DNA from: Pseudomonas sp. H3(2019)
GTDB lineage: Bacteria > Pseudomonadota > Gammaproteobacteria > Pseudomonadales > Pseudomonadaceae
Direction of reading: 5' to 3'
DNA: 64,000 nucleotides
Assembly: GCF_007713465.1 (NCBI RefSeq)
Contig: NZ_VMSG01000001.1
Location: forward strand, 124,001 to 188,000
The first letter of the stretch is position 1, and each line of letters starts with the position of its first letter. A program made the position numbers and the translations under genes. Shown one piece after another: positions 1 through 64,000 of the stretch. Below the pieces are notes generated by a model. The model ran no database searches. It was given only the letters and a program-made list of their open reading frames with translations, and was not told where the DNA came from.

Positions 1-136
1 CGACCAGGGTCAGTTTGTTGAAGGTCGCCTTGGCTGCTGGCGGGTTGTCGCTTTCGATCTGGTTTTCGATGGCTTCGATCAGGGTGGTTTCGGCGAATTC
101 TTCTTCGTCGTTGTCGATATCGCTAGGCTCGCTCAT
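1..136 (-). CDS. Acidic hypothetical protein, N-terminal part only
   Basis: The first 45 codons of a minus-strand gene whose remainder lies outside the window. It begins MSEPSDIDNDEEEFAETTLI, so the N-terminus is strongly acidic and likely unstructured. A GGAG motif lies 6 bases upstream of the ATG at 136, which supports the start. It is divergent from the glutathione S-transferase gene, with about 125 bp of shared promoter region. I do not recognise the family and assign no function. Confidence 0.7.
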   Translation of the reverse strand, partial: MSEPSDIDNDEEEFAETTLIEAIENQIESDNPPAAKATFNKLTLV

Positions 137-261
137 GGCAGGCTCCAAAAGGAAAGGTCGTCAGTTTACCTGCATTCAGCCGTGTGATGCTGCTGGCGAG
201 AGTGCTCCAGACGCTCTATAACAGTCGCTGCCAACCCCCTGCACGGCCTGGAGGCTATGTG

Positions 262-921
262 ATGCTCAAGCTTTATGGATTTTCCGTCAGCAACTACTAC
301 AACATGGTCAAACATGCGTTGCTGGAGAAGGGCCTGCCCTTTGAGGAAGTAGCGTTTTACCCCGATCAAAGCCCTGAGGCGCTGGCCATCAGCCCGCGTG
401 GCAAGGTTCCGGTATTGGGTGTCGAACAAGGGTTCGTCAACGAGACCAGCGTGATTCTTCAGTACCTTGAAGACACGCAATCGGGTCCTGCGCTGCTGCC
501 CAAAACACCGTTCGAGCGGGCCCAGGTTCTGGCGCTGGCCAAGGAAATCGAGTTGTACATCGAACTACCGGCTCGCGCCTGTTTCCCTGAGGCCTTTTTC
601 GGTATGACGGTGCCGGAAGCGATCAAGGAAAAAGCCAAGGCCGAGCTGCTGCTGGGGATTGCGTCACTGGGACGTCACGGCAAGTTCGCGCCGTATGTGG
701 CGGGCGCGACCCTGAGCGTGGCGGATCTGTACTTCCTGTACAGCGTCAGTCTGGCCCGCGCGGTCGGCAAAAAGCTCTTCGATCTGGATTTGCTGGCCGA
801 GTTGCCAGCCGCCAGGGCATTGCTTGAGCAGCTTGAGCAGACACCGCATGCCAAACGCATCGCGGCAGACAAGGAAGCGGCGATGCCGCAGTTTTTGGCG
901 ATGATCGCCGCCAGGAAGTAA
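262..921 (+). CDS. Glutathione S-transferase
   Basis: A cytosolic glutathione S-transferase of 219 aa, the usual size for the family; these enzymes conjugate or reduce electrophiles with glutathione. The N-terminal thioredoxin-like domain (about residues 1-80) contains the Val-Pro pair at 49-50 (cis-proline) and the Glu-Thr-Ser motif at 61-63 that bind the glutathione backbone. The rest is the all-helical C-terminal domain. An open frame extends upstream to 184, but the ATG at 262 has a GGAGG 7 bases before it and begins MLKLYGFSVS, typical of the family. The substrate cannot be told from sequence. It ends just before a REP pair that separates it from the convergent argH. Confidence 0.85.
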   Translation: MLKLYGFSVSNYYNMVKHALLEKGLPFEEVAFYPDQSPEALAISPRGKVPVLGVEQGFVNETSVILQYLEDTQSGPALLPKTPFERAQVLALAKEIELYIELPARACFPEAFFGMTVPEAIKEKAKAELLLGIASLGRHGKFAPYVAGATLSVADLYFLYSVSLARAVGKKLFDLDLLAELPAARALLEQLEQTPHAKRIAADKEAAMPQFLAMIAARK

Positions 922-945
922 GTTTGTAGCGTTCTTCAGGACGCA

Positions 946-1035
946 ATCGCGGGCAAGCCTTGCTCCTACAGGATTTATGTCGTATCGCAAACACGTGAAC
1001 GACACGAATCCGTAGGAGCAAGGCTTGCCCGCGAT
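946..1035. repeat. REP pair (REPIN), GCGGGCAAGCCTTGCTCC family
   Basis: Two 24-base arms (946-969 and 1012-1035) are exact reverse complements, separated by 42 bases. Each arm is itself imperfectly palindromic. The arms carry the sequence ATCGCGGGCAAGCCTTGCTC, a common Pseudomonas REP type. The element sits between the 3' ends of the convergent GST and argH genes and could fold into a stable hairpin that ends or protects both transcripts. Confidence 0.85.
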
Positions 1036-1047
1036 GCTTTTAGCGAT

Positions 1048-2442
1048 TTAGCGGCTGACCAGCAGCGCCTGACCGCGAGCCACGGCGGCCTTCACCTGCG
1101 CCGGCGCGGTGCCGCCGATGTGGTTACGGGCATTCACCGAGCCTTCCAGAGTCAGAACGGCAAACACGTCCTGCTCGATCTGATCGCTGAATTTGCGCAG
1201 TTCTTCCAGGCTCATCTCTGCCAGATCCTTGCCGGTTTCCACGCCGTACTTCACCGCGTGACCGACGATTTCGTGACAGTCACGGAACGGCAGGCCGCGG
1301 CGCACCAGATAATCCGCCAGGTCGGTGGCCGTGGAGAAACCGCGCAGTGCCGCTTCACGCATGATGGCGTGCTTTGGCTTGATCGCCGGGATCATGTCGG
1401 CAAAGGCCCGCAGCGAGTCGCGCAAGGTGTCGGCGGCGTCGAACAGCGGCTCTTTATCTTCCTGGTTGTCCTTGTTGTAGGCCAATGGCTGGCCTTTCAT
1501 CAACGTCAGCAGGCCCATCAGCGCGCCGAACACCCGGCCGCTTTTACCGCGCACCAGTTCCGGGACGTCGGGGTTTTTCTTTTGCGGCATGATCGAGCTA
1601 CCGGTGCAGAAACGATCAGGCAGATCGATGAACTGGAATTGCGCGCTGGTCCACAGCACCAGCTCTTCGGAGAAGCGCGACAGGTGCATCATCGCGATGC
1701 TTGCAGCCGAGCAGAACTCGATGGCGAAGTCGCGATCGGAGACGTTGTCCAGCGAGTTGCCGCCAACAGCATCGAAACCCAGCAGTTGGGCGGTCAGCTC
1801 ACGGTCGATCGGGTAGGTGGTGCCAGCCAGTGCGGCGCTGCCGAGCGGCATGCGGTTGGTGCGCTTGCGGCAGTCGACCAGGCGCTCGTAGTCGCGGCTG
1901 AGCATTTCGAACCAGGCCAGCATGTGATGACCGAAGGTCACGGGCTGTGCGGTTTGCAGGTGGGTGAAGCCGGGCATGATGGTGCCGGATTCGCGCTCTG
2001 CCTGCTCCAGCAGACCTTTTTGCAGGCGGGTGATTTCGCCCAGGATCAGGTCGATCTCGTCACGCAGCCACAGGCGGATATCGGTCGCCACCTGGTCGTT
2101 GCGGCTACGGCCGGTGTGCAGCTTCTTGCCGGTGACGCCGATGCGGTCGGTCAGGCGCGCCTCGATGTTCATGTGCACGTCTTCAAGGTCGATGCGCCAG
2201 TCGAAGGTGCCGGCCTCGATTTCGCCCTGGATGGTCTTCAGGCCGTCGATGATGCTGTCGCGCTCGGCATCGGTCAGCACGCCGACCTTGGCCAGCATGG
2301 TGGCGTGGGCGACGGAGCCCATGATGTCGTGACGATAGAGGCGCTGGTCGAAAGTGACAGAGGCGGTGAAGCGGGCGACGAAGGCGTCGACGGGTTCACT
2401 GAAGCGGCCGCCCCAGGACTGATTGGTCTTGTCAGTGCTCAT
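1048..2442 (-). CDS. argH: Argininosuccinate lyase
   Basis: Cleaves argininosuccinate to arginine and fumarate, the last step of arginine synthesis, in the cytoplasm. The protein is 464 aa, the normal length. The fumarase/aspartase superfamily signature [11 protein letters not shown] is at residues 281-291, with the catalytic serine in it, and the conserved Thr-His pair is at 160-161. The open frame extends 28 codons further upstream, but the ATG at 2442 ([18 protein letters not shown]) matches the family start. In P. aeruginosa argH is followed by algZ-algR; here algZ is missing and about 500 bp lie between argH and algR. Confidence 0.96.
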
Positions 2443-2940
2443 GAATTCGCTCGTGATCGGCTGAAGGAAATTGGCGTTAAAACCTGCGGTGGATAATAAC
2501 AGGGTTGCCAATCCTGTCGGTGACACTGGTCGCTACGTTTTTTTCTTATTTGACCGACCATACTCAATTGAGTCGCTGCCGCGTTTACGCAACGATATTT
2601 GTCAAATGGGCACTGTCGTCGCGGCAAGCGTCTACAGTTGGACGTGAGGGTCAGCGCAATTGTCGATCATGTGCCGAGCCTCATCGAAGCGTGCAACGTC
2701 AGTGCCGAAGCCGACTATTAAGAGAAGAGGGGTGTTCATATTGTGTAGCAGCAATCCCTACGGTGACGCCACGTCGCGGCTGGCTTCGAATGGAACTGCG
2801 CAGGCACCGATAAATATTGCAACCCGACGTACGGCACTTTTTGGCGCTCGCGCTAGTCTTAGCGTGGATCGCGGTGACGGATGTCACTTCACCTGTCTAC
2901 GCTATCCTTGTGCGAGACTCACGCAGGAATCCAGCGCAAT
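2443..2940. other. Non-coding gap between argH and algR (algZ site)
   Basis: About 500 bp between divergent argH and algR. No reading frame here resembles a histidine kinase, although P. aeruginosa carries algZ/fimS at this place. The short open frames have no recognisable domain, and I see no kinase remnant by eye. The region must hold the promoters of both flanking genes, but I found no box strong enough to name. Confidence 0.7.
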
Positions 2941-3684
2941 ATGAATGTCCTGATCGTTGATGACGAACCCCAAGCCCGCGAGCGCCTGAGCCGTATGGTC
3001 GGCGAGCTCGAGGGTTATAGTGTCCTGGAGCCCAGCGCCACCAATGGCGATGAGGCATTGACCCTGATCGACAGCCTGAAGCCCGATATCGTGCTGCTCG
3101 ACATCCGTATGCCTGGCCTCGACGGTTTGCAAGTCGCCGCAAGGTTGTGCGAACGCGAGACGCCACCGGCGGTGGTGTTTTGTACGGCCCAGGATGAATT
3201 TGCCGTAGACGCCCTGCAAGGCGCGGTGGGCTACCTGGTCAAACCTGTGCGTTCGGAGCAGTTGCTCGACGCCCTGAAAAAAGCCGAGCGCCCCAACCGC
3301 GTCCAGCTCGCGGCGCTGACTCGGCCGGCGGCAGAAACCGGCAGTGGCCCACGCAGCCATATCAGTGCGCGAACCCGCAAAGGCATCGAACTGATCCCGT
3401 TGGCTCAGGTGGTCTATTTCATCGCCGACCACAAATACGTGACCTTGCGCCACGAGGGTGGCGAGGTTCTGCTGGACGAGCCGTTGAAAGCCCTTGAAGA
3501 CGAATTTGGCGACCGGTTCGTGCGTATCCACCGCAATGCACTGGTAGCCCGCGAGCGTATCGAACGCTTGCAGCGCACGCCACTCGGGCATTTCCAGCTG
3601 TTTCTCAAGGGACTCAACGGTGATGCGCTGATTGTCAGCCGACGTCATGTCGCGGGTGTGCGCAAGATGATGCAACAGCTTTAG
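2941..3684 (+). CDS. algR: Response regulator AlgR (LytTR DNA-binding type)
   Basis: A two-component response regulator that in P. aeruginosa controls alginate synthesis, type IV pilus twitching and virulence genes. It is 247 aa. The receiver domain (about 1-115) has the acidic pair Asp7-Asp8, the phosphoacceptor Asp54 in VLLDIRMPG and Lys101. A LytTR DNA-binding domain follows (about 140-245). The frame is open 20 codons further upstream, but ATG 2941 starts the family sequence MNVLIVDDEP and has AGGA 12 bases before it. The usual partner kinase AlgZ is not encoded next to it, so it may be phosphorylated by a distant kinase or act unphosphorylated. Confidence 0.94.
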   Translation: MNVLIVDDEPQARERLSRMVGELEGYSVLEPSATNGDEALTLIDSLKPDIVLLDIRMPGLDGLQVAARLCERETPPAVVFCTAQDEFAVDALQGAVGYLVKPVRSEQLLDALKKAERPNRVQLAALTRPAAETGSGPRSHISARTRKGIELIPLAQVVYFIADHKYVTLRHEGGEVLLDEPLKALEDEFGDRFVRIHRNALVARERIERLQRTPLGHFQLFLKGLNGDALIVSRRHVAGVRKMMQQL

Positions 3685-3818
3685 CCCAGCGTTCGCGCAC
3701 GGATATCACTCTCCTTACCGGACAGATGAGGCCAGGGGGGCGCTGTTTCTGATACAAGTCAAAGCGGATTTGGCTGAGCTGTTATTATCCGCTGTATCTA
3801 TTCAGTACGGATTGATCC

Positions 3819-4760
3819 ATGTCCCCTCGCGAAATCCGCATCGCTACCCGCAAAAGTGCCTTGGCCTTGTGGCAGGCCGAATACGTCAAAGCTCGTCTGG
3901 AACAAGCCCATCCGGGTCTGGCCGTGACGCTGGTGCCTATGGTCAGTCGCGGCGATAAACTGCTCGATTCGCCGCTGTCGAAAATCGGCGGCAAGGGCCT
4001 GTTCGTCAAAGAGCTGGAAACCGCGCTGCTCGAAAACGAAGCCGACATTGCCGTGCACTCGATGAAAGACGTGCCGATGGACTTCCCCGAAGGCCTCGGT
4101 CTGTTTTGCATCTGCGAGCGCGAAGACCCGCGTGACGCCTTTGTTTCCAACACCTATGCAAGCCTCGACGAGTTGCCTCAGGGCAGCGTGGTCGGTACCT
4201 CCAGCCTGCGTCGCCAGGCACAACTGCTGACCCGTCGCCCGGACCTGCAAATCCGCTTTCTGCGGGGCAACGTCAACACTCGGCTGGCCAAGCTCGACGC
4301 CGGTGAGTACGACGCAATCATCCTCGCGGCAGCCGGTTTGATCCGCCTGGGCTTTGAAGATCGCATCAGCTCTTCGATCAGTGTCGATGACAGTCTTCCA
4401 GCAGGTGGTCAGGGTGCCGTCGGTATCGAATGCCGCAGCGCCGACAATGACATTCATGCCCTGCTTGCCCCCTTGCATCACCAGGACACCGCCACGCGGG
4501 TCACTGCCGAACGTGCGCTGAACAAGCATTTGAACGGCGGCTGTCAGGTGCCGATCGCTTGCTATGCGGTGCTCGAAGGCGAGCAGATCTGGCTGCGCGG
4601 CCTGGTGGGCGACCCGAAGGGGGGGCTGTTGCTCCGTGCCGAGGCTCGTGCGCCACGCAGCGATGCCGAAGCCTTGGGTGTACAAGTCGCCGAAGACCTT
4701 CTTGGCCAGGGCGCCAACGACATTCTGAAGTCAGTCTATGGCGAGGCAGGTCACGAGTGA
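3819..4760 (+). CDS. hemC: Hydroxymethylbilane synthase (porphobilinogen deaminase)
   Basis: Joins four porphobilinogen units into hydroxymethylbilane, the linear precursor of heme. It is 313 aa, standard for the family. The dipyrromethane cofactor is attached at Cys242 in the motif [12 protein letters not shown], and the catalytic aspartate is Asp84 in SMKDVP. It begins the operon hemC-hemD-hemX-hemY; its stop codon overlaps the GTG start of hemD. Confidence 0.97.
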
Positions 4761-5521
4761 CGGGGTGGCGCCTGCTGTTGACGCGTCCCGCAGATGATTC
4801 GGCGATGCTGACCGGTATTCTGGCCGAAAAGGGGATTTTCAGCAGCAGCTTGCCGCTTTTGGAAATAGAGCCGATTACTGTCTCTGAGACAATGCGCGCG
4901 GTGATTCAGGGCATGGATCGCTATTGCGCGGTCATCGTGGTCAGCAAGCCGGCCGCCCGAATCGGTGTGGATCTGGTCGAACGGTACGGGCCGCAATCAC
5001 TGCGCTTGAAATGGTTCAGCGTGGGTGCGGCGACTGCGCAGATCCTTCAGGATCATGGGTTGGACGTCCGCTTCCCGGTGGAAGGCGATGACAGCGAAGC
5101 ATTGCTTGAACTGACTCCGTTGCGCGAGGCTATCGCCCGGCCCGATGCTCGTGTGTTGATCATGCGCGGCGAAGGTGGACGTGAGCTGCTCGCAGAGCGT
5201 TTGCGCGAGCAAGGTGCTAGTGTCGATTATCTGGAGTTGTACCGTCGCGGCTTGCCGCGGTATGCCGAGGGGGCATTGCCTGAGCGGATTCAAGCTGAAC
5301 GCTTGAACGGCGTCGTGGTCAGCAGTGGGCAGGGATTTGAGCACCTGCGCCAATTGGCGGGCAGTGCCTGGCCTGAGTTGGCGCGGTTGCCTTTGTTTGT
5401 TCCAAGCCCTCGGGTAGCCGAGATGGCGCTGGCCGCCGGCGCCCAAACAGTTGTGGATTGTCGTGGCGCCAGTGCCACGGCTTTGCTAACGGCGTTGCGG
5501 GAAACCCGGCCCGTTCTCTAA
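4757..5521 (+). CDS. hemD: Uroporphyrinogen-III synthase
   Basis: Cyclises hydroxymethylbilane and inverts ring D to give uroporphyrinogen III, the branch point to heme, siroheme and cobalamin. The protein is 254 aa, with the two-lobed HemD family pattern and the conserved N-terminal [10 protein letters not shown]. The start is a GTG that overlaps the hemC stop (GTGA), which suggests translational coupling; a long open frame further upstream only shadows hemC. Confidence 0.93.
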
Positions 5522-5537
5522 TGCAAAGGATGGATAC

Positions 5538-6662
5538 GTGAGCGAAACAGCCTTGCCAAAAGATAACGTCCAGCCAGCGCTCGATGCGTCGGTTGAAACT
5601 GTAAAGAGCCCTGAGCGGCGTCGTGGCAACGGGCTGGTGATCCTGGCAATGTTGCTGGGTGCCGCGGGGGTTGCCGCGGGTGGTTGGGGGATCTGGCAGG
5701 TGCGCAGCCTGCAGGCCAACAATCAGCAACAGCTGAGGCAATTGCAGGCCCTGAACGATCAGACGCAAAGCCTCAAGCTCAATGAGCAGCGCCTGACGGA
5801 CCGGCTTGAGCAATTACCGCCTGCCGATGAACTGGAAGGCCGGCGACGCCTGGTGATCCAGTTGCAGGGCGACCAGCAGCGCTTGAATCAGCGTCTGGAA
5901 ACGGTTCTGGGCGCCAGCCGCAAGGATTGGCGTTTGGCCGAGGCCGAGCACCTGCTGCGTCTGGCCAGCTTGCGCTTGTCTGCCTTGCAGGACATCAGCA
6001 GCGCTCAGGCACTGGTGCAAGGTGCGGATGAAATCCTTCGCGAGCAGAATGATCCGGGCTCTTTCGCCGCCCGTGAGCAGATTGCAAAAAGTCTTGCTGC
6101 GTTGCGCAGTACCGAACAACCGGATCGCACCGGGCTGTTCCTGCAACTGGGTGCCTTGCGTGATCAGGTGGCCGAACTCAGCGAACTCGCCCCGGAGTTT
6201 CATGAGCGCGATTCGCTGTCGGCCCTGACCTCCGATGGCGATGGCGCCAGTCGCTGGGCGCAATGGTGGGACCAGATTTCGCGCTACATTCGCATCGATT
6301 TCAATGCCGATAAAAACATTCGTCCATTGCTCGCCGGGCAAAGCCTGACCCAGGTCCGTCTGGCGCTGAGCCTGGCGCTTGAACAAGCGCAATGGGCTGC
6401 GCTCAACGGCCAGGCGCCGGTGTATACCCAGGCGCTGACCGAAGCGCGGGATGTGCTCAAGGGCAGCTTCAATCAGGACAACCCGCAAAGCAAAGTGATG
6501 CTTGAGCAGGTTGCCGGGTTGAGCAAGCAACCGGTAACGGTCATCACGCCTGACCTGGCGACCACCCTGAGCACGGTGCAGGCGTATCTGGAGCGGCGTA
6601 ACGTCAGTGCCGAGGACTCGGTGAAACCTGCCGCGAGCACTACGCCGGTGACCAGCCCATGA
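5538..6662 (+). CDS. hemX: HemX-like membrane protein
   Basis: A 374-aa protein of the HemX family encoded behind hemCD in gammaproteobacteria; its biochemical role is unsettled (often annotated as uroporphyrinogen-III C-methyltransferase, for which catalytic evidence is weak). One membrane helix is visible at about residues 32-53, then a glutamine- and leucine-rich coiled-coil stretch (about 57-110) and a helical periplasmic region. The start is GTG at 5538 with AAGGA upstream. It overlaps hemY by 4 bases (ATGA), so the two are probably made together. Confidence 0.85.
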   Translation: MSETALPKDNVQPALDASVETVKSPERRRGNGLVILAMLLGAAGVAAGGWGIWQVRSLQANNQQQLRQLQALNDQTQSLKLNEQRLTDRLEQLPPADELEGRRRLVIQLQGDQQRLNQRLETVLGASRKDWRLAEAEHLLRLASLRLSALQDISSAQALVQGADEILREQNDPGSFAAREQIAKSLAALRSTEQPDRTGLFLQLGALRDQVAELSELAPEFHERDSLSALTSDGDGASRWAQWWDQISRYIRIDFNADKNIRPLLAGQSLTQVRLALSLALEQAQWAALNGQAPVYTQALTEARDVLKGSFNQDNPQSKVMLEQVAGLSKQPVTVITPDLATTLSTVQAYLERRNVSAEDSVKPAASTTPVTSP

Positions 6663-7897
6663 AGCGATTTTATGTGATTGTGTTTTTGCTCATCGCTGCT
6701 GCCGGTGGGTTGGGGCTGGCCATCGCCCAGCACTCGGGTTACGTGCTGATCGCCTACAAGGCCTTCCGCTACGAATCGAGCCTGTGGGCGACGCTGGCAC
6801 TGGTGGCGGTGATCTGGCTGGTGCTGTGGGGCATCAAGATGCTGATCGAGTTGGTGGCCACTTCCAGCGGTGTGGTCAATCCATGGTCGAATCGCAACCG
6901 CAGTCGTCGCGTACAAGTGGCAATCGAGCACGGTCAACTGGATCTGGCTGAAGGCCGTTGGGCCAGCGCTCAGCGTCACTTGTATCGCGCCGCTGAAGCC
7001 GAACGCCAGCCGCTGCTCTACTACCTGGGTGCTGCACGAGCAGCTAACGAGCAGGGGCACTATGACGAAAGCGACAGCTTGCTGGAGCGTGCGCTGGAAC
7101 GCCAGCCTCAGGCCGAGTTGGCGATTGCCTTGAGCCACGCGCAGTTGCAGACCGATCGTGGCGATACCGGCGGTGCGCTGACAACCCTTCAGGCCATGCA
7201 CGAGCGTCATCCTCACAGCGTTCAGGTCTTGCGTCAGCTGCAACGTTTGCATCAGCAGCGCGGCGACTGGTCGGCGGTTATTCGCCTGTTACCGGAATTG
7301 CGCAAGGACAAGGCGCTGCCGGCCAGCGAGCTGGCGGAACTGGAACGTCGTGCCTGGGGTGAAAACCTCACCCTGGCAGCCCACGGGGAGGAAGACGGCA
7401 CGCTCGGATTGCAGGCACTCAACCGCGCCTGGCAACAGCTGACGTCCGCTCAGCGCCAAGAACCGCAGTTGGTGCTTGCCTATGCCGATCAGTTGCGACA
7501 ATTGGGGGCTGAGATCGAGGCAGAAGAGGTTTTGCGGGGGGCACTCAAGCGTAAATATGACAGCCATCTGGCGCGGCTATATGGCTTGCTGCGTGGCAGC
7601 GACCCGGCGCGGCAATTGCACACGGCCGAGGGTTGGTTGAAGGACCACCCTGGCGACCCCAGCTTGCTGCTGACTCTGGGGCGGTTGTGTTTGCAAAGCA
7701 GCCTGTGGGGCAAGGCGCGGGACTATCTGGAAAGCAGCCTGCGGGTTCAGCGCAACCCCGAGGCGTGTGCCGAGCTTGCTCGCCTGCTGGCTCAGTTGGG
7801 TGACACGGAGCGCAGTAATCAGCTCTTCCAGGAGGGCCTGGGCCTCTTGGACAAGCGCTTGCTGGCCGCGCCGCTGCCGGTGCCTGCGCGCGCATAA
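6659..7897 (+). CDS. hemY: HemY-like TPR membrane protein
   Basis: A 412-aa inner membrane protein of the proteobacterial HemY family (not the Bacillus protoporphyrinogen oxidase of the same name). Two membrane helices lie at about 3-23 and 40-62. The rest is helical with TPR-like repeats (for example EGRWASAQRHLYRAAEAE and EQGHYDESDSLLERALER). It is thought to help late heme synthesis, perhaps as a scaffold. It is the last gene of the hemCD-hemX-hemY operon. Confidence 0.87.
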   Translation: MKRFYVIVFLLIAAAGGLGLAIAQHSGYVLIAYKAFRYESSLWATLALVAVIWLVLWGIKMLIELVATSSGVVNPWSNRNRSRRVQVAIEHGQLDLAEGRWASAQRHLYRAAEAERQPLLYYLGAARAANEQGHYDESDSLLERALERQPQAELAIALSHAQLQTDRGDTGGALTTLQAMHERHPHSVQVLRQLQRLHQQRGDWSAVIRLLPELRKDKALPASELAELERRAWGENLTLAAHGEEDGTLGLQALNRAWQQLTSAQRQEPQLVLAYADQLRQLGAEIEAEEVLRGALKRKYDSHLARLYGLLRGSDPARQLHTAEGWLKDHPGDPSLLLTLGRLCLQSSLWGKARDYLESSLRVQRNPEACAELARLLAQLGDTERSNQLFQEGLGLLDKRLLAAPLPVPARA

Positions 7898-7912
7898 GCT
7901 GCTGGATGGTCG

Positions 7913-7932
7913 GGTCGCCCTGGCAGGCGACC
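7913..7932 (+). terminator. Hairpin after hemY, possible terminator
   Basis: A perfect 7-bp stem, GGTCGCC (7913-7919) and GGCGACC (7926-7932), begins 16 bases after the hemY stop. There is no clear T-run after it, so it may be a processing or stability hairpin rather than an intrinsic terminator. Confidence 0.35.
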
Positions 7933-8128
7933 TGGTCGTTTGAAAATCGCGAAATATCCCTCTGCTACGCGAGTTGTAGGCAGAGTCTTACAATGGACTA
8001 CATTTAGTCCTGTCTCTTCTGTCGGGAATTCCTTACATCTGTGGCGAAGTCTCGACACGGTGTTGCCTTGAAAGGCCAGAGGGCTTTCCTCTACCGTAAC
8101 CGCCTGTCTCTTCTGTTACGGATAAGCC

Positions 8129-8680
8129 ATGTCTTTGGCCAGCACACGCTCCTTGTTTTTCATGGCTTTCGTCGCAGGTGCCCTGGCCTTGGGCGCCTCG
8201 TACTATCTGGAATTCTCAATCGGGCTCAAACCGTGCGGGTTGTGCCTGGTACAGCGGTTTTTTCTCGCCCTGTTCACGACGGTCTGCCTGATTGCCGCGC
8301 TGCACGGGCCCAAACGCCTGGGCTGTTTACTCTATTGGCTGCTCAGCCTGTTCAGCAGCCTGGCAGGAATGGTGGTGGCGTGGCGTCAGGTGGTATTGCA
8401 AGGCGATCCGGTTCAGCACGTGTCGGGGTGCTCCCCCGACCTGGAAGGCCTGTTCACCCACATGTCCTGGCAGGGTGTTTTGAAACGGGCATTCAGCGGA
8501 ACGGCTGACTGCGTGGAAATTTCCTGGACGCTGTTCGACCTGAGTATTCCCGAATGGAGTCTGCTGTTTTTTGTCGGAGTGACGACTCTCGGGGCTTACC
8601 AGATCGTGCAGCTGGTCTGGTATGCGTATCAGCGACCGCCCAGCGGCGAGTCGTCGCATCGGGGCAGGGCAGGTGATTAA
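8129..8680 (+). CDS. dsbB: DsbB-family disulfide bond formation protein
   Basis: An inner membrane quinone-linked oxidase that re-oxidises periplasmic DsbA. It is 183 aa with four membrane helices. Both catalytic cysteine pairs are visible: Cys36 and Cys39 in CGLC and Cys101 and Cys128 in the periplasmic loop. The position between hemY and algQ matches the second DsbB copy (called DsbH in P. aeruginosa), so it may not be the only one in the genome. A 14-bp direct repeat lies in the upstream region. Confidence 0.9.
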   Translation: MSLASTRSLFFMAFVAGALALGASYYLEFSIGLKPCGLCLVQRFFLALFTTVCLIAALHGPKRLGCLLYWLLSLFSSLAGMVVAWRQVVLQGDPVQHVSGCSPDLEGLFTHMSWQGVLKRAFSGTADCVEISWTLFDLSIPEWSLLFFVGVTTLGAYQIVQLVWYAYQRPPSGESSHRGRAGD

Positions 8681-8711
8681 ACACTTGTATGAACTTTATC
8701 TCCTGCGTACC

Positions 8712-8740
8712 TTGAAGCTGTTGGCGTGCGGGCATAATCT
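8712..8740 (+). promoter_or_regulatory. Candidate algQ promoter within a palindrome
   Basis: TTGAAG (8712-8717) and TAATCT (8735-8740) are spaced by 17 bases and resemble sigma-70 boxes. The -10 region lies inside the 8-base loop of a perfect 9-bp inverted repeat, CGTGCGGGC (8725-8733) and GCCCGCACG (8742-8750). The repeat could be an operator or an RNA hairpin after dsbB. This is prediction by eye only. Confidence 0.35.
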
Positions 8741-8855
8741 GGCCCGCACGTATCATTGGAATTGTTGCCCGATGGTGCTCAGCCTGGCCAAATCTTGATC
8801 TTCAAGTCTTGCGGCGAGTGCGGGCGGCATTACCCATAAGGGAAGAGAGATCACC

Positions 8856-9314
8856 ATGCTCGAAAGTTGTCAGAATGCTCAGGAACGCTGGGGTGGAGTG
8901 CATCTGCTGATCGATCGTTGGTTGCAGGAGCGTCACGAACTGGTTCGGGCCTATGATGCTCTCGGCGCCAAGCCCGAGGCTCTGGGTGAAAACCGCAAGC
9001 CGTTGCAGGAGTTCTGTGGTGTCCTGGTCGATTACGTCTCTGCCGGTCACTTCGAAATCTACGAACAACTGACGGGCGAGGCCAAGGCGTTCGGTGATAC
9101 ACGCGGGCTTGAATTGGCTGAAACCATTTACCCGCGCATCGACGTGATCACCGAGAAGCTGCTGGCGTTCAACGATCTCTGCGATGCAGGCAAGTGCGTT
9201 GCCGAGAAATTCCAGGAGCTTGGCGGCCTGTTGCACGAGCGCTTCGAACTGGAAGATTGCCTGATCGAAGTACTGCACACGGCCCACAAGGAAGAAACTC
9301 CAGAGCAGGCCTGA
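8856..9314 (+). CDS. algQ: Anti-RNA polymerase sigma-70 factor AlgQ (Rsd family)
   Basis: AlgQ/Rsd binds the housekeeping sigma-70 and sequesters it, favouring alternative sigma factors; in P. aeruginosa it also affects alginate, polyphosphate and siderophore production. It is 152 aa, the family length, and starts [20 protein letters not shown], the conserved N-terminus. The helical bundle sequence runs through [25 protein letters not shown] ribosome site precedes the ATG. An intrinsic terminator follows the gene. Confidence 0.94.
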
Positions 9315-9341
9315 GTTTCTCCTCGATATAAACGATCCCTG

Positions 9342-9368
9342 AAACGGTGCGCACTGCGCACCGTTTTT
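9342..9368 (+). terminator. Intrinsic terminator of algQ
   Basis: An 11-bp perfect stem, AAACGGTGCGC and GCGCACCGTTT, with a 3-base loop, followed by further T residues, 27 bases after the algQ stop. Confidence 0.85.
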
Positions 9369-9383
9369 CGTTTGGGCGATTGC

Positions 9384-10049
9384 TCAGCCCGTCGCGCCGA
9401 GCAGTTCGATTTCAAATACCAGAGGCGTGAACGGGGCAATCAGGTCCCCCGCGCCATCGGCACCGTAGGCTTGCGCGGATGGAATCACCAGGCGCCATTT
9501 CGCACCCACCGGCATCTGTTGCAACGCACTGCGCCAGCCACTGATCACGCTGTCGAGGCTGAACCATTGCGCCTGGTTGTTCTGATCGAACACCGTGCCG
9601 TCGGGCAGCTTGCCAATGTAGCGAACCTGCACCTTGCCATTAGGCCCGGCCTTGGCGCCGTTGCCCGCGACCAGTTCGGTCAGCAGGATGCCATCCGCCA
9701 GTTCGCGAACCCCGGGTTTTGCCTTCTCGGCCGTCAGGAAACGTTGTTCCTTGTCCAAGGCAACTTCGCTTTGCGGTACGGCGGGCTGCTCGGCCATTTG
9801 CGCTTCGTGCTCAGCCAGGATCTGCTCGATTTGCTGATCTTTCAGCGCCAGTGGCTTGCCTTGATAGGCTTGTTGCAAACCTTCCACCAGTGCCTGGATT
9901 TGCAGATCGGGAGCCTCCAGGCGCAGACGTTCACCCAGACTGGCACCGAGGCTGTAGGCGAGATCATGGGCGTCAGTTTCCGTGGTTTTTTCTGCGGCTT
10001 GAGCCATTGAAAAAAACACGCACAAGGGTAAAAAAAGGTAACGCGACAT
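9384..10049 (-). CDS. Exported FKBP-type peptidyl-prolyl isomerase
   Basis: A 221-aa proline isomerase likely active in the periplasm. Residues 1-19 form a signal peptide ending in AQA. An N-terminal FKBP dimerisation helix domain (about 25-105) is followed by the FKBP fold (about 115-219), with the recognisable VQVRYIGKLPDGTVFD and the end LVFEIELL. A GTG two codons upstream is also in frame, but GGAG lies 7 bases before the ATG at 10049. It is convergent with algQ. It resembles the Mip/FklB group of protein-folding helpers. Confidence 0.9.
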   Translation of the reverse strand: MSRYLFLPLCVFFSMAQAAEKTTETDAHDLAYSLGASLGERLRLEAPDLQIQALVEGLQQAYQGKPLALKDQQIEQILAEHEAQMAEQPAVPQSEVALDKEQRFLTAEKAKPGVRELADGILLTELVAGNGAKAGPNGKVQVRYIGKLPDGTVFDQNNQAQWFSLDSVISGWRSALQQMPVGAKWRLVIPSAQAYGADGAGDLIAPFTPLVFEIELLGATG

Positions 10050-10241
10050 GGGCACTCTCCAGCCAGGGATGGGGAGGATTATGCCAGTGAGAATGCCGTG
10101 ACCGGTGAACTGCTTTTAAGTGTGGGCAGAACATTTTCAAATCGCTGCAACGCCCGGCACTCGATACTGTCAACATGCCCTAGCGGCGGTAGCAGCAGAG
10201 GTCTAGTATGAGCCGCACTCACGTCAGCCAGGAGGTAAACC

Positions 10242-11252
10242 ATGTCGGCCAATAAGAAGCCTGTAAATACTCCGTTGCACTTACTCCATCAGCTTTCGGG
10301 CAGCTTGCTCGAGCATTTGGAAAACGCTTGTTCCCAAGCCTTGGCTGATGCTGAAAAACTGCTCGCCAAACTGGAAAAGCAGCGCGGAAAAGCACAGGAA
10401 AAACTGCACAAATCTCGCACCAAATTGCAGGACGCTGCGGCGGCCGGCAAAGCCAAGGCACAAGCCAAGGCCAAAGATGCGGTAAAAGAACTTGAAGACC
10501 TGCTCGATGCGCTCAAAGAGCGTCAGTCCGAGACGCGCGGCTACATTCTGCAGCTCAAGCGCGATGCCCAGGAAAGCCTGAAACTGGCTCAGGGTATTGG
10601 TCGCGTGAAAGAGGCCGTCGGCAAAACGCTGACCCTGCGTTCGGCCAAGCCAGCCGCCGCTGCTGGCACCACGAAAAAACCGGCTGCCAAACCGGTAGCT
10701 GCCAAAGCACCGGCCAAGGCTCCAGCGAAAGCCGCCGCCAAACCTGCAGTGAGAAAAACAGTCGCTGCCAGTGCTGCTAAACCGGTTGCCAAACCGACCG
10801 CTGCCAAACCGGCTGCCAAACCTGCAGTAGCGAAAACCGCCGCGGCGAAACCTGCTGCCAAACCAGCAGTAAAAACCGCTGCGGCGAAACCGGCTGCCAA
10901 GCCAGCCGCTAAACCGGTTGCTGCGAAACCTGCCGCCAAGCCAGCGGCCAAACCTGCAGTTGCCAAAGCGCCGGCCAAGCCCGCGGCTAAACCAGCCGTC
11001 GCTGCCAAGCCTGCAACGTCCAGCGCTGCCAAGCCGGTTGCTGCAAAACCTGCTGCCAAACCGGCAGTGAAAAAGCCAGTCGTGGCCAAACCTGCTGCCG
11101 CTAAACCAGCCGCAGCAAAACCGGCAACCGCACCAGCGGCTGCCAAGCCTGCACAGGCGGCTTCACCTGCTCCAGCCGCGAGCACGCCAGCCGCTTCGCC
11201 TGCACCGGCAGCGGCTGCAAGCACTACCAACACCCCGACCAGCGCTTCCTAA
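10242..11252 (+). CDS. algP: Histone H1-like regulator AlgP (AlgR3)
   Basis: A 336-aa DNA-binding protein that in P. aeruginosa is a positive regulator of algD. The first 135 or so residues are charged and helical with coiled-coil character (ADAEKLLAKLEKQRGKAQEK). From about residue 135 to the end it is almost wholly Ala-Lys-Pro in repeats of KPAAKPA and KPVAAKPA type, similar to the tail of eukaryotic histone H1. A strong CAGGAGGT ribosome site precedes the ATG. The DNA coding the repeats is itself repetitive, so copy number may vary between strains. Its stop overlaps by 3 bases the stop of the convergent next gene. Confidence 0.93.
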   Translation: MSANKKPVNTPLHLLHQLSGSLLEHLENACSQALADAEKLLAKLEKQRGKAQEKLHKSRTKLQDAAAAGKAKAQAKAKDAVKELEDLLDALKERQSETRGYILQLKRDAQESLKLAQGIGRVKEAVGKTLTLRSAKPAAAAGTTKKPAAKPVAAKAPAKAPAKAAAKPAVRKTVAASAAKPVAKPTAAKPAAKPAVAKTAAAKPAAKPAVKTAAAKPAAKPAAKPVAAKPAAKPAAKPAVAKAPAKPAAKPAVAAKPATSSAAKPVAAKPAAKPAVKKPVVAKPAAAKPAAAKPATAPAAAKPAQAASPAPAASTPAASPAPAAAASTTNTPTSAS

Positions 11253-11713
11253 GTGCCGGTCACCGCGACGCGCAGCTGATTCAGCGCGTCGCGGTTCAGG
11301 TTGGCGGCGCTCGCCGCCAACCCTTCCAGCCACACGGCCAGGTCTTTGGCTTGACCCTGCGGCCATGCTTGCGCCGCATTCTCCAGGCGCAACAACAGTT
11401 GCCGCTCCGCTTCCAGCTCCAGCGCTTTTACTTGCGTCCGTAACGTGTTCAGTTCCTCGTCGGCGAGGGCTGCGGCCTTCCACTGCGTACGCAGTTGTCG
11501 AAGCGGTTGCACGACTTCCGTATGCCACGGCCCGGCCAGGTGCTGGAGGTGTTGCAGGCGTTGCGCATTGCATCTCACTCCGCGCTGTCCGAGCCAGGCT
11601 GCGCACAACAACAGGCAAACGTCGGCGCCGGCGGCTTGCAGTTTCAGGCAGGCGTCCTCAACACCCGCTCGGGTGTAGAGGGTCAGGGAAAAGCTCCACA
11701 GGTCAGAGGACAT
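11249..11713 (-). CDS. TIGR02444-type conserved protein
   Basis: A 154-aa protein starting MSSDLWSFSLTLYTRAGVED, which I recognise as the TIGR02444 family of unknown function found next to algP in pseudomonads. It has no signal peptide or membrane segment, and the C-terminal half is helical. It is convergent with algP (overlapping stops) and divergent from the ABC-F gene with only about 50 bp between them. Confidence 0.82.
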   Translation of the reverse strand: MSSDLWSFSLTLYTRAGVEDACLKLQAAGADVCLLLCAAWLGQRGVRCNAQRLQHLQHLAGPWHTEVVQPLRQLRTQWKAAALADEELNTLRTQVKALELEAERQLLLRLENAAQAWPQGQAKDLAVWLEGLAASAANLNRDALNQLRVAVTGT

Positions 11714-11763
11714 AGTGCTACTCGCGCCAGTTGCGAGCGAAGCTGGTAGACTCCGCCGCCATT

Positions 11764-13674
11764 ATGATTCGACTTCAGAACCTGACTTTACAACGTGGCC
11801 CGCAACGTCTGCTAGAAGACGCCGAGCTGACCCTGCACGCCGGTCACAAAGCCGGCCTGATCGGTGCCAACGGCGCCGGCAAATCCAGCCTGTTCGCCTT
11901 GTTGCGGGGTGAACTTCACCCGGACTCGGGCGACTGCTTCCTGCCGGCCGATTGGCGTATCGCCCACATGCGTCAGGAGGTCGACACGCTCGAGCGCCTG
12001 GCGGTCGACTACGTGCTCGATGGCGACTTGCGCCTGCGTCAGGTCCAGCAAGACCTGGCTGCGGCCGAAGCGGCCCATGACGGTGCCGCACAGGCGCGTC
12101 TGCACGCTGAACTCGACAGCGCCGACGGGTACACCGCCGATGCCCGGGCGCGCAAGTTGCTCGCGGGCCTGGGGTTCACCAACGAGCAGATGGATCGTCA
12201 GGTCGGAGATTTCTCCGGTGGCTGGCGGATGCGTCTGAACCTGGCGCAGGCGCTGATGTGCCCGTCGGACCTGTTGCTGCTCGACGAACCGACCAACCAC
12301 TTGGACCTCGACGCCATTATCTGGCTGGAAGAGTGGCTCAAGAGCTATCCCGGCACTTTGCTGCTGATTTCCCACGACCGCGATTTCCTCGACGCCGTGG
12401 TCGATCACGTGGCTCATGTCGACCAGCGCAAGATTACCCTCTATCGCGGTGGCTACTCGGCGTTTGAGCGTGCCCGTGCCGAACGTCTGGCCCAGCAACA
12501 ACAGGCCTACGAGAAGCAACAGGCGCAACGTGCGCACATGGAAAGTTACATCGCCCGCTTCAAGGCCCAGGCCACCAAGGCCCGTCAGGCCCAGAGCCGG
12601 ATCAAGGCGCTGGAGCGGATGGAAGAGTTGTCCGCCGCCCACGTCGATTCGCCGTTCGACTTCGTCTTCCGCGAGTCGGTGAAAATTTCCAGCCCGTTGA
12701 TCGACCTCTCCGACGCCCGTCTGGGTTATGGCGAGCGAGCCGTGCTGGAGAAGGTCAAGCTGCAACTGACTCCCGGCGCGCGGATCGGTTTGCTCGGCCC
12801 CAACGGTGCCGGTAAATCGACCCTGATCAAAAACCTCGCCGGTGAACTCGAGCCGTTGTCCGGCCGGTTGACCCGTGGCGAAAACACCGTGGTCGGCTAC
12901 TTTGCCCAGCACCAATTGGATTCGCTGGATTCCAAGGCCAGCCCGTTGCTGCACTTGCAGCGTCTGGCGCCGACCGAACGCGAGCAGACCCTGCGCGATT
13001 TCCTCGGTGGTTTCGATTTCCGCGGTGCACGGATCGACGAGCCGGTGCTGAATTTCTCCGGCGGTGAAAAGGCCCGTCTGGCGCTGGCATTGATCGCCTG
13101 GGGCCGGCCGAACCTGTTGCTGCTCGACGAACCGACCAACCACCTGGACCTGGAAATGCGCCTGGCGCTGACCATGGCCCTGCAAGAATTCAGTGGCGCA
13201 GTGCTGGTGGTCTCCCACGATCGTCATCTGCTTAAAAGCACCACGGATAACTTCTTCCTGGTGGCCGATGGCAAGGTCGAAGAATTCGACGGCGATCTGG
13301 AAGACTACGCCCGTTGGCTGGTCGATTATCGCCAGCGCAATGCACCGGTGAACAACTCGCCGGTCAATCCGGACAAGACCGACAAGAAAGCCCAGCGTCA
13401 GGCTGCTGCTGCGTTGCGTCAGCAACTGGCACCGCACAAGCGCGAAGCCGACAAGCTCGAAGCCGAGTTGGGCAAGCTGCACGAGAAGCTGGCGAAGATC
13501 GAAACCAGCCTCGGCGACAGCGCCGTCTACGAAGCCGCCCGCAAGGATGAACTGCGTGATTTGTTGGCCGAACAGGCCAGGCTGAAGGTTCGCGAAGCCG
13601 AGCTTGAAGAAACCTGGATGGAAGCGCTGGAACTGCTCGAAAGCATGCAGGCAGAGCTGGAAGCGCTGTCCTGA
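11764..13674 (+). CDS. ABC-F family ATPase (YheS-like)
   Basis: A soluble twin-ATPase ABC-F protein of 636 aa, close to E. coli YheS in length. ABC-F proteins act on the ribosome and are not transporters. The first ATPase has Walker A GANGAGKSS, signature FSGGW and Walker B LLLLDEPTNHLD; the second has GPNGAGKST, FSGGE and LLLLDEPTNHLD. Between them is the charged linker rich in Gln and Arg, and the C-terminus is a coiled coil (about 545-636). The frame is open to 11731, but the ATG at 11764 (MIRLQNLTLQRG) is the family start. Confidence 0.93.
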   Translation: MIRLQNLTLQRGPQRLLEDAELTLHAGHKAGLIGANGAGKSSLFALLRGELHPDSGDCFLPADWRIAHMRQEVDTLERLAVDYVLDGDLRLRQVQQDLAAAEAAHDGAAQARLHAELDSADGYTADARARKLLAGLGFTNEQMDRQVGDFSGGWRMRLNLAQALMCPSDLLLLDEPTNHLDLDAIIWLEEWLKSYPGTLLLISHDRDFLDAVVDHVAHVDQRKITLYRGGYSAFERARAERLAQQQQAYEKQQAQRAHMESYIARFKAQATKARQAQSRIKALERMEELSAAHVDSPFDFVFRESVKISSPLIDLSDARLGYGERAVLEKVKLQLTPGARIGLLGPNGAGKSTLIKNLAGELEPLSGRLTRGENTVVGYFAQHQLDSLDSKASPLLHLQRLAPTEREQTLRDFLGGFDFRGARIDEPVLNFSGGEKARLALALIAWGRPNLLLLDEPTNHLDLEMRLALTMALQEFSGAVLVVSHDRHLLKSTTDNFFLVADGKVEEFDGDLEDYARWLVDYRQRNAPVNNSPVNPDKTDKKAQRQAAAALRQQLAPHKREADKLEAELGKLHEKLAKIETSLGDSAVYEAARKDELRDLLAEQARLKVREAELEETWMEALELLESMQAELEALS

Positions 13675-13862
13675 AAGCTGCCTGCCAGCGTTCGGTTATG
13701 ACGCTGGCGCGGCAGCGAAGAGTTGTCGAGCGGCTTCGGAAAGTAGGCCAGGCTGCCGCTAACACTGGTCGGCAGGGCCATTTTCCTGCAAAAAATCGAT
13801 AGTCATTCGCAGGCCAGCGCATTAGTTTAGACGTCTATAACGAGTCTGAGTCGAGGTGTGCG

Positions 13863-14495
13863 ATGGTGCTTGAGACATGGCTGGCGTTTTTTGCCGCCTG
13901 TTGGGTGATCAGTCTTTCCCCGGGCGCCGGTGCTATTGCGTCGATGTCCTGCGGTTTGCAGTACGGTTTCTGGCACGGCTACTGGAACGCCCTCGGCCTG
14001 CAACTGGGGCTGGCGATGCAGATTGCGATTGTCGCCGCCGGTGTCGGTGCGATCCTCGCCACGTCGGCCACGGCCTTCTACGCGATCAAATGGTTTGGCG
14101 TGGCGTATCTGGTGTATCTGGCGGTCAAGCAATGGCGTGCACTGCCCAGCAACATGAGCGATGACGCGGCCATTCGGCAGATCGGAAAACCGCTGGCGCT
14201 GGTGTTTCGCGGGTTCCTGGTGAATGTCAGCAACCCCAAGGCGCTGGTGTTCATGCTGGCGGTGCTGCCGCAGTTCATCGACCCGCACGCGCCGCTGGTG
14301 GCGCAGTACCTGATCCTTGGCGTGACCATGATCTGTGTCGATCTGATCGTGATGGCGGGTTACACCGGTCTCGCTTCCAAGGTTCTGCGACTGCTGCGCA
14401 CACCCAAGCAACAACGACGGATGAACCGTACGTTTGCCGGACTGTTCATCGGCGCGGCCGGGCTGCTGGCGACCATTCGCAGAGCCGCGGTGTAA
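13863..14495 (+). CDS. LysE/RhtB family amino acid exporter
   Basis: A 210-aa inner membrane exporter of the LysE/RhtB family, with about six helices and the characteristic N-terminal SPGAGAIASMSCGLQYG and mid-protein NVSNPKALVFMLAVLPQF. Family members export lysine, homoserine, threonine or similar compounds; the substrate here is not predictable. No regulator is encoded next to it. A bidirectional terminator follows. Confidence 0.88.
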   Translation: MVLETWLAFFAACWVISLSPGAGAIASMSCGLQYGFWHGYWNALGLQLGLAMQIAIVAAGVGAILATSATAFYAIKWFGVAYLVYLAVKQWRALPSNMSDDAAIRQIGKPLALVFRGFLVNVSNPKALVFMLAVLPQFIDPHAPLVAQYLILGVTMICVDLIVMAGYTGLASKVLRLLRTPKQQRRMNRTFAGLFIGAAGLLATIRRAAV

Positions 14496-14510
14496 CACCC
14501 GCAACGCACA

Positions 14511-14540
14511 AAAAAGGCGACCTCAAGAGGTCGCCTTTTT
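14511..14540. terminator. Bidirectional intrinsic terminator
   Basis: AAAAAGGCGACCTC (14511-14524) and GAGGTCGCCTTTTT (14527-14540) form a 14-bp stem with a 2-base gap. It lies between the convergent LysE-type and LpoB-like genes and has a T-run on both strands. Confidence 0.9.
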
Positions 14541-14558
14541 CGTTCCCGTCAATGTTAC

Positions 14559-15302
14559 TTAGCGCAGAATAACCGGCGCCGTATCCTGCGGCAGGTTATT
14601 GCGCAGTGGCGCTTGCCCCGGCTGTTGCTGAGCACCGCGACCGAGTTGTTCACTCAACTGACGGGCCACGTCCTCACCCAGCGACTTGGACACATCACGT
14701 ACCACCCGTGGGCGGTTCAGCGAAACCTTGACGTCTTCGCTGTTGACCAGCTTGGTGTCCTGGCCATCACCCATGGCGGTGAACGCCGAAGTGATTTCAA
14801 AGGTCCGGGTGTTGATCAGACTGAAGTCCGCCACCAGGCTCAGCCCGAGAATCGCCGAATAGCTGTTGGTGTTGGCCAGCGCGGTGATGTCACGCGTGAA
14901 GTCGATATCCGACAAGGTGCCGAACAACACATAGTCGGCGCCCTTGTAGTTACCGGCCTTGATCCGCTTGATCACATCAAAGACGTCTTCCTTGGACTTG
15001 GCCGTGTAGGGCGAGCCTTGTACCAGCTGGAACATCCCGGACTTGAGAATTTCGCCCTTGATGTCGCCGCTGAACTTGCGAAGCTCGCCTTGCTCGATGT
15101 AGCTGCTGCTGGACTCGGTCTCGTTGTAGCTCGATGAGCCGCTGGCGTGGTACATGCCAGCCTGCATGTTGCTCTGCGCAGAGACGGTGTGGATGTACTC
15201 CTCCACCCGCTCTTGGTAAGCGAGGTCGGTGACCGCGATTTTCGGGGCCGCCTGCGCGCCAAACGCGCAGGCCAGGGCCATGATGCCAATCCATGCACGC
15301 AT
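14559..15302 (-). CDS. CsgG/LpoB-like exported protein
   Basis: A 247-aa exported protein with a signal peptide ending near residue 18 (AFGAQA). The middle (APKIAVTDLAYQERVEEYIH, later GADYVLFGTLSDIDF) resembles the CsgG/LpoB superfamily, in which proteins act at the outer membrane or activate cell-wall synthases. It lacks a lipobox cysteine, unlike the upstream gene. It is the last of four genes in one direction, with 3 bases between it and the LpoB-like gene. A role with the lipoproteins upstream is inferred from context only. Confidence 0.72.
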   Translation of the reverse strand: MRAWIGIMALACAFGAQAAPKIAVTDLAYQERVEEYIHTVSAQSNMQAGMYHASGSSSYNETESSSSYIEQGELRKFSGDIKGEILKSGMFQLVQGSPYTAKSKEDVFDVIKRIKAGNYKGADYVLFGTLSDIDFTRDITALANTNSYSAILGLSLVADFSLINTRTFEITSAFTAMGDGQDTKLVNSEDVKVSLNRPRVVRDVSKSLGEDVARQLSEQLGRGAQQQPGQAPLRNNLPQDTAPVILR

Positions 15303-15305
15303 TGC

Positions 15306-15893
15306 TTAACGCTCCGTGGTTTTGCGGATCTCTTTCTCGTCCATCCACTCGGCCAGGCCGCTTTCAACGTCGATCAGTTGCAGGCTGAACTTGTAGAAAA
15401 CGTCCTTGTAGTCGCTGCTGCGCTTGACGATCGAGCTGATCGAACCTTCAAGACGGTATTTGGCAGCGACCATGTTGCCGGTCTTGGCCACGGTGCCTTT
15501 CTTGTACAGGCCGCTCTGGTTTTGCAGCTTGAGCTGGTCGACCTGGCTCTGCATCGCGGTGTTGTCGCTGGCAAAGCGGGCAGTGCCGGACTTCATCAGC
15601 TGAGTCTTGATGCTGGTGGTGATTTCGCGGGTATCGATGTATTCGCTGGTCTTGTTCTTCACGTCGTAGACCTGCACGACCGGGCGGCCCTGCAAGATGC
15701 CGGACTGGGCCAGGGAACGGGTCATGGATTCGGCGATCATCTGCAGGTCAGTGGAACCGAACTCGTTGGTCACCAGCTCAACAGCCTTGCTGTCGCCGTA
15801 ACCGATGTTTTTCCCGCCCAGGACCGGCGAGTTGTTGGCGCAACCGCTGGCCAGAAGGGCGACCACGGCAAGGAACGAAAAGCGTGTAAACAT
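15306..15893 (-). CDS. LpoB-like lipoprotein (YcfM family)
   Basis: A 195-aa lipoprotein with the lipobox LLASGC (Cys18) and the LpoB/YcfM pattern of a GYGDSKAV N-terminus and YRLEGSISSIVKRSSDY further on. In E. coli, LpoB is an outer membrane lipoprotein that activates the cell-wall synthase PBP1b and is encoded next to ycfL, as here. Pseudomonads are known to use a different PBP1b activator, LpoP, so the role of this copy is open. Confidence 0.82.
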   Translation of the reverse strand: MFTRFSFLAVVALLASGCANNSPVLGGKNIGYGDSKAVELVTNEFGSTDLQMIAESMTRSLAQSGILQGRPVVQVYDVKNKTSEYIDTREITTSIKTQLMKSGTARFASDNTAMQSQVDQLKLQNQSGLYKKGTVAKTGNMVAAKYRLEGSISSIVKRSSDYKDVFYKFSLQLIDVESGLAEWMDEKEIRKTTER

Positions 15894-15927
15894 GGGAATG
15901 TCTCTCTGTCACGAAATAGGGCAAGAC

Positions 15928-16299
15928 TTAAGGGGTTTTGACTTCAAGGCGGAAGTCAGTGGCCTTGGGCACAGGCGCAATGGCTGGCAGGAACGTGGCC
16001 TGCGCGGCATACAGGTTCAGGGTTTTCCAGCTTTCTTCATCGGCCACCGGGAAGCCGTCGTCACCCAGCCAGACGAAGCGGTAGTACATCGTCATGTTGG
16101 TGTGGCTGGTGTTGTTCAGCGCGACCTTGACGGTCAGGAAGCCGTTTTCACGGGCGACCCGCATCGCGCCAATGGCGATGTTGTTGAACTTGTTCATCAC
16201 CACGACTGTGCTCGCGGCACTGCCAGGCGCAGGTGGCGGCGGGGTGGCGCAACCGGCCAGCAGAGCCAGGGCGGCGACAGCAATCAGTTTGAAACGCAT
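15928..16299 (-). CDS. YcfL-like lipoprotein
   Basis: A 123-aa lipoprotein with the lipobox LLAGC (Cys16) and a proline-rich linker. The body VKVALNNTSHTNMTMYYRFVWLGDDGF matches the YcfL/DUF1425 pattern. It lies between the COG3014-type gene and the LpoB-like gene in the same direction. Its function is unknown in any organism; conservation next to lpoB suggests an envelope role. Confidence 0.82.
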   Translation of the reverse strand: MRFKLIAVAALALLAGCATPPPPAPGSAASTVVVMNKFNNIAIGAMRVARENGFLTVKVALNNTSHTNMTMYYRFVWLGDDGFPVADEESWKTLNLYAAQATFLPAIAPVPKATDFRLEVKTP

Positions 16300-16312
16300 C
16301 GAGAAGCTCCGC

Positions 16313-17710
16313 TTAAGGTTGTTTGACGCTGGCCACGACTTGCGGGGTGGCGCTTGGGATCACGTGGGCGGCGACGCCGCTGGCGAACACCTGGTTGCCC
16401 ACCGTACGCAGGCTGATCACCTGGTAGCGCTGATCGACCTTGACCGTGATTCGCGAACCGCCCAGAGCGTTCGGCAGGCTCAGTTGGTGCTCGCCTTTGG
16501 CCAGACGCAGGCGCACCACTTGGGTGTTGTCGGGCAGGGTGCGCCAGGTGCGGGTATCCGCCCCTTCCAACACCGTCGACGTAATGCCTACAGCCAGACC
16601 GGCCAGAGGGTTGGTCTCGTTGATCTTCTTTTGCGCCACGGCGCGAGTCACGGCGCGGACGGTGGTGCGCAGGATGATCCCGGGCATATCGTCACGCAGT
16701 GCGCGGCGGGACATGGCAGTGGTGCTGTTGAGCTGGGTCAGGTTCTGTTGCTGGCCGTCGACACCGATCTGTGCGTACGTCACGGTCGAGGTGTCAGGCT
16801 TGATCACCGGGAATGACAGTGGGGTAATCACCACGTTGTTGCTGATCGGCAGTGGCAACGGAATGCGGATCGAGTCACGGCTCGGCGCCAGGCCGCTTTG
16901 CACGACGATCAGGATGTCGCTTTCTTCGCTTTTGCCGGCCGGCTTGTCCAGGTTCAGCAGTGCTTGTTCGAGCAGCGGAGTGTTAGGGCGCAGTTCGGCA
17001 GCTTTGCGATAGCCCGGCGCGGCCAGGTCTTTTTCGCCCAGGGCTTCGTAGACGAAACCGGCCAGGTAATGGCTGAACGCGCTCTGATAGCTGTTCTTCA
17101 GGCCGACCACTTCAGGCGCCTCGAGACTCGCCACCGGGTAACCCTGCAGGTCCTTGTACTGAGTCTTGATGCCTTGCTTCTCGGCCTCGTCCTCGCGCTT
17201 GAGGTATTCCTTGTCGCGCAGTTCAGCGATCACCGCTTCACGTTCGTGGGTCTTCTTGATTTCGGTACGGGCGCCGTCGAAATCGTTCACTGCCAGCAGG
17301 TTCAAGGCCATTTGTGTGGTCAGCATGACTTTTTCGTAGTCATACCCTTCGTAGCGGCGGACCTTGTCATTGACCAGAAAGCTGCCGAACTGGGCCAGGT
17401 ACTTGTCGGTGTCCAGCTTGACCGACTCTTCCCAGCTACCGACGACCTGGTCCGCGCTTCTCCACGCGGCCTGGCTGCCGGTCAGGTCGCCCTTGGCACG
17501 TAGCAGTTCACCTTTCTCGAAGTAATAGAGCAGGTCCTTGCTTTCGCCTGTGTTGTTCTTTTCCAGCAGGGTCAGGGCGGCGTCGACGTTACCGCTGGCC
17601 AACTGCTGGTTGGTTTGTTGCAGTTCTGTGTCGTAGCTGCGAAAGGCCGAACAACCGGCAAGCAAAGTGACTGCGCTGAGCGCGATCGAGGTGAGGGCGC
17701 GGGATGCCAT
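16313..17710 (-). CDS. COG3014-type TPR-like lipoprotein
   Basis: A 465-aa protein with signal peptide and lipobox LLAGC at about residues 16-20. TPR-like helical repeats run from about 30 to 290 (QLASGNVDAALTLLEKN, EALGEKDLAAPGYRKAAEL), followed by a beta-rich C-terminal part. The frame extends upstream to 17797, but the ATG at 17710 has AGGGAAGAAG before it and begins the signal peptide. It is the first gene of the four-gene envelope cluster and has a good promoter upstream. The molecular role is unknown. Confidence 0.82.
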   Translation of the reverse strand: MASRALTSIALSAVTLLAGCSAFRSYDTELQQTNQQLASGNVDAALTLLEKNNTGESKDLLYYFEKGELLRAKGDLTGSQAAWRSADQVVGSWEESVKLDTDKYLAQFGSFLVNDKVRRYEGYDYEKVMLTTQMALNLLAVNDFDGARTEIKKTHEREAVIAELRDKEYLKREDEAEKQGIKTQYKDLQGYPVASLEAPEVVGLKNSYQSAFSHYLAGFVYEALGEKDLAAPGYRKAAELRPNTPLLEQALLNLDKPAGKSEESDILIVVQSGLAPSRDSIRIPLPLPISNNVVITPLSFPVIKPDTSTVTYAQIGVDGQQQNLTQLNSTTAMSRRALRDDMPGIILRTTVRAVTRAVAQKKINETNPLAGLAVGITSTVLEGADTRTWRTLPDNTQVVRLRLAKGEHQLSLPNALGGSRITVKVDQRYQVISLRTVGNQVFASGVAAHVIPSATPQVVASVKQP

Positions 17711-17850
17711 GAGTACTTCTTCCCTGAGTTTAAACAGCCGAGCGTGCTGGTCGGGCTGGGTGAACCAATCGACAGGGAAAATGGCTTTCCATGCCAAATC
17801 CTCATAAAAAGAGGAGCTTAAATACCCGATCGCAATAACGAGGGCGCGGC

Positions 17851-17878
17851 ATTATAAGCGCGGATGCTGGCCATGTAA
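17851..17878 (-). promoter_or_regulatory. Candidate sigma-70 promoter of the lipoprotein cluster
   Basis: On the minus strand TTACAT (17873-17878) and TATAAT (17851-17856) are separated by 16 bases, a good sigma-70 match. It would start transcription about 140 bases before the first gene of the four-gene cluster. Confidence 0.5.
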
Positions 17879-18003
17879 TGGCTTTTTAATTTCATTTTTC
17901 TAGAAATGCCATCATCCGGGAGATGTCCGAATCCTCAAACTGTGGACGACAAAGCTTGAGTGGGAAGCATTGAGAGTGAACAATGTGTTACTTCGTATTA
18001 TCA

Positions 18004-18016
18004 ATTGAGATTCATT
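18004..18016 (+). promoter_or_regulatory. Possible Fur-binding site before the FTR1 gene
   Basis: ATTGAGATTCATT matches 11 of 13 positions of the AATGAGAATCATT type core of Fur boxes. It touches the start codon of an iron-permease gene, a place where Fur would block expression when iron is plentiful. By eye only. Confidence 0.35.
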
Positions 18017-18017
18017 C

Positions 18018-19916
18018 ATGACTGTCCCGTCCCGTTTCCTGGCCTGGCTGGTGTTCCCGTTGTTTGCCTTGTGCAGTTTCAATTTGCTGGCCGACACGGT
18101 GGAAGGTGCGCCACAGGCACTGCATTTGCTCGATTACATTGGTGCCGATTACCCGGCGACCGTGGAGGCGGGACAGGTCATCGATGACGGCGAATACCGC
18201 GAACAGCTGGAGTTTCTCGGCGTCTTGCAGGGGCTGATCGTTGCGCTGCCGGCAAAACCCGAGCGCGCCGAGCTCGAGCAGGGCGTGAGCAATCTGCGTA
18301 ACGCGGTGACCCAGCGTCAGGACGGTGCGCAGGTAGCTCGTCTGGCGCGGCAATTGGGCGCGAGACTGGCAGTGGCCTATGAAGTCAGCCAGGCACCGAT
18401 CATTACCCCGGATCCCACGCGGGGTGCGCCGTTGTACGCGCAGCACTGCTCGGTGTGCCATGGCGACGCCGGTGCCGGTGATGGTCCTGCAGGTGTTGGC
18501 CTGACGCCGCCACCGGCCAATCTGCGTGATGCCACGCGGCTCGACCGCCTGAGCCTGTACGCGATCTACAGCACGTTGGGGCAGGGCATCGAAGGCACGG
18601 ACATGCCGGCCTTCGCCGATCAACTCGACGAGCGTCAACGCTGGGATCTGGCGACCTACATCGCCGCGTTCAGCGCCGATCCGGCCACGGCGAAAAGTGA
18701 AAAGAACTTCAACCTTGCCGATCTTGCCCGGCAGACCCCGGTGGAAGTGCTGGCGGCCGAAGGCCCTCAGGCAGCCGCTACGTTCCGCGCCCAGCGCGCC
18801 CAACCGCCGCAGGTCAAGCGCGGCCCGGCGCAGTTGCTCGATTACACCGCAGCGACCCTCGACAAGAGCCTGGCCGCGTACCGTGCCGGCGAGCGTGAGC
18901 AGGCTTATGACCTCTCGGTAGCGGCGTATCTGGAGGGCTTCGAACTGGTCGAAAGCTCGCTGGACAACGTCAACACCGTGGTGCGCAAAGACACTGAAAA
19001 ATCCCTGATGGCTTACCGTCAGTCGTTGCAGGACGGGCTGCCGGTCGAGCAAGTCGAGCAACGGCTGGCGTTTGCCAAAACCAGGTTGAAAGAGTCTGCG
19101 GACCTGCTGGGCAGCGATGGTTTGAGCTGGTCGCTGAGCTATGTCTCCGGTTTGCTGATTCTGTTGCGCGAAGGGCTGGAAGCGATTCTGGTTCTGGCTG
19201 CGGTGCTGGCGTTTTTGCGCAACACCGGTCAGCAGTCGGTGATTCGCAGCGTCAACATCGGTTGGGGATTGGCGCTGGTGGCGGGTTTGGCGACCTGGGC
19301 GCTGGCGGCCTACGTGATCGATGTCAGCGGTGCCCAGCGCGAACTGCTGGAAGGCTGCACCGCATTATTTGCCAGCGTCATGGTGCTCTGGCTCGGGGTG
19401 TGGATGCACGACCGTCGTCACGCGGCGGCCTGGCAGGATTACATCAAGAGCAGCCTGGTCAGTGGCGGTGGGCGTTTCGGGTTTGCGGCGCTGGCGTTTT
19501 TCTCGGTCTACCGCGAGCTGTTCGAAGTGGTGCTGTTTTACGAAACCCTGTGGCTGCAAGCCGGCCCGGCCGGGCATAACGCAGTACTGGCGGGTGGCGC
19601 CACGGCGCTGGTGCTGTTGATCGGTCTGGCCTGGGTGATCCTGCGCGGTTCGGCAAAACTGCCGCTGGCGCTGTTCTTCGGGATCAACGCCGGTTTGCTC
19701 TGCGCGTTGTCGGTGGTGTTCGCCGGGCATGGCGTCAAGGCTTTGCAGGAGGCCGGGATCTTCGGCACTCGTCCGGTGCCATTCTTTGACTTCGACTGGC
19801 TGGGGATTCACGCTGACGCTTACTCGCTGGGTGCGCAGGTGGTGGCGATTCTGGCGATTGTCGTGCTGTATAGCCGTAGTCGCATGGCGGAGAAGCGACG
19901 GGTGCAGGTTTCTTAA
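18018..19916 (+). CDS. Cytochrome c / FTR1-family iron permease
   Basis: A 632-aa two-part protein. After a signal-like N-terminus, a c-type cytochrome domain has the heme motif CSVCH at residues 144-148 and a likely axial Met196 in GTDMPAF. A helical segment follows (about 265-365). The C-terminal part (about 375-625) is an FTR1/EfeU permease with seven or so helices and the iron-binding motifs REGLE at 384-388 and RELFE at 499-503. FTR1 proteins import ferric iron coupled to oxidation of ferrous iron; the fused cytochrome may accept those electrons. No EfeO or EfeB gene is nearby. Confidence 0.88.
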   Translation: MTVPSRFLAWLVFPLFALCSFNLLADTVEGAPQALHLLDYIGADYPATVEAGQVIDDGEYREQLEFLGVLQGLIVALPAKPERAELEQGVSNLRNAVTQRQDGAQVARLARQLGARLAVAYEVSQAPIITPDPTRGAPLYAQHCSVCHGDAGAGDGPAGVGLTPPPANLRDATRLDRLSLYAIYSTLGQGIEGTDMPAFADQLDERQRWDLATYIAAFSADPATAKSEKNFNLADLARQTPVEVLAAEGPQAAATFRAQRAQPPQVKRGPAQLLDYTAATLDKSLAAYRAGEREQAYDLSVAAYLEGFELVESSLDNVNTVVRKDTEKSLMAYRQSLQDGLPVEQVEQRLAFAKTRLKESADLLGSDGLSWSLSYVSGLLILLREGLEAILVLAAVLAFLRNTGQQSVIRSVNIGWGLALVAGLATWALAAYVIDVSGAQRELLEGCTALFASVMVLWLGVWMHDRRHAAAWQDYIKSSLVSGGGRFGFAALAFFSVYRELFEVVLFYETLWLQAGPAGHNAVLAGGATALVLLIGLAWVILRGSAKLPLALFFGINAGLLCALSVVFAGHGVKALQEAGIFGTRPVPFFDFDWLGIHADAYSLGAQVVAILAIVVLYSRSRMAEKRRVQVS

Positions 19917-19929
19917 AAGGAAATACACA

Positions 19930-20385
19930 ATGCGTGTCTGGATCGATGCCGACGCCTGCCCTCGGGCAGCCAAGGACCTGGTGGTGAAGTTTGCGCTCAA
20001 GCGCCAATTCGAGGTGGTGATGGTGGCCGGTCAGCCGCAGATCAAGCCGGGCCTGGCCCTGGTGAAGTTGATCGTGGTGCCGAGCGGTCCAGACGCGGCC
20101 GACGATTACCTGGTGGAGCACGCGGTACCGGGTGAGTTGGTGATTTGCAGCGATGTACCACTGGCCGACCGTTTGGTGAAAAAGGGCGTTGCGGCGCTGG
20201 ATCCTCGGGGCAAGGAGTTCGATGCGCAGAACATGGGCGATCGGCTGGCGGTGCGTAACCTGTTCACCGACCTGCGTGAGCAGGGTCAGATGGGCGGCGG
20301 GCCGGCGCCGTTTGGCGATCGCGAGAAGCAGGCGTTCGCCAATGCGCTGGACCGGATACTTACGCGGCTATCTCGAAAGTCTTGA
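19930..20385 (+). CDS. YaiI/YqxD family protein (DUF188)
   Basis: A 151-aa cytoplasmic protein of the UPF0178/DUF188 family, recognisable from MRVWIDADACPRAAKDLV and the end NALDRILTRL. The Asp-rich N-terminus resembles PIN-like nucleases, but no activity is established for the family. AAGGA lies 8 bases before the ATG, and only 13 bases separate it from the FTR1 gene, so they may be cotranscribed. The frame is open further upstream over the FTR1 gene, which is a shadow. Confidence 0.88.
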   Translation: MRVWIDADACPRAAKDLVVKFALKRQFEVVMVAGQPQIKPGLALVKLIVVPSGPDAADDYLVEHAVPGELVICSDVPLADRLVKKGVAALDPRGKEFDAQNMGDRLAVRNLFTDLREQGQMGGGPAPFGDREKQAFANALDRILTRLSRKS

Positions 20386-20401
20386 GCCTTGTGGTGAACC
20401 C

Positions 20402-20491
20402 TGTGGGAGCGAGCTTGCTCGCGATAGCGACCTAACCGCCGACATCAATGTTGAATTTGCTGACCCCATCGCGAGCAAGCTCGCTCCCACA
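20402..20491. repeat. REP pair (REPIN), GTGGGAGCGAGC family
   Basis: Arms 20402-20425 and 20468-20491 are exact 24-base inverted copies, separated by 42 bases. The GTGGGAG ends are on the outside. It lies between the convergent YaiI-like gene and elbB. Confidence 0.9.
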
Positions 20492-20501
20492 TTAGTCAGT
20501 G

Positions 20502-21173
20502 TTACGCATCATCATTCTCATGCGTCAGCTCTAAAACCCGATCAACCAGCTTGTTGATCCCTGAAGCCGCTTCGCTGATTGATTGCGCCAGCATATAGGC
20601 CGGAGTGCTGACCAGTTTGCGTGCCTTGTCTTCGATGATCTCGCCAACGGCACAATCGACATGGGTCGCGCCCATTCGGGTCATGGCGGCGGCGGTGTCG
20701 GCGTCGTTGCCGATGGTGCAGGTCACGCCCGGGCCGTAGATTTTCGCCGCCAACGCCGGCGAGATGCAGATCAGGCCAACCGGTTTGCCGGCTTCGGCAA
20801 AGGCTTCGGCCAGCGCCAGGACATCTGGCTGAATGCTGCAACCGGCGCCTTCGATGGCGAAGTTGGACAAGTTCTTCGCTGCGCCAAAACCACCGGGCAC
20901 GATCAGCGCATCGAAGTCTTCGGCGTTGGCTTCACGCAGGTCTTTCACTTGCCCGCGGGCAATGCGCGCCGACTCCACCAGCACATTGCGCGACTCGGGC
21001 ATTTCTTTGCCCGTCAGGTGGTTGACCACATGCAATTGCGCGATATCAGGGGCGAAACATTGCACCTGCGCGCCGCGTTGGTCGAGGCGCAGCAGGGTCA
21101 TCACGCTTTCATGGATCTCGGCGCCGTCATACACGCCACAGCCGGAAAGTATCACTGCAACTTTTTTGCTCAT
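20502..21173 (-). CDS. elbB: ElbB, glyoxalase / isoprenoid biosynthesis-associated protein
   Basis: A 223-aa member of the DJ-1/PfpI superfamily related to E. coli ElbB (glyoxalase activity reported; linked to isoprenoid synthesis by genetics). Visible: SGCGVYDGAEIHES at the N-terminus, the LIVPGGFGAAKNLS turn, and the likely nucleophile cysteine in GLICISPA. It has no signal peptide. A cysteine at the elbow and the nearby glutamate fit the family. Confidence 0.92.
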   Translation of the reverse strand: MSKKVAVILSGCGVYDGAEIHESVMTLLRLDQRGAQVQCFAPDIAQLHVVNHLTGKEMPESRNVLVESARIARGQVKDLREANAEDFDALIVPGGFGAAKNLSNFAIEGAGCSIQPDVLALAEAFAEAGKPVGLICISPALAAKIYGPGVTCTIGNDADTAAAMTRMGATHVDCAVGEIIEDKARKLVSTPAYMLAQSISEAASGINKLVDRVLELTHENDDA

Positions 21174-21288
21174 GGGTTCTTCTCCAGTTTCATGGCGTTA
21201 AATGTCCACTAATTTGTCACTCGTTGCCATAGGGTTATTTCACGGCTACACCTAGGATCAGTCATCACCATTGCGATCAGGTCGCGTC

Positions 21289-22524
21289 ATGGACTTCATT
21301 CTGTATGCGGTGCCGTTTTTCTTCGTGTTGATTGCCGTCGAGCTGCTGGCGGATCGTTGGCGCGGGGTGCGTAATTATCGCCTGGCCGATGCGATCAACA
21401 GCCTCAGCACCGGCGTGTTGTCGACCACCACCGGCCTGCTGACCAAAGGTGTGGGGCTGGTGACGTACGCGTTTGCGCTGAAGCATCTGGCGTTGTTCGA
21501 GCTGTCGGCCGAGAGCGTTTGGGTGTGGGTGTTCGCCTTTGTTGCCTATGACTTCTGCTACTACTGGCTGCATCGCATGGGGCATGAGCGCAACATCCTC
21601 TGGGCGGCGCATTCGGTGCACCACCAAAGCGAGGACTACAACCTCTCCACGGCATTGCGCCAGACCAGCACCGGGTTTCTGCTGAGCTGGATTTTCTACT
21701 TGCCGATGGCGGTACTCGGCGTGCCGCTGCTGGTGTTCATCAGCGTCGCGGCGCTGAATCTGCTGTACCAATTCTGGGTTCACACCAAACACATTCCCAA
21801 GCTTGGCTGGTTCGAATGGTTCTTCGTCACGCCCTCCAACCATCGGGCTCACCATGCGCAGAACGCGCTCTACATGGATCGCAACTACGGTGGGGTGTTC
21901 ATTATCTGGGATCGGCTGTTTGGCTCGTTCCAGGAAGAAGACGACAACGAACCGGTGATTTTTGGCGTGACCACACCGTTGGCGAGCTGGAATCCGTTGT
22001 GGGCGAATGTGCAGTTCTATGCGCAGTTATGGGCCGATGCACGACGCGCCGAGCGCTGGTGGGACAAGCTGCGAATCTGGTTCATGCGCACCGGTTGGCG
22101 GCCCGCGGACGTGGCGGCGAAGTACCCGATGAACAAGCCGGACCTAAGTCAGTTCCGCAAATTCGAGGTGCCGCTGGACGGGCGACAGCAGGTGTATATC
22201 GCGTTGCAGTTTTGCTTGTACATCGCGCTGGGCAGCTACCTGATGAATCTGGAACGAAGCTTGCCAGCCGCGGCCCTGGTGTTGGGTTGGGGGGCGGTAG
22301 CGCTGGGGTTGTTTGTGCTGGGCGTAGCCCTGGAGAATCGCCCGCAGGCGTTGAAACTGGAGTTGCTGCGGCTGGCGCTGAACTTGCCGCTGGTGTGGCT
22401 GGCGCCGCTGGTCGGGCTATGGCCGGCCAGCGCGGTGGGCTGGATCGGCTTGCTCAGTTATAGCCTGCTCAGCGGCATCGGTCTCTACTGCTGCAAAAAC
22501 CGCATCACTCGACTGGCGTCGTAG
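21289..22524 (+). CDS. Fatty acid hydroxylase / sterol desaturase family membrane protein
   Basis: A 411-aa membrane-bound di-iron enzyme. The histidine clusters that hold the iron pair are visible: HRMGH at 95-99, HSVHH at 108-112, His166 with His169, and HRAHH at 186-190. These proteins hydroxylate or desaturate lipids; the substrate here is unknown. Unlike short family members it carries about 120 extra C-terminal residues with additional membrane helices. The ATG at 21289 is preferred to one six codons earlier because the family start is MDFILYAVPF. Its 3' end overlaps the convergent DedA gene by 20 bases. Confidence 0.87.
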   Translation: MDFILYAVPFFFVLIAVELLADRWRGVRNYRLADAINSLSTGVLSTTTGLLTKGVGLVTYAFALKHLALFELSAESVWVWVFAFVAYDFCYYWLHRMGHERNILWAAHSVHHQSEDYNLSTALRQTSTGFLLSWIFYLPMAVLGVPLLVFISVAALNLLYQFWVHTKHIPKLGWFEWFFVTPSNHRAHHAQNALYMDRNYGGVFIIWDRLFGSFQEEDDNEPVIFGVTTPLASWNPLWANVQFYAQLWADARRAERWWDKLRIWFMRTGWRPADVAAKYPMNKPDLSQFRKFEVPLDGRQQVYIALQFCLYIALGSYLMNLERSLPAAALVLGWGAVALGLFVLGVALENRPQALKLELLRLALNLPLVWLAPLVGLWPASAVGWIGLLSYSLLSGIGLYCCKNRITRLAS

Positions 22525-23137
22525 GTTCGCTGCTCTTGGCCTTTTCAGCTTGCAGGACTTGATCGTCTTCGTAGATTTTCCTGGCGAGGCGAGCATTCTT
22601 GAAACGCCGGCGCAGCCACAGGCAGAAGCCCAGCACCAGCAGGGCGCCGAGTACCCACAGTTCGTACTTCTTGACGCTGCCGAGCATGCCTTCGAGCACC
22701 GCGCCAAAGTGGTAAGCGGCAGCCGCCAGGGCGCTGGCCCATATCGCCGCACCAATACCATTGAGTATCAGGTAGCGTCCCGGCGGATAACCCGACAGGC
22801 CGATGGCCACGGGCATTACCGTGCGCAGGCCGTAGACGAAGCGAAAGCTCAGCACCCAGATGTCCGGGTGCTTGCGGATATGCTCCAGCGCCCGATCACC
22901 CATCAGTTGCCAGCGTGGTTTGCGCGCCAGCAGTTTGCGGCCGTGTTTGCGCCCCAGGAAGTACCACAGCTGATCGCCGGCGTAACTGCCGAAGAACGCC
23001 ACGACCACCACCAGGTTGATGTCCATGTATCCACGGAACGCGAGGAAGCCTGCGAGTACCAAAATGGTTTCGCCTTCGAAGAACGTGCCGAGGAAAAGGG
23101 CAAAGTAGCCGAAGTCATGCAGAAATTGTTGGAGCAT
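22505..23137 (-). CDS. DedA family membrane protein
   Basis: A 210-aa inner membrane protein of the DedA/SNARE-associated family, recently tied to flipping of undecaprenyl phosphate or phospholipids. Visible features are FEGETILVLAGFLAFRG at the N-terminus, the GDQLWYFLGRKHG loop and the conserved FRFVYGLRTVMPVAIGLSG. The C-terminus is a charged tail. Which DedA subgroup it belongs to is not decided. Confidence 0.9.
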   Translation of the reverse strand: MLQQFLHDFGYFALFLGTFFEGETILVLAGFLAFRGYMDINLVVVVAFFGSYAGDQLWYFLGRKHGRKLLARKPRWQLMGDRALEHIRKHPDIWVLSFRFVYGLRTVMPVAIGLSGYPPGRYLILNGIGAAIWASALAAAAYHFGAVLEGMLGSVKKYELWVLGALLVLGFCLWLRRRFKNARLARKIYEDDQVLQAEKAKSSEPTTPVE

Positions 23138-23218
23138 TGTCTGGGTGCTGGCGAAATGAACGCGCAGCCTAACCCTTCAGGCACATTCAGGAAAGTGTCG
23201 AAATGTGTCTCGACGTGA

Positions 23219-24358
<1,140 letters not shown>

Positions 24359-24376
24359 CCCTCCCAGGAACATCCG

Positions 24377-26590
24377 ATGAATACCGAAGGACTCACTGAA
24401 GTTGCCGTAAAAGAAGCTCAGCCGCTGGTTGAGCCTGTCGTTGAAATCGAGCCTGCCCCACCCGCGGTGGTGGTAGCCGAAGTGGCACCGGCGGCGCCGG
24501 CAGTCGCGATTCCAGGCCTGGATGACAGCAGCTTGTACATCCATCGTGAGCTGTCGCAACTGCAGTTCAACATCCGCGTGCTGGAGCAGGCGCTGGATGA
24601 GTCCTATCCGTTGCTGGAACGGCTGAAATTTCTGCTGATCTTCTCCAGCAACCTGGACGAGTTCTTCGAGATTCGTGTTGCCGGGCTCAAGAAACAGATC
24701 ACCTTCGCCCGTGAACAAGCCGGTGCCGACGGCTTGCAACCGCATCAGGCGTTGGCGCGCATCAGTGATCTGGTGCACGGTCACGTCGATCGCCAATACG
24801 CGATCCTCAACGACATCCTGTTGCCGGAACTGGAGAAGCATCAGGTCCGCTTCATCCGTCGCCGCTACTGGACCACCAAACTCAAGACCTGGGTGCGCCG
24901 CTATTTCCGCGACGAGATCGCGCCGATCATCACCCCGATCGGTCTCGACCCGACGCACCCGTTCCCGTTGCTGGTGAACAAGAGCCTGAACTTCATTGTC
25001 GAGCTCGAAGGTATCGATGCGTTCGGTCGCGATTCCGGCCTGGCGATCATCCCGGCACCGCGTTTGCTGCCGCGTGTGATCAAGGTACCGGAAGAAGTCG
25101 GTGGTACGGGTGACAACTATGTGTTCCTGTCGTCGATGATCCACGCTCACGCCGACGACCTGTTCCAGGGCATGAAGGTCAAGGGCTGTTATCAGTTCCG
25201 CCTGACCCGAAACGCTGACCTGGCGGTCGACACCGAAGACGTCGAAGACCTGGCCCGCGCCCTGCGCGGTGAGCTGTTCTCCCGTCGCTACGGTGACGCG
25301 GTGCGTCTGGAAGTCGCGGACACCTGCCCGAAACACCTGTCCGACTACCTGCTCAAGCAATTCAATCTGAGCGAGACCGAGCTGTATCAGGTCAACGGTC
25401 CGGTCAACCTGACGCGGCTGTTCAGCATCACCGGCCTGGACAGTCACCCGGAACTGCAATACACGCCGTTCACCCCGCAGATCCCGAAATTGCTGCAGAA
25501 CAGCGAAAACATTTTCAGCGTGATCAGCAAGCAGGACATTCTGCTGCTGCACCCGTTCGAGTCCTTCACCCCGGTGGTCGACTTGCTGCGCCAGGCGGCC
25601 AAGGACCCGCACGTGTTGGCGGTCCGTCAGACCCTTTACCGCAGCGGCGCCAACTCGGAGATCGTTGATGCGCTGGTTGATGCGGCGCGTAACGGCAAGG
25701 AAGTCACCGCGGTGATTGAATTGCGCGCGCGGTTCGACGAAGAGTCCAACCTGCAACTGGCCAGCCGTCTGCAAGCGGCCGGCGCGGTGGTGATCTACGG
25801 CGTGGTGGGCTTCAAGACCCACGCCAAGATGATGCTGATCCTGCGTCGCGAGGCCGGTGAGATCGTCCGCTACGCCCACTTGGGCACCGGCAACTACCAC
25901 GCCGCCAACGCCCGCCTGTACACCGACTACAGCCTGCTGACGTCCGACGACGCCTTGTGCGAAGACGTCGGCAAACTGTTCAGTCAGTTGATCGGTATGG
26001 GTAAAACCCTGCGCATGAAGAAACTGCTGCATGCGCCGTTCACGCTGAAGAAGGGCATGCTCGACATGATTGCCCGGGAAACCCAGTTCGCCCTTGATGG
26101 CAAGCCGGCGCAGATCATCGCCAAGTTCAACTCGCTGACCGACCCTAAGGTCATCCGCGCGCTGTACAAGGCCAGCCAGTCGGGGGTGCGGATCGATCTG
26201 GTGGTGCGCGGCATGTGCTGCCTGCGGCCGGGTATCGCCGGGGTTTCGCACAACATCCACGTGCGCTCGATCATCGGTCGATTCCTGGAGCACACGCGGG
26301 TTTTCTACTTCCTCAATGGCGGCGAAGAGCAGATGTTCCTGTCGAGTGCCGACTGGATGGAGCGCAACCTCGATAAACGCGTCGAGACGTGCTTCCCGGT
26401 AGAAGGCAAGAAGCTGATTACCCGGGTCAAGAAAGAGCTGGAGCTTTACCTGACCGATAACACCCACAGTTGGAGCCTGCAGCCGGACGGCCGTTACATC
26501 CGCAACACGCCGACCGGCAACCAGAACCCGCGCAGCGCCCAGGCAACCTTGCTGGAGCGTTTGGGCAGCCCGATTCTGACTGTTAGTTAA
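24377..26590 (+). CDS. ppk: Polyphosphate kinase 1
   Basis: Makes inorganic polyphosphate from ATP reversibly. It is 737 aa, similar to the P. aeruginosa enzyme. A Pro/Ala/Val-rich extension covers about residues 1-45; the core begins near [19 protein letters not shown]. The phosphohistidine region with [14 protein letters not shown] and HLGTGNYH is intact. It starts 18 bases after hemB, so it may share a transcript with it, and it is convergent with ppx, which degrades the same polymer; a strong terminator lies between them. Confidence 0.96.
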
Positions 26591-26614
26591 CGCAGGAGAG
26601 GGACCGGCATGATG

Positions 26615-26646
26615 CAAAAGGGCGATCCGCAAGGATCGCCCTTTTG
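26615..26646. terminator. Bidirectional intrinsic terminator between ppk and ppx
   Basis: CAAAAGGGCGATCC (26615-26628) and GGATCGCCCTTTTG (26633-26646) form a perfect 14-bp stem with a GCAA tetraloop. A T-run is present on both strands. Confidence 0.9.
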
Positions 26647-26649
26647 TTT

Positions 26650-28152
26650 TCAGCGAACGTTAAGCACGAAGTTGACGCGTGTCAGCCATTCCGCTTCCAG
26701 CGCGAAGTCGGCCTGGGTCAGCTGGTTTTCGTCCAGCCAGTTCTCCGGAAACAACACATCCAGGGTGTCGCCGTTGGCCTGCAAGGTGACCTGCGGCATT
26801 TTTTGGGTGCCGCGGATGTGATGGAACAGAATTGCGAAGCGCAGCAGCACGCAGAGGCGAATCAGCTTGATGCCGTCATCGCCGAACTCGGCGAACCTGT
26901 CCTTGGGAATATTGCGGCGGTGGCCGCGTACCAGCAGCGCCAGCATCAGCTGGTCCTCACGGGAAAAACCGGCCAGATCGGAGTGTTCGATCAGGTAGGC
27001 GCCGTGTTTGTGGAATTGATAGTGGGCGATATCCAGCCCGATTTCGTGGACCTTGGCCGCCCAGCCCAGCAAGTCGCGCCAGACGCCGTCATTCAGGTCC
27101 CAGTCCTCGGCCACCTGGTCGAACGCATGAAGCGCTTTGCGTTCGACGCGGTCGGCCTGTCCCACATCGACGTGGTAACGCTCCATGAGCGAGCTGAGGG
27201 TGCGTTCGCGGACGTCTTCGTGGTGATGACGGCCCAGCAGGTCATAGAGCACGCCTTCACGCAGAGCGCCTTCACAGTGATCCATGCGTTGCAGTTCGAG
27301 AGCGTCGAAAATCGCTTCGAGAATCGCCAGGCCAGCCGGGAAAATCGCCCGGCGATCCGGTTTGATGCCTTCGAAATCGATTTTCTCGACGTCACCGAGT
27401 TTGATCAGTCGGCGCTTGAGCCAGGACAGACCCTCGGCGTTGACCTCGCCAGTCCCGTGGCCGCCAGCCTTCAGCGCCAGACCGATGGCGCGAATGGTGC
27501 CCGAGGAGCCGATGGCTTCATCCCAGGTCAGGCGGTGCAGGGCGTGCTCGATGCTCATGATCTCCAGCCGCGCCGCCGTGTAGGCCTGGGCGTAACGGGC
27601 CGGGGTGATCTTGCCGTCGCGGAAATAGCGCTGGGTGTAGCTGACGCAGCCCATTTGCAGGCTTTCGCGCAACAGCGGCTCGAAGCGCTGGCCGATGATG
27701 AATTCGGTACTGCCACCGCCGATGTCGGCCACCAGACGCTTGCCCGGTGTGTCGGCGAGGGTGTGGGAGACGCCAAGGTAGATCAGGCGGGCTTCTTCAC
27801 GACCGGAGATGACTTCCACCGGGTGGCCAAGGATTTCTTCGGCGCGGCGGATGAATTCGCCACGGTTGCGCGCCTCGCGCAGGGCGTTGGTGCCGACGAT
27901 CCGCACGGCGCCCGGTGGCATGCCGTTGATCAGTTGGGCAAAGCGCTTCAGGCAATCGAGCCCGCGCTGCATGGATTCTTCGGTGAGTTGGCGCTCTTCG
28001 TCGATCCCCGCGGCCAACTGGACCTTCTCGCCAAGCCGCTCGAGAATACGGATTTCATTGTGCAGGGCCTTGGCCACGACCATATGAAAGCTGTTCGAGC
28101 CCAGGTCGATGGCGGCAATCAGAGACAGATTCTTGGCTTGGGATTGAGGCAT
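26650..28152 (-). CDS. ppx: Exopolyphosphatase
   Basis: Removes terminal phosphate from polyphosphate. It is 500 aa and belongs to the Ppx/GppA family (actin-like ATPase fold). Visible are [17 protein letters not shown] (phosphate loop 1), the glutamate-containing ALREARN and the second loop [12 protein letters not shown]. The C-terminal half is the HD-like helical domain. It is encoded convergently with ppk, a common Pseudomonas layout. Confidence 0.95.
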
Positions 28153-28269
28153 GGTGAGGGGGTCTCGGTCGATAACCTCGACATCCTGCCACGATCAACC
28201 GCTGCCGCCAACGCGTAGTATTTAAAGCCTTGATCCAGAGCAGGAATGCCAGTGACCGCTTCGCGGTCA

Positions 28270-28359
28270 ATCGCGAGCAAGCTCGCTCCCACAGGGTTCT
28301 TTGTTGCCTTCGGTCCTGTGGGCGACGCAAACCAATGTGGGAGCGAGCTTGCTCGCGAT
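28270..28359. repeat. REP pair, inverted arm orientation
   Basis: The same 24-base arms as at 20402, here with the ATCGCGAG ends outside and the GTGGGAG ends inside (28270-28293 and 28336-28359), again separated by 42 bases. It lies between the ppx start and the end of the ABC ATPase gene. Confidence 0.9.
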
Positions 28360-28382
28360 GGCGGCCTGGCAGGCGCCCAAAA

Positions 28383-29120
28383 TCAGCCTGCCGCTTCTAC
28401 TGTTCCAATGAAATTCGCCAGCTCCGTCGTTTGCGGATTGGCAAACAACACCTTCGGATCGCCCACCTCGTGCACCTTGCCCTGGTGCATGAACACCAGT
28501 TTGTCGCCGACTTCGCGGGCGAAGCGCATTTCGTGGGTGACCATGATCAGCGTCATCCCGTCCCTGGCCAATTGCCGGACCACGCTCAGCACCTCATTGA
28601 CCAGCTCCGGGTCGAGCGCCGAGGTGATTTCGTCGCACAGCAGTACTTTCGGCGACATCGCCAGGGCCCGGGCAATCGCAACACGCTGTTGCTGGCCGCC
28701 GGACAGTCGATCCGGGAACGCATCGAATTTCTCTGCGAGCCCGACCCGCTCCAGCATCTGTCGCGCCAGCTCGGCGGCTTTGATCTTCGACACTTTCTGC
28801 ACCACCTGCGGCGCAAGCATGACGTTTTCGCCCACCGTCAGGTGCGGGAACAGGTTGAATTGCTGAAACACCATGCCGACCTTCTGCCGCAGGCTGCGCA
28901 GGTCGGCGCGGGCGGCGTCGAGGTATTCGCCGTCGACTTCGATCACCCCGTCGTTGATCGACTCCAGGCCGTTCAAGGTGCGCAGCAGGGTCGATTTACC
29001 CGAGCCGCTACGCCCGATGATCGCCACTACCTGGCCTTCGTCGACGCTCAGGTCGATGCCTTTGAGCACATGGTGATCACCGTAATACTTATGCAGGGCG
29101 GAAATTCTAAGCAGAGGCAT
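28383..29120 (-). CDS. Amino acid ABC transporter ATP-binding protein
   Basis: A 245-aa ATPase of the polar amino acid (HisP/GlnQ) ABC family. Walker A GRSGSGKST at 36-44, signature LSGGQQQRVAIARAL and Walker B VLLCDEITSALDPEL are present. The start at 29120 (MPLLRISALHKYYG) overlaps the upstream permease gene by 14 bases. It powers import by the two permeases and the binding protein encoded upstream. Confidence 0.93.
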   Translation of the reverse strand: MPLLRISALHKYYGDHHVLKGIDLSVDEGQVVAIIGRSGSGKSTLLRTLNGLESINDGVIEVDGEYLDAARADLRSLRQKVGMVFQQFNLFPHLTVGENVMLAPQVVQKVSKIKAAELARQMLERVGLAEKFDAFPDRLSGGQQQRVAIARALAMSPKVLLCDEITSALDPELVNEVLSVVRQLARDGMTLIMVTHEMRFAREVGDKLVFMHQGKVHEVGDPKVLFANPQTTELANFIGTVEAAG

Positions 29121-29757
29121 GCAGTCTCCTTTCCAGGTAGCGGGCGCTGAGGGACAACGGGTAGCAGAGCAGGAAGTAACCGAGCGCCACGAGGCCGTAG
29201 ACCATGAAGGGTTCGAAGGTTGCATTGGCGAGCATGCCGCCGGTTTTGGTAAGTTCGGTGAAGCCGATGATCGAGGTCACCGCCGTGCCCTTGACCACCT
29301 GCACCGAGAAGCCCACGGTCGGTGCCACGGCAATGCGCAGGGCTTGCGGCAGGATCACGTAGCGCAGTTGTTCAAAGGGATTGAGCGCCAGGCTCGCCGA
29401 CGCTTCCCACTGACCGTTGGCGATCGAGTCGACGCAGCCGCGCCAGATCTCCGCCAGGTAAGCGCTGGTAAACAGCGTCAAGGCAATCGCCGCCGCCAGC
29501 CACGGCGAAATCTCGATCCCCAGCAGCGCTACGCCGAAAAACACCAGAAACAGCTGCATCAGCAGCGGCGTGCCCTGGAACAGTTCGATCCAGGTGCGGG
29601 CGAAACCTCGTGGCAGGGCGTTTTTCGAGATACGCAGGGTCATGATCAGCAAGCCGATCAGCCCGCCACCGATAAACGCCACCAGCGACAGCGCCAGGGT
29701 CCATTGCAGGCCGGTGAGCAGGTTGCGGACGATGTCCCAGAAGGTGAAATCGCTCAT
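29107..29757 (-). CDS. Amino acid ABC transporter permease 1
   Basis: A 216-aa inner membrane permease of the HisM/GlnP type, with about five helices and the ATPase-contact EAA motif around QWEASASLALNPFEQLRYVILPQA. It overlaps the preceding permease by 4 bases and the following ATPase gene by 14, so the operon is translationally coupled. It presumably forms a heterodimer with permease 2. Confidence 0.91.
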   Translation of the reverse strand: MSDFTFWDIVRNLLTGLQWTLALSLVAFIGGGLIGLLIMTLRISKNALPRGFARTWIELFQGTPLLMQLFLVFFGVALLGIEISPWLAAAIALTLFTSAYLAEIWRGCVDSIANGQWEASASLALNPFEQLRYVILPQALRIAVAPTVGFSVQVVKGTAVTSIIGFTELTKTGGMLANATFEPFMVYGLVALGYFLLCYPLSLSARYLERRLHASA

Positions 29758-30422
29758 TGGCCGTTCCTCGCTATATACCGTCGGCCAATCCAGCCCAGCA
29801 ACTGGCGGATCAGCAACGCCATGCACAGGTAGACCAGCGTGGTCAGGGCGTAGGTTTCGAAGGCGCGGAAGTTGCGCGACTGAATGAAGTTGGCGGCAAA
29901 ACTCAGTTCTTCCGTGGCGATCTGCGAGCACACCGCCGAACCGAGCATGACGATGATGATCTGGCTGCTCAGGGCCGGCCAGACCTTGCCCAGCGCCGGC
30001 AGCAACACCACATGGCGGAAGGCTTCGAATCGGCTCATCGCCAACGCCGCCGCGGCTTCCAGCTGGCCACGCGGGATCGCTTGAATGCCCGCGCGAATGA
30101 TTTCTGTCGAATAGGCGCCGAGGTTGATCACCATCGCCAGCACTGCCGCCTGCCATTCGGAGATGTGCAGACCCAGCGACGGCAAGCCGAAGAAAATGAA
30201 GAACAGTTGCACCAGAAACGGTGTATTGCGGATCAACTCGACGTAAACCCCGAAAATCCCGGCAAACGGACGGATGTTCCACGCTCGCACCACGGCGCCC
30301 ACAATCCCCAGACTCACCCCGAGCAGTGCGCCGATGGCCGTCAGCTCAAGGGTGAACAGCGCACCGCGCAGCAACAGGTCGGTGTTGTGCACCACCGGTA
30401 AAAAGTCGAACTGATAGGCCAT
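29754..30422 (-). CDS. Amino acid ABC transporter permease 2
   Basis: A 222-aa permease of the same HisQ/GlnP family. The EAA motif is visible around QLEAAAALAMSRFEAFRHVVLLPA, and the N-terminal part has the ELIRNTPFLVQLFFIFFG segment typical of amino acid permeases. It is the first membrane gene after the binding protein gene, about 34 bases downstream of its stop. Confidence 0.91.
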   Translation of the reverse strand: MAYQFDFLPVVHNTDLLLRGALFTLELTAIGALLGVSLGIVGAVVRAWNIRPFAGIFGVYVELIRNTPFLVQLFFIFFGLPSLGLHISEWQAAVLAMVINLGAYSTEIIRAGIQAIPRGQLEAAAALAMSRFEAFRHVVLLPALGKVWPALSSQIIIVMLGSAVCSQIATEELSFAANFIQSRNFRAFETYALTTLVYLCMALLIRQLLGWIGRRYIARNGQ

Positions 30423-30456
30423 GGACAGTTTCCTTGATTAAGCGCCGTCGCGACGA

Positions 30457-31242
30457 TCAGAGATCGGCCGGCAGCGGCTGCTTGAGCCAGGTTTGAGCAT
30501 TTTTCTCCAGGCTGCCGTCGGTCCTGGCGGTGGTCAGGATCTGGTTGACCTTGTCCAGCAGCGCCGGCTCGTTCTTGTTCACGCCGACGTAGACCGGCGA
30601 GTCCTTGAGCTTCACTTTCAGCGCTGGAATGCGTTTCGGGTTGCGTTCACTGATGGTCACCATCACCACGTTGCCGCTGGCGATCAGGTCGACCTGGCCT
30701 GAGAGATAAGCGGCGACGGTCGAGTTGTTGTCTTCGAAGCGCTTGATGGTCACGCCTTGCGGGGCGACGGCGGTCAACTCGATGTCTTCGATGGCACCAC
30801 GGGTGACGCTGACGGTTTTGCCCTTGAGGTCATCCAGGCCGTTGATGGCGACCTCGGGTGGGCCGAACACCGCGAGATAGAAGGGTGCATAGGCGCGAGA
30901 GAAGTCGATGACCTTCTCGCGCTCAGGGTTTTTGCCGAGGCTGGAGATCACCAGGTCGACCTTGCCGGTGGTCAGGAACGGAATGCGGTTGGTGCTGTTG
31001 ACCGGCGTCAGTTCGAGTTTGACCTTGAGCTGGTCGGCCAGAAGCGCAGCGGTATCGATGTCCAGGCCACGGGGTTTCATGTCCGGGCCCACCGAGCCGA
31101 ACGGCGGGAAGTCCTGAGGCACGGCGACCTTGAGCGTGCCGCGCTTGACCACATCCTCCAGGCCGTCAGCATGGGCGGGGAGCTGACAGAATATCAGGCT
31201 GGCGAACAGGGCAGTGAGCAGGGCGCTGCAACGCTGGATCAT
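30457..31242 (-). CDS. Amino acid ABC transporter substrate-binding protein
   Basis: A 261-aa periplasmic binding protein of family 3. The signal peptide ends near residue 24 (LPAHA). The mature part starts DGLEDVVKRGTLKVAVPQDF and contains RIPFLTTGKVDLVISSLGKNPERE, typical for the family; the arginine and acidic residues for amino acid binding are expected in this segment. The frame reaches upstream to 31386, but the start at 31242 gives the signal peptide. The ligand is unknown. It is divergent from a FadR-type regulator. Confidence 0.92.
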   Translation of the reverse strand: MIQRCSALLTALFASLIFCQLPAHADGLEDVVKRGTLKVAVPQDFPPFGSVGPDMKPRGLDIDTAALLADQLKVKLELTPVNSTNRIPFLTTGKVDLVISSLGKNPEREKVIDFSRAYAPFYLAVFGPPEVAINGLDDLKGKTVSVTRGAIEDIELTAVAPQGVTIKRFEDNNSTVAAYLSGQVDLIASGNVVMVTISERNPKRIPALKVKLKDSPVYVGVNKNEPALLDKVNQILTTARTDGSLEKNAQTWLKQPLPADL

Positions 31243-31496
31243 GGCAAATCTCCGGATTCGGCAAGTGATTTCTGCGAATCGACAGAGCACAGCCCATGCC
31301 AACCTCCGGCAAAATGCCTGCAGAGCCACGGATTTCCTGGCGTTGATCGGTCTTACTGGTCTGAACAGTTGCTGGTTTTTTCGCACCTTGATCGGGCATC
31401 GACCAAAGCGCCCGAACCCCTGTGGGGCACGACTTGCCTGACTCGGTGATTAGCTTTACAACTAGCCGCTCACTGGCCTGGCTCGTCTGAAAAACC

Positions 31497-32201
31497 ATGA
31501 ATTCAATCTCCCGCGCCGTACCCGAAGTGGCGCTGCATGCCATCCGTAAACTGATTGCCGAACAGGGTTTCGGGCCGGGGGATGTGCTGCCTTCGCAGCG
31601 CGATCTGGCCCTGCAATTGGGCGTGAGCCGGGCGTCGCTACGTGAGGCGTTGTCATCCTTGAGTGCCTTGGGAGTGATCAGCGTGCAGCCAGGCAAAGGG
31701 GTATTCGTGCAGGCAATTGAGCCATCCCCGGCAGTGTCGGGAGTGAGTTGGCCGTTTGCGGCTCAAGCCTCGCCTGTGGATATCTTTCAGCTGCGCTATG
31801 CCCTGGAAGGTTTTGCGGCGGGGTTGGCGGCGGTGACATTGAGCGCCGATGAGCTCGATGCCCTTGAAGATAACGTCGTCGCGATGCGCGACGAGTTACG
31901 CGCCGGAGACTTCGACGCGGCGGCGCGGCTGGATTTCGAATTTCATCGGCGAATCCTGCTGGCCAGCGGTAATCAGGCGATGTTGAGCATTCTGACGGCG
32001 AGTGCCGAGCTCTTTCTGGAGAGCCAGAAACTACCGTTCATCCGGGCTGAGCGGGCCATGGAAACCTGGCAAGAACACCGCAAGATCCTTCGGGCGCTGG
32101 CCCGCCGGGCTTCGGGGGCTGCGCAGAAGGCTATGCAGGAGCACGTGCGCAACGCGGCTCTGCGCACTGGAATTTCCTTTGTGACCCCCGCCACGGCGTG
32201 A
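31497..32201 (+). CDS. FadR-subfamily GntR transcriptional regulator
   Basis: A 234-aa regulator with an N-terminal winged helix-turn-helix (about 8-75; LPSQRDLALQLGVSRASLREAL) and a C-terminal FCD all-helical ligand domain (about 92-220) with the metal-site pattern DFEFHRRIL and histidine in EHRKIL. It is divergent from the amino acid ABC importer, with 254 bp between them, so it probably controls that operon. The ligand cannot be told; I found no convincing operator. Confidence 0.9.
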   Translation: MNSISRAVPEVALHAIRKLIAEQGFGPGDVLPSQRDLALQLGVSRASLREALSSLSALGVISVQPGKGVFVQAIEPSPAVSGVSWPFAAQASPVDIFQLRYALEGFAAGLAAVTLSADELDALEDNVVAMRDELRAGDFDAAARLDFEFHRRILLASGNQAMLSILTASAELFLESQKLPFIRAERAMETWQEHRKILRALARRASGAAQKAMQEHVRNAALRTGISFVTPATA

Positions 32202-32279
32202 CTTGAGCTATACCCAAACTCATGCACCACCATAGCGAGACTCAATCATCTGCGGCTTCCTGAACGAGGGAAGGGCGGC

Positions 32280-32285
32280 TATGAT
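32280..32285 (+). promoter_or_regulatory. Candidate -10 box of trxA
   Basis: TATGAT lies 37 bases before the trxA start codon, but the -35 region (around TTCCTG) is poor. By eye only. Confidence 0.3.
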
Positions 32286-32321
32286 GGGCCACGTTTTTTT
32301 GCTTACAACCTGGAGACTTCC

Positions 32322-32651
32322 ATGAGCAGCGATCTTATCAAACACGTTAGCGACGCTAGCTTCGAAGCTGACGTACTCAAGGCCGAAGGTGCTGTACTGG
32401 TCGACTACTGGGCTGAGTGGTGTGGCCCATGCAAGATGATCGCTCCGGTTCTGGACGAAATCGCTGAAACCTACAAGGGCAAACTGACCGTTGCCAAGCT
32501 GAACATCGACGAAAACCAGGAAACCCCGGCCAAGCACGGCGTGCGTGGTATCCCGACCCTGATGCTGTTCAAGAACGGTAACGTCGAAGCGACCAAGGTC
32601 GGCGCGCTGTCGAAGTCGCAACTGGCTGCCTTCCTCGACGCCAACATCTAA
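32322..32651 (+). CDS. trxA: Thioredoxin 1
   Basis: Cytoplasmic dithiol reductant for ribonucleotide reductase, methionine sulfoxide reductase and others. It is 109 aa with the active site WCGPC at 33-37 and the cis-proline in [15 protein letters not shown] ribosome site upstream. The gene is followed by an intrinsic terminator and then rho, as in other gammaproteobacteria. Confidence 0.97.
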
Positions 32652-32672
32652 GCGTCGTTGCAAGCGTCATTC

Positions 32673-32701
32673 AAAAAGCCCCGCAAATAGCGGGGCTTTT
32701 T
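32673..32701 (+). terminator. Intrinsic terminator of trxA
   Basis: AAAAAGCCCCGC (32673-32684) and GCGGGGCTTTTT (32690-32701), loop AAATA. It separates trxA from the rho leader. Confidence 0.92.
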
Positions 32702-32845
32702 CGTTATTCAGGGCTAGACGCTCCGAAACTCAGGTGTTACATTCGGCCCCGCACTGGTTTCTCCAGCGCCCCCTGCAAGCCGTCGCCGACGCTCTCCTTT
32801 TCGAACAAGTACGCGATCCTGTCGCCTTCTCTGCGGCGCGGCCTC

Positions 32846-32874
32846 ATTAAGCCAAAAGCTTAATTTCCCCCCCC
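32846..32874 (+). promoter_or_regulatory. Hairpin and C-tract in the rho leader
   Basis: A perfect 7-bp inverted repeat, ATTAAGC and GCTTAAT, with a CAAAA loop (32846-32864), is followed by TT and eight consecutive C residues (32867-32874). Rho binds C-rich, unstructured RNA, and rho is autoregulated in E. coli through its leader, so this could be an autoregulatory site. This is inference. Confidence 0.35.
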
Positions 32875-32881
32875 TCCATAA

Positions 32882-32914
32882 ATGATTACGTCATTCCTAT
32901 ATGAATCTGACTGA
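32882..32914 (+). other. Short upstream ORF overlapping the rho start
   Basis: An ATG at 32882 opens a ten-codon frame ([10 protein letters not shown]) that ends at a TGA inside rho, overlapping the rho start codon in another frame. No clear ribosome site precedes it, nor is there one before rho itself. It may be chance. Confidence 0.2.
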
Positions 32915-34160
32915 ACTCAAGCAAAAGCCGATTACCGAACTGCTCGAATTGGCCGAACAGATGGGCATAGAAAATATGGCCCGTTCGCGCAAGCAGGATG
33001 TGATTTTCTCCTTGCTGAAAAAGCACGCGAAAAGCGGCGAGGAAATCTCCGGTGATGGCGTGCTGGAGATTCTCCAGGACGGCTTCGGCTTCCTCCGCTC
33101 TGCAGACGCCTCCTATCTTGCCGGCCCAGACGATATCTACGTCTCGCCGAGCCAGATCCGTCGCTTCAACTTGCGCACCGGTGACACCATCGTTGGCAAG
33201 ATCCGTCCTCCAAAGGAAGGCGAGCGTTATTTCGCACTGCTCAAGGTCGACACGATCAACTACGATCGTCCCGAGAACGCGAAAAACAAGATTCTCTTCG
33301 AGAACCTGACCCCGCTGTTCCCGACCGTGCGCATGAAGATGGAAGCCGGTAACGGTTCCACCGAAGACCTCACCGGTCGTGTCATCGACCTGTGCGCCCC
33401 GATCGGTAAAGGCCAGCGCGGTCTGATCGTTGCTCCGCCAAAAGCGGGCAAGACGATCATGCTGCAGAACATCGCTGCCAACATCGCGCGTAACAACCCA
33501 GAAGTTCATCTGATCGTGCTGCTGATCGACGAACGTCCGGAAGAAGTAACCGAAATGCAGCGCACCGTGCGCGGCGAAGTGGTTGCCTCGACGTTCGACG
33601 AGCCGCCAACCCGCCACGTGCAGGTTGCCGAAATGGTGATCGAGAAGGCCAAGCGCCTGGTTGAGCACAAGAAAGACGTGGTCATCCTGCTTGACTCCAT
33701 CACCCGTCTGGCACGTGCCTACAACACCGTGATCCCGAGCTCCGGCAAGGTCCTCACCGGTGGTGTCGATGCCCACGCCTTGGAGAAACCAAAGCGTTTC
33801 TTCGGTGCAGCACGGAACATCGAAGAAGGCGGCTCGCTGACCATCATCGCAACCGCGCTGGTTGAAACCGGCTCGAAGATGGACGAAGTGATCTACGAAG
33901 AATTCAAAGGCACCGGCAACATGGAGCTGCCTCTGGATCGCAAGATCGCTGAAAAGCGCGTCTTCCCGGCGATCAACATCAACCGCTCCGGCACCCGCCG
34001 CGAAGAGTTGCTGACCGCCGACGACGAGCTGCAGCGCATGTGGATCCTGCGCAAGCTGCTGCATCCTATGGATGAAGTCTCTGCCATCGAGTTCCTGGTC
34101 GACAAGCTGAAACAGACCAAGACCAACGATGAGTTCTTCCTGTCGATGAAACGCAAGTAA
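32901..34160 (+). CDS. rho: Transcription termination factor Rho
   Basis: A hexameric RNA-dependent ATPase and helicase that ends transcription. It is 419 aa, the same length as E. coli Rho. An N-terminal Rho_N helical domain (about 5-45) is followed by the cold-shock-like RNA-binding domain (about 50-118) and the RecA-type ATPase, with Walker A APPKAGKT and Walker [17 protein letters not shown] (Q- and R-loop region following). It lies behind a 250-bp leader with a C-tract, and has no clear Shine-Dalgarno sequence before the ATG. Confidence 0.97.
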
Positions 34161-34175
34161 GTCGATCAGGCCAGC

Positions 34176-34200
34176 AAAAGCCGGGGAAACCCGGCTTTTT
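34176..34200 (+). terminator. Intrinsic terminator of rho
   Basis: AAAAGCCGGG (34176-34185) and CCCGGCTTTT (34190-34199) with loop GAAA, then T, 15 bases after the rho stop. Confidence 0.85.
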
Positions 34201-34301
34201 GCTATCTGACCTTTGATGAATTGCCTGGTCACTCTTCTGAACGGGTGGGTTCGAGGCTAAACTCATGCCCCCGAACGCCATGGCCAAAACGAGGCTAACG
34301 C

Positions 34302-35768
34302 ATGCAGTATCGCGACTTGCGCGACTTTATCAGCGGCCTGGAACAGCGCGGCGAACTCAAGCGCATCCAGGTTCCGGTGTCACCAGTGCTGGAAATGACC
34401 GAGGTCTGCGATCGCACCTTGCGGGCCAAGGGCCCGGCGCTGCTGTTCGAAAACCCGACCGGTTATGACATCCCCGTGCTTGGCAACCTGTTCGGTACGC
34501 CTGAGCGCGTGGCCCTGGGCATGGGCGCCGAAGCCGTCAGCGAACTGCGCGAGATTGGCAAGCTGTTGGCCTTCCTCAAAGAGCCCGAGCCGCCAAAGGG
34601 TCTGAAAGACGCTTGGTCCAAGCTGCCGATCTTCCGCAAAATCATTGCCATGGCGCCGAAAGTCGTCAAGGACGCGGTCTGTCAGGAAGTGGTCATCGAA
34701 GGCGATGACGTCGACCTGGCAATGCTGCCAGTGCAGACCTGCTGGCCCGGCGACGTCGGCCCGCTGATCACCTGGGGCCTGACGGTTACCAAAGGCCCGA
34801 ACAAGGACCGCCAGAACCTCGGCATCTATCGCCAGCAAGTGATTGGTCGCAACAAAGTCATCATGCGCTGGTTGAGCCACCGTGGCGGCGCGCTGGACTA
34901 TCGCGAGTGGTGCGAAAAACATCCGGGCCAGCCATTCCCGGTGTCCGTGGCGCTGGGTGCCGACCCTGCAACTATTCTCGGCGCGGTAACGCCGGTGCCG
35001 GACAGCCTGTCCGAATACGCCTTTGCCGGCCTGTTGCGCGGTAACCGCACCGAGCTAGTGAAGTGCCGTGGCAACGATCTGCAAGTGCCGGCCACCGCCG
35101 AGATCATCCTTGAAGGTGTGATTCATCCGGGCGAAATGGCCGATGAAGGTCCGTACGGCGACCACACCGGCTATTACAACGAAGTCGACAGCTTCCCGGT
35201 GTTCACCGTCGAGCGCATCACGCACCGCATCAAGCCGATCTACCACAGCACCTACACCGGCCGTCCACCGGATGAGCCGGCGATTCTCGGGGTGGCGCTG
35301 AATGAAGTGTTCGTACCGATCCTGCAAAAGCAATTTCCGGAGATCACTGACTTCTACTTGCCGCCCGAAGGTTGCTCGTACCGCATGGCCGTCGTGACCA
35401 TGAAAAAGCAGTACCCCGGCCATGCCAAGCGGGTAATGCTCGGTGTCTGGTCGTTTTTGCGACAGTTCATGTACACCAAGTTCGTTATCGTCACTGACGA
35501 CGATATCAATGCCCGCGACTGGAACGACGTGATCTGGGCCATTACCACGCGCATGGACCCCAAGCGCGATACGGTGATGATCGATAACACGCCGATCGAC
35601 TACCTCGACTTCGCCTCGCCGATTTCCGGCCTGGGTTCGAAGATGGGGCTCGATGCCACGCATAAATGGCCCGGCGAAACCACCCGCGAGTGGGGCCGGG
35701 TAATCGTCAAGGATGAGGCGGTGACACGCCGGATCGATGCCATCTGGAATCAGTTAGGAATAGATTGA
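34302..35768 (+). CDS. ubiD: 4-hydroxy-3-polyprenylbenzoate decarboxylase UbiD
   Basis: Decarboxylates the prenylated benzoate ring in ubiquinone synthesis using prenylated FMN supplied by UbiX. It is 488 aa, the family length. The prFMN and metal region with [18 protein letters not shown], containing the catalytic glutamate, is intact. Its stop overlaps by one base the start of the reductase gene downstream, so the two are coupled. Confidence 0.95.
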
Positions 35769-36754
35769 TGCGTGTAACCTTGCAGCCGTCCGGAGCAGTG
35801 CTTGAGATACTGCCCGGCGAGCGGATTCTCGATGGGGCGCGGCGCCTGGGCTATGAATGCCCGCAAAGCTGCCGTAATGGCAACTGCCACGTTTGCGCGG
35901 CGTTGCTGGTCGAAGGTCGGGTCAAACAGACCGGCGATGTGCGCGATCACGGCGAGTTCTACACTTGCATAGCAGAGCCGCTGGAAGACTGCATCGTATT
36001 GTGGGATGGCGTCCTTGCGCTGGGAGAACTACCGGTGCGCAGCCTGTCGTGTCAGGTCACGGAATGCGTAGACGTTGGCGGTGATACCTGGCGGGTTCGA
36101 CTGCGGGCACCGGCAGGCAAGCCGCCGCGCTATCACGCCGGGCAGTACCTGCTGCTCGAGCGCGAGAATGGCGAGAAATCCGCCTTCTCGCTAGCCTCTG
36201 CGCCGCATTCAGGACGAGATCTGGAGCTGCATGTGCTGGCGCGCGAAGCCAGTGCGCTCAGCCTGATCGAGCAGTTGCAGCGCAATCGCATGGTGCGCAT
36301 TGAAATGCCCTTCGGCGATACGCATTTGGCCGAGTTGCCTGACTGTCCGCTGGTGTTGATGGCGGCGGGTACCGGCATGGGGCAGATCCACAGCCTGATC
36401 GAGCATTGCCGGGCCAAGGGTTTCAAGCATCCGGTGCACCTGTACTGGGGCGTGCGGCGACCGGAAGACTTTTATCAGATCGAACATTGGGATGAATGGC
36501 TGAAGCTGCCCAACCTGTTCCTGCACAAGGTCGTCAGTGATCTGTGCGGTTGGGAAGGGCGTTGCGGCATGCTGCACGAGGCGGTTTGCGAGGATTTCCC
36601 CGACCTGAAGTCCCTGCATGTGTATGCGAGCGGTTCGCCGGCGATGGTTTACGGCACGCTGGACGCCTTGGTCAACGCCGGGATGGACGCGCATCAGATG
36701 CGCGCTGATGTCTTCGCCTATGCGCCCCGTCCGCAAGCAAGCAACCCTGTCTAG
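35768..36754 (+). CDS. 2Fe-2S flavin reductase (CDP-6-deoxy-delta-3,4-glucoseen reductase-like)
   Basis: A 328-aa electron-transfer protein: an N-terminal plant-type 2Fe-2S ferredoxin domain with cysteine ligands at 35, 40, 43 and 67, an FAD domain with RYHAGQYLLLE and AFSLASAP, and an NAD(P) domain with LMAAGTGMGQIHS. It overlaps ubiD by one base. Database names refer to a sugar-dideoxygenase partner, but beside ubiD it more likely passes electrons to a mono-oxygenase or flavoprotein; this is inference. The start at ATG 35768 is preferred to the preceding TTG. Confidence 0.88.
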   Translation: MRVTLQPSGAVLEILPGERILDGARRLGYECPQSCRNGNCHVCAALLVEGRVKQTGDVRDHGEFYTCIAEPLEDCIVLWDGVLALGELPVRSLSCQVTECVDVGGDTWRVRLRAPAGKPPRYHAGQYLLLERENGEKSAFSLASAPHSGRDLELHVLAREASALSLIEQLQRNRMVRIEMPFGDTHLAELPDCPLVLMAAGTGMGQIHSLIEHCRAKGFKHPVHLYWGVRRPEDFYQIEHWDEWLKLPNLFLHKVVSDLCGWEGRCGMLHEAVCEDFPDLKSLHVYASGSPAMVYGTLDALVNAGMDAHQMRADVFAYAPRPQASNPV

Positions 36755-37230
36755 AAGCGCACGCCGGTGGTGATCATCGCTGCGTTAAAGCCGAGCAGAA
36801 CCAGCTCGGCGGCGACCGGGCCGTAATGAGCGCCCACTGATGGAATGATCACGGGCGCCACGCCGAAGTGGTTGAGCGGAATCTTGTCCTTGTACTCGCC
36901 GCTGTAACCCTGAAGTAATCCACCGGTCAGCTTTATATACACTGGATAGTCGGCGCTCTCGTAACGCTTCCCCGCATAGGCGTAATACGAGCGCTGACTG
37001 AACGAGTTACGAAAAGTCACTGCACCAAACAACCAACCGGATGCTTCATTGCGTTCAAGGCCGATCAGGTCCTGATTGTTATTGTGATCGGGGTCTGGCG
37101 AATAGTGTTTGGTGTAGAGGCTACCTTGCAGGTACCAGAAGCCCTTGTCTGCTTGAGTCGGGCTTTCGACTGCCAGCGCCGGAGTAGCCAGCGCCAGTAA
37201 CAGCAGCCCGTACATTTTCAGGTTTTTCAT
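36751..37230 (-). CDS. Small outer membrane protein, PagP-like
   Basis: A 159-aa exported protein with a signal peptide of about 20 residues (ATPALA). The mature sequence has alternating beta-strand character and ends in a C-terminal aromatic residue (TTGVRF), as outer membrane barrels do. Its order of features, FRNSF at 73-77, then YYAYAGKRYES, then NHFGVAPVIIPSVGAHYGPV at 120-139, parallels E. coli PagP (FKDSW, then IAGYGWES, then NYIPLPVLLPLASVGYGPV). PagP adds palmitate to lipid A. The catalytic Asp of PagP is Asn75 here, and Ser76 is kept. RefSeq often names such proteins sn-glycerol-3-phosphate transporter, which I do not believe from the sequence. Confidence 0.6.
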   Translation of the reverse strand: MKNLKMYGLLLLALATPALAVESPTQADKGFWYLQGSLYTKHYSPDPDHNNNQDLIGLERNEASGWLFGAVTFRNSFSQRSYYAYAGKRYESADYPVYIKLTGGLLQGYSGEYKDKIPLNHFGVAPVIIPSVGAHYGPVAAELVLLGFNAAMITTGVRF

Positions 37231-37571
37231 CTTGCGACCTCTATTGGTAATTCGGCTTGCGCCTGTGGAGGCTGCTATACGCCAGCATTCAAAGAAGGGG
37301 CGGCAGGGTATCAGACGAATACGTCAGAAAGATCTGTTAAATGACGGTTGATTCTGAACGGACACAAGGTTTATGCATATTTCATTCGGGTATTTAAGAA
37401 ATTTCCCAAAGAGTATTAGGCTATATATCGGGCTCCTTCATTGGTGCAGTCCTTGATATAGAAGGGTCATACGTCCTTTAGCACTTTTCGTTTTACGTTT
37501 ACTGCTATATGTTCTATGACGTTAATCTTGCTTACATCCTGTAATACTTGTGGGACTGAACACCCTTTGCC
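37231..37571. other. AT-rich intergenic region, 341 bp
   Basis: Between the PagP-like gene (minus) and the ChaC gene (plus). It is clearly more AT-rich than its surroundings (for example GGCTATATATCGGGC, TTTATGCATATTTCATT). I see no coding frame, repeat or RNA gene that I can support. It probably carries both promoters. Confidence 0.5.
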
Positions 37572-38210
37572 ATGACCGCCATTGAATCTGCTTGTGTGAA
37601 TCTGGCTTACCCTCCGCGGCTCGATCTGGGCGCGCAGCTGACTCACGAACAATTGCTCAGCTCGATGCAGGCCACCATGGCCCGGCACAAGGGCGGGCCG
37701 GTCTGGTTATTCGCATACGGTTCATTGATCTGGCGCCCGGAATGCACTGCCGTCGAGCGGGTGCGCGGACGTGTGCATGGTTACCATCGCGGTTTGTACC
37801 TGTGGTCCCACGAACACCGCGGTACGCCGGAAATGCCGGGGCTGGTGTTTGGGCTGGATCGTGGAGGCTCTTGCAGCGGCTTTGCCTATCGGTTACCCGA
37901 GGAGCAATTGGAAGCATCGCTGTACGCGCTTTGGCAGCGCGAAATGCCGGTGCCGTCTTATCGCCCGCACTGGCTCAATTGCCGTCTGGAAGACGGAAGC
38001 AAGGTTCAGGCATTGGGGTTTGTGTTGGAGCGGCACCTGCCCAGCTATGCCGGTAACGTGCCGGACCATGTGCTGAGCCAGGTGTTCGAAAGTGCTTGCG
38101 GGCGTTACGGCACCACTCGCGATTATGTCGAGCAGACCGCACACGCCCTGCGCAGCCACGCCATGCCAGACCGGAATCTGGAGGCGCGGCTCAAGCGCTG
38201 CAAGGCTTAA
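37572..38210 (+). CDS. ChaC-type gamma-glutamylcyclotransferase
   Basis: A 212-aa protein of the ChaC family, which cleaves glutathione to 5-oxoproline and cysteinylglycine. The substrate-binding loop [13 protein letters not shown] is plain, followed by [24 protein letters not shown]. It is convergent with glpT, with a 4-base overlap. Confidence 0.9.
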
Positions 38211-39556
38211 GCGAGCGCTTCACGGCCCTGACTGGCGACTTGCTTGTGCCACAAGGTCGGTGCCAGGCAGGCCATCGCCAGCAGGCACGCACCAACCAGC
38301 AGCACGAAACCGCCATCCCAGCCGAAATGGTCCACGGTGTAGCCCATCGCTGCACTGGCCGCGACCGAGCCGCCCAGATAACCGAACAGACCGGTGAAAC
38401 CCGCAGCCGTGCCGGCGGCTTTCTTCGGCGCCAGTTCCAGCGCTTGCAGGCCGATCAGCATCACCGGGCCATAGATCAGGAAGCCGATGGAGAACAGCGC
38501 GATCATGTCGATGGTCGGGTTGCCGGCCGGGTTCAGCCAGTAAACCAGGGTCGCCACAGTCACCAGTGCCATGAACACCATGCCGGTCAGGCCACGGTTG
38601 CCCCGGAAGATCTTGTCCGACATCCAGCCGCACAACAGCGTGCCCGGAATACCGGCCCACTCGTAGAAGAAATACGCCCACGAGGTTTTATCCACGTCGA
38701 AGTGCTTGGCTTCCTTCAAGTAGGTCGGCGCCCAGTCCAGTACGCCGTAGCGCAGCAGGTAAACGAAGACGTTGGCCATGGCGATGTACCAGAGCATTTT
38801 GTTGCGCAGCACGTACTTGACGAAGATTTCCTTGGCACTGAATTCGTCTTCGTGGCTGGCGTTGTAGCCTTCCGGGTAATCGTTCTTGTACTTCTCGATG
38901 GGCGGCAGGCCGACCGATTGCGGGGTATCGCGCATCACCATGAAGGCGAACACGGCCACCAGCAACGCAACGGCGGCGGGGACGTAGAACGCCGCGTGCC
39001 AGTCGTTGAACAGGCCCATGCCCAGCAGGAACAACGGACCGATCAGGCCACCGCCGACGTTATGCGCGACGTTCCAGACCGACACCACACCACCGCGTTC
39101 CTTCTGCGACCACCAGTGGACCATGGTCCGGCCACTCGGCGGCCAGCCCATGCCCTGGGCCCAGCCGTTGATGAACAGCAGGATGAACATCATGGTCACG
39201 CTGGACGTTGCCCACGGTGCGAACCCGAAAATGAACATGACCCCGGCCGATACCAGCAAGCCGAAGGGCAGGAAGTAACGCGGGTTGGAACGGTCGGACA
39301 CCAGGCCCATCAAAAACTTCGACAGACCGTAGGCAATCGCGATCGCCGACATCGCCAGGCCCAGCTGGCCACGGGTGTAGCCTTCATCGATCAGGTACGG
39401 CATGGCCAGGGAGAAGTTTTTGCGCAGCAGGTAATAACCGGCGTAGCCAAAGAAAATCCCGGCGAAGATTTGCCAGCGCAAGCGCCGGTAGGTGCTGTCT
39501 ACGTGTTCTTCAGGCAATGGAGCCTGATGGGCGGCAGGACGAAAAAAAGCAAACAT
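38207..39556 (-). CDS. glpT: Glycerol-3-phosphate transporter
   Basis: A 449-aa major-facilitator antiporter that imports glycerol-3-phosphate in exchange for phosphate, with twelve membrane helices. Typical features are [33 protein letters not shown] at the N-terminus (shown in parts: [20 protein letters not shown]) and the conserved substrate-site arginines of the organophosphate:phosphate antiporter family. No glpD or glpK gene is adjacent. Confidence 0.93.
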
Positions 39557-39721
39557 TCAAGAGCTCCAGATTTCTTGTTTTGACTTCGGATGCGAATGTT
39601 ACAGTTTCGTTACCGAAAAAAGCACCGCTTGTCGTCAAGGAAATCCGGAGAAGTGAACGAGAACGCATGTTCTTTTATGAACATGCGCTCTTCAGGTGGA
39701 GGGGCGGGGGGATTCGGATAA

Positions 39722-40330
39722 TCAGCTGCCATCTCCGGGCAACAGGTGCTCCTGGATCTTCTTGCTGTGGGATTCGACCAGATTCCCCTGGTCATCGAAG
39801 CGCAAGACGATCAGCCAGTCATAGACGTCTTCTGGCCAGGATTTCTGCCCGGTCAATGTTTGGCCGTTGCCGCCGAACGCGGCGATCAAATTGTCGATAT
39901 GCCCGTGGTGCCAGGCGATCAATACGATCGGGGCCTGGTTGTTCTTGCCCAGCGATTTGACCAGTTTGTCGACTTCTTCATCGGCATAGGGTTGCTCGAT
40001 CGGAAGGTGCAGACGCTGAGACAGCGGTGTCAGGGTCAGCCGTGGTCGCGCGCTGGACTTGCTGTCGCTGGTGGCGATCAGGCGTTGCGGTACGAGGTTC
40101 TTGCCACCCAGCTGCAGCGGGTCGAAATAGCGGGCATAAGCCTCGGCGCGCTGCTCGCCACGAGGGCTGAGCCCGATGCCCTGATCGGGTTTTTCCGCGT
40201 GCCGGACGATCAGTACGGTGACATTTCTCAGGCCCTGAGCGGTCTTGTCACTTTGATTTGCCGGTGCCTGCGTTGAGATTACCAATGCAGGTAAAACGGC
40301 CAGACCGAATAACAAATGGCGTAGCATCAT
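39722..40330 (-). CDS. Exported histidine phosphatase family protein
   Basis: A 202-aa phosphatase-like protein with a signal peptide to about residue 25 (QAPANQ). The catalytic RHAEKP motif is at residues 43-48, with a second conserved histidine in WHHGHIDNLI. The start ATG at 40330 has GGAGG at 6 bases; another in-frame ATG two codons earlier overlaps that site. The substrate is unknown. Confidence 0.85.
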   Translation of the reverse strand: MMLRHLLFGLAVLPALVISTQAPANQSDKTAQGLRNVTVLIVRHAEKPDQGIGLSPRGEQRAEAYARYFDPLQLGGKNLVPQRLIATSDSKSSARPRLTLTPLSQRLHLPIEQPYADEEVDKLVKSLGKNNQAPIVLIAWHHGHIDNLIAAFGGNGQTLTGQKSWPEDVYDWLIVLRFDDQGNLVESHSKKIQEHLLPGDGS

Positions 40331-40387
40331 GCTCATCCTCCGTCCTGTGATGGGTAAACAGACTCGAAGCGTAGCAGGGAGTCGTGT

Positions 40388-41365
40388 TCACCGTACCCGC
40401 ACCACTACCTTTCCAACGGCCTTGCGCTGACCCAGATCATTGATGGCATTGGCGGCCTGAGCCAGCGGGTAAAGCTGCGACACCAGAGGCTTGAGCTTGC
40501 CTTCGGCGAACCAGTCGAACAGTTGCTGGAAGTTTGCGGCGTTGTCTTGCGGCTGGCGTTGGGCGAAGGCGCCCCAGAACACCCCGATCACGGCTGCACC
40601 CTTGAGCAGGGCGAGGTTCACCGGCAGTTCCGGGATGCGTCCGCTGGCGAAACCGACCACCAGCAGGCGGCCGTTCCAGGCAATGGCGCGGATCGCCTGG
40701 TCGAACAGGTCGCCACCTACCGGATCGTAGATCACGTCGGCGCCGTTGCCATCGGTCAGGCGCTTGATTTCGTCCTTGAGGTTGGCCTCGCTGTAGTTGA
40801 TCAGCTCATCGGCACCGGCCGCCTTGGCCACGGCGAGTTTCTCGGCGCTGCTGGCGGCAGCGATGACCCGGGCGCCCATGGCTTTACCGATTTCCACGGC
40901 GGCCAGGCCGACACCACCCGAAGCGCCGAGCACCAGCAGGGTTTCCCCCGGCTGCAGGTTGCCGCGCTGTTTCAGTGCGTGCATCGAAGTGCCGTAGGTC
41001 ATGCTGAAGGCAGCGGCGGTGTTGAAGTCCATCGACGGCGGGATAGGCAGCACGTTGTAGCCCGGCACCGCGACTTGCTCGGCAAAACTGCCCCATCCGG
41101 TCAGTGCCATGACCCGGTCACCGACCTTGAGGTGGCTGACTTTTTCGCCCACCGCGCTCACCACTCCAGCGGCTTCACCGCCCGGCGAAAACGGGAAGGG
41201 CGGCTTGAACTGGTATTTGCCCTCGATGATCAGCGTGTCCGGGAAGTTCACCCCGGCCGCGTGCACGTCCAGCAGGATTTCGTTCTTCTTGGCGACAGGA
41301 CTCGCGACTTCTTCCAGCACCAGCGATTCGGCAGGGCCGAAGGCTTTGCACAGCACGGCTTTCAT
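40388..41365 (-). CDS. NADPH:quinone oxidoreductase (medium-chain dehydrogenase family)
   Basis: A 325-aa zinc-free medium-chain dehydrogenase/reductase. The N-terminus MKAVLCKAFGPAESLVLEEV and the nucleotide-binding LVLGASGGVGLAAVEIGKAMGA are typical of quinone oxidoreductases that use NADPH. A clear AAAGGAATAG ribosome site precedes the ATG. The physiological quinone or enone substrate is unknown. Confidence 0.9.
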   Translation of the reverse strand: MKAVLCKAFGPAESLVLEEVASPVAKKNEILLDVHAAGVNFPDTLIIEGKYQFKPPFPFSPGGEAAGVVSAVGEKVSHLKVGDRVMALTGWGSFAEQVAVPGYNVLPIPPSMDFNTAAAFSMTYGTSMHALKQRGNLQPGETLLVLGASGGVGLAAVEIGKAMGARVIAAASSAEKLAVAKAAGADELINYSEANLKDEIKRLTDGNGADVIYDPVGGDLFDQAIRAIAWNGRLLVVGFASGRIPELPVNLALLKGAAVIGVFWGAFAQRQPQDNAANFQQLFDWFAEGKLKPLVSQLYPLAQAANAINDLGQRKAVGKVVVRVR

Positions 41366-41516
41366 CAGGGCTATTCCTTTGGGAGTGATGGCCGATAAGT
41401 GTAGGTGTGTGAGTCAATGGGTCAACGAGCATGCCCGGCCCTGATAGGCAGCCATAAGCTTTGTGCTTGGGCTGCGGGTGGTTATGCTAGGCCGCAAACC
41501 GGATGAGGAGCGAATT

Positions 41517-41924
41517 GTGAAAGCGTGGATCATGTTGATGCTGGCCCTGTCTCTGCCTGTGGCAGCGATGGCCGAAGAAGCCAAAGAAGGCGAAGCGCCG
41601 AAAGTCAGCTATATCAGCCTGAGCCCACCGTTCGTGGGGAACTACGGGCTGGATGGCACCCAGAAGCTCAAGGTCTACAAGGCTGATGTGGCGTTGCGGG
41701 TAACTGGTGAGGACGCGGTCAAGGCCGTGAAGGCCAACGAACCGTTGATTCGCAATCAGCTGGTGGCGCTGTTTTCTCAGCAGACCACTGAGGCCATGAA
41801 CAACGTCGAAGCGAAAGAGAAGCTGCGTCAGGAAGCCTTGAAGCAGACCCAGCAAGTGATGAATGACGAGACCGGCAAGCCGATGGTTGACGACCTGTTG
41901 TTCAATAACCTGATCATCCAGTAA
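41517..41924 (+). CDS. FliL-like exported protein
   Basis: A 135-aa protein starting with GTG (GAGGAG 6 bases before). The signal peptide runs to about residue 21 (AAMAE). The mature part (SYISLSPPFVGNYG, then KLKVYKADVALRVTGEDAVKAVKANEPLIRNQLVALFS) resembles the periplasmic domain of FliL, the stator-associated flagellar protein. It lacks the usual membrane anchor topology and lies far from flagellar genes, so the function may differ. Confidence 0.75.
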   Translation: MKAWIMLMLALSLPVAAMAEEAKEGEAPKVSYISLSPPFVGNYGLDGTQKLKVYKADVALRVTGEDAVKAVKANEPLIRNQLVALFSQQTTEAMNNVEAKEKLRQEALKQTQQVMNDETGKPMVDDLLFNNLIIQ

Positions 41925-41930
41925 ACAGAC

Positions 41931-41959
41931 TGTGGCGCCGGGGCAAGCCCCTCGCCACA
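41931..41959. repeat. Single REP-like palindrome
   Basis: TGTGGCG and CGCCACA enclose GGGGC and GCCCC in a 29-base imperfect palindrome, 6 bases after the FliL-like gene and just before the convergent permease end. It may act as a terminator for both. Confidence 0.6.
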
Positions 41960-41967
41960 TGAAGTGT

Positions 41968-43086
41968 TCAGGACGCCAGACTCTTGCGAAACCGCTTCAG
42001 CGCAATCGCAAAGAACAGCAAGCCAATGGCGCTCAGCGCCAGCAAGTCCGGCCAGACCACGCTGACCCCGGCGTCGCGAAACAGTATTGCGGCGCTGAGG
42101 CTGACGAAGTGCGTCGACGGCGAGCCCTGCATCACCCATTGCAACCATTGCGGCATGCTGTCCAGCGGTGTACTGCCGCCGGACAGCAGCAACATCGGAA
42201 TAATCACCGGAATGGCCAGCAGGCCGAACTGGGGTGTCGAGCGGGCCAGGGTCGCGAGGAAAATCCCCAGCGCCGTGCTGGCGAACAAATACACAGCGGT
42301 CACCAGCAAAAACAACGTCATGGAGCCCGCCAGCGGCACTCCCAGTGCGCCTTTGACGATGATTTCCAGCGATGCCCAGGTGCACAGCACCACCACCAGC
42401 ATGTTGCTCCAGATTTTCGCCAGCATGATTTCCAGTGCTGTCAGCGGCAGCACCAGCAAGTGGTCGAGCGTGCCATGTTCGCGCTCACGCAGCAGTGCCG
42501 TGCCAGTCAAGATGATGGCGAGGATGGTGATGTTGTTGACGATCTGAATCACTGCCAGGAACCAGCCGCCTTCCAGATTGGTATTGAACAGCGAACGGGT
42601 GGTCAGCAGGGCGGGGGCTTTGCCGGTCGGGTCGCTTTGGTCGTTGTAGCTCAACAGTTCGCGCTGGAAAATCCGTGCGATGTAACCCGCGCCCATGAAC
42701 GCCTGGCTCATGGCCGTGGCATCGACGTTGACCTGCACCGCAGGCTGGCGCCCGGCCAACATATCCGCCTGAAAACTGGCTGGCACGTTGATGACAAAGG
42801 TGTACTGGCCGCTGTCCATGACCTGATCCAGTTGCCCATAGGGTAACAACACCGGACGCTGGAATTCCGGGGGTTGCAGGCTCTGGGCCAGTTGTCGCGA
42901 CAGGTTGCTGTGATCTTCGTCGACGATGGCCACGCTGGCGTTATGCACGCCGATCACCGAGCCTGCGGCCGGCATGTAGATCGCCACCGTAAAGGCGTAG
43001 AGCAGGAACAGCAGCAAGACGCTGTCATGCTGCAGGCTGCTCATTTCCTTGAGGCCAAGGCGCAGTATGTGCGCGAGCTTGTGCAT
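41968..43086 (-). CDS. ABC-2 type permease (YhhJ-like)
   Basis: A 372-aa membrane protein of the ABC-2 transporter family. One N-terminal helix, a large extracytoplasmic domain (about 50-170, with VAIVDEDHSNLSRQLAQSLQ), and five C-terminal helices with LLREREHGTLDHLLVLPLT, the usual ABC-2 loop. Its start overlaps by one base the stop of the RbbA-type fusion upstream, so the two are coupled. It likely forms the second membrane half of the exporter. Confidence 0.9.
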   Translation of the reverse strand: MHKLAHILRLGLKEMSSLQHDSVLLLFLLYAFTVAIYMPAAGSVIGVHNASVAIVDEDHSNLSRQLAQSLQPPEFQRPVLLPYGQLDQVMDSGQYTFVINVPASFQADMLAGRQPAVQVNVDATAMSQAFMGAGYIARIFQRELLSYNDQSDPTGKAPALLTTRSLFNTNLEGGWFLAVIQIVNNITILAIILTGTALLREREHGTLDHLLVLPLTALEIMLAKIWSNMLVVVLCTWASLEIIVKGALGVPLAGSMTLFLLVTAVYLFASTALGIFLATLARSTPQFGLLAIPVIIPMLLLSGGSTPLDSMPQWLQWVMQGSPSTHFVSLSAAILFRDAGVSVVWPDLLALSAIGLLFFAIALKRFRKSLAS

Positions 43087-45809
43087 CAGGCCTCCTGCTT
43101 TTTCAGCATGACCAGGCTGAGCCCGGTGAACCCGATAAAGAATCCGAACAGCGCCAGGCATTGCGGCCATAACTGCCGTATATCCAGCGCCTTGGTAAAG
43201 GTGCCGACGGCGATATCGAGGAAGTAGCCCGCCGGAAACAGCATGCCCATGACCGCTGCCGCGCCATCGAGGGATGAGCGCGGCACGATCAGTCCGGAAA
43301 ACTGGATGGTCGGCAGACTGGTGATGATCATGGTGCCGAGGATGGCGGCGATCTGGGTCCGGGTGAACGCTGAAATCAACAGACCCATGCTGGTGGTTGC
43401 CAGCACGTACAGCAACCCGCCGAAGGCCAGAGTCAACGCGCTGCCCTTGAATGGCACGCCAAAGAGCCAGCGGTTCATGGCCGTCAGGACCGCGAGGTTG
43501 ATCAGGCTCACCAGCAGATACGGTGCCTGTTTACCCAGCAAAAACTCCAGGCGGGTCAGGGGCGTGGCGTAGAAGTTGGTGATCGAGCCGAGTTCTTTCT
43601 CCCGCACGATCCCAAGCGCAGTGAGCATGGCCGGAATGAACGCGAGGATCAGCGCCATCACCCCGGGCCCGATGGCGTTGACGCTGACCACATCCTGGTT
43701 GTAGCGGAAACGGGTTTCCAGTTTGGCGGCTGGCTGTCGATTCAGCGCAGGGCTGCTCTGCCGGGCCAGTTGTTCCATGTTGGCCAGGTGCACGGCCTCC
43801 ACATAGTTGCGACTGGTCTCGGCGCGAAACGGCATGCCGCCATCGAGCCAGGCCGCCACGGTCGGTTGGCGACCGGCGTACAGGTCGTGACCAAAGCCTG
43901 GGGGGATCTCCAGCGCCAATTTGATTTCCGAGCGCTGAAGACGGCGATGCAGTTCTGCGGCATCGCGGATGGACGGCTGCTCGGTGAAGTAGCGAGAGCC
44001 GCGAAAAGCTTCCAGGTAGGCGCGGCTTTGCGGCGTATGGTCCTGGTCGTAGACGGCGAAGGCGAGCTTTTCCACGTCCAGGGAAATGCCGTAGCCGAAG
44101 ATCACCATCATGAAAATCGCCCCCAGCAGGGCGAAGGCCATCCGTACTTTGTCCCGCAGCAATTCTTTGCCTTCGCGACTGGCGACCGCCAGCAGGCGTC
44201 CGAGGCTGAAGCCGCGATCCTTCAACGGCATGACCGGGTTGATCGTCGCGACGGCGGGGACAGCAGGCGTCGGTGACTCGGCCGGGCCTTGAGCTTGTTC
44301 CAGGCAGGTAACAAATGCCGCTTCCAGGGTTTGCCCCCGGAACTGTTGTTGCAGCGCCGCCGGGGTATCGCAGGCCAGTACCTTGCCGGCGTGCATCAGT
44401 GAAATGCGGTCGCAGCGCTGAGCTTCGTTCATGAAGTGGGTCGAGAGGAAGATCGTTACACCTTGCTCACGGGACAATTCGATCAGCAGCCGCCAGAAAT
44501 CGTCCCGTGCTGCCGGGTCCACGCCGGAGGTCGGTTCGTCGAGGATCAGCACTTCCGGGCGATGCAGCACCGCCACCGCCAGTGACAAACGCTGGCGCAG
44601 GCCCAACGGCAATGCGCCGGACTGCTGTTCGGCGACGTTGCCCAGGTTGAAGCGCTGGATCAGTTCGTTGATGCGCCGGGCACCGTCGGCTTTGGGCAAA
44701 TCGAACAGCCGCGCATGCAAATCCAGGTTCTGCCGCACGCTGAGCTCGCCATACAGCGAGAAGCTTTGAGACATGAAACCGACTCGTTTGCGGGTGGCCA
44801 GGTCCTTGGCATTCACCGGGTTGCCCAAGAGTGCAGCACGGCCTTCGCTGGCCGATATCAGCCCGGTGAGGACTTTCATGGTGGTGGTTTTGCCGCAGCC
44901 GTTGGAGCCCAGGAAACCGAAAATCTCCCCACGTCCGATGGCGAAGCTGACCTTGTCGACCGCGGTGAAATCACCGAAGCGCAGGGTCAGATCGTGGGCT
45001 TCGATGGCAATGTCGGTGCTGGCGCGGGTTCTGGGGGCAATGACCAGCGGTGGGTTGTCGTGGTCGCTGTTGCCTTGAAAATGGGTGAACGCTTCATCGA
45101 GTTTGCCGCTGGCGGTGACAGCGACCAGTTCGTGCGTCATGCCGGTAGCGATCAGCTTGCCGCCGTCGAGCATCAGGCAGTGTTCGAATTGCTCGGCTTC
45201 TTCCATGTAGGCAGTGGCGACCAGCAACGTCAGTTGCGGACGTTGGCGACGTACATCGTCGATCAGCTCCCAGAAGCGCCGCCGTGACAAGGGATCGACG
45301 CCGGTGGTGGGTTCGTCGAGGATCAGCAAATCCGGCTCGTGGATCAGCGCACAACAGAGTCCGAGCTTCTGTTTCATGCCGCCCGAGAGCTTGCCCGCAG
45401 GACGATCGGCAAAACCCAGCAGATCAGTGGCCAGCAACAGGCTACGCATGCGCTGCTCGAAGTCGGCTTTCGAGAGCCCGAACAGGGTGGCGAAAAAGTG
45501 GATGTTCTCGCGGATCGACAGCTCAGGGTACAGATTGCCGCCCAGGCCCTGGGGCATGAACGCAATGCGAGCGTAGAGGCTCTTGCGATGAAGGCGATCC
45601 TGGATTGAGCCGCCGAGCACTTCCAGCTGGCCTTGCTGCAGGGTTTTCACGCCGGCGATCAGCCCCAGCAGGCTCGACTTGCCGGCACCATCCGGGCCGA
45701 TCAGCCCGCAGCGAGTGCCGGCCGGCAGGCTGAACGCGATGTCGGTCAGTGCCTGCTGTTTGCCGTAACGGTGCTGGAGGCCGGTGGTGTGCAGCGCCAG
45801 ACCGGTCAT
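43086..45809 (-). CDS. RbbA/YhiH-type double ATPase-permease fusion
   Basis: A 907-aa ABC protein with two ATPase domains and an ABC-2 permease in one chain. ATPase 1 (about 5-225): GPDGAGKSS, LSGGMKQKLG, LLILDEPTTGVDP. ATPase 2 (about 270-495): GSNGCGKTT, VLILDEPTSGVDP; its signature LPLGLRQRLSLAVA is degenerate. The permease part is about 545-905, with LGIVREKELGSITNFYATPLT. In E. coli this family was called ribosome-associated ATPase RbbA, but the permease half and the HlyD and YhhJ neighbours indicate an exporter. Substrate unknown. Confidence 0.92.
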   Translation of the reverse strand: MTGLALHTTGLQHRYGKQQALTDIAFSLPAGTRCGLIGPDGAGKSSLLGLIAGVKTLQQGQLEVLGGSIQDRLHRKSLYARIAFMPQGLGGNLYPELSIRENIHFFATLFGLSKADFEQRMRSLLLATDLLGFADRPAGKLSGGMKQKLGLCCALIHEPDLLILDEPTTGVDPLSRRRFWELIDDVRRQRPQLTLLVATAYMEEAEQFEHCLMLDGGKLIATGMTHELVAVTASGKLDEAFTHFQGNSDHDNPPLVIAPRTRASTDIAIEAHDLTLRFGDFTAVDKVSFAIGRGEIFGFLGSNGCGKTTTMKVLTGLISASEGRAALLGNPVNAKDLATRKRVGFMSQSFSLYGELSVRQNLDLHARLFDLPKADGARRINELIQRFNLGNVAEQQSGALPLGLRQRLSLAVAVLHRPEVLILDEPTSGVDPAARDDFWRLLIELSREQGVTIFLSTHFMNEAQRCDRISLMHAGKVLACDTPAALQQQFRGQTLEAAFVTCLEQAQGPAESPTPAVPAVATINPVMPLKDRGFSLGRLLAVASREGKELLRDKVRMAFALLGAIFMMVIFGYGISLDVEKLAFAVYDQDHTPQSRAYLEAFRGSRYFTEQPSIRDAAELHRRLQRSEIKLALEIPPGFGHDLYAGRQPTVAAWLDGGMPFRAETSRNYVEAVHLANMEQLARQSSPALNRQPAAKLETRFRYNQDVVSVNAIGPGVMALILAFIPAMLTALGIVREKELGSITNFYATPLTRLEFLLGKQAPYLLVSLINLAVLTAMNRWLFGVPFKGSALTLAFGGLLYVLATTSMGLLISAFTRTQIAAILGTMIITSLPTIQFSGLIVPRSSLDGAAAVMGMLFPAGYFLDIAVGTFTKALDIRQLWPQCLALFGFFIGFTGLSLVMLKKQEA

Positions 45810-46771
45810 TGCAGATTGGCCGGCCAGCCAATAGGGGTGGTGCGTACATAACCGGCACCGGGCATGCCCGGTTTGGCCTGCGGCATGGCGCTCGGGTCGG
45901 TCAGTCGCAGCTTGACGCGGAACACCAGTTTTTGCCGCTCGTCGCGAGTTTCGACTTCTTTGGGCGTGAACTGCGATTTGGCCGCCACGAAGCTGATTTT
46001 TGCTGGTAGCGGGTGGCCGGGCAGGGCGTCGAGCAGGATCCGTGCTTCATCACCGACTGTCAGGCGTCCGGTCACGGATGTTGGGAGGTAAAGGTTCATG
46101 TACTGATCATTCGGGTCGATCAGCAGCAATACGCGTCCGCCCGCCCCGAGCACTTCGCCGGGCTCGGCCATGCGCAGCTGGATAACGCCGTCGATCGGCG
46201 CCCGCAAACTGCTGTCGTCGATTTCGCTGGTCAATTGGGCGACCTGCGCCTGAGCCGCGCCAATGGCGGCCCCGACGGCCGAAACCTGAGCACGGGACGC
46301 AGCGACGGCGGCATTGGCGGTGTCGAAGCGCGCCTGTTGTTGATCGATGATCTGGCCGCTGGCGTAACCGCGCCTGAACAGTTCCTGGGAGCGTTTGAGT
46401 TCCTGTTGGGCGAGTAATAGTTCGCTCTGGCGCAGTTGCACATTGGCCTGGGCGGCAGAAAGGTTCTCCCGGGCGCGCAGTACCTCGGCCTCGGCCTGGT
46501 TGCGCTGAGCCTCGAGGGTGCGGGTGTCCATGCGCGCCAGCAGTTGACCCTTGATCACCTTGTCGCCTTCATTGACGCGCACTTCAGCCAGTCGCCCGGG
46601 CGTTTTGCTGGCGATCTGTACTTCAGTGGCTTCGAGGCGACCGTTGCCGACATACAGGCCTTCAGGCAGGCGGTCATGCATCGATTTCCAGTAACCAAAG
46701 CCCCCGGCGGCCAGCAGCAGAATGATCAGAGAGCTGGCGAAAAAAATCGAAGAACGGCTGTGCGTTGTCAT
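45806..46771 (-). CDS. HlyD-family membrane fusion protein
   Basis: A 321-aa periplasmic adaptor with one N-terminal membrane helix (about 10-30), a biotinyl-lipoyl-like domain (GRLAEVRVNEGDKVIKGQLLA), a long coiled coil (about 90-190, ARENLSAAQANVQLRQSELL) and a beta-barrel end. It resembles YhiI, partner of the RbbA and YhhJ proteins. Its stop overlaps the next gene by 4 bases. Together the three genes should form a tripartite-type exporter; no outer membrane channel gene is nearby. The frame is open further upstream, but M46771 gives the helix start. Confidence 0.9.
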   Translation of the reverse strand: MTTHSRSSIFFASSLIILLLAAGGFGYWKSMHDRLPEGLYVGNGRLEATEVQIASKTPGRLAEVRVNEGDKVIKGQLLARMDTRTLEAQRNQAEAEVLRARENLSAAQANVQLRQSELLLAQQELKRSQELFRRGYASGQIIDQQQARFDTANAAVAASRAQVSAVGAAIGAAQAQVAQLTSEIDDSSLRAPIDGVIQLRMAEPGEVLGAGGRVLLLIDPNDQYMNLYLPTSVTGRLTVGDEARILLDALPGHPLPAKISFVAAKSQFTPKEVETRDERQKLVFRVKLRLTDPSAMPQAKPGMPGAGYVRTTPIGWPANLQ

Positions 46772-46893
46772 TCGGGCTTCCTGCGACGGTAACGTCCTAG
46801 TTTGAACGGACGAGCGCCGAGGCGACTTGATGTCCGTCAACTGAAGGGCAAGCCTAACCCGATTGACCGGGTGACCAATCAGCTCTGCATTAT

Positions 46894-47343
46894 TTAATGC
46901 AAGTCGAGCACCGCCGCCCATTGCTCGGCGGTTACCGGCATCACCGACAATCGTGAGCCTTTCTGCACCAGCGGCATCTCTGACAGTGCCGTTTGCTGTT
47001 TCAGGTAATCGAGCTTCAGCACCTTGGAGAACGTCTCGACATGGGCGACGTTGATCGCGCTCCAGGCATTTTTCTCAGGCGTGGCCTTCGGGTCGAAGTA
47101 AACACTCTCGGGTTCCAGCGCCGTCGGGTCCGGGTACGCCGCTTCGATGATTCGTCCGATCCCGGCGATGCCCGGTTCAGGGCAGCTGGAGTGGTAAAAG
47201 AAAAACTCGTCGCCGACCGCCATGGCCCGCAGGAAGTTGCGTGCCTGATAGTTGCGAACGCCGTCCCAGCGGGCTTCGCCGAGCTTCTCCAGGCCTTTGA
47301 TCGAGAGCTCGTCGGGCTCGGATTTCATAAGCCAGTAGGCCAT
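46894..47343 (-). CDS. EVE-domain protein
   Basis: A 149-aa EVE (PUA-like) protein, starting MAYWLMKSEPDELSIKGLEK, with YHSSCPEPGIAGIGRII characteristic of the family. EVE domains are thought to bind modified bases in DNA or RNA. The protein is the single-domain housekeeping form, common next to ygfA in pseudomonads; no restriction genes are adjacent. Confidence 0.92.
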   Translation of the reverse strand: MAYWLMKSEPDELSIKGLEKLGEARWDGVRNYQARNFLRAMAVGDEFFFYHSSCPEPGIAGIGRIIEAAYPDPTALEPESVYFDPKATPEKNAWSAINVAHVETFSKVLKLDYLKQQTALSEMPLVQKGSRLSVMPVTAEQWAAVLDLH

Positions 47344-47541
47344 CTTTTTTGCTCCGAAAGCGGTGGTCGGGAACGTTGTCCGGCGATTTTATGACAAACC
47401 GACGGTCGGTTGACGCCAGCGTTTGCGTGTCGCTTCACGTTACCGCAAAATGCCGGACTTTTAAGCGAGACGCGGCAAGCACGGGCCATTGGCCATACCG
47501 TTGCTGTCATCGTGTGCGACATGCCTTGAGGGGGGCAATCG

Positions 47542-47700
47542 ATGAAACGCAAACCGGATTTACTGTGGATTTTAGTGATTGTGTTCGGCCTGGGCGTCGT
47601 AACCACGGGTTATGCGCAAAGCCTATGGGCGAACAAGACTGATGCACCGATCGAAGTCGCGCAACAACAGAAACAACCTCTAAAGCCGCACAAGCGCTAA
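47542..47700 (+). CDS. Small single-pass membrane protein, 52 aa
   Basis: A 52-aa frame starting MKRKPDLLWILVIVFGLGVV with a membrane helix at about 8-27 and a basic, glutamine-rich end (KPLKPHKR). GAGGGGGG lies 6-13 bases before the ATG, a strong ribosome site, and the sequence is free of stops throughout, both arguing that it is real. It matches short Pseudomonas hypothetical proteins in this location as far as I recall; the function is unknown. Confidence 0.75.
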   Translation: MKRKPDLLWILVIVFGLGVVTTGYAQSLWANKTDAPIEVAQQQKQPLKPHKR

Positions 47701-47742
47701 AACCGCTGCAAGCGACGCCGCTGATAGCAGTGGCGTCCGGGT

Positions 47743-48354
47743 CTAGTCCGCGAAATACCACTTCCTGTCAGTCACCGTTCCTTGCATCGGTACATCCCAG
47801 CTCGCTTGATCCAGTTTTTCGACTTTCTGGCATTCATGGGCCAGGCCCAGCAGCGTCGGCTTGCGCCAGGTCTTGCGACGCGCCAGATAGGCCAGGCTGC
47901 GATCGTAGAAGCCGCCCCCCATCCCCAGGCGTCCGCCGTGTTCGTCAAAACCGACCAGCGGCAACAACACCAGATCCAGTGCCCAGACCTTGCGTTGCTT
48001 AGCCTGGTTGACCCGTGGTTCGAGAATGCGAAAGCGGTTAGGCCGCAGCTTTTCACCGGGGCGAATCCGCTGAAAGACCATCTTGGTTCGCGGCCAGGCG
48101 CTGAGTACGGGCAGGTAAGTCGCCTTGCCCCGACGTTGAGCGGCGCGCAGCAGCAGGCGCGGATCGATTTCACCGTCGGTGGGCAGGTACAGGGAAATAT
48201 GTTTTGCGCGGCGAAACAGCGGATGCTGCGCCAATTGCCGATACAGCCCGCGTGCGGCCTCGCGTTGTTCACTGTTGCTCAGTGCGCGACGGGCCTGGCG
48301 CAGCATGCGTCGAAGTTGCGGGCGGGATAGCGGCGCAGGTTCGGTCATCGTCAT
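47743..48354 (-). CDS. ygfA: 5-formyltetrahydrofolate cyclo-ligase
   Basis: Converts 5-formyl-THF to methenyl-THF with ATP. The protein is 203 aa. The phosphate-binding LYLPTDGEIDPRLLL and the loop GMGGGFYDRS are family motifs. The open frame extends to 48426, but that stretch is the terminator hairpin of the upstream 6S RNA, so the start is set at the ATG at 48354; one codon pair further (48348) is also possible. It forms the conserved ssrS-ygfA pair. Confidence 0.9.
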   Translation of the reverse strand: MTMTEPAPLSRPQLRRMLRQARRALSNSEQREAARGLYRQLAQHPLFRRAKHISLYLPTDGEIDPRLLLRAAQRRGKATYLPVLSAWPRTKMVFQRIRPGEKLRPNRFRILEPRVNQAKQRKVWALDLVLLPLVGFDEHGGRLGMGGGFYDRSLAYLARRKTWRKPTLLGLAHECQKVEKLDQASWDVPMQGTVTDRKWYFAD

Positions 48355-48395
48355 TGGCTGTTCGAGTGTCGAGGGCACCAGGGCGGTGACATCGT

Positions 48396-48430
48396 AAAAA
48401 GCCGATGCCGGCAAAAAAACCGGCATCGGC
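48396..48430 (-). terminator. Intrinsic terminator behind 6S RNA
   Basis: On the minus strand GCCGATGCCGG and CCGGCATCGGC form an 11-bp perfect stem with an 8-base T-rich loop, followed by five T residues (48396-48400). It lies between the 6S RNA and ygfA. Confidence 0.8.
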
Positions 48431-48437
48431 TTGAATC

Positions 48438-48615
48438 AGGCTCCCCGGATGAACCGCTGTCGACTTAGCCCTTGAACCCGAAAGTTCAAGGTGGAAGATG
48501 CAGTAGGCTTTAAGGCTTTCCGTCTAGCGGACATGCACACCAGCCCAACGTGCAACTTCCAGGGTAGTGCGAATCGGCTCAGGGACATCGTCAACTGGCA
48601 AGCACCCCAGGGAGT
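48438..48615 (-). ncRNA. ssrS: 6S RNA
   Basis: A regulatory RNA that binds sigma-70 RNA polymerase by imitating an open promoter. Read on the minus strand, this segment has the conserved 6S signatures CCCTGAGCCGAT, AAGCCTTAAA, and CACCTTGAAC followed by GGGTTCAAGGGCTAA, in the same order and spacing as E. coli 6S RNA. Complementary ends (ACTCCC near 48612 and GGGGAG near 48440) close the long stem. The ends are approximate. Location between zapA and ygfA is the conserved one. A -10 box TATACT (48622-48627) precedes it. Confidence 0.92.
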
Positions 48616-48621
48616 GCCGCG

Positions 48622-48627
48622 AGTATA
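48622..48627 (-). promoter_or_regulatory. -10 box of 6S RNA
   Basis: TATACT on the minus strand lies 7 bases before the expected 6S RNA start. The -35 region (CTGATT at 17 bases) is weak. It overlaps the end of the zapA intergenic space. Confidence 0.5.
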
Positions 48628-48646
48628 CCGCAACCACCTTCGGGAA

Positions 48647-48964
48647 TCAGCCCTTGCTGACATCCGGATCGGTGGCGAGCACCAGATCCACCCGATCAAG
48701 CAGATCACGCACCTGCTCGCGGGTCGAGCCACTGGCCTGTACGTCAGGACGTTCTCGCGTATGCAGCAGATCGTGGGTGATGTTCAGCGCGGCCATCACG
48801 GCGATGCGATCGGCGCCGATGACTTTGCCGCTGCTGCGAATTTCGCGCATCTTGCCGTCCAGGTAACGGGCGGCGCTCACCAGATTGCTGCGCTCTTCCT
48901 GGGGGCAAATGATCGAGTACTCTTTATCGAGGATCTGCACGGTAACGCTATTGCTTGAACTCAT
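48647..48964 (-). CDS. zapA: Cell division protein ZapA
   Basis: A 105-aa Z-ring associated protein that bundles FtsZ. The N-terminal beta-hairpin head (NSVTVQILDKEYSIICPQEE) is followed by a coiled-coil (about 30-95). Its start overlaps by 4 bases the stop of the TIGR02449-type gene, so both are made from one message. The 6S RNA gene is downstream. Confidence 0.93.
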   Translation of the reverse strand: MSSSNSVTVQILDKEYSIICPQEERSNLVSAARYLDGKMREIRSSGKVIGADRIAVMAALNITHDLLHTRERPDVQASGSTREQVRDLLDRVDLVLATDPDVSKG

Positions 48965-49170
48965 GAGTCTTGCTCCAGGGCCTTGAGGCGCGAAATCATC
49001 GATTCGACCTTACGCCGGGCGATTTCGTTTTTTTCAATGAGGTGCGCGCGTTCCTCGCGCCAGGTCTTTTCCTGAGCTAATAAGAGTCCGTTCTGGCTCT
49101 TAAGTTGCTCGACTCGGGTAATTAGCAGCTCGAGTCTGGCCATCAGCGCTTGCAAGTCGGTGTCTTCCAT
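48961..49170 (-). CDS. TIGR02449 coiled-coil protein (ZapB-like)
   Basis: A 69-aa, almost wholly coiled-coil protein (DLQALMARLELLITRVEQLK...), which belongs to the small TIGR02449 family found in front of zapA in pseudomonads. The size and position suggest a ZapB-like division partner. The frame is open upstream to 49266, but the ATG at 49170 (MEDTDLQALMARLE) is the family start, with GTGGAA before it. Its promoter region is divergent from ygfB. Confidence 0.88.
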   Translation of the reverse strand: MEDTDLQALMARLELLITRVEQLKSQNGLLLAQEKTWREERAHLIEKNEIARRKVESMISRLKALEQDS

Positions 49171-49291
49171 ACGTGTTCCACGGGATTTGTCTGATTGCTG
49201 GCGGACAGCCTTTAATAGTCTTGGCGAGTCTGTCGATGTAGGATACAAGGCCTTCATTCTAGACATAGCGCCGTCTGGCGCCTAGCTGCCC

Positions 49292-49852
49292 ATGCCCATT
49301 CAGAATTCTCCGTATCAAGCCTTCGCCACCCTGCTGAGCACCAGCGGCCATCCCGTCTCGCCTGCCGAACTGCACGGCCTGCTGCTCGGACGCAGTTGCG
49401 CCGGCGCCGGTTTTGAAGCCGATGGCTGGCTGGTCGATGCCGCCGAGCTGCTCGAAGGCGAACCACAAGACAACGTCCGCAACGCTCTGATCGGCCTGCA
49501 AGAGATGGTCAAGGGCGAGCTGACCAGCGACGACATGACCGTCGTTCTGCTGTTGCCGTCCGACGACGCACCGCTCACCGAGCGCGCGGCTGCACTGGGC
49601 CAATGGTGCCAGGGTTTCCTCAGCGGTTTCGGCCTGAACTGCCGTGACAGCAGCATGTTGAGCACTGAAGCCACCGAAGTCCTGCAGGATCTCGCTGCTA
49701 TCGCTCAGGTGCAAGATGCGCTGGAAGAGTCCGACGACGGCGAAAGTGACTATATGGAAGTCATGGAGTACCTGCGGGTCGCGCCATTGCTGCTGTTCAC
49801 CGAGACCAAAAAACCGGCGCAAGCCGCTGCTGCCAAACCTTCTCTGCACTGA
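49292..49852 (+). CDS. ygfB: YgfB family protein (UPF0149)
   Basis: A 186-aa helical protein, recognisable from [20 protein letters not shown] and the family pattern [11 protein letters not shown]. It lies directly before pepP with a 27-bp gap, as in many gammaproteobacteria. In P. aeruginosa, YgfB affects expression of the AlpA-regulated amidase ampDh3, but that function cannot be read from sequence here. Confidence 0.9.
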
Positions 49853-49879
49853 TCGTTTGCAAGGGACTTCCATCTGCCC

Positions 49880-51214
49880 ATGATTCATATCCCTAAATCG
49901 GAATACACCCGCCGCCGCAAGGCGTTGATGGCGCAGATGGAACCCAACAGCATCGCAATCCTGCCGGCCGCCGCCGTGGCGATCCGCAATCGCGACGTCG
50001 AGCACGTTTACCGACAGGAGAGCAATTTCCAGTACCTCAGCGGTTTCCCCGAGCCTCAGGCTGTCATCGTGCTGATACCCGGTCGTGAGCATGGTGAATA
50101 CATCCTGTTCTGCCGTGAACGCAACGCCGAGCGCGAACTGTGGGACGGCCTGCGTGCCGGGCAGGAAGGTGCGATTCGCGATTTCGGTGCCGACGATGCC
50201 TTTCCGATCACCGACATCGACGACATCCTGCCGGGCCTGATTGAAGGCCGTGACCGGGTGTATTCAGCCATGGGCAGCAACCCGGAGTTCGACCGCCACC
50301 TGATGGACTGGATCAACGTGATCCGCTCCAAGGCGAACCTGGGCGCTCAGCCGCCGAACGAATTCGTTGCGCTGGATCATCTGCTGCACGACATGCGCCT
50401 GTATAAATCGGCGGCAGAAGTGAAGGTGATGCGCGAAGCCGCACGGATCTCCGCGCAGGCCCACATTCGTGCGATGCAGGCCAGCCGTGTCGGCTTGCAT
50501 GAGTTCAGCCTGGAAGCCGAGCTCGATTACGAGTTTCGCAAAGGCGGGGCGAAAATGCCGGCTTATGGTTCGATCGTCGCCGCCGGGCGCAACAGCTGCA
50601 TCCTGCATTACCAGCAGAATGACGCGCTGCTCAAGGACGGCGATCTGGTGCTGATCGATGCCGGTTGCGAGATCGACTGTTACGCCAGCGACATTACCCG
50701 CACCTGGCCGGTCAACGGCAAGTATTCGCCGGAACAGAAGGCGATCTACGAGTTGGTGCTGGAATCGCAAGCTGCCGCGTTTGCCCAGATCGCGCCCAAC
50801 AAACACTGGAATCAGGCGCACGAGGCGACGGTACAAGTGATTACCGCCGGCCTGGTGAAGCTCGGTTTGTTGCAGGGCGATGTCGATGAGTTGATCGCCA
50901 ACGAAGCCTACAAGGCGTTTTACATGCACCGCGCCGGCCATTGGCTGGGCATGGATGTGCATGACGTCGGCGAGTACAAGGTCGGCGGTGAATGGCGGGT
51001 GCTGGAAGTCGGCATGGCGCTGACCGTCGAGCCGGGCATTTACATCGCCCCGGATAATCTGAACGTGGCGAAGAAATGGCGCGGCATTGGCGTGCGTATC
51101 GAGGATGACGTGGTGGTAACCAAACAGGGCTGTGAAATTCTGACCAGCGGTGTGCCGAGAACGGTCGTCGAGATCGAGGCCTTGATGGCCGCTGCACGGA
51201 CCCAGGCGGCATGA
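49880..51214 (+). CDS. pepP: Xaa-Pro aminopeptidase P
   Basis: Removes N-terminal residues linked to proline; a dinuclear Mn enzyme of the pita-bread fold. It is 444 aa. Metal-binding sites are visible: DAGCEIDCYASDITRTW (two Asp), HRAGHWLGMDVHD (His), VEPGIYI (Glu) and RIEDDV (Glu). It overlaps ubiH by 4 bases. Confidence 0.95.
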   Translation: MIHIPKSEYTRRRKALMAQMEPNSIAILPAAAVAIRNRDVEHVYRQESNFQYLSGFPEPQAVIVLIPGREHGEYILFCRERNAERELWDGLRAGQEGAIRDFGADDAFPITDIDDILPGLIEGRDRVYSAMGSNPEFDRHLMDWINVIRSKANLGAQPPNEFVALDHLLHDMRLYKSAAEVKVMREAARISAQAHIRAMQASRVGLHEFSLEAELDYEFRKGGAKMPAYGSIVAAGRNSCILHYQQNDALLKDGDLVLIDAGCEIDCYASDITRTWPVNGKYSPEQKAIYELVLESQAAAFAQIAPNKHWNQAHEATVQVITAGLVKLGLLQGDVDELIANEAYKAFYMHRAGHWLGMDVHDVGEYKVGGEWRVLEVGMALTVEPGIYIAPDNLNVAKKWRGIGVRIEDDVVVTKQGCEILTSGVPRTVVEIEALMAAARTQAA

Positions 51215-52398
51215 ACCGAGTCAACCTGGCAATCATCGGTGGCGGTTTGGTGGGCGCCAGTCTGGCGTTGGCCTTGCAGGCGGGGGCTCGTGCCCGTGGC
51301 TGGAAGATCGTGCTGATCGAACCGTTTGCCCCCGGCGACAGCTACCAGCCAAGCTACGACGCGCGCTCTTCGGCGCTGTCTTTCGGCGCTCGGCAAATTT
51401 ATCAGCGGTTGGGCCTGTGGCAGGAAATCTCCCGTCGCGCCGAGCCGATCAAACAGATCCATGTTTCCGACCGCGGGCGCTTCTCCACCGCGCGACTGTC
51501 GGCCATGGAAGAGGGCGTTCCGGCCTTGGGCTACGTGGTGGAAAACGCCTGGCTGGGCCAATGCCTCTGGCAGGGCCTGGACAAGGACGTGATCAGTTGG
51601 CGCTGCCCGGCCGAAGTCACGCGCATGGAACCGCTGGAAGACGGCTACCGCCTGACCCTCAACGATGAAACCCTACTGGAGTGCGAGCTCGCGGTGCTGG
51701 CCGATGGCGGCCGTTCGGGCTTGCGCGAACAACTGGGGATCGGCGTCAAAAAGCGTCCGTACAACCAAAGTGCGTTGATCGCCAACATTACCCCCAGCGA
51801 AGCCCACAACGGCATGGCGTTCGAGCGCTTTACCGATGACGGCCCGATGGCCTTGCTGCCGCTGCCGGAAAACCGCTGCGCGCTGGTCTGGACTCGCCTG
51901 GGCATGGACGCGCAGCGTCTGGCGGCACTCGATGAACGCAGTTTCCTCAGCGAGTTGCAGGGCGTGTTCGGCTATCGCCTCGGCACGCTCAAGCAGGTCG
52001 GTGCGCGGAATCTATACCCATTGTCGCTGATCGAAGCCGAAGAGCAGGTGCGTCCGCATCTGGCCGTGCTGGGCAACGCTGCCCACAGCTTGCACCCGAT
52101 TGCCGGTCAGGGCTTCAACCTGTCGCTGCGCGACGCCCAGGCCTTGGCCGAAGCGCTGCTCGCCAGCCCGAGTGCACCGGGCGACTTCGCCACCTTGCAG
52201 GCTTACCGCGAACGCCAGCGCCTGGACCAGAACCTCACCGTGGGCTTCTCCGATCAGGTCACCCGGTTGTTCGGCAGTACCCAGCCGCTGGTTTCGCTGG
52301 GGCGCAACATCGGCTTGTTGGGCCTCGATCTGTTGCCGCCGGCCAAACGCTGGTTCGCCCGGCAGGCCATGGGGTTGGGAACACGCTCCGATGGTTGA
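51211..52398 (+). CDS. ubiH: 2-octaprenyl-6-methoxyphenol hydroxylase UbiH
   Basis: An FAD mono-oxygenase of ubiquinone synthesis. It is 395 aa. The Rossmann motif IIGGGLVGASLALAL is at the N-terminus, and the second FAD motif with GNAAHSLHPIAGQGFNLSLRD is the typical UbiH/UbiI/Coq6 signature. It is in the operon ygfB-pepP-ubiH-ubiI, and a paralogue follows. Confidence 0.95.
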   Translation: MNRVNLAIIGGGLVGASLALALQAGARARGWKIVLIEPFAPGDSYQPSYDARSSALSFGARQIYQRLGLWQEISRRAEPIKQIHVSDRGRFSTARLSAMEEGVPALGYVVENAWLGQCLWQGLDKDVISWRCPAEVTRMEPLEDGYRLTLNDETLLECELAVLADGGRSGLREQLGIGVKKRPYNQSALIANITPSEAHNGMAFERFTDDGPMALLPLPENRCALVWTRLGMDAQRLAALDERSFLSELQGVFGYRLGTLKQVGARNLYPLSLIEAEEQVRPHLAVLGNAAHSLHPIAGQGFNLSLRDAQALAEALLASPSAPGDFATLQAYRERQRLDQNLTVGFSDQVTRLFGSTQPLVSLGRNIGLLGLDLLPPAKRWFARQAMGLGTRSDG

Positions 52399-52498
52399 AT
52401 GGCTACCCCGGTGTTTCGATACTCAGGACGGCGCGGGTAGCGTGGTCGATAAAACCCTTTACGTGCGGCTCACGCCGCAAGCGAGACAGGCTTAAAGC

Positions 52499-53722
52499 AT
52501 GGAAATGCGCGCAGATCTGCTGATTGTCGGGGCCGGAATGGTCGGGAGCGCGTTGGCGCTGGCGTTACAGAACAGCGGGCTGGAAGTCCTGCTGCTCGAC
52601 GGCAGCCCCATGAGCGTCAAACCCTTCGATGCGCAGTCGGCATTCGAGCCTCGAGTGAGCGCCTTGTCGGCCGCCAGTCAGCGGATCCTCGAGCGTCTGG
52701 GCGTGTGGGACGGTGTCGTCAGCCGGCGTAGCAGTCCTTATACCGATATGCACGTCTGGGACGGCAGCGGCACCGGGCAGATTCATTTCTCGGCCTCCAG
52801 CGTCCACGCCGAGGCACTGGGGCATATCGTCGAGAACCGGGTGGTGCAGGATGCACTGCTCGATCGCTTGCATGATTGCGACCTGGGCCTGCTGGCCAAT
52901 GCGCGCCTGGAGCAGATGCGCCGTTCTGGCGACGACTGGCTGCTGACCCTGGCCGATGGCCGCACGCTGCGTGCACCGCTGGTGATCGCGGCGGACGGCG
53001 CCAACTCGGCAGTGCGTCGTCTAGCAGGTGTCGCGACCCGCGAGTGGGATTACCTGCATCACGCCATTGTCACCAGCGTTCGCAGCACGCTGGCGCATCA
53101 AATGACCGCCTGGCAGCGTTTTACCGACCACGGCCCGCTGGCCTTCCTGCCCTTGGAGCGTGACGGTCAGCAAGACTGGTGCTCGATCGTCTGGTCGACC
53201 ACCCCGACTGAAGCCGAGCGTCTGATGGCGCTGGATGACGAAGGTTTCTGCCTTGAGCTGGAACGCGCCTTCGAAGGGCGTTTGGGCAATGTGCTGAGCG
53301 CCGACCCGCGACTTTGCGTGCCGTTGCGTCAGCGCCACGCCAAACGTTATGTGGCCGAAGGCCTGGCGTTGATCGGCGACGCCGCGCACACCATTCACCC
53401 GTTGGCCGGGCAGGGCGTCAACCTCGGGTTCCTCGATGCCGCGGTTCTGGCCGAAGTGCTGTTGCAGGCAGCCAGCCGTGGCGAGCGTTTGGCGGACGTG
53501 AAAGTCCTCAGCCGTTATGAGCGTCGACGCATGCCGCACAACCTGGCGTTGATGGCGGCGATGGAAGGCTTTGAGCGTTTGTTCCAGGCTGACCCTTTGC
53601 CGCTGCGCTGGTTGCGTAATACCGGGTTGAAAATGGTCGACCAGATGCCCGAAGCCAAGGCACTGTTTGTGCGCGAAGCGCTTGGATTGATCGGGGATCT
53701 GCCGGCGTTGGCCAAGGCCTGA
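52499..53722 (+). CDS. ubiI: FAD mono-oxygenase UbiI/VisC family
   Basis: A 407-aa flavoprotein paralogous to UbiH, the C5-hydroxylase of ubiquinone synthesis in E. coli (UbiI, formerly VisC). Motifs: IVGAGMVGSALALAL, and GDAAHTIHPLAGQGVNLGFLD. A 100-bp gap to ubiH contains no gene I can support. The ATG at 52499 is chosen; another ATG two codons later is also possible. Confidence 0.9.
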   Translation: MEMRADLLIVGAGMVGSALALALQNSGLEVLLLDGSPMSVKPFDAQSAFEPRVSALSAASQRILERLGVWDGVVSRRSSPYTDMHVWDGSGTGQIHFSASSVHAEALGHIVENRVVQDALLDRLHDCDLGLLANARLEQMRRSGDDWLLTLADGRTLRAPLVIAADGANSAVRRLAGVATREWDYLHHAIVTSVRSTLAHQMTAWQRFTDHGPLAFLPLERDGQQDWCSIVWSTTPTEAERLMALDDEGFCLELERAFEGRLGNVLSADPRLCVPLRQRHAKRYVAEGLALIGDAAHTIHPLAGQGVNLGFLDAAVLAEVLLQAASRGERLADVKVLSRYERRRMPHNLALMAAMEGFERLFQADPLPLRWLRNTGLKMVDQMPEAKALFVREALGLIGDLPALAKA

Positions 53723-53825
53723 CTCCTTTGTGAGGCTGATGGCCTCTTCGCGAGCACATTCACCATCAATCCCCGGTGGTGCAACATCTGGTAACTCCTC
53801 CAGGGCGGGATCGGTTGAGAAGCTA

Positions 53826-53845
53826 AATGTGAGTCCTTATCATTT
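53826..53845 (+). promoter_or_regulatory. Possible Fur-binding site before the iron-binding protein gene
   Basis: AATGTGAGTCCTTATCATTT contains AATGATAAGG on its minus strand, partly like the AATGATAATCATT Fur core. It lies about 30 bases before the start codon of an iron-binding protein gene. By eye only. Confidence 0.35.
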
Positions 53846-53877
53846 CGACTCATTTTTGATTTCGAGAGACCGCTCCC

Positions 53878-54879
53878 ATGTTGGCACCGAAGCGTCTACT
53901 GACAGCCCTCGCCCTGACCCTGATCAGCACCACTGCCCAGGCCGCTGACGAGGTGGTGGTCTACTCCTCGCGTATCGACGAGCTGATCAAACCGGTCTTC
54001 GATGCCTACACCCAAAAAACCGCTGTAAAGGTGAAGTTCATCACCGACAAGGAAGCGCCGCTGATGCAGCGCATCAAGGCCGAAGGCCAGAACGCCACCG
54101 CCGACCTGCTGCTGACCGTCGATGCCGGCAACCTCTGGCAGGCCGAGCAAATGGGCATCCTGCAGCCGTTCACCTCCAAGGTGATCGACACCAACATCCC
54201 GCTGCAATACCGCGCTGCGTCCCACGCCTGGACCGGCCTGAGCCTGCGGGCGCGGACCATCGCCTATTCCACCGACCGGGTAAAACCCTCGGACCTGAGC
54301 ACATACGAAGCGTTGGCCGACAAGCAGTGGGAAGGCCGTCTGTGCCTGCGTACCGCGAAGAAGGTCTACAACCAGTCGTTGACCGCGACCCTGATTGAAA
54401 CTCACGGCGCAGAAAAAACCGAAGAGATCCTCAAGGGTTGGGTGCGCAACCTGTCCACTGACGTGTTCTCTGACGACATCGCCGTACTGCAGGCGATCAG
54501 CGCCGGGCAATGCGACGTGGGTATCGTCAACACTTACTACTTCGGCCGTCTGCACCAGCAGAAGCCGGATCTGCCGGTCAAGCTGTTCTGGCCGAACCAG
54601 GCTGACCGAGGCGTACACGTGAACCTGTCGGGCATTGGCCTGACCCAATACGCGCCGCACCCGGAAGCCGCCAAGGCGCTGGTGGAATGGATGACCACAC
54701 CTGAAGCGCAAAAGATCTTCGCCGACGCTAACCAGGAATTCCCGGCCAATCCGGCGGTGAAACCGTCCGCGGAAGTCGAGGCCTGGGGCACGTTCATCCC
54801 GGACACCCTGCCGGTTGAAGTGGCTGGCCTGCGCCAGGCAGAAGCCATCCGCCTGATGGACCGCGCCGGCTGGAATTGA
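53878..54879 (+). CDS. Periplasmic ferric-iron type binding protein (FbpA/FutA family)
   Basis: A 333-aa binding protein with a signal peptide ending TAQA (about residue 22). The mature part begins [20 protein letters not shown], and the pair of tyrosines in VNTYYFGRL is the ferric-ion site pattern of the FbpA/HitA family. A possible Fur site lies upstream. The permease gene follows behind a palindromic repeat; no ATPase gene is found next to it. Confidence 0.9.
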
Positions 54880-54895
54880 GTTTGCGGCTTTAAAG

Positions 54896-55013
54896 ATGAT
54901 CGTTCCCACGCTCTGCGTGGGAATGCAGTCCTGGACGCTCCGCGTCTGACCCTTTCAAGCGTGACGCGGAGCGTCACAGGCTATGTGCCCACGCAGAGCG
55001 TGGGCACAATCAT
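54896..55013. repeat. Long palindromic repeat, CGTTCCCACGCTCTGCGTGG family
   Basis: A 118-base element whose ends are complementary (ATGATCGTTCCCACGCTC and GAGCGTGGGCACAATCAT). Inside is a second palindrome (GACGCTCCGCGTC and GTGACGCGGAGCGTCAC). This is a known type of Pseudomonas extragenic repeat, distinct from the GTGGGAGC REPs. It separates the binding-protein gene from the permease gene and may reduce expression of the latter. Confidence 0.8.
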
Positions 55014-55029
55014 TTGAGAGAGCTTTTCC

Positions 55030-56646
55030 TTGGCCCATCCCGCCCAACGCCGTTGGTATCCGCTAGTTTTCGTCGTGGCCGCCCTGGTGCTGCTGCCGCT
55101 GAGCGTATTGCTGCTGTCGTGGCAAACCGTTGACCTGCAGATCTGGACGCACCTGTGGCAAACCCAGATGCCGCGCCTGCTGGGCAACACCTTGACGCTG
55201 ATCCTCGGCGTCGGGGTTGGCGTAACGCTGTTGGGCGTGAGCCTGGCCTGGTTGACCAGCCTCTGCGAATTCCCCGGGCGACGTTGGCTGGATTGGGCGC
55301 TGATGTTGCCATTTGCGATCCCGGCCTATGTGCTGGCGTTCGTTTTTGTCGGGCTGCTGGATTTCTCAGGCCCCGTGCAAACCCTGCTTCGCGAGTGGTT
55401 TGGCAGTGGCTTGCGGCTGCCGCGCGTCCGTTCTACGGGCGGGGTGATTCTGGTATTGGTGCTGGTGTTCTATCCCTACGTCTATTTGCTGGCGCGCACG
55501 GCGTTTCTGGCCCAGGGCAAAGGTCTGATGGAGGCTGCACGCGTGCTTGGCCAATCACCGTGGCAAGCATTCTGGCGCGTGGCCTTGCCGATGGCCCGAC
55601 CGGCGATTGGTGCCGGTGTGGCCTTGGCGTTGATGGAGACGCTGGCGGATTTCGGCGCAGTGTCGGTGTTCAACTTCGACACCTTCACCACGGCGATCTA
55701 CAAAACCTGGTACGGCTTTTTCAGCCTGTCGAGCGCCGCGCAACTGGCCAGCCTGTTGCTGCTGGTGGTGATGTTGCTGCTGTATGGCGAGCGGCGTGCG
55801 CGTGGCGCCAGCCGGGCGAGCAACGAGCGGCCACGGGGCAAGGCGCTTTATCACCTGCGCGGGTTCAAGGCTGTGGCCGCCAGCAGTTGGTGCGGGCTGG
55901 TATTTGCCTGCGCGTTTGTCATTCCATTGCTGCAACTGGTGGCGTGGTTCTGGCAGCGCGGGCGCTTCGACCTGGATGAGCGTTACGCCGGGCTGATCAT
56001 CCATACGTTGTACCTGGGCGCCATGGCAGCGCTGATTACCGTCAGCGTCGCGCTGCTGCTGGCGTTTGCCCGGCGCCTGGCTCCGACCCGGACGATTCGT
56101 TCCGGGGTCAGTCTGGCCAATATCGGCTACGCCTTGCCCGGATCGGTGCTGGCGGTATCGATCATGCTGGCGTTCAGTTACCTGGACCGTGAACTGGTGG
56201 TGCCGCTATCGGACTGGCTTGGCGGCGCGGGCAAACCGTTGCTGCTGGGCAGCCTGTCGGCGTTGTTGCTGGCGTATCTGGTGCGCTTTATCGCGGTGGC
56301 CTACGGCCCGTTGGAAAATAGCCTGGCGCGGATCCGTCCGTCGTTGCCAGAAGCTGCACGCTGTTTGGGTGTCAGTGGGCCACGACTGTTTTTCAAAGTG
56401 TATCTGCCGTTGCTGCTGCCCGGCACGTTGAGCGCGGCGCTGCTGGTGTTCGTCGATGTGCTCAAGGAAATGCCCGCAACCTTGCTGATGCGCCCGTTTG
56501 GCTGGGACACGCTGGCGGTGCGGATCTTCGAAATGACCAGCGAAGGCGAGTGGGCGCGGGCGTCGTTGCCTGCGCTGACACTGATTCTGGTAGGCCTGTT
56601 GCCAGTCATCGGCTTGATTCGACGTTCGGCACATCAAAACGGCTAG
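55030..56646 (+). CDS. Ferric-iron ABC transporter permease (FbpB type)
   Basis: A 538-aa permease in which two permease halves are fused, as in FbpB, with about twelve helices. EAA motifs appear in both halves: MEAARVLGQSPWQAFWRVALP and LPEAARCLGVSGPRLFFKVYLP. The start is TTG at 55030 with a GAGAGAG ribosome site at about 9 bases; no better start is visible. It should work with the binding protein upstream; the ATPase must come from elsewhere. Confidence 0.88.
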   Translation: MAHPAQRRWYPLVFVVAALVLLPLSVLLLSWQTVDLQIWTHLWQTQMPRLLGNTLTLILGVGVGVTLLGVSLAWLTSLCEFPGRRWLDWALMLPFAIPAYVLAFVFVGLLDFSGPVQTLLREWFGSGLRLPRVRSTGGVILVLVLVFYPYVYLLARTAFLAQGKGLMEAARVLGQSPWQAFWRVALPMARPAIGAGVALALMETLADFGAVSVFNFDTFTTAIYKTWYGFFSLSSAAQLASLLLLVVMLLLYGERRARGASRASNERPRGKALYHLRGFKAVAASSWCGLVFACAFVIPLLQLVAWFWQRGRFDLDERYAGLIIHTLYLGAMAALITVSVALLLAFARRLAPTRTIRSGVSLANIGYALPGSVLAVSIMLAFSYLDRELVVPLSDWLGGAGKPLLLGSLSALLLAYLVRFIAVAYGPLENSLARIRPSLPEAARCLGVSGPRLFFKVYLPLLLPGTLSAALLVFVDVLKEMPATLLMRPFGWDTLAVRIFEMTSEGEWARASLPALTLILVGLLPVIGLIRRSAHQNG

Positions 56647-56801
56647 GTGCCAGTCCTACACCTTGCGGCTACAATGCGCGGCATTCGGTGCGGATCGTCC
56701 TTCAGACCGGGTCGCTGAAATAGGCTGGAAGCCTTCTACTTCAAGGCTTTCAACCATGCAGCGCCTGTCCGTACCTTCGCCACGCCCGGAAGGAGAAACC
56801 C

Positions 56802-57884
56802 ATGGGACAGCGTACGCCTCTGTATGACCTTCATCTCGCACTTGGCGCGAAGATGGTCGATTTTGGCGGTTGGGATATGCCATTGCATTACGGCTCACAG
56901 GTCGAGGAACACCATCAGGTGCGCCGCGACTGTGGGATTTTCGATGTTTCCCATATGACCGTAATCGATGTCAGCGGCCCTCAGGCCAAGGCCTGGCTCC
57001 AGCATTTGCTGGCCAATGATGTCGAACGTCTGCACAGCGTCGGCCGTGCCTTGTACAGCACCATGCTCAATGAACGGGGCGGGGTGGTCGACGACATGAT
57101 CGTTTATCGCCTGGAAGATGCTTACCGCCTGGTAGTGAACGCCGCCACTCGTGATCAGGACATGGCCTGGATGCAGGCCCAGCTCGGCAATTATCAGGTG
57201 CAACTGCACGAGCGCAGCGAGTTGGCGATGCTGGCGATTCAAGGTCCGCACGCGCGGCAAAAGATCGCCGAGCTGGTGACCCAGTCTCGTGGCACGCTGA
57301 TCCAGCAACTCAAACCGTTTGAAGGTCGGTGTGACGGCGACTGGTTCATCGCCCGTACCGGTTACACCGGCGAAGACGGTCTGGAGATTGCCCTGCCGGC
57401 CGATCAGGCGCCGGGATTCTTCAACGATCTGGTGGGTGCAGGCATATCGCCGATTGGCCTCGGCGCTCGTGACACGCTGCGTCTTGAGGCAGGCATGAAC
57501 CTCTACGGTCAGGACATTCATCAGGATGTCTCACCGCTGGCGTCCAATATGGCCTGGAGCATTGCCTGGGAACCGGCCACTCGTCAGTTCATCGGCCGGG
57601 CCGCGCTTGAGGCTGAACGGGCAGCCGGGGTGAAGCAAAAACTGGTTGGTCTGGTGCTCGAAGAGCGTGGGGTTTTACGCGCTCATCAGGTGGTTCGCAT
57701 TGCTGATGTTGGCGAAGGGGAGATTACCAGTGGTAGTTTCTCTCCTACGCTTAGCAAATCGATTGCCTTGGCGCGGGTACCGATGGCAACCGCCGACCGG
57801 GCAGAAGTGGAAATTCGTGGCAAGTGGTACCCGGTTCGGGTGGTCAAACCGACCTTCGTACGACACGGCAAAACCCTGATCTAA
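56802..57884 (+). CDS. gcvT: Aminomethyltransferase, glycine cleavage T protein
   Basis: Transfers the methylene group from lipoylated GcvH to tetrahydrofolate, releasing ammonia. It is 360 aa, starting [20 protein letters not shown], with the folate-binding and catalytic Asp region in GIFDVSHM. The AAGGAG ribosome site is strong. It starts the gcvT-gcvH operon, with 50 bp to gcvH. No glycine riboswitch is seen in the leader. Confidence 0.95.
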
Positions 57885-57934
57885 CTTTCTCTGGCGGGCC
57901 AACACCGCTGACATTTCTTCTGAGGACACAGAAC

Positions 57935-58318
57935 ATGAGCGAAATCCCTGTAGACCTGCGTTTTGCCGAAAGTCACGAATGGGCCCGTCTGGACGAAGAT
58001 GGTGGCGTAAAGGTGGGTATTTCAGACCATGCTCAGGAAGCCTTGGGTGATGTGGTGTTCGTCGAGTTGCCGGAAATCGGCAAAGTCTTCGCTGCCGGTG
58101 AAGCCGCGGGCGTAGTCGAGTCGGTCAAGGCTGCATCGGATATCTACTCACCGGTCTCCGGTACAGTTATCGCCGTTAACGAAGAGTTGGCCAACAGCCC
58201 GGAGCTGGTCAACAGCGCGCCATACGACAGCTGGTTCTTCAAACTCGAGCCGACTGATACCTCTGAGCTGGACAAATTGCTCGACCCTACAGGCTACAAG
58301 AACGCCATTGGCGAGTAA
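57935..58318 (+). CDS. gcvH: Glycine cleavage system H protein
   Basis: A 127-aa lipoyl carrier of the glycine cleavage complex. The lipoylated lysine is Lys65 in ESVKAASD. Normal length. A bidirectional terminator follows the gene. Confidence 0.96.
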
Positions 58319-58332
58319 TTGCCGCCAGAAAC

Positions 58333-58362
58333 GAAAAAGCCTCGAGTGATCGAGGCTTTTTC
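58333..58362. terminator. Bidirectional intrinsic terminator between gcvH and the aminotransferase gene
   Basis: GAAAAAGCCTCGA (58333-58345) and TCGAGGCTTTTTC (58350-58362) form a 13-bp stem with loop GTGA; T-run on both strands. Confidence 0.88.
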
Positions 58363-58373
58363 ATGGGCGCGAT

Positions 58374-59516
58374 TTACGCGTTTTGCAGCACGGCCTTCAC
58401 CGCAGCCACCGAACGCTCGACATCGTCTTTGCTCATGGCCGTGAACATCGGCAGCGAAACGATCAGGCGACCGACGCGTTCGGACACCGGGAACATGCCT
58501 TCCTTGAAACCGCGTTCGCGGTAAAGGCTCAGCAGGTGGATCGGCGGGTAGTGGTAGCCGATGCCGACGCCCAGTTCCTGCATTTGCTCCATGAAGGTCG
58601 CACGGGCCGGTTTGCCGTCCTTGCGCTCTGGCAATACCAGCTGGAACAAGTGCCAGTTGCTGTTGGTGAAGTCTGCCGGTGGCAGCTGCGCACCGTACTT
58701 GGCTTCGAAATCGCTGCCGAAGCAGGCGAAGTAATGCTTGGCCAGTTCGCGGCGGTGAGCGGTGATGGCTTCGATGTGGGCGAATTGGCCCAGGCCAATG
58801 GCTGCTGCCACGTCGGTCATGTTGAACTTGCCGCCCAGCACGTCGACGTCCAGGCCGTCGAAGCCGGTACGGGTCACGCCTTGCAGGCGATATTTCTCGG
58901 CCAGGCGCACTTCTTCAGCGTTGTTCAATACCAGGCAGCCACCTTCCGAGGAGGTAACGTTCTTGTTTGCCTGGAAGCTGAACGACACGAAGTCGCCCGT
59001 GGCGCCGATGCGCTGCCCATTCCAGCTCGAACCCAATGCCTGGGCGGCGTCTTCGATAATGCGCAGGCCGTGTTTCTTGGCGATCGCGTACAGGCGGCTC
59101 ATGTCCACCGGCAAACCAGCCAGGAACACCGGGATAATGGCCTTGGTGCGCGGGGTGATGGCCGCTTCGAGCTGGTCCAGGTCAATGTTGCGGGTGATCG
59201 GGTCGATGTCGGCAAACACCGGGGTGGCGCCGACTTCGAGAATCACGTTGGCCGTGGCGACCCAGGAAATCGGCGTGGTGATGACTTCATCACCGGCACC
59301 GATCCCGGCGATGCGCAGGGCGATCTCCATGGTGCAGGTCCCGGAGTTGAACGTGCGCACCGGACGGCCGCCAAAAAACTCCGAGAGCTGGGCTTCGAAT
59401 GCCTGAACCTTGGGCCCGCTGGTGATCCAGCCGGAGCGCAAGACATCGCCGACAGCGGCAATCGTGGCTTCATCGATAGTAGGTTTGGAAAACGGCAGAA
59501 AAGGCAGTTGGCTCAT
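58374..59516 (-). CDS. DegT/ArnB-family PLP aminotransferase
   Basis: A 380-aa PLP enzyme of the DegT/DnrJ/EryC1/StrS family, which transfers amino groups to keto-sugars. The PLP lysine is Lys185 in FQANKNVTSSEGG, with Asp156 in EDAAQALGSS contacting the pyridine nitrogen. It resembles ArnB, which makes 4-amino-arabinose for lipid A, but no sugar-nucleotide genes are adjacent, and it stands alone between gcvH and gcvP on the opposite strand. The substrate is unknown. Confidence 0.87.
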   Translation of the reverse strand: MSQLPFLPFSKPTIDEATIAAVGDVLRSGWITSGPKVQAFEAQLSEFFGGRPVRTFNSGTCTMEIALRIAGIGAGDEVITTPISWVATANVILEVGATPVFADIDPITRNIDLDQLEAAITPRTKAIIPVFLAGLPVDMSRLYAIAKKHGLRIIEDAAQALGSSWNGQRIGATGDFVSFSFQANKNVTSSEGGCLVLNNAEEVRLAEKYRLQGVTRTGFDGLDVDVLGGKFNMTDVAAAIGLGQFAHIEAITAHRRELAKHYFACFGSDFEAKYGAQLPPADFTNSNWHLFQLVLPERKDGKPARATFMEQMQELGVGIGYHYPPIHLLSLYRERGFKEGMFPVSERVGRLIVSLPMFTAMSKDDVERSVAAVKAVLQNA

Positions 59517-59670
59517 GACGATCAGTGCACCCGATTGGCTGACGGTAGTTATATGCGCCGCACATGATGAGCCTGATTGAGCAAAGACGCCATGCCGAGT
59601 GCACAGGGGGAGCTATGCTGCTTTGATCGAGTTGCATCGACGTTGAGCGCCATTCAAGAGAGAGCCTGTC

Positions 59671-62544
59671 ATGCCCCAGTTGCCATCCTTGAGCCAGTTA
59701 CGAGACCCGAATGCCTTTCTGCGGCGCCACCTGGGGCCGGACACCGCCGAGCAGCAGGCGATGCTCGACAGCCTCGGGCTCGGCAGCCGTGTCGAGCTGA
59801 TCGAGCAGACGGTGCCGCCGGGCATTCGCCTCAATCGCGTACTGGACTTGCCGCCTGCGCTCGATGAAGAGGCCGCGCTGGCAAAGCTGCGCGGCTATGC
59901 CGAACAGAATCAGGTCTGGACCAGCCTGATCGGCATGGGTTACCACGGCACCCTGACGCCTGCGGTGATCTTGCGCAACGTGCTGGAAAATCCCGGTTGG
60001 TACACCGCTTACACGCCTTATCAGCCGGAAATTGCTCAGGGGCGACTCGAAGCGCTGCTCAATTTCCAGCAATTGACCATCGACCTGACGGGCCTGGAAC
60101 TGGCCAACGCCTCGTTGCTCGACGAAGCCACGGCGGCGGCCGAAGCCATGGCACTGGCCAAGCGTGTCGCGAAGTCGAAAAGCAATCTGTTCTTCGTCGA
60201 CGAAAACTGCCATCCACAGACCCTCTCCGTGGTGCGGACCCGCGCTGAAGGCTTTGGCTTCGAGCTGATCGTCGACACTGTGGATAACCTGAAACAGCAT
60301 CAAGTGTTCGGCGCGCTGCTGCAGTATCCCGATACCCATGGCGAAATCCGTGACCTGCGGCCGTTGATCGATCACTTGCATGCGCAGCAAGCGCTGGCCT
60401 GCGTTGCAGCTGATCTGCTGAGCCTGTTGTTGCTGACGCCGCCAGGTGAAATGGGCGCTGATGTGGTATTCGGCTCGTCCCAGCGCTTTGGCGTACCGAT
60501 GGGCTACGGCGGCCCGCACGCAGCGTTTTTCGCCAGCCGCGATGAATACAAACGAGCGATTCCCGGACGGATCATCGGCGTTTCGAAAGATGCTCGCGGC
60601 AACGTCGCGCTGCGTATGGCCCTGCAAACCCGCGAGCAACACATCCGTCGCGAGAAGGCCAATTCGAACATCTGCACGGCCCAGGTGTTACTGGCCAATA
60701 TCGCCAGTTTTTACGCGGTCTACCATGGCCCGCAGGGGCTTAAACGGATTGCGCAACGGATACACCGGCTAACCTGCATTCTCGCCGCCGGGCTTGAGCG
60801 CAACGGCATCACCCGGCTCAATCAGCACTTCTTCGACACCTTGACCCTTGAAGTCGGCGGCAGCCAGACCGCAATCATCGACAGCGCCAAAGCGGCGCAG
60901 ATCAATTTGCGGATTCTTGGGCGCGGGCAGGTGGGCTTGAGTCTCGACGAGAGCTGCGATGAACGCACGGTGGCGAAGCTGTTTGATGTGTTCCTGGGCG
61001 CCGATCACGGGCTTGATGTCGCCGAGCTGGATGGCGAGCCGCTGGGCTCCGGGGTTCCCGACGGTTTGTTGCGGACCACGCCGTATTTGCGCCATCCGGT
61101 GTTCAACGCCCATCACAGCGAAACCGAAATGCTGCGTTACCTCAAACAACTGGAGAACAAGGACCTGGCGCTCAACCAGTCGATGATCCCACTGGGTTCC
61201 TGCACCATGAAGCTCAACGCCAGCAGCGAGATGATCCCGATCACCTGGCCGGCGTTCGCCAACCTGCACCCGTTTGCACCGAAGGAGCAGGCGGTGGGTT
61301 ATTCGCTGATGATCAGCGAACTGGAAAGCTGGCTCTGCGCGATCACCGGTTTTGATGCGATCTGCATGCAGCCCAACTCCGGCGCCCAAGGTGAATACGC
61401 CGGGTTGCTGGCGATCCGCAAATACCATGAAAGCCGTCAGCAAGGTGCACGGGACATCTGCCTGATTCCCGCGTCTGCCCACGGCACCAACCCGGCCTCG
61501 GCGCAGATGGCCGGGATGCGGGTGGTGATCGTCGACTGCGACGATGCCGGTAACGTCGATCTCGATGACCTGAAAGCCAAGGCGACGGCTGCCGGCGACA
61601 AGCTCTCTTGCCTGATGGCCACTTACCCTTCGACCCATGGGGTGTATGAAGAGGGCATCAGCGAAATCTGTGAAGTTATCCACAGCCACGGCGGTCAGGT
61701 GTACATGGACGGCGCCAACCTCAATGCACAGGTTGGGCTGGCCCGCCCGGCGGATATCGGCGCTGATGTCTCGCACATGAATCTGCACAAGACCTTCTGC
61801 ATTCCCCATGGCGGAGGCGGGCCGGGGATGGGGCCGATTGGTGTGCGGGCGCATTTGGCGCCGTTTGTTGCCAATCACCCGGTGGTGCCGATCGAGGGAC
61901 CCCATCCGCAGAATGGCGCAGTCAGCGCGGCGCCCTGGGGCAGTGCGAGCATTTTGCCGATCAGCTGGATGTACATCGCGATGATGGGGCCGCAGTTGGC
62001 GGATGCCAGCGAGGTGGCGATTCTCTCGGCCAACTACCTGGCGAAGCATTTGTCCGGTGCGTTCCCGGTGCTCTACACCGGGCGCAACGAGCGGGTGGCA
62101 CACGAATGCATCCTCGACTTGCGACCGCTCAAGGCGCAGACCGGTATCAGCGAAGAAGACGTCGCCAAGCGGCTGATGGATTACGGTTTCCATGCGCCGA
62201 CCATGTCTTTCCCGGTGCCGGGTACGTTGATGGTTGAACCGACCGAAAGCGAGTCGAAGGCGGAACTGGATCGCTTTATCAGCGCGATGCTGAGTATTCG
62301 CGCGGAAATTGCCGAGGTGCAGAATGGCAATTGGTCTGCCGAGGACAATCCGTTGAAACGCTCACCGCATACGTTGGCGGACATTACCGGTGTCTGGGAT
62401 CGGCCCTACAGCATCGAGCAAGCGGTGACCCCGGACACGCACACCAGGCTGCATAAATACTGGCCGACGGTGAACCGCGTGGACAACGTTTACGGGGATC
62501 GCAACCTGTTCTGCGCCTGCGTGCCGGTGGACGAATACCGCTGA
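59671..62544 (+). CDS. gcvP: Glycine dehydrogenase (decarboxylating), P protein
   Basis: The PLP-dependent decarboxylase that starts glycine cleavage. It is 957 aa, with the two-fold repeat of the P protein fused in one chain. The PLP lysine is at about Lys707 in [19 protein letters not shown]. It lies 1.3 kb after gcvH but is interrupted from it by the opposite-strand aminotransferase gene, so it has its own promoter. It has an AGAGAG ribosome site. Confidence 0.95.
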
Positions 62545-62559
62545 AATGCGTAAATCAAA

Positions 62560-62649
62560 TGTGGGAGCGAGCTTGCTCGCGATGGCGGTGTAACAGTCAG
62601 CAAAAATGTTGAATGTTATGGCCTCATCGCGAGCAAGCTCGCTCCCACA
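62560..62649. repeat. REP pair (REPIN), GTGGGAGCGAGC family
   Basis: Arms 62560-62583 and 62626-62649, exact 24-base inverted copies, 42 bases apart, GTGGGAG ends outside. It lies between the end of gcvP and the end of the DUF2388 gene. The spacer shares ATGTTGAAT with the copy at 20402. Confidence 0.9.
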
Positions 62650-62676
62650 ATGGATCGCATTTTTACAGCAACAGAA

Positions 62677-63015
62677 TTATTCCGGGGCAACCGCGTTCTT
62701 GGCCAGGATTGCGTTGGCCAATTCCATGTCGGTAGCCTTCAAGCCCGGGTTGTCGGCACGGACTTTCTGCATGGCAGATTCCAGGTACGGACCACGGATA
62801 TTGCCGTCACTGGCTACGAAACTGCTGGCGTCGTCCTGAGCGGCAACGACCAGCTTGTGATCCCTGGAGGTCAGGTAGGTGGACGCGGTGGTCGCACCTG
62901 AGGAAATAACTTCTTGCAAGATGCCGTCATGGTCATGGTCGCGGTCATGGGCCATTGCTGAACCTGCAGACAGGGACAGCAAGGCAAGCGTAGCGGCGGC
63001 AAGTTTAAAACGCAT
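62677..63015 (-). CDS. DUF2388 exported protein
   Basis: A 112-aa exported protein (signal peptide to about residue 22, GSAMA) of the DUF2388/TIGR02448 family typical of pseudomonads. Features: an acidic, histidine-rich HDRDHDHDG stretch at the start of the mature part, then ASTYLTSRDHKLVVAAQDDASSFVASDG, and a helical C-terminus. The start is set at ATG 63015 rather than upstream, because the family begins MRFKLAAATL. Function unknown. Confidence 0.87.
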   Translation of the reverse strand: MRFKLAAATLALLSLSAGSAMAHDRDHDHDGILQEVISSGATTASTYLTSRDHKLVVAAQDDASSFVASDGNIRGPYLESAMQKVRADNPGLKATDMELANAILAKNAVAPE

Positions 63016-63112
63016 TGTGGGTGACTCCAGTGGGGTTTCTGGCGGGTTGGATTGCCAATACCCCAAACGAGTTCCGTAGCGTTCATCGGCCTGTTCGACC
63101 AGGATACCGCCC

Positions 63113-64000
63113 CTATTTCTGCTCACTCTGCGGCGTCACTCGCAGCACCTCTTCAATCGTCGTCAGCCCCGCCGCCACTTTTTGCGCACCCGACAGCCGC
63201 AGGCTGCGCATGCCTTCCTTGAACGCCTGGCGACGCACGGCGAACAGGTCGGTGTCGGGGTTGATCAGGGCTTTGACGCTGTCGGTCATTTGCATGATTT
63301 CGTAGACCCCGGCGCGTCCGTGATAACCGGTGTCGCGGCACTCCAGGCAGCCAATCGCGCGTTGGGCGTTGCTCGGTAATGGTGCTTGCCAGGGACGGGT
63401 CAAGGTTTGCCAGTCATCTTCGCCCAGCGTCAGCGGTGCCTTGCAATGCGGGCACAGCGTGCGGACCAGACGTTGTGCCATGACTCCCAGCAGGGTGGCT
63501 TTGATCAGGTAATGCGGCACGCCGAGTTCCAGTAAGCGGCTGATGGCGCTCGGTGCGTCGTTGGTGTGCAGGGTCGACAACACCAGGTGCCCGGTGAGTG
63601 CCGCTTGAATGGCCATTTCGGCGGTTTCGAGGTCGCGGATCTCGCCGATCATGATGATGTCCGGATCTTGTCGCATCAATGCGCGCACGCCGCTGGCAAA
63701 GGTCAGGTCGATGTTGTGCTGGACCTGCATCTGATTGAACGCCGGCTCGACCATTTCGATCGGATCTTCGATGGTGCAGAGGTTGACCTCTGGCGTCGCG
63801 AGTTTTTTCAGCGTGGTGTAGAGCGTGCTGGTCTTGCCCGAACCGGTCGGTCCGGTGACCAGAATGATGCCGTTGGGCTGGCGGGTCATGTCCTGCCAGC
63901 GGCGCAGATCATCGGCAGAAAACCCGAGCTGGTCGAAGTCCTTGAGCAGTACTTCCGGATCGAAGATCCGCATGACCATTTTTTCCCCGAATGCCGTAGG
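63113..64000 (-). CDS. GspE/PilB-family secretion ATPase, C-terminal part
   Basis: The last 295 residues of a type II secretion or type IV pilus ATPase, continuing past the window edge (the frame is open to base 64000 with PTAFGEKMVMRIF). Walker A GPTGSGKTS, Asp box, and Walker B DPDIIMIGEIRD are present, followed by a His box in STLHTNDAP. Two CxxC pairs (CPHC and CLEC) form the zinc-binding element typical of GspE. Which secretion system it belongs to cannot be told from this window. Confidence 0.9.
   Translation of the reverse strand, partial: PTAFGEKMVMRIFDPEVLLKDFDQLGFSADDLRRWQDMTRQPNGIILVTGPTGSGKTSTLYTTLKKLATPEVNLCTIEDPIEMVEPAFNQMQVQHNIDLTFASGVRALMRQDPDIIMIGEIRDLETAEMAIQAALTGHLVLSTLHTNDAPSAISRLLELGVPHYLIKATLLGVMAQRLVRTLCPHCKAPLTLGEDDWQTLTRPWQAPLPSNAQRAIGCLECRDTGYHGRAGVYEIMQMTDSVKALINPDTDLFAVRRQAFKEGMRSLRLSGAQKVAAGLTTIEEVLRVTPQSEQK

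Follow-up and report, generated by a model that had tools for sequence, protein, structure and literature searches.

The four-gene cluster of Pseudomonas sp. H3(2019) is one version of a class-wide set in which a TPR lipoprotein occurs with YcfL, CsgG-type or LPP20-type partners, and its third gene encodes a member of the LpoB family, the textbook activator of a wall synthase. In this genome the gene for LpoP lies directly beside the PBP1b gene, on a contig (C29) other than that of the cluster, and LpoB and LpoP coexist independently across the class; the cluster is therefore probably not a PBP1b activator of the E. coli style. The features discussed below lie in a stretch of 64,000 nucleotides (the window):

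17851 to 17879, minus strand: promoter-like site (ATTACA, spacing of 17, TATAAT; 10 of 12 positions match)
16313 to 17710, minus strand: gene 1, TPR lipoprotein of 465 residues with lipobox cysteine C20, a TPR-like helical half and a beta-rich C-terminal half
15928 to 16299, minus strand: gene 2, YcfL/DUF1425 lipoprotein of 123 residues with lipobox cysteine C17 (profile match, E 2.8e-19)
15306 to 15893, minus strand: gene 3, LpoB-family lipoprotein of 195 residues with lipobox cysteine C18 and a short linker (family profiles)
14559 to 15302, minus strand: gene 4, exported protein of 247 residues with a predicted CsgG/FlgT fold and a weak LpoB match (profile and model)
14510 to 14540, no strand assigned: probable terminator, a 9-bp inverted repeat between A and T runs (by eye)

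The four genes follow one another in a consecutive minus-strand run; they are real, show an operon-like arrangement and evolve under purifying selection. The cluster reported in the preliminary description was recovered complete and in the order 1 to 4 at 78 of 80 Pseudomonas loci, the other two being truncated by contig ends, and the spacing from gene 3 to gene 4 is 0 or 3 bp in all 78 complete loci. Median pN/pS values are 0.22, 0.39, 0.13 and 0.28 for genes 1 to 4, respectively. That description also holds for the three lipobox products (cysteines read by eye) with an exported fourth, and for the absence of a partner enzyme nearby, as no wall enzyme was recognized by eye in the ORFs flanking the cluster in the window. 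The single good promoter that it named does exist, but one such site is not beyond chance, since shuffled sequences average 0.7 of them. The inverted repeat downstream is not listed by the scan that gave the promoter-like site.

Gene 3 scores far above the curated cut-offs of both LpoB families, with 144.9 bits against PF13036 (cut-off 22.3) and 138.4 bits against TIGR02722 (cut-off 110.55). It shares 19% identity with E. coli LpoB, and was not detected in this genome when E. coli LpoB alone served as the query. The long disordered linker expected of an E. coli-type LpoB that has to reach PBP1b is absent from the gene 3 product: 30 residues separate the lipid cysteine from the domain, compared with 58 in E. 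coli LpoB, and the linker is 21 to 35 residues long in the 42 further relatives whose lipobox could be read. Two of the products had been described as LpoB/CsgG-like, and in gene 4 the LpoB match is weak. Its score against PF13036 (20.1 bits, E 6e-4) falls under the cut-off of 22.3, but LpoB is matched at E<=0.01 by 58 of the 60 sequences in its Pseudomonas alignment; CsgG (PF03783) gave no match to gene 4 at E<=0.1 and none in the 60 rows at E<=0.01. Profile comparison of gene 4 with the CsgG-type neighbors in related loci reached a probability of 94.8 over 103 columns. The fold model, modest in quality (mean pLDDT 63.9; 51.0 to 32.9 for the other four models), matches FlgT (Z 14.2), the LPHT ring (13.6), CsgG (12.3), PelC (12.1) and TraT (10.2), and on this basis gene 4 is predicted to belong to the CsgG/FlgT/PelC fold superfamily. 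A hairpin is predicted at residues 36 to 65, mostly at pLDDT <50. The chains of CsgG, PelC, FlgT and TraT are 10 to 18% identical to gene 4 in the rows shown, and gene 4 differs from this group in apparently missing a lipid anchor: an export signal is present, with no convincing lipobox by eye.

Gene 1, which we take to be of the COG3014 type, resembles the LpoP of Pseudomonas in being an outer-membrane TPR lipoprotein, but is longer and carries a beta-rich half. Its Pfam matches to TPR families are all sub-threshold, and Foldseek returned mainly generic TPR matches with weak E-values. The TPR half aligns with LpoP (structure 6w5q, Z 13.0), a likeness that was set aside because generic TPR proteins score similarly. 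No relative of the beta-rich half was seen when it was searched as part of the whole of gene 1. Gene 1 was rejected as a candidate for LpoP itself, as it lies on contig C11 and the PBP1b gene with its LpoP on C29. It is present in 21 of 36 genomes of the genus, and the function is therefore dispensable. The laboratory soil strain P. fluorescens FW300-N2E3 (L164) has a gene 1 with 96% identity to this one. Gene 2 passes the curated cut-off of YcfL/DUF1425 (PF07233) with 69.3 against 28.3 bits, and its solved relatives by profile are 3o0l and 4gio; the preliminary description had left this family unnamed.

The data do not support an extra LpoB-like pair peculiar to Pseudomonas; the cluster is a TPR-linked LpoB module found class-wide with varied partners (CsgG-, FlgT_C- and LPP20-type in related loci). 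Of the 274 class genomes sampled, 52 carry strong LpoB and 51 the TPR gene, with both in 49, strong LpoB without the TPR gene in three and the reverse in two. For LpoB, 82 genomes gave a match and the 30 scoring below 79 bits were removed; for the TPR gene, 64 matched at E<=0.001 and the 13 with weak matches alone (best E 8.5e-7 or worse) were removed. The TPR gene adjoins LpoB at 47 of the 53 strong LpoB loci and lies apart from it at six. No partner enzyme family common to the neighborhoods was identified among the neighbor families named, and none of the open-licence PMC papers listed, judged by title or the start of the abstract, deals with this cluster.

LpoB occurrence in the class does not seem to track PBP1b. 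The UB2H domain is present in this genome, and the co-occurrence with PBP1b that the preliminary description proposed to examine proved to be a mild enrichment: strong UB2H is found in 39 of 52 LpoB-positive and 121 of 222 LpoB-negative genomes (p 0.008), and is missing from 13 of the LpoB-positive ones. Strong here stands for a best E under roughly 1e-12, reached in 160 genomes, the 69 genomes with weaker matches and 45 without a match being counted as lacking the domain. LpoP, whose discovery paper is said to be that of Greene in 2018, adjoins the PBP1b gene in 32 of 35 LpoB-positive and 37 of 40 LpoB-negative genomes. The 35 derive from the 39 LpoB-positive genomes with strong UB2H after exclusion of this genome and three without coordinates, and in three of them (G131, G192 and G094) the count shows no TPR gene next to LpoB. 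The 40 were taken from the 121 by rank of UB2H score, omitting G242, whose frame is partial, and G274, whose LpoB is weak. First-pass counts were 29 of 35 and 32 of 40, and a profile recovered eight more frames, which had been missed because their longest version runs >100 bases into the PBP1b gene. This profile was trained on the 61 first-pass matches (lipobox by pattern in 52) and is thus not independent of them. Of the six genomes without LpoP, the PBP1b gene is truncated by a contig end in L092 and lies 1.4 kb from one in L105.

The presence of LpoP in this genome led to the rejection of a lpoB locus of the E. coli kind in its place, the case that the preliminary description had named as refuting, and the earlier suggestion of a separate envelope machine gains support from this and from the independent coexistence of LpoB and LpoP. 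The gene 3 product could still act as a second PBP1b activator, binding UB2H like E. coli LpoB and working beside LpoP, perhaps under other conditions. Its membership of the LpoB family and the mild UB2H enrichment, which a link to PBP1b would also produce, speak for this reading. However, LpoP is equally common beside PBP1b with and without LpoB, a quarter of the LpoB-positive genomes do without strong UB2H, the linker is short and an E. coli LpoB query misses the gene, which leaves it unlikely.

We consider the chances evenly balanced that the operon specifies a periplasmic complex anchored in the outer membrane, likely oligomeric, with a role other than PBP1b activation. Three lipoproteins (the TPR scaffold, YcfL and LpoB) would sit on the periplasmic side of the outer membrane and work with the soluble CsgG/FlgT-fold subunit encoded by gene 4, and the TPR protein would organize an oligomeric collar or ring. 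Such a shape seems likely because the fold superfamily common to LpoB-type and CsgG-type domains includes several proteins that form rings. The job of the complex would probably be outer-membrane or wall integrity or anchoring, with PBP1b activation here falling to LpoP. Weighing against this reading are the modest quality of the gene 4 model, the mild UB2H enrichment, the six LpoB loci set apart from the TPR gene and the dispensability seen within the genus. What was observed is which genes are present, their families, their conserved linkage, the short linker and the coexistence with LpoP; the fold of gene 4 is a prediction, and we infer complex formation, ring shape and the cellular role of the module.

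Regulation of some other wall enzyme (PBP1a, an LD-transpeptidase or a hydrolase), for which UB2H would not be needed, would fit a module that combines LpoB and TPR folds, and LpoB, LpoP and CpoB-like TPR proteins act as regulators of wall synthases in other systems, according to passages of PMC7267771. This too is improbable, as no wall enzyme was recognized by eye in the flanking ORFs and no shared partner enzyme family emerged among the neighbor families named. The matches of the gene 4 model to CsgG and PelC would suit an export channel or collar, comparable to CsgG of the curli system or PelC of exopolysaccharide export, but gene 4 is probably not a lipoprotein, its alignment rows do not match the CsgG family and no cargo, synthase, curli or Pel gene was recognized at the locus in the window; we regard this reading as quite improbable, and a curli or Pel exporter in particular was rejected as no such partner was recognized. 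A flagellar accessory ring, like those of FlgO, FlgP and FlgT, draws on FlgT and the LPHT ring being the top two fold matches of gene 4 and on the LPP20-type and FlgT_C-like partners of related clusters, which recall the flagellar H-ring and basal disk. FlgH is also more frequent in LpoB-positive genomes (37 of 52, compared with 111 of 222 others, p 0.008). The module is not confined to genomes with FlgH, however, which was unmatched in 15 of the 52 (13 of these with the TPR gene). With no flagellar gene recognized at the locus in the window, a flagellar ring is very improbable and was rejected.

The ycfL-lpoB pair of E. coli shares two families and their gene order with the cluster. The YcfL and LpoB profiles match both E. 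coli genes, although they contain the E. coli rows. In K-12, the one E. coli locus examined, the pair differs from the cluster in having no adjoining TPR or CsgG-like gene, and it looks like a reduced form or relic of the module. In a tree of 47 LpoB domains, the E. coli branch measures 4.83 against a median of 0.21. E. coli is placed in a polytomy, and other branches are also long (3.67 for L246, and some inner ones), so the branch length was used and the tree position was not. When 274 and 369 genomes were drawn from the class, outside Enterobacterales, the significant full-domain matches included nothing closely related to E. coli LpoB; identities were 22 to 32%, apart from one short 41% match in the signal-peptide region, and the orders of G074 and G305 yielded no E. 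coli-like LpoB. Ten of the 18 matches to E. coli LpoB (E<=2e-5) were examined, of which eight lie in YcfL loci and two in CsgG-type loci.

A passage of PMC3060616 describes LpoB as having evolved recently, along with the domain it docks on, and as confined to enterobacteria. It could equally well be, in our estimate, that LpoB arose as a subunit of an undescribed class-wide outer-membrane lipoprotein machine, with LpoP as the usual partner of PBP1b, and that the enterobacterial LpoB-PBP1b pairing was a recruitment after loss of LpoP and the TPR gene; YcfL in E. coli may then keep the old function. The direction of evolution, from module to E. coli LpoB, is our reading of these comparisons. Should LpoB be a long-standing part of a different outer-membrane complex, its origin story would become one of recruitment, annotations of "PBP activator LpoB" beyond enterobacteria may misstate function, and YcfL would gain a testable context.

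The source genome, which is Pseudomonas-like (48 contigs, 5.86 Mb), carries four consecutive genes that were read from the window sequence between 17710 and 14559 on the minus strand, followed by a possible end signal:

17710-16313, minus strand: gene 1, TPR lipoprotein of 465 residues (sub-threshold TPR matches only in Pfam)
16299-15928, minus strand: gene 2, lipoprotein of the YcfL/DUF1425 family, by profile match
15893-15306, minus strand: gene 3, lipoprotein of the LpoB family, by profile match
15302-14559, minus strand: gene 4, exported protein with a weak LpoB profile match
14510-14540: inverted repeat flanked by runs of A and of T, seen by eye and absent from the list of the sequence scan; it may mark the end of the operon

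Gene 1, whose family we take to be COG3014, shows 98% identity to its counterpart in Pseudomonas sp. 6D_7.1_Bac1 and 96% to the one in P. fluorescens FW300-N2E3. The "one good promoter" of the preliminary description corresponds to a single promoter-like site upstream, a number no greater than chance predicts. On the plus strand, the neighbouring gene at 18018-19916 appears by eye to be a fusion, with a cytochrome c-type domain (CSVCH) and an FTR1-like iron permease.

The four genes form a real, conserved operon. A profile search of genome contigs with the gene 1 alignment confirmed at least 541 relatives, and the best 80 loci, every one labelled Pseudomonas, were examined. The four-gene lipoprotein cluster first described stands. 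All four genes occur in the same order in 78 of these 80 loci; the remaining two run into a contig end. Genes 3 and 4 are separated by 0 or 3 bp in 78/78 complete loci, and median pN/pS for genes 1 to 4 is 0.22, 0.39, 0.13, and 0.28 (n = 80, 80, 79, and 78 loci). A second gene 1 paralogue, 53-62% identical over the aligned rows, lies immediately upstream of gene 1 in 28 of the best 80 loci (including L165, L166, and L211). Within the genus the distribution is patchy, with gene 1 in 21/36 genomes. In Pseudomonas sp. TH43 (L195:8413-10764), gene 4 is followed by three evenly spaced 97-residue pieces of itself, which reflect either tandem duplication or an artefact of the assembly.

Across a sample of 274 gammaproteobacterial genomes, the gene 1 profile is found in 51 (counted after removal of 13 weak-only genomes) and strong LpoB (at least 79 bits; 30 genomes with weaker matches removed) in 52. 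Both occur together in 49 genomes, whereas 3 have LpoB without the TPR gene and 2 the reverse (Fisher p = 6e-48); the TPR gene lies within 3.5 kb at 47/53 LpoB loci. Among 50 loci chosen from the TPR/LpoB matches and annotated in detail (four from Pseudomonas), the partner genes are YcfL (18), LPP20-type (16), and CsgG-type (7), and YcfL and LPP20 never share one of these loci. Pfam places CsgG at or above cut-off in five representative partners, LPP20 in three, and FlgT_C in two. The gene 4 profile is closer to the CsgG-type neighbours (probability 94.8, 103 columns) than to LpoB (68.3). Two genomes of one genus encode a protein of 474-481 residues in the interval from LpoB to the CsgG-type gene (L079:9651-11075 and L080:8459-9904); the L079 protein, the one scanned, has a DUF6844 domain. 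At G282:C106:1615-2911, in a genome of 1.6 Mb that lacks strong LpoB, a TPR-gene homologue is broken by several stops and looks like a decaying module.

The preliminary description took the cluster's LpoB-like pair as additional to LpoP and as suggesting a separate envelope machine. The cluster is probably separate and unlike a PBP1b activator, because LpoP is present here, LpoB is independent of LpoP, strong UB2H (the PBP1b docking domain; E below about 1e-12) is missing from 13/52 LpoB-positive genomes, and the linker is short. The class-wide distribution contradicts the idea of an extra peculiar to Pseudomonas. In the source genome, an LpoP-type TPR lipoprotein gene lies immediately 3′ of the PBP1b gene. 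Among 75 other genomes with strong UB2H, the same arrangement occurs in 32/35 with strong LpoB versus 37/40 without (p = 1.0); LpoB is no replacement for LpoP. An LpoP profile, trained on 61 first matches and hence not independent of them, gave 69 matches over 2137 ORFs of PBP1b regions, all immediately 3′ of the PBP1b gene, three in 51 other loci (at most 21.5 bits), and none in the 80 Pseudomonas gene 1 loci. The linker from lipid cysteine to domain measures 30 residues in gene 3, 21-35 in 42 other relatives, and 58 in E. coli LpoB, for which a 54-residue unstructured N-terminus spanning about 145 Å is described (PMC9593243, PMC6220978). As counter-evidence, strong UB2H is mildly enriched with LpoB (39/52 vs. 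121/222, p = 0.008). FlgH is enriched to the same mild degree (37/52 vs. 111/222, p = 0.008), so both may reflect a shared cause, for example genome size.

An LpoP-like gene 3′ of PBP1b in 69/75 strong-UB2H genomes of the class (L002:645-1403; PBP1b gene regions L088-L162) is far wider than a published remark suggests. In Acinetobacter, LpoP adjoining the PBP1b gene has been reported and tested by others (PMC7943195).

E. coli K-12 has ycfL and lpoB next to each other, with no TPR or CsgG-like gene beside the pair. Searching 369 genomes with E. coli LpoB gave 18 matches (E ≤ 2e-5, identity 22-30%), of which ten could be placed by neighbourhood, eight in YcfL-bearing and two in CsgG-type loci. 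E. coli LpoB is highly diverged (tree branch 4.83 vs. a median of 0.21), and a survey using a 100-bit cut-off describes LpoB as confined to enterobacteria and recently evolved (PMC3060616). The simplest reading, with the K-12 locus standing for Enterobacterales, is that LpoB may have been recruited from the TPR/LpoB module.

The gene 1 model (54 rows; pLDDT 74.8, pTM 0.79) combines a TPR-like helical half with a beta-rich half, and matches TPR proteins generally, LpoP included (Z 13.0). Of the gene 4 models (60 rows), the best reaches pLDDT 63.9 and the other four 51.0 to 32.9. The best resembles FlgT (Z 14.2, rmsd 3.0, 150 aligned), followed by an LPHT ring (13.6), CsgG (12.3), PelC (12.1), TolB (10.7), TraT (10.2), and LpoB (9.0); going by their titles, the matched structures include dodecameric PelC, decameric TraT, and the LPHT ring. 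A beta-hairpin insert has been linked to ring formation in the FlgP family, as in FlgT rings (PMC12222027). The hairpin predicted at 36-65 of gene 4 is only a hint of ring formation, since it is mostly under pLDDT 50.

Three lipoproteins and one protein of predicted CsgG fold are co-inherited, independently of the PBP1b-LpoP pair. The components belong to known families, and titles and abstract openings of the open-licence PMC papers listed in the searches yielded no description of the four-gene system. All four products may form one complex beneath the outer membrane, in which the LpoB-type and gene 4-type domains would oligomerise and the TPR protein would act as scaffold. By analogy only, Helicobacter FapH, a ring-forming lipoprotein encoded in an operon with flgP and reported to protect the outer-membrane barrier (PMC11756786), offers a parallel for the role such a complex may have in envelope integrity or anchoring.
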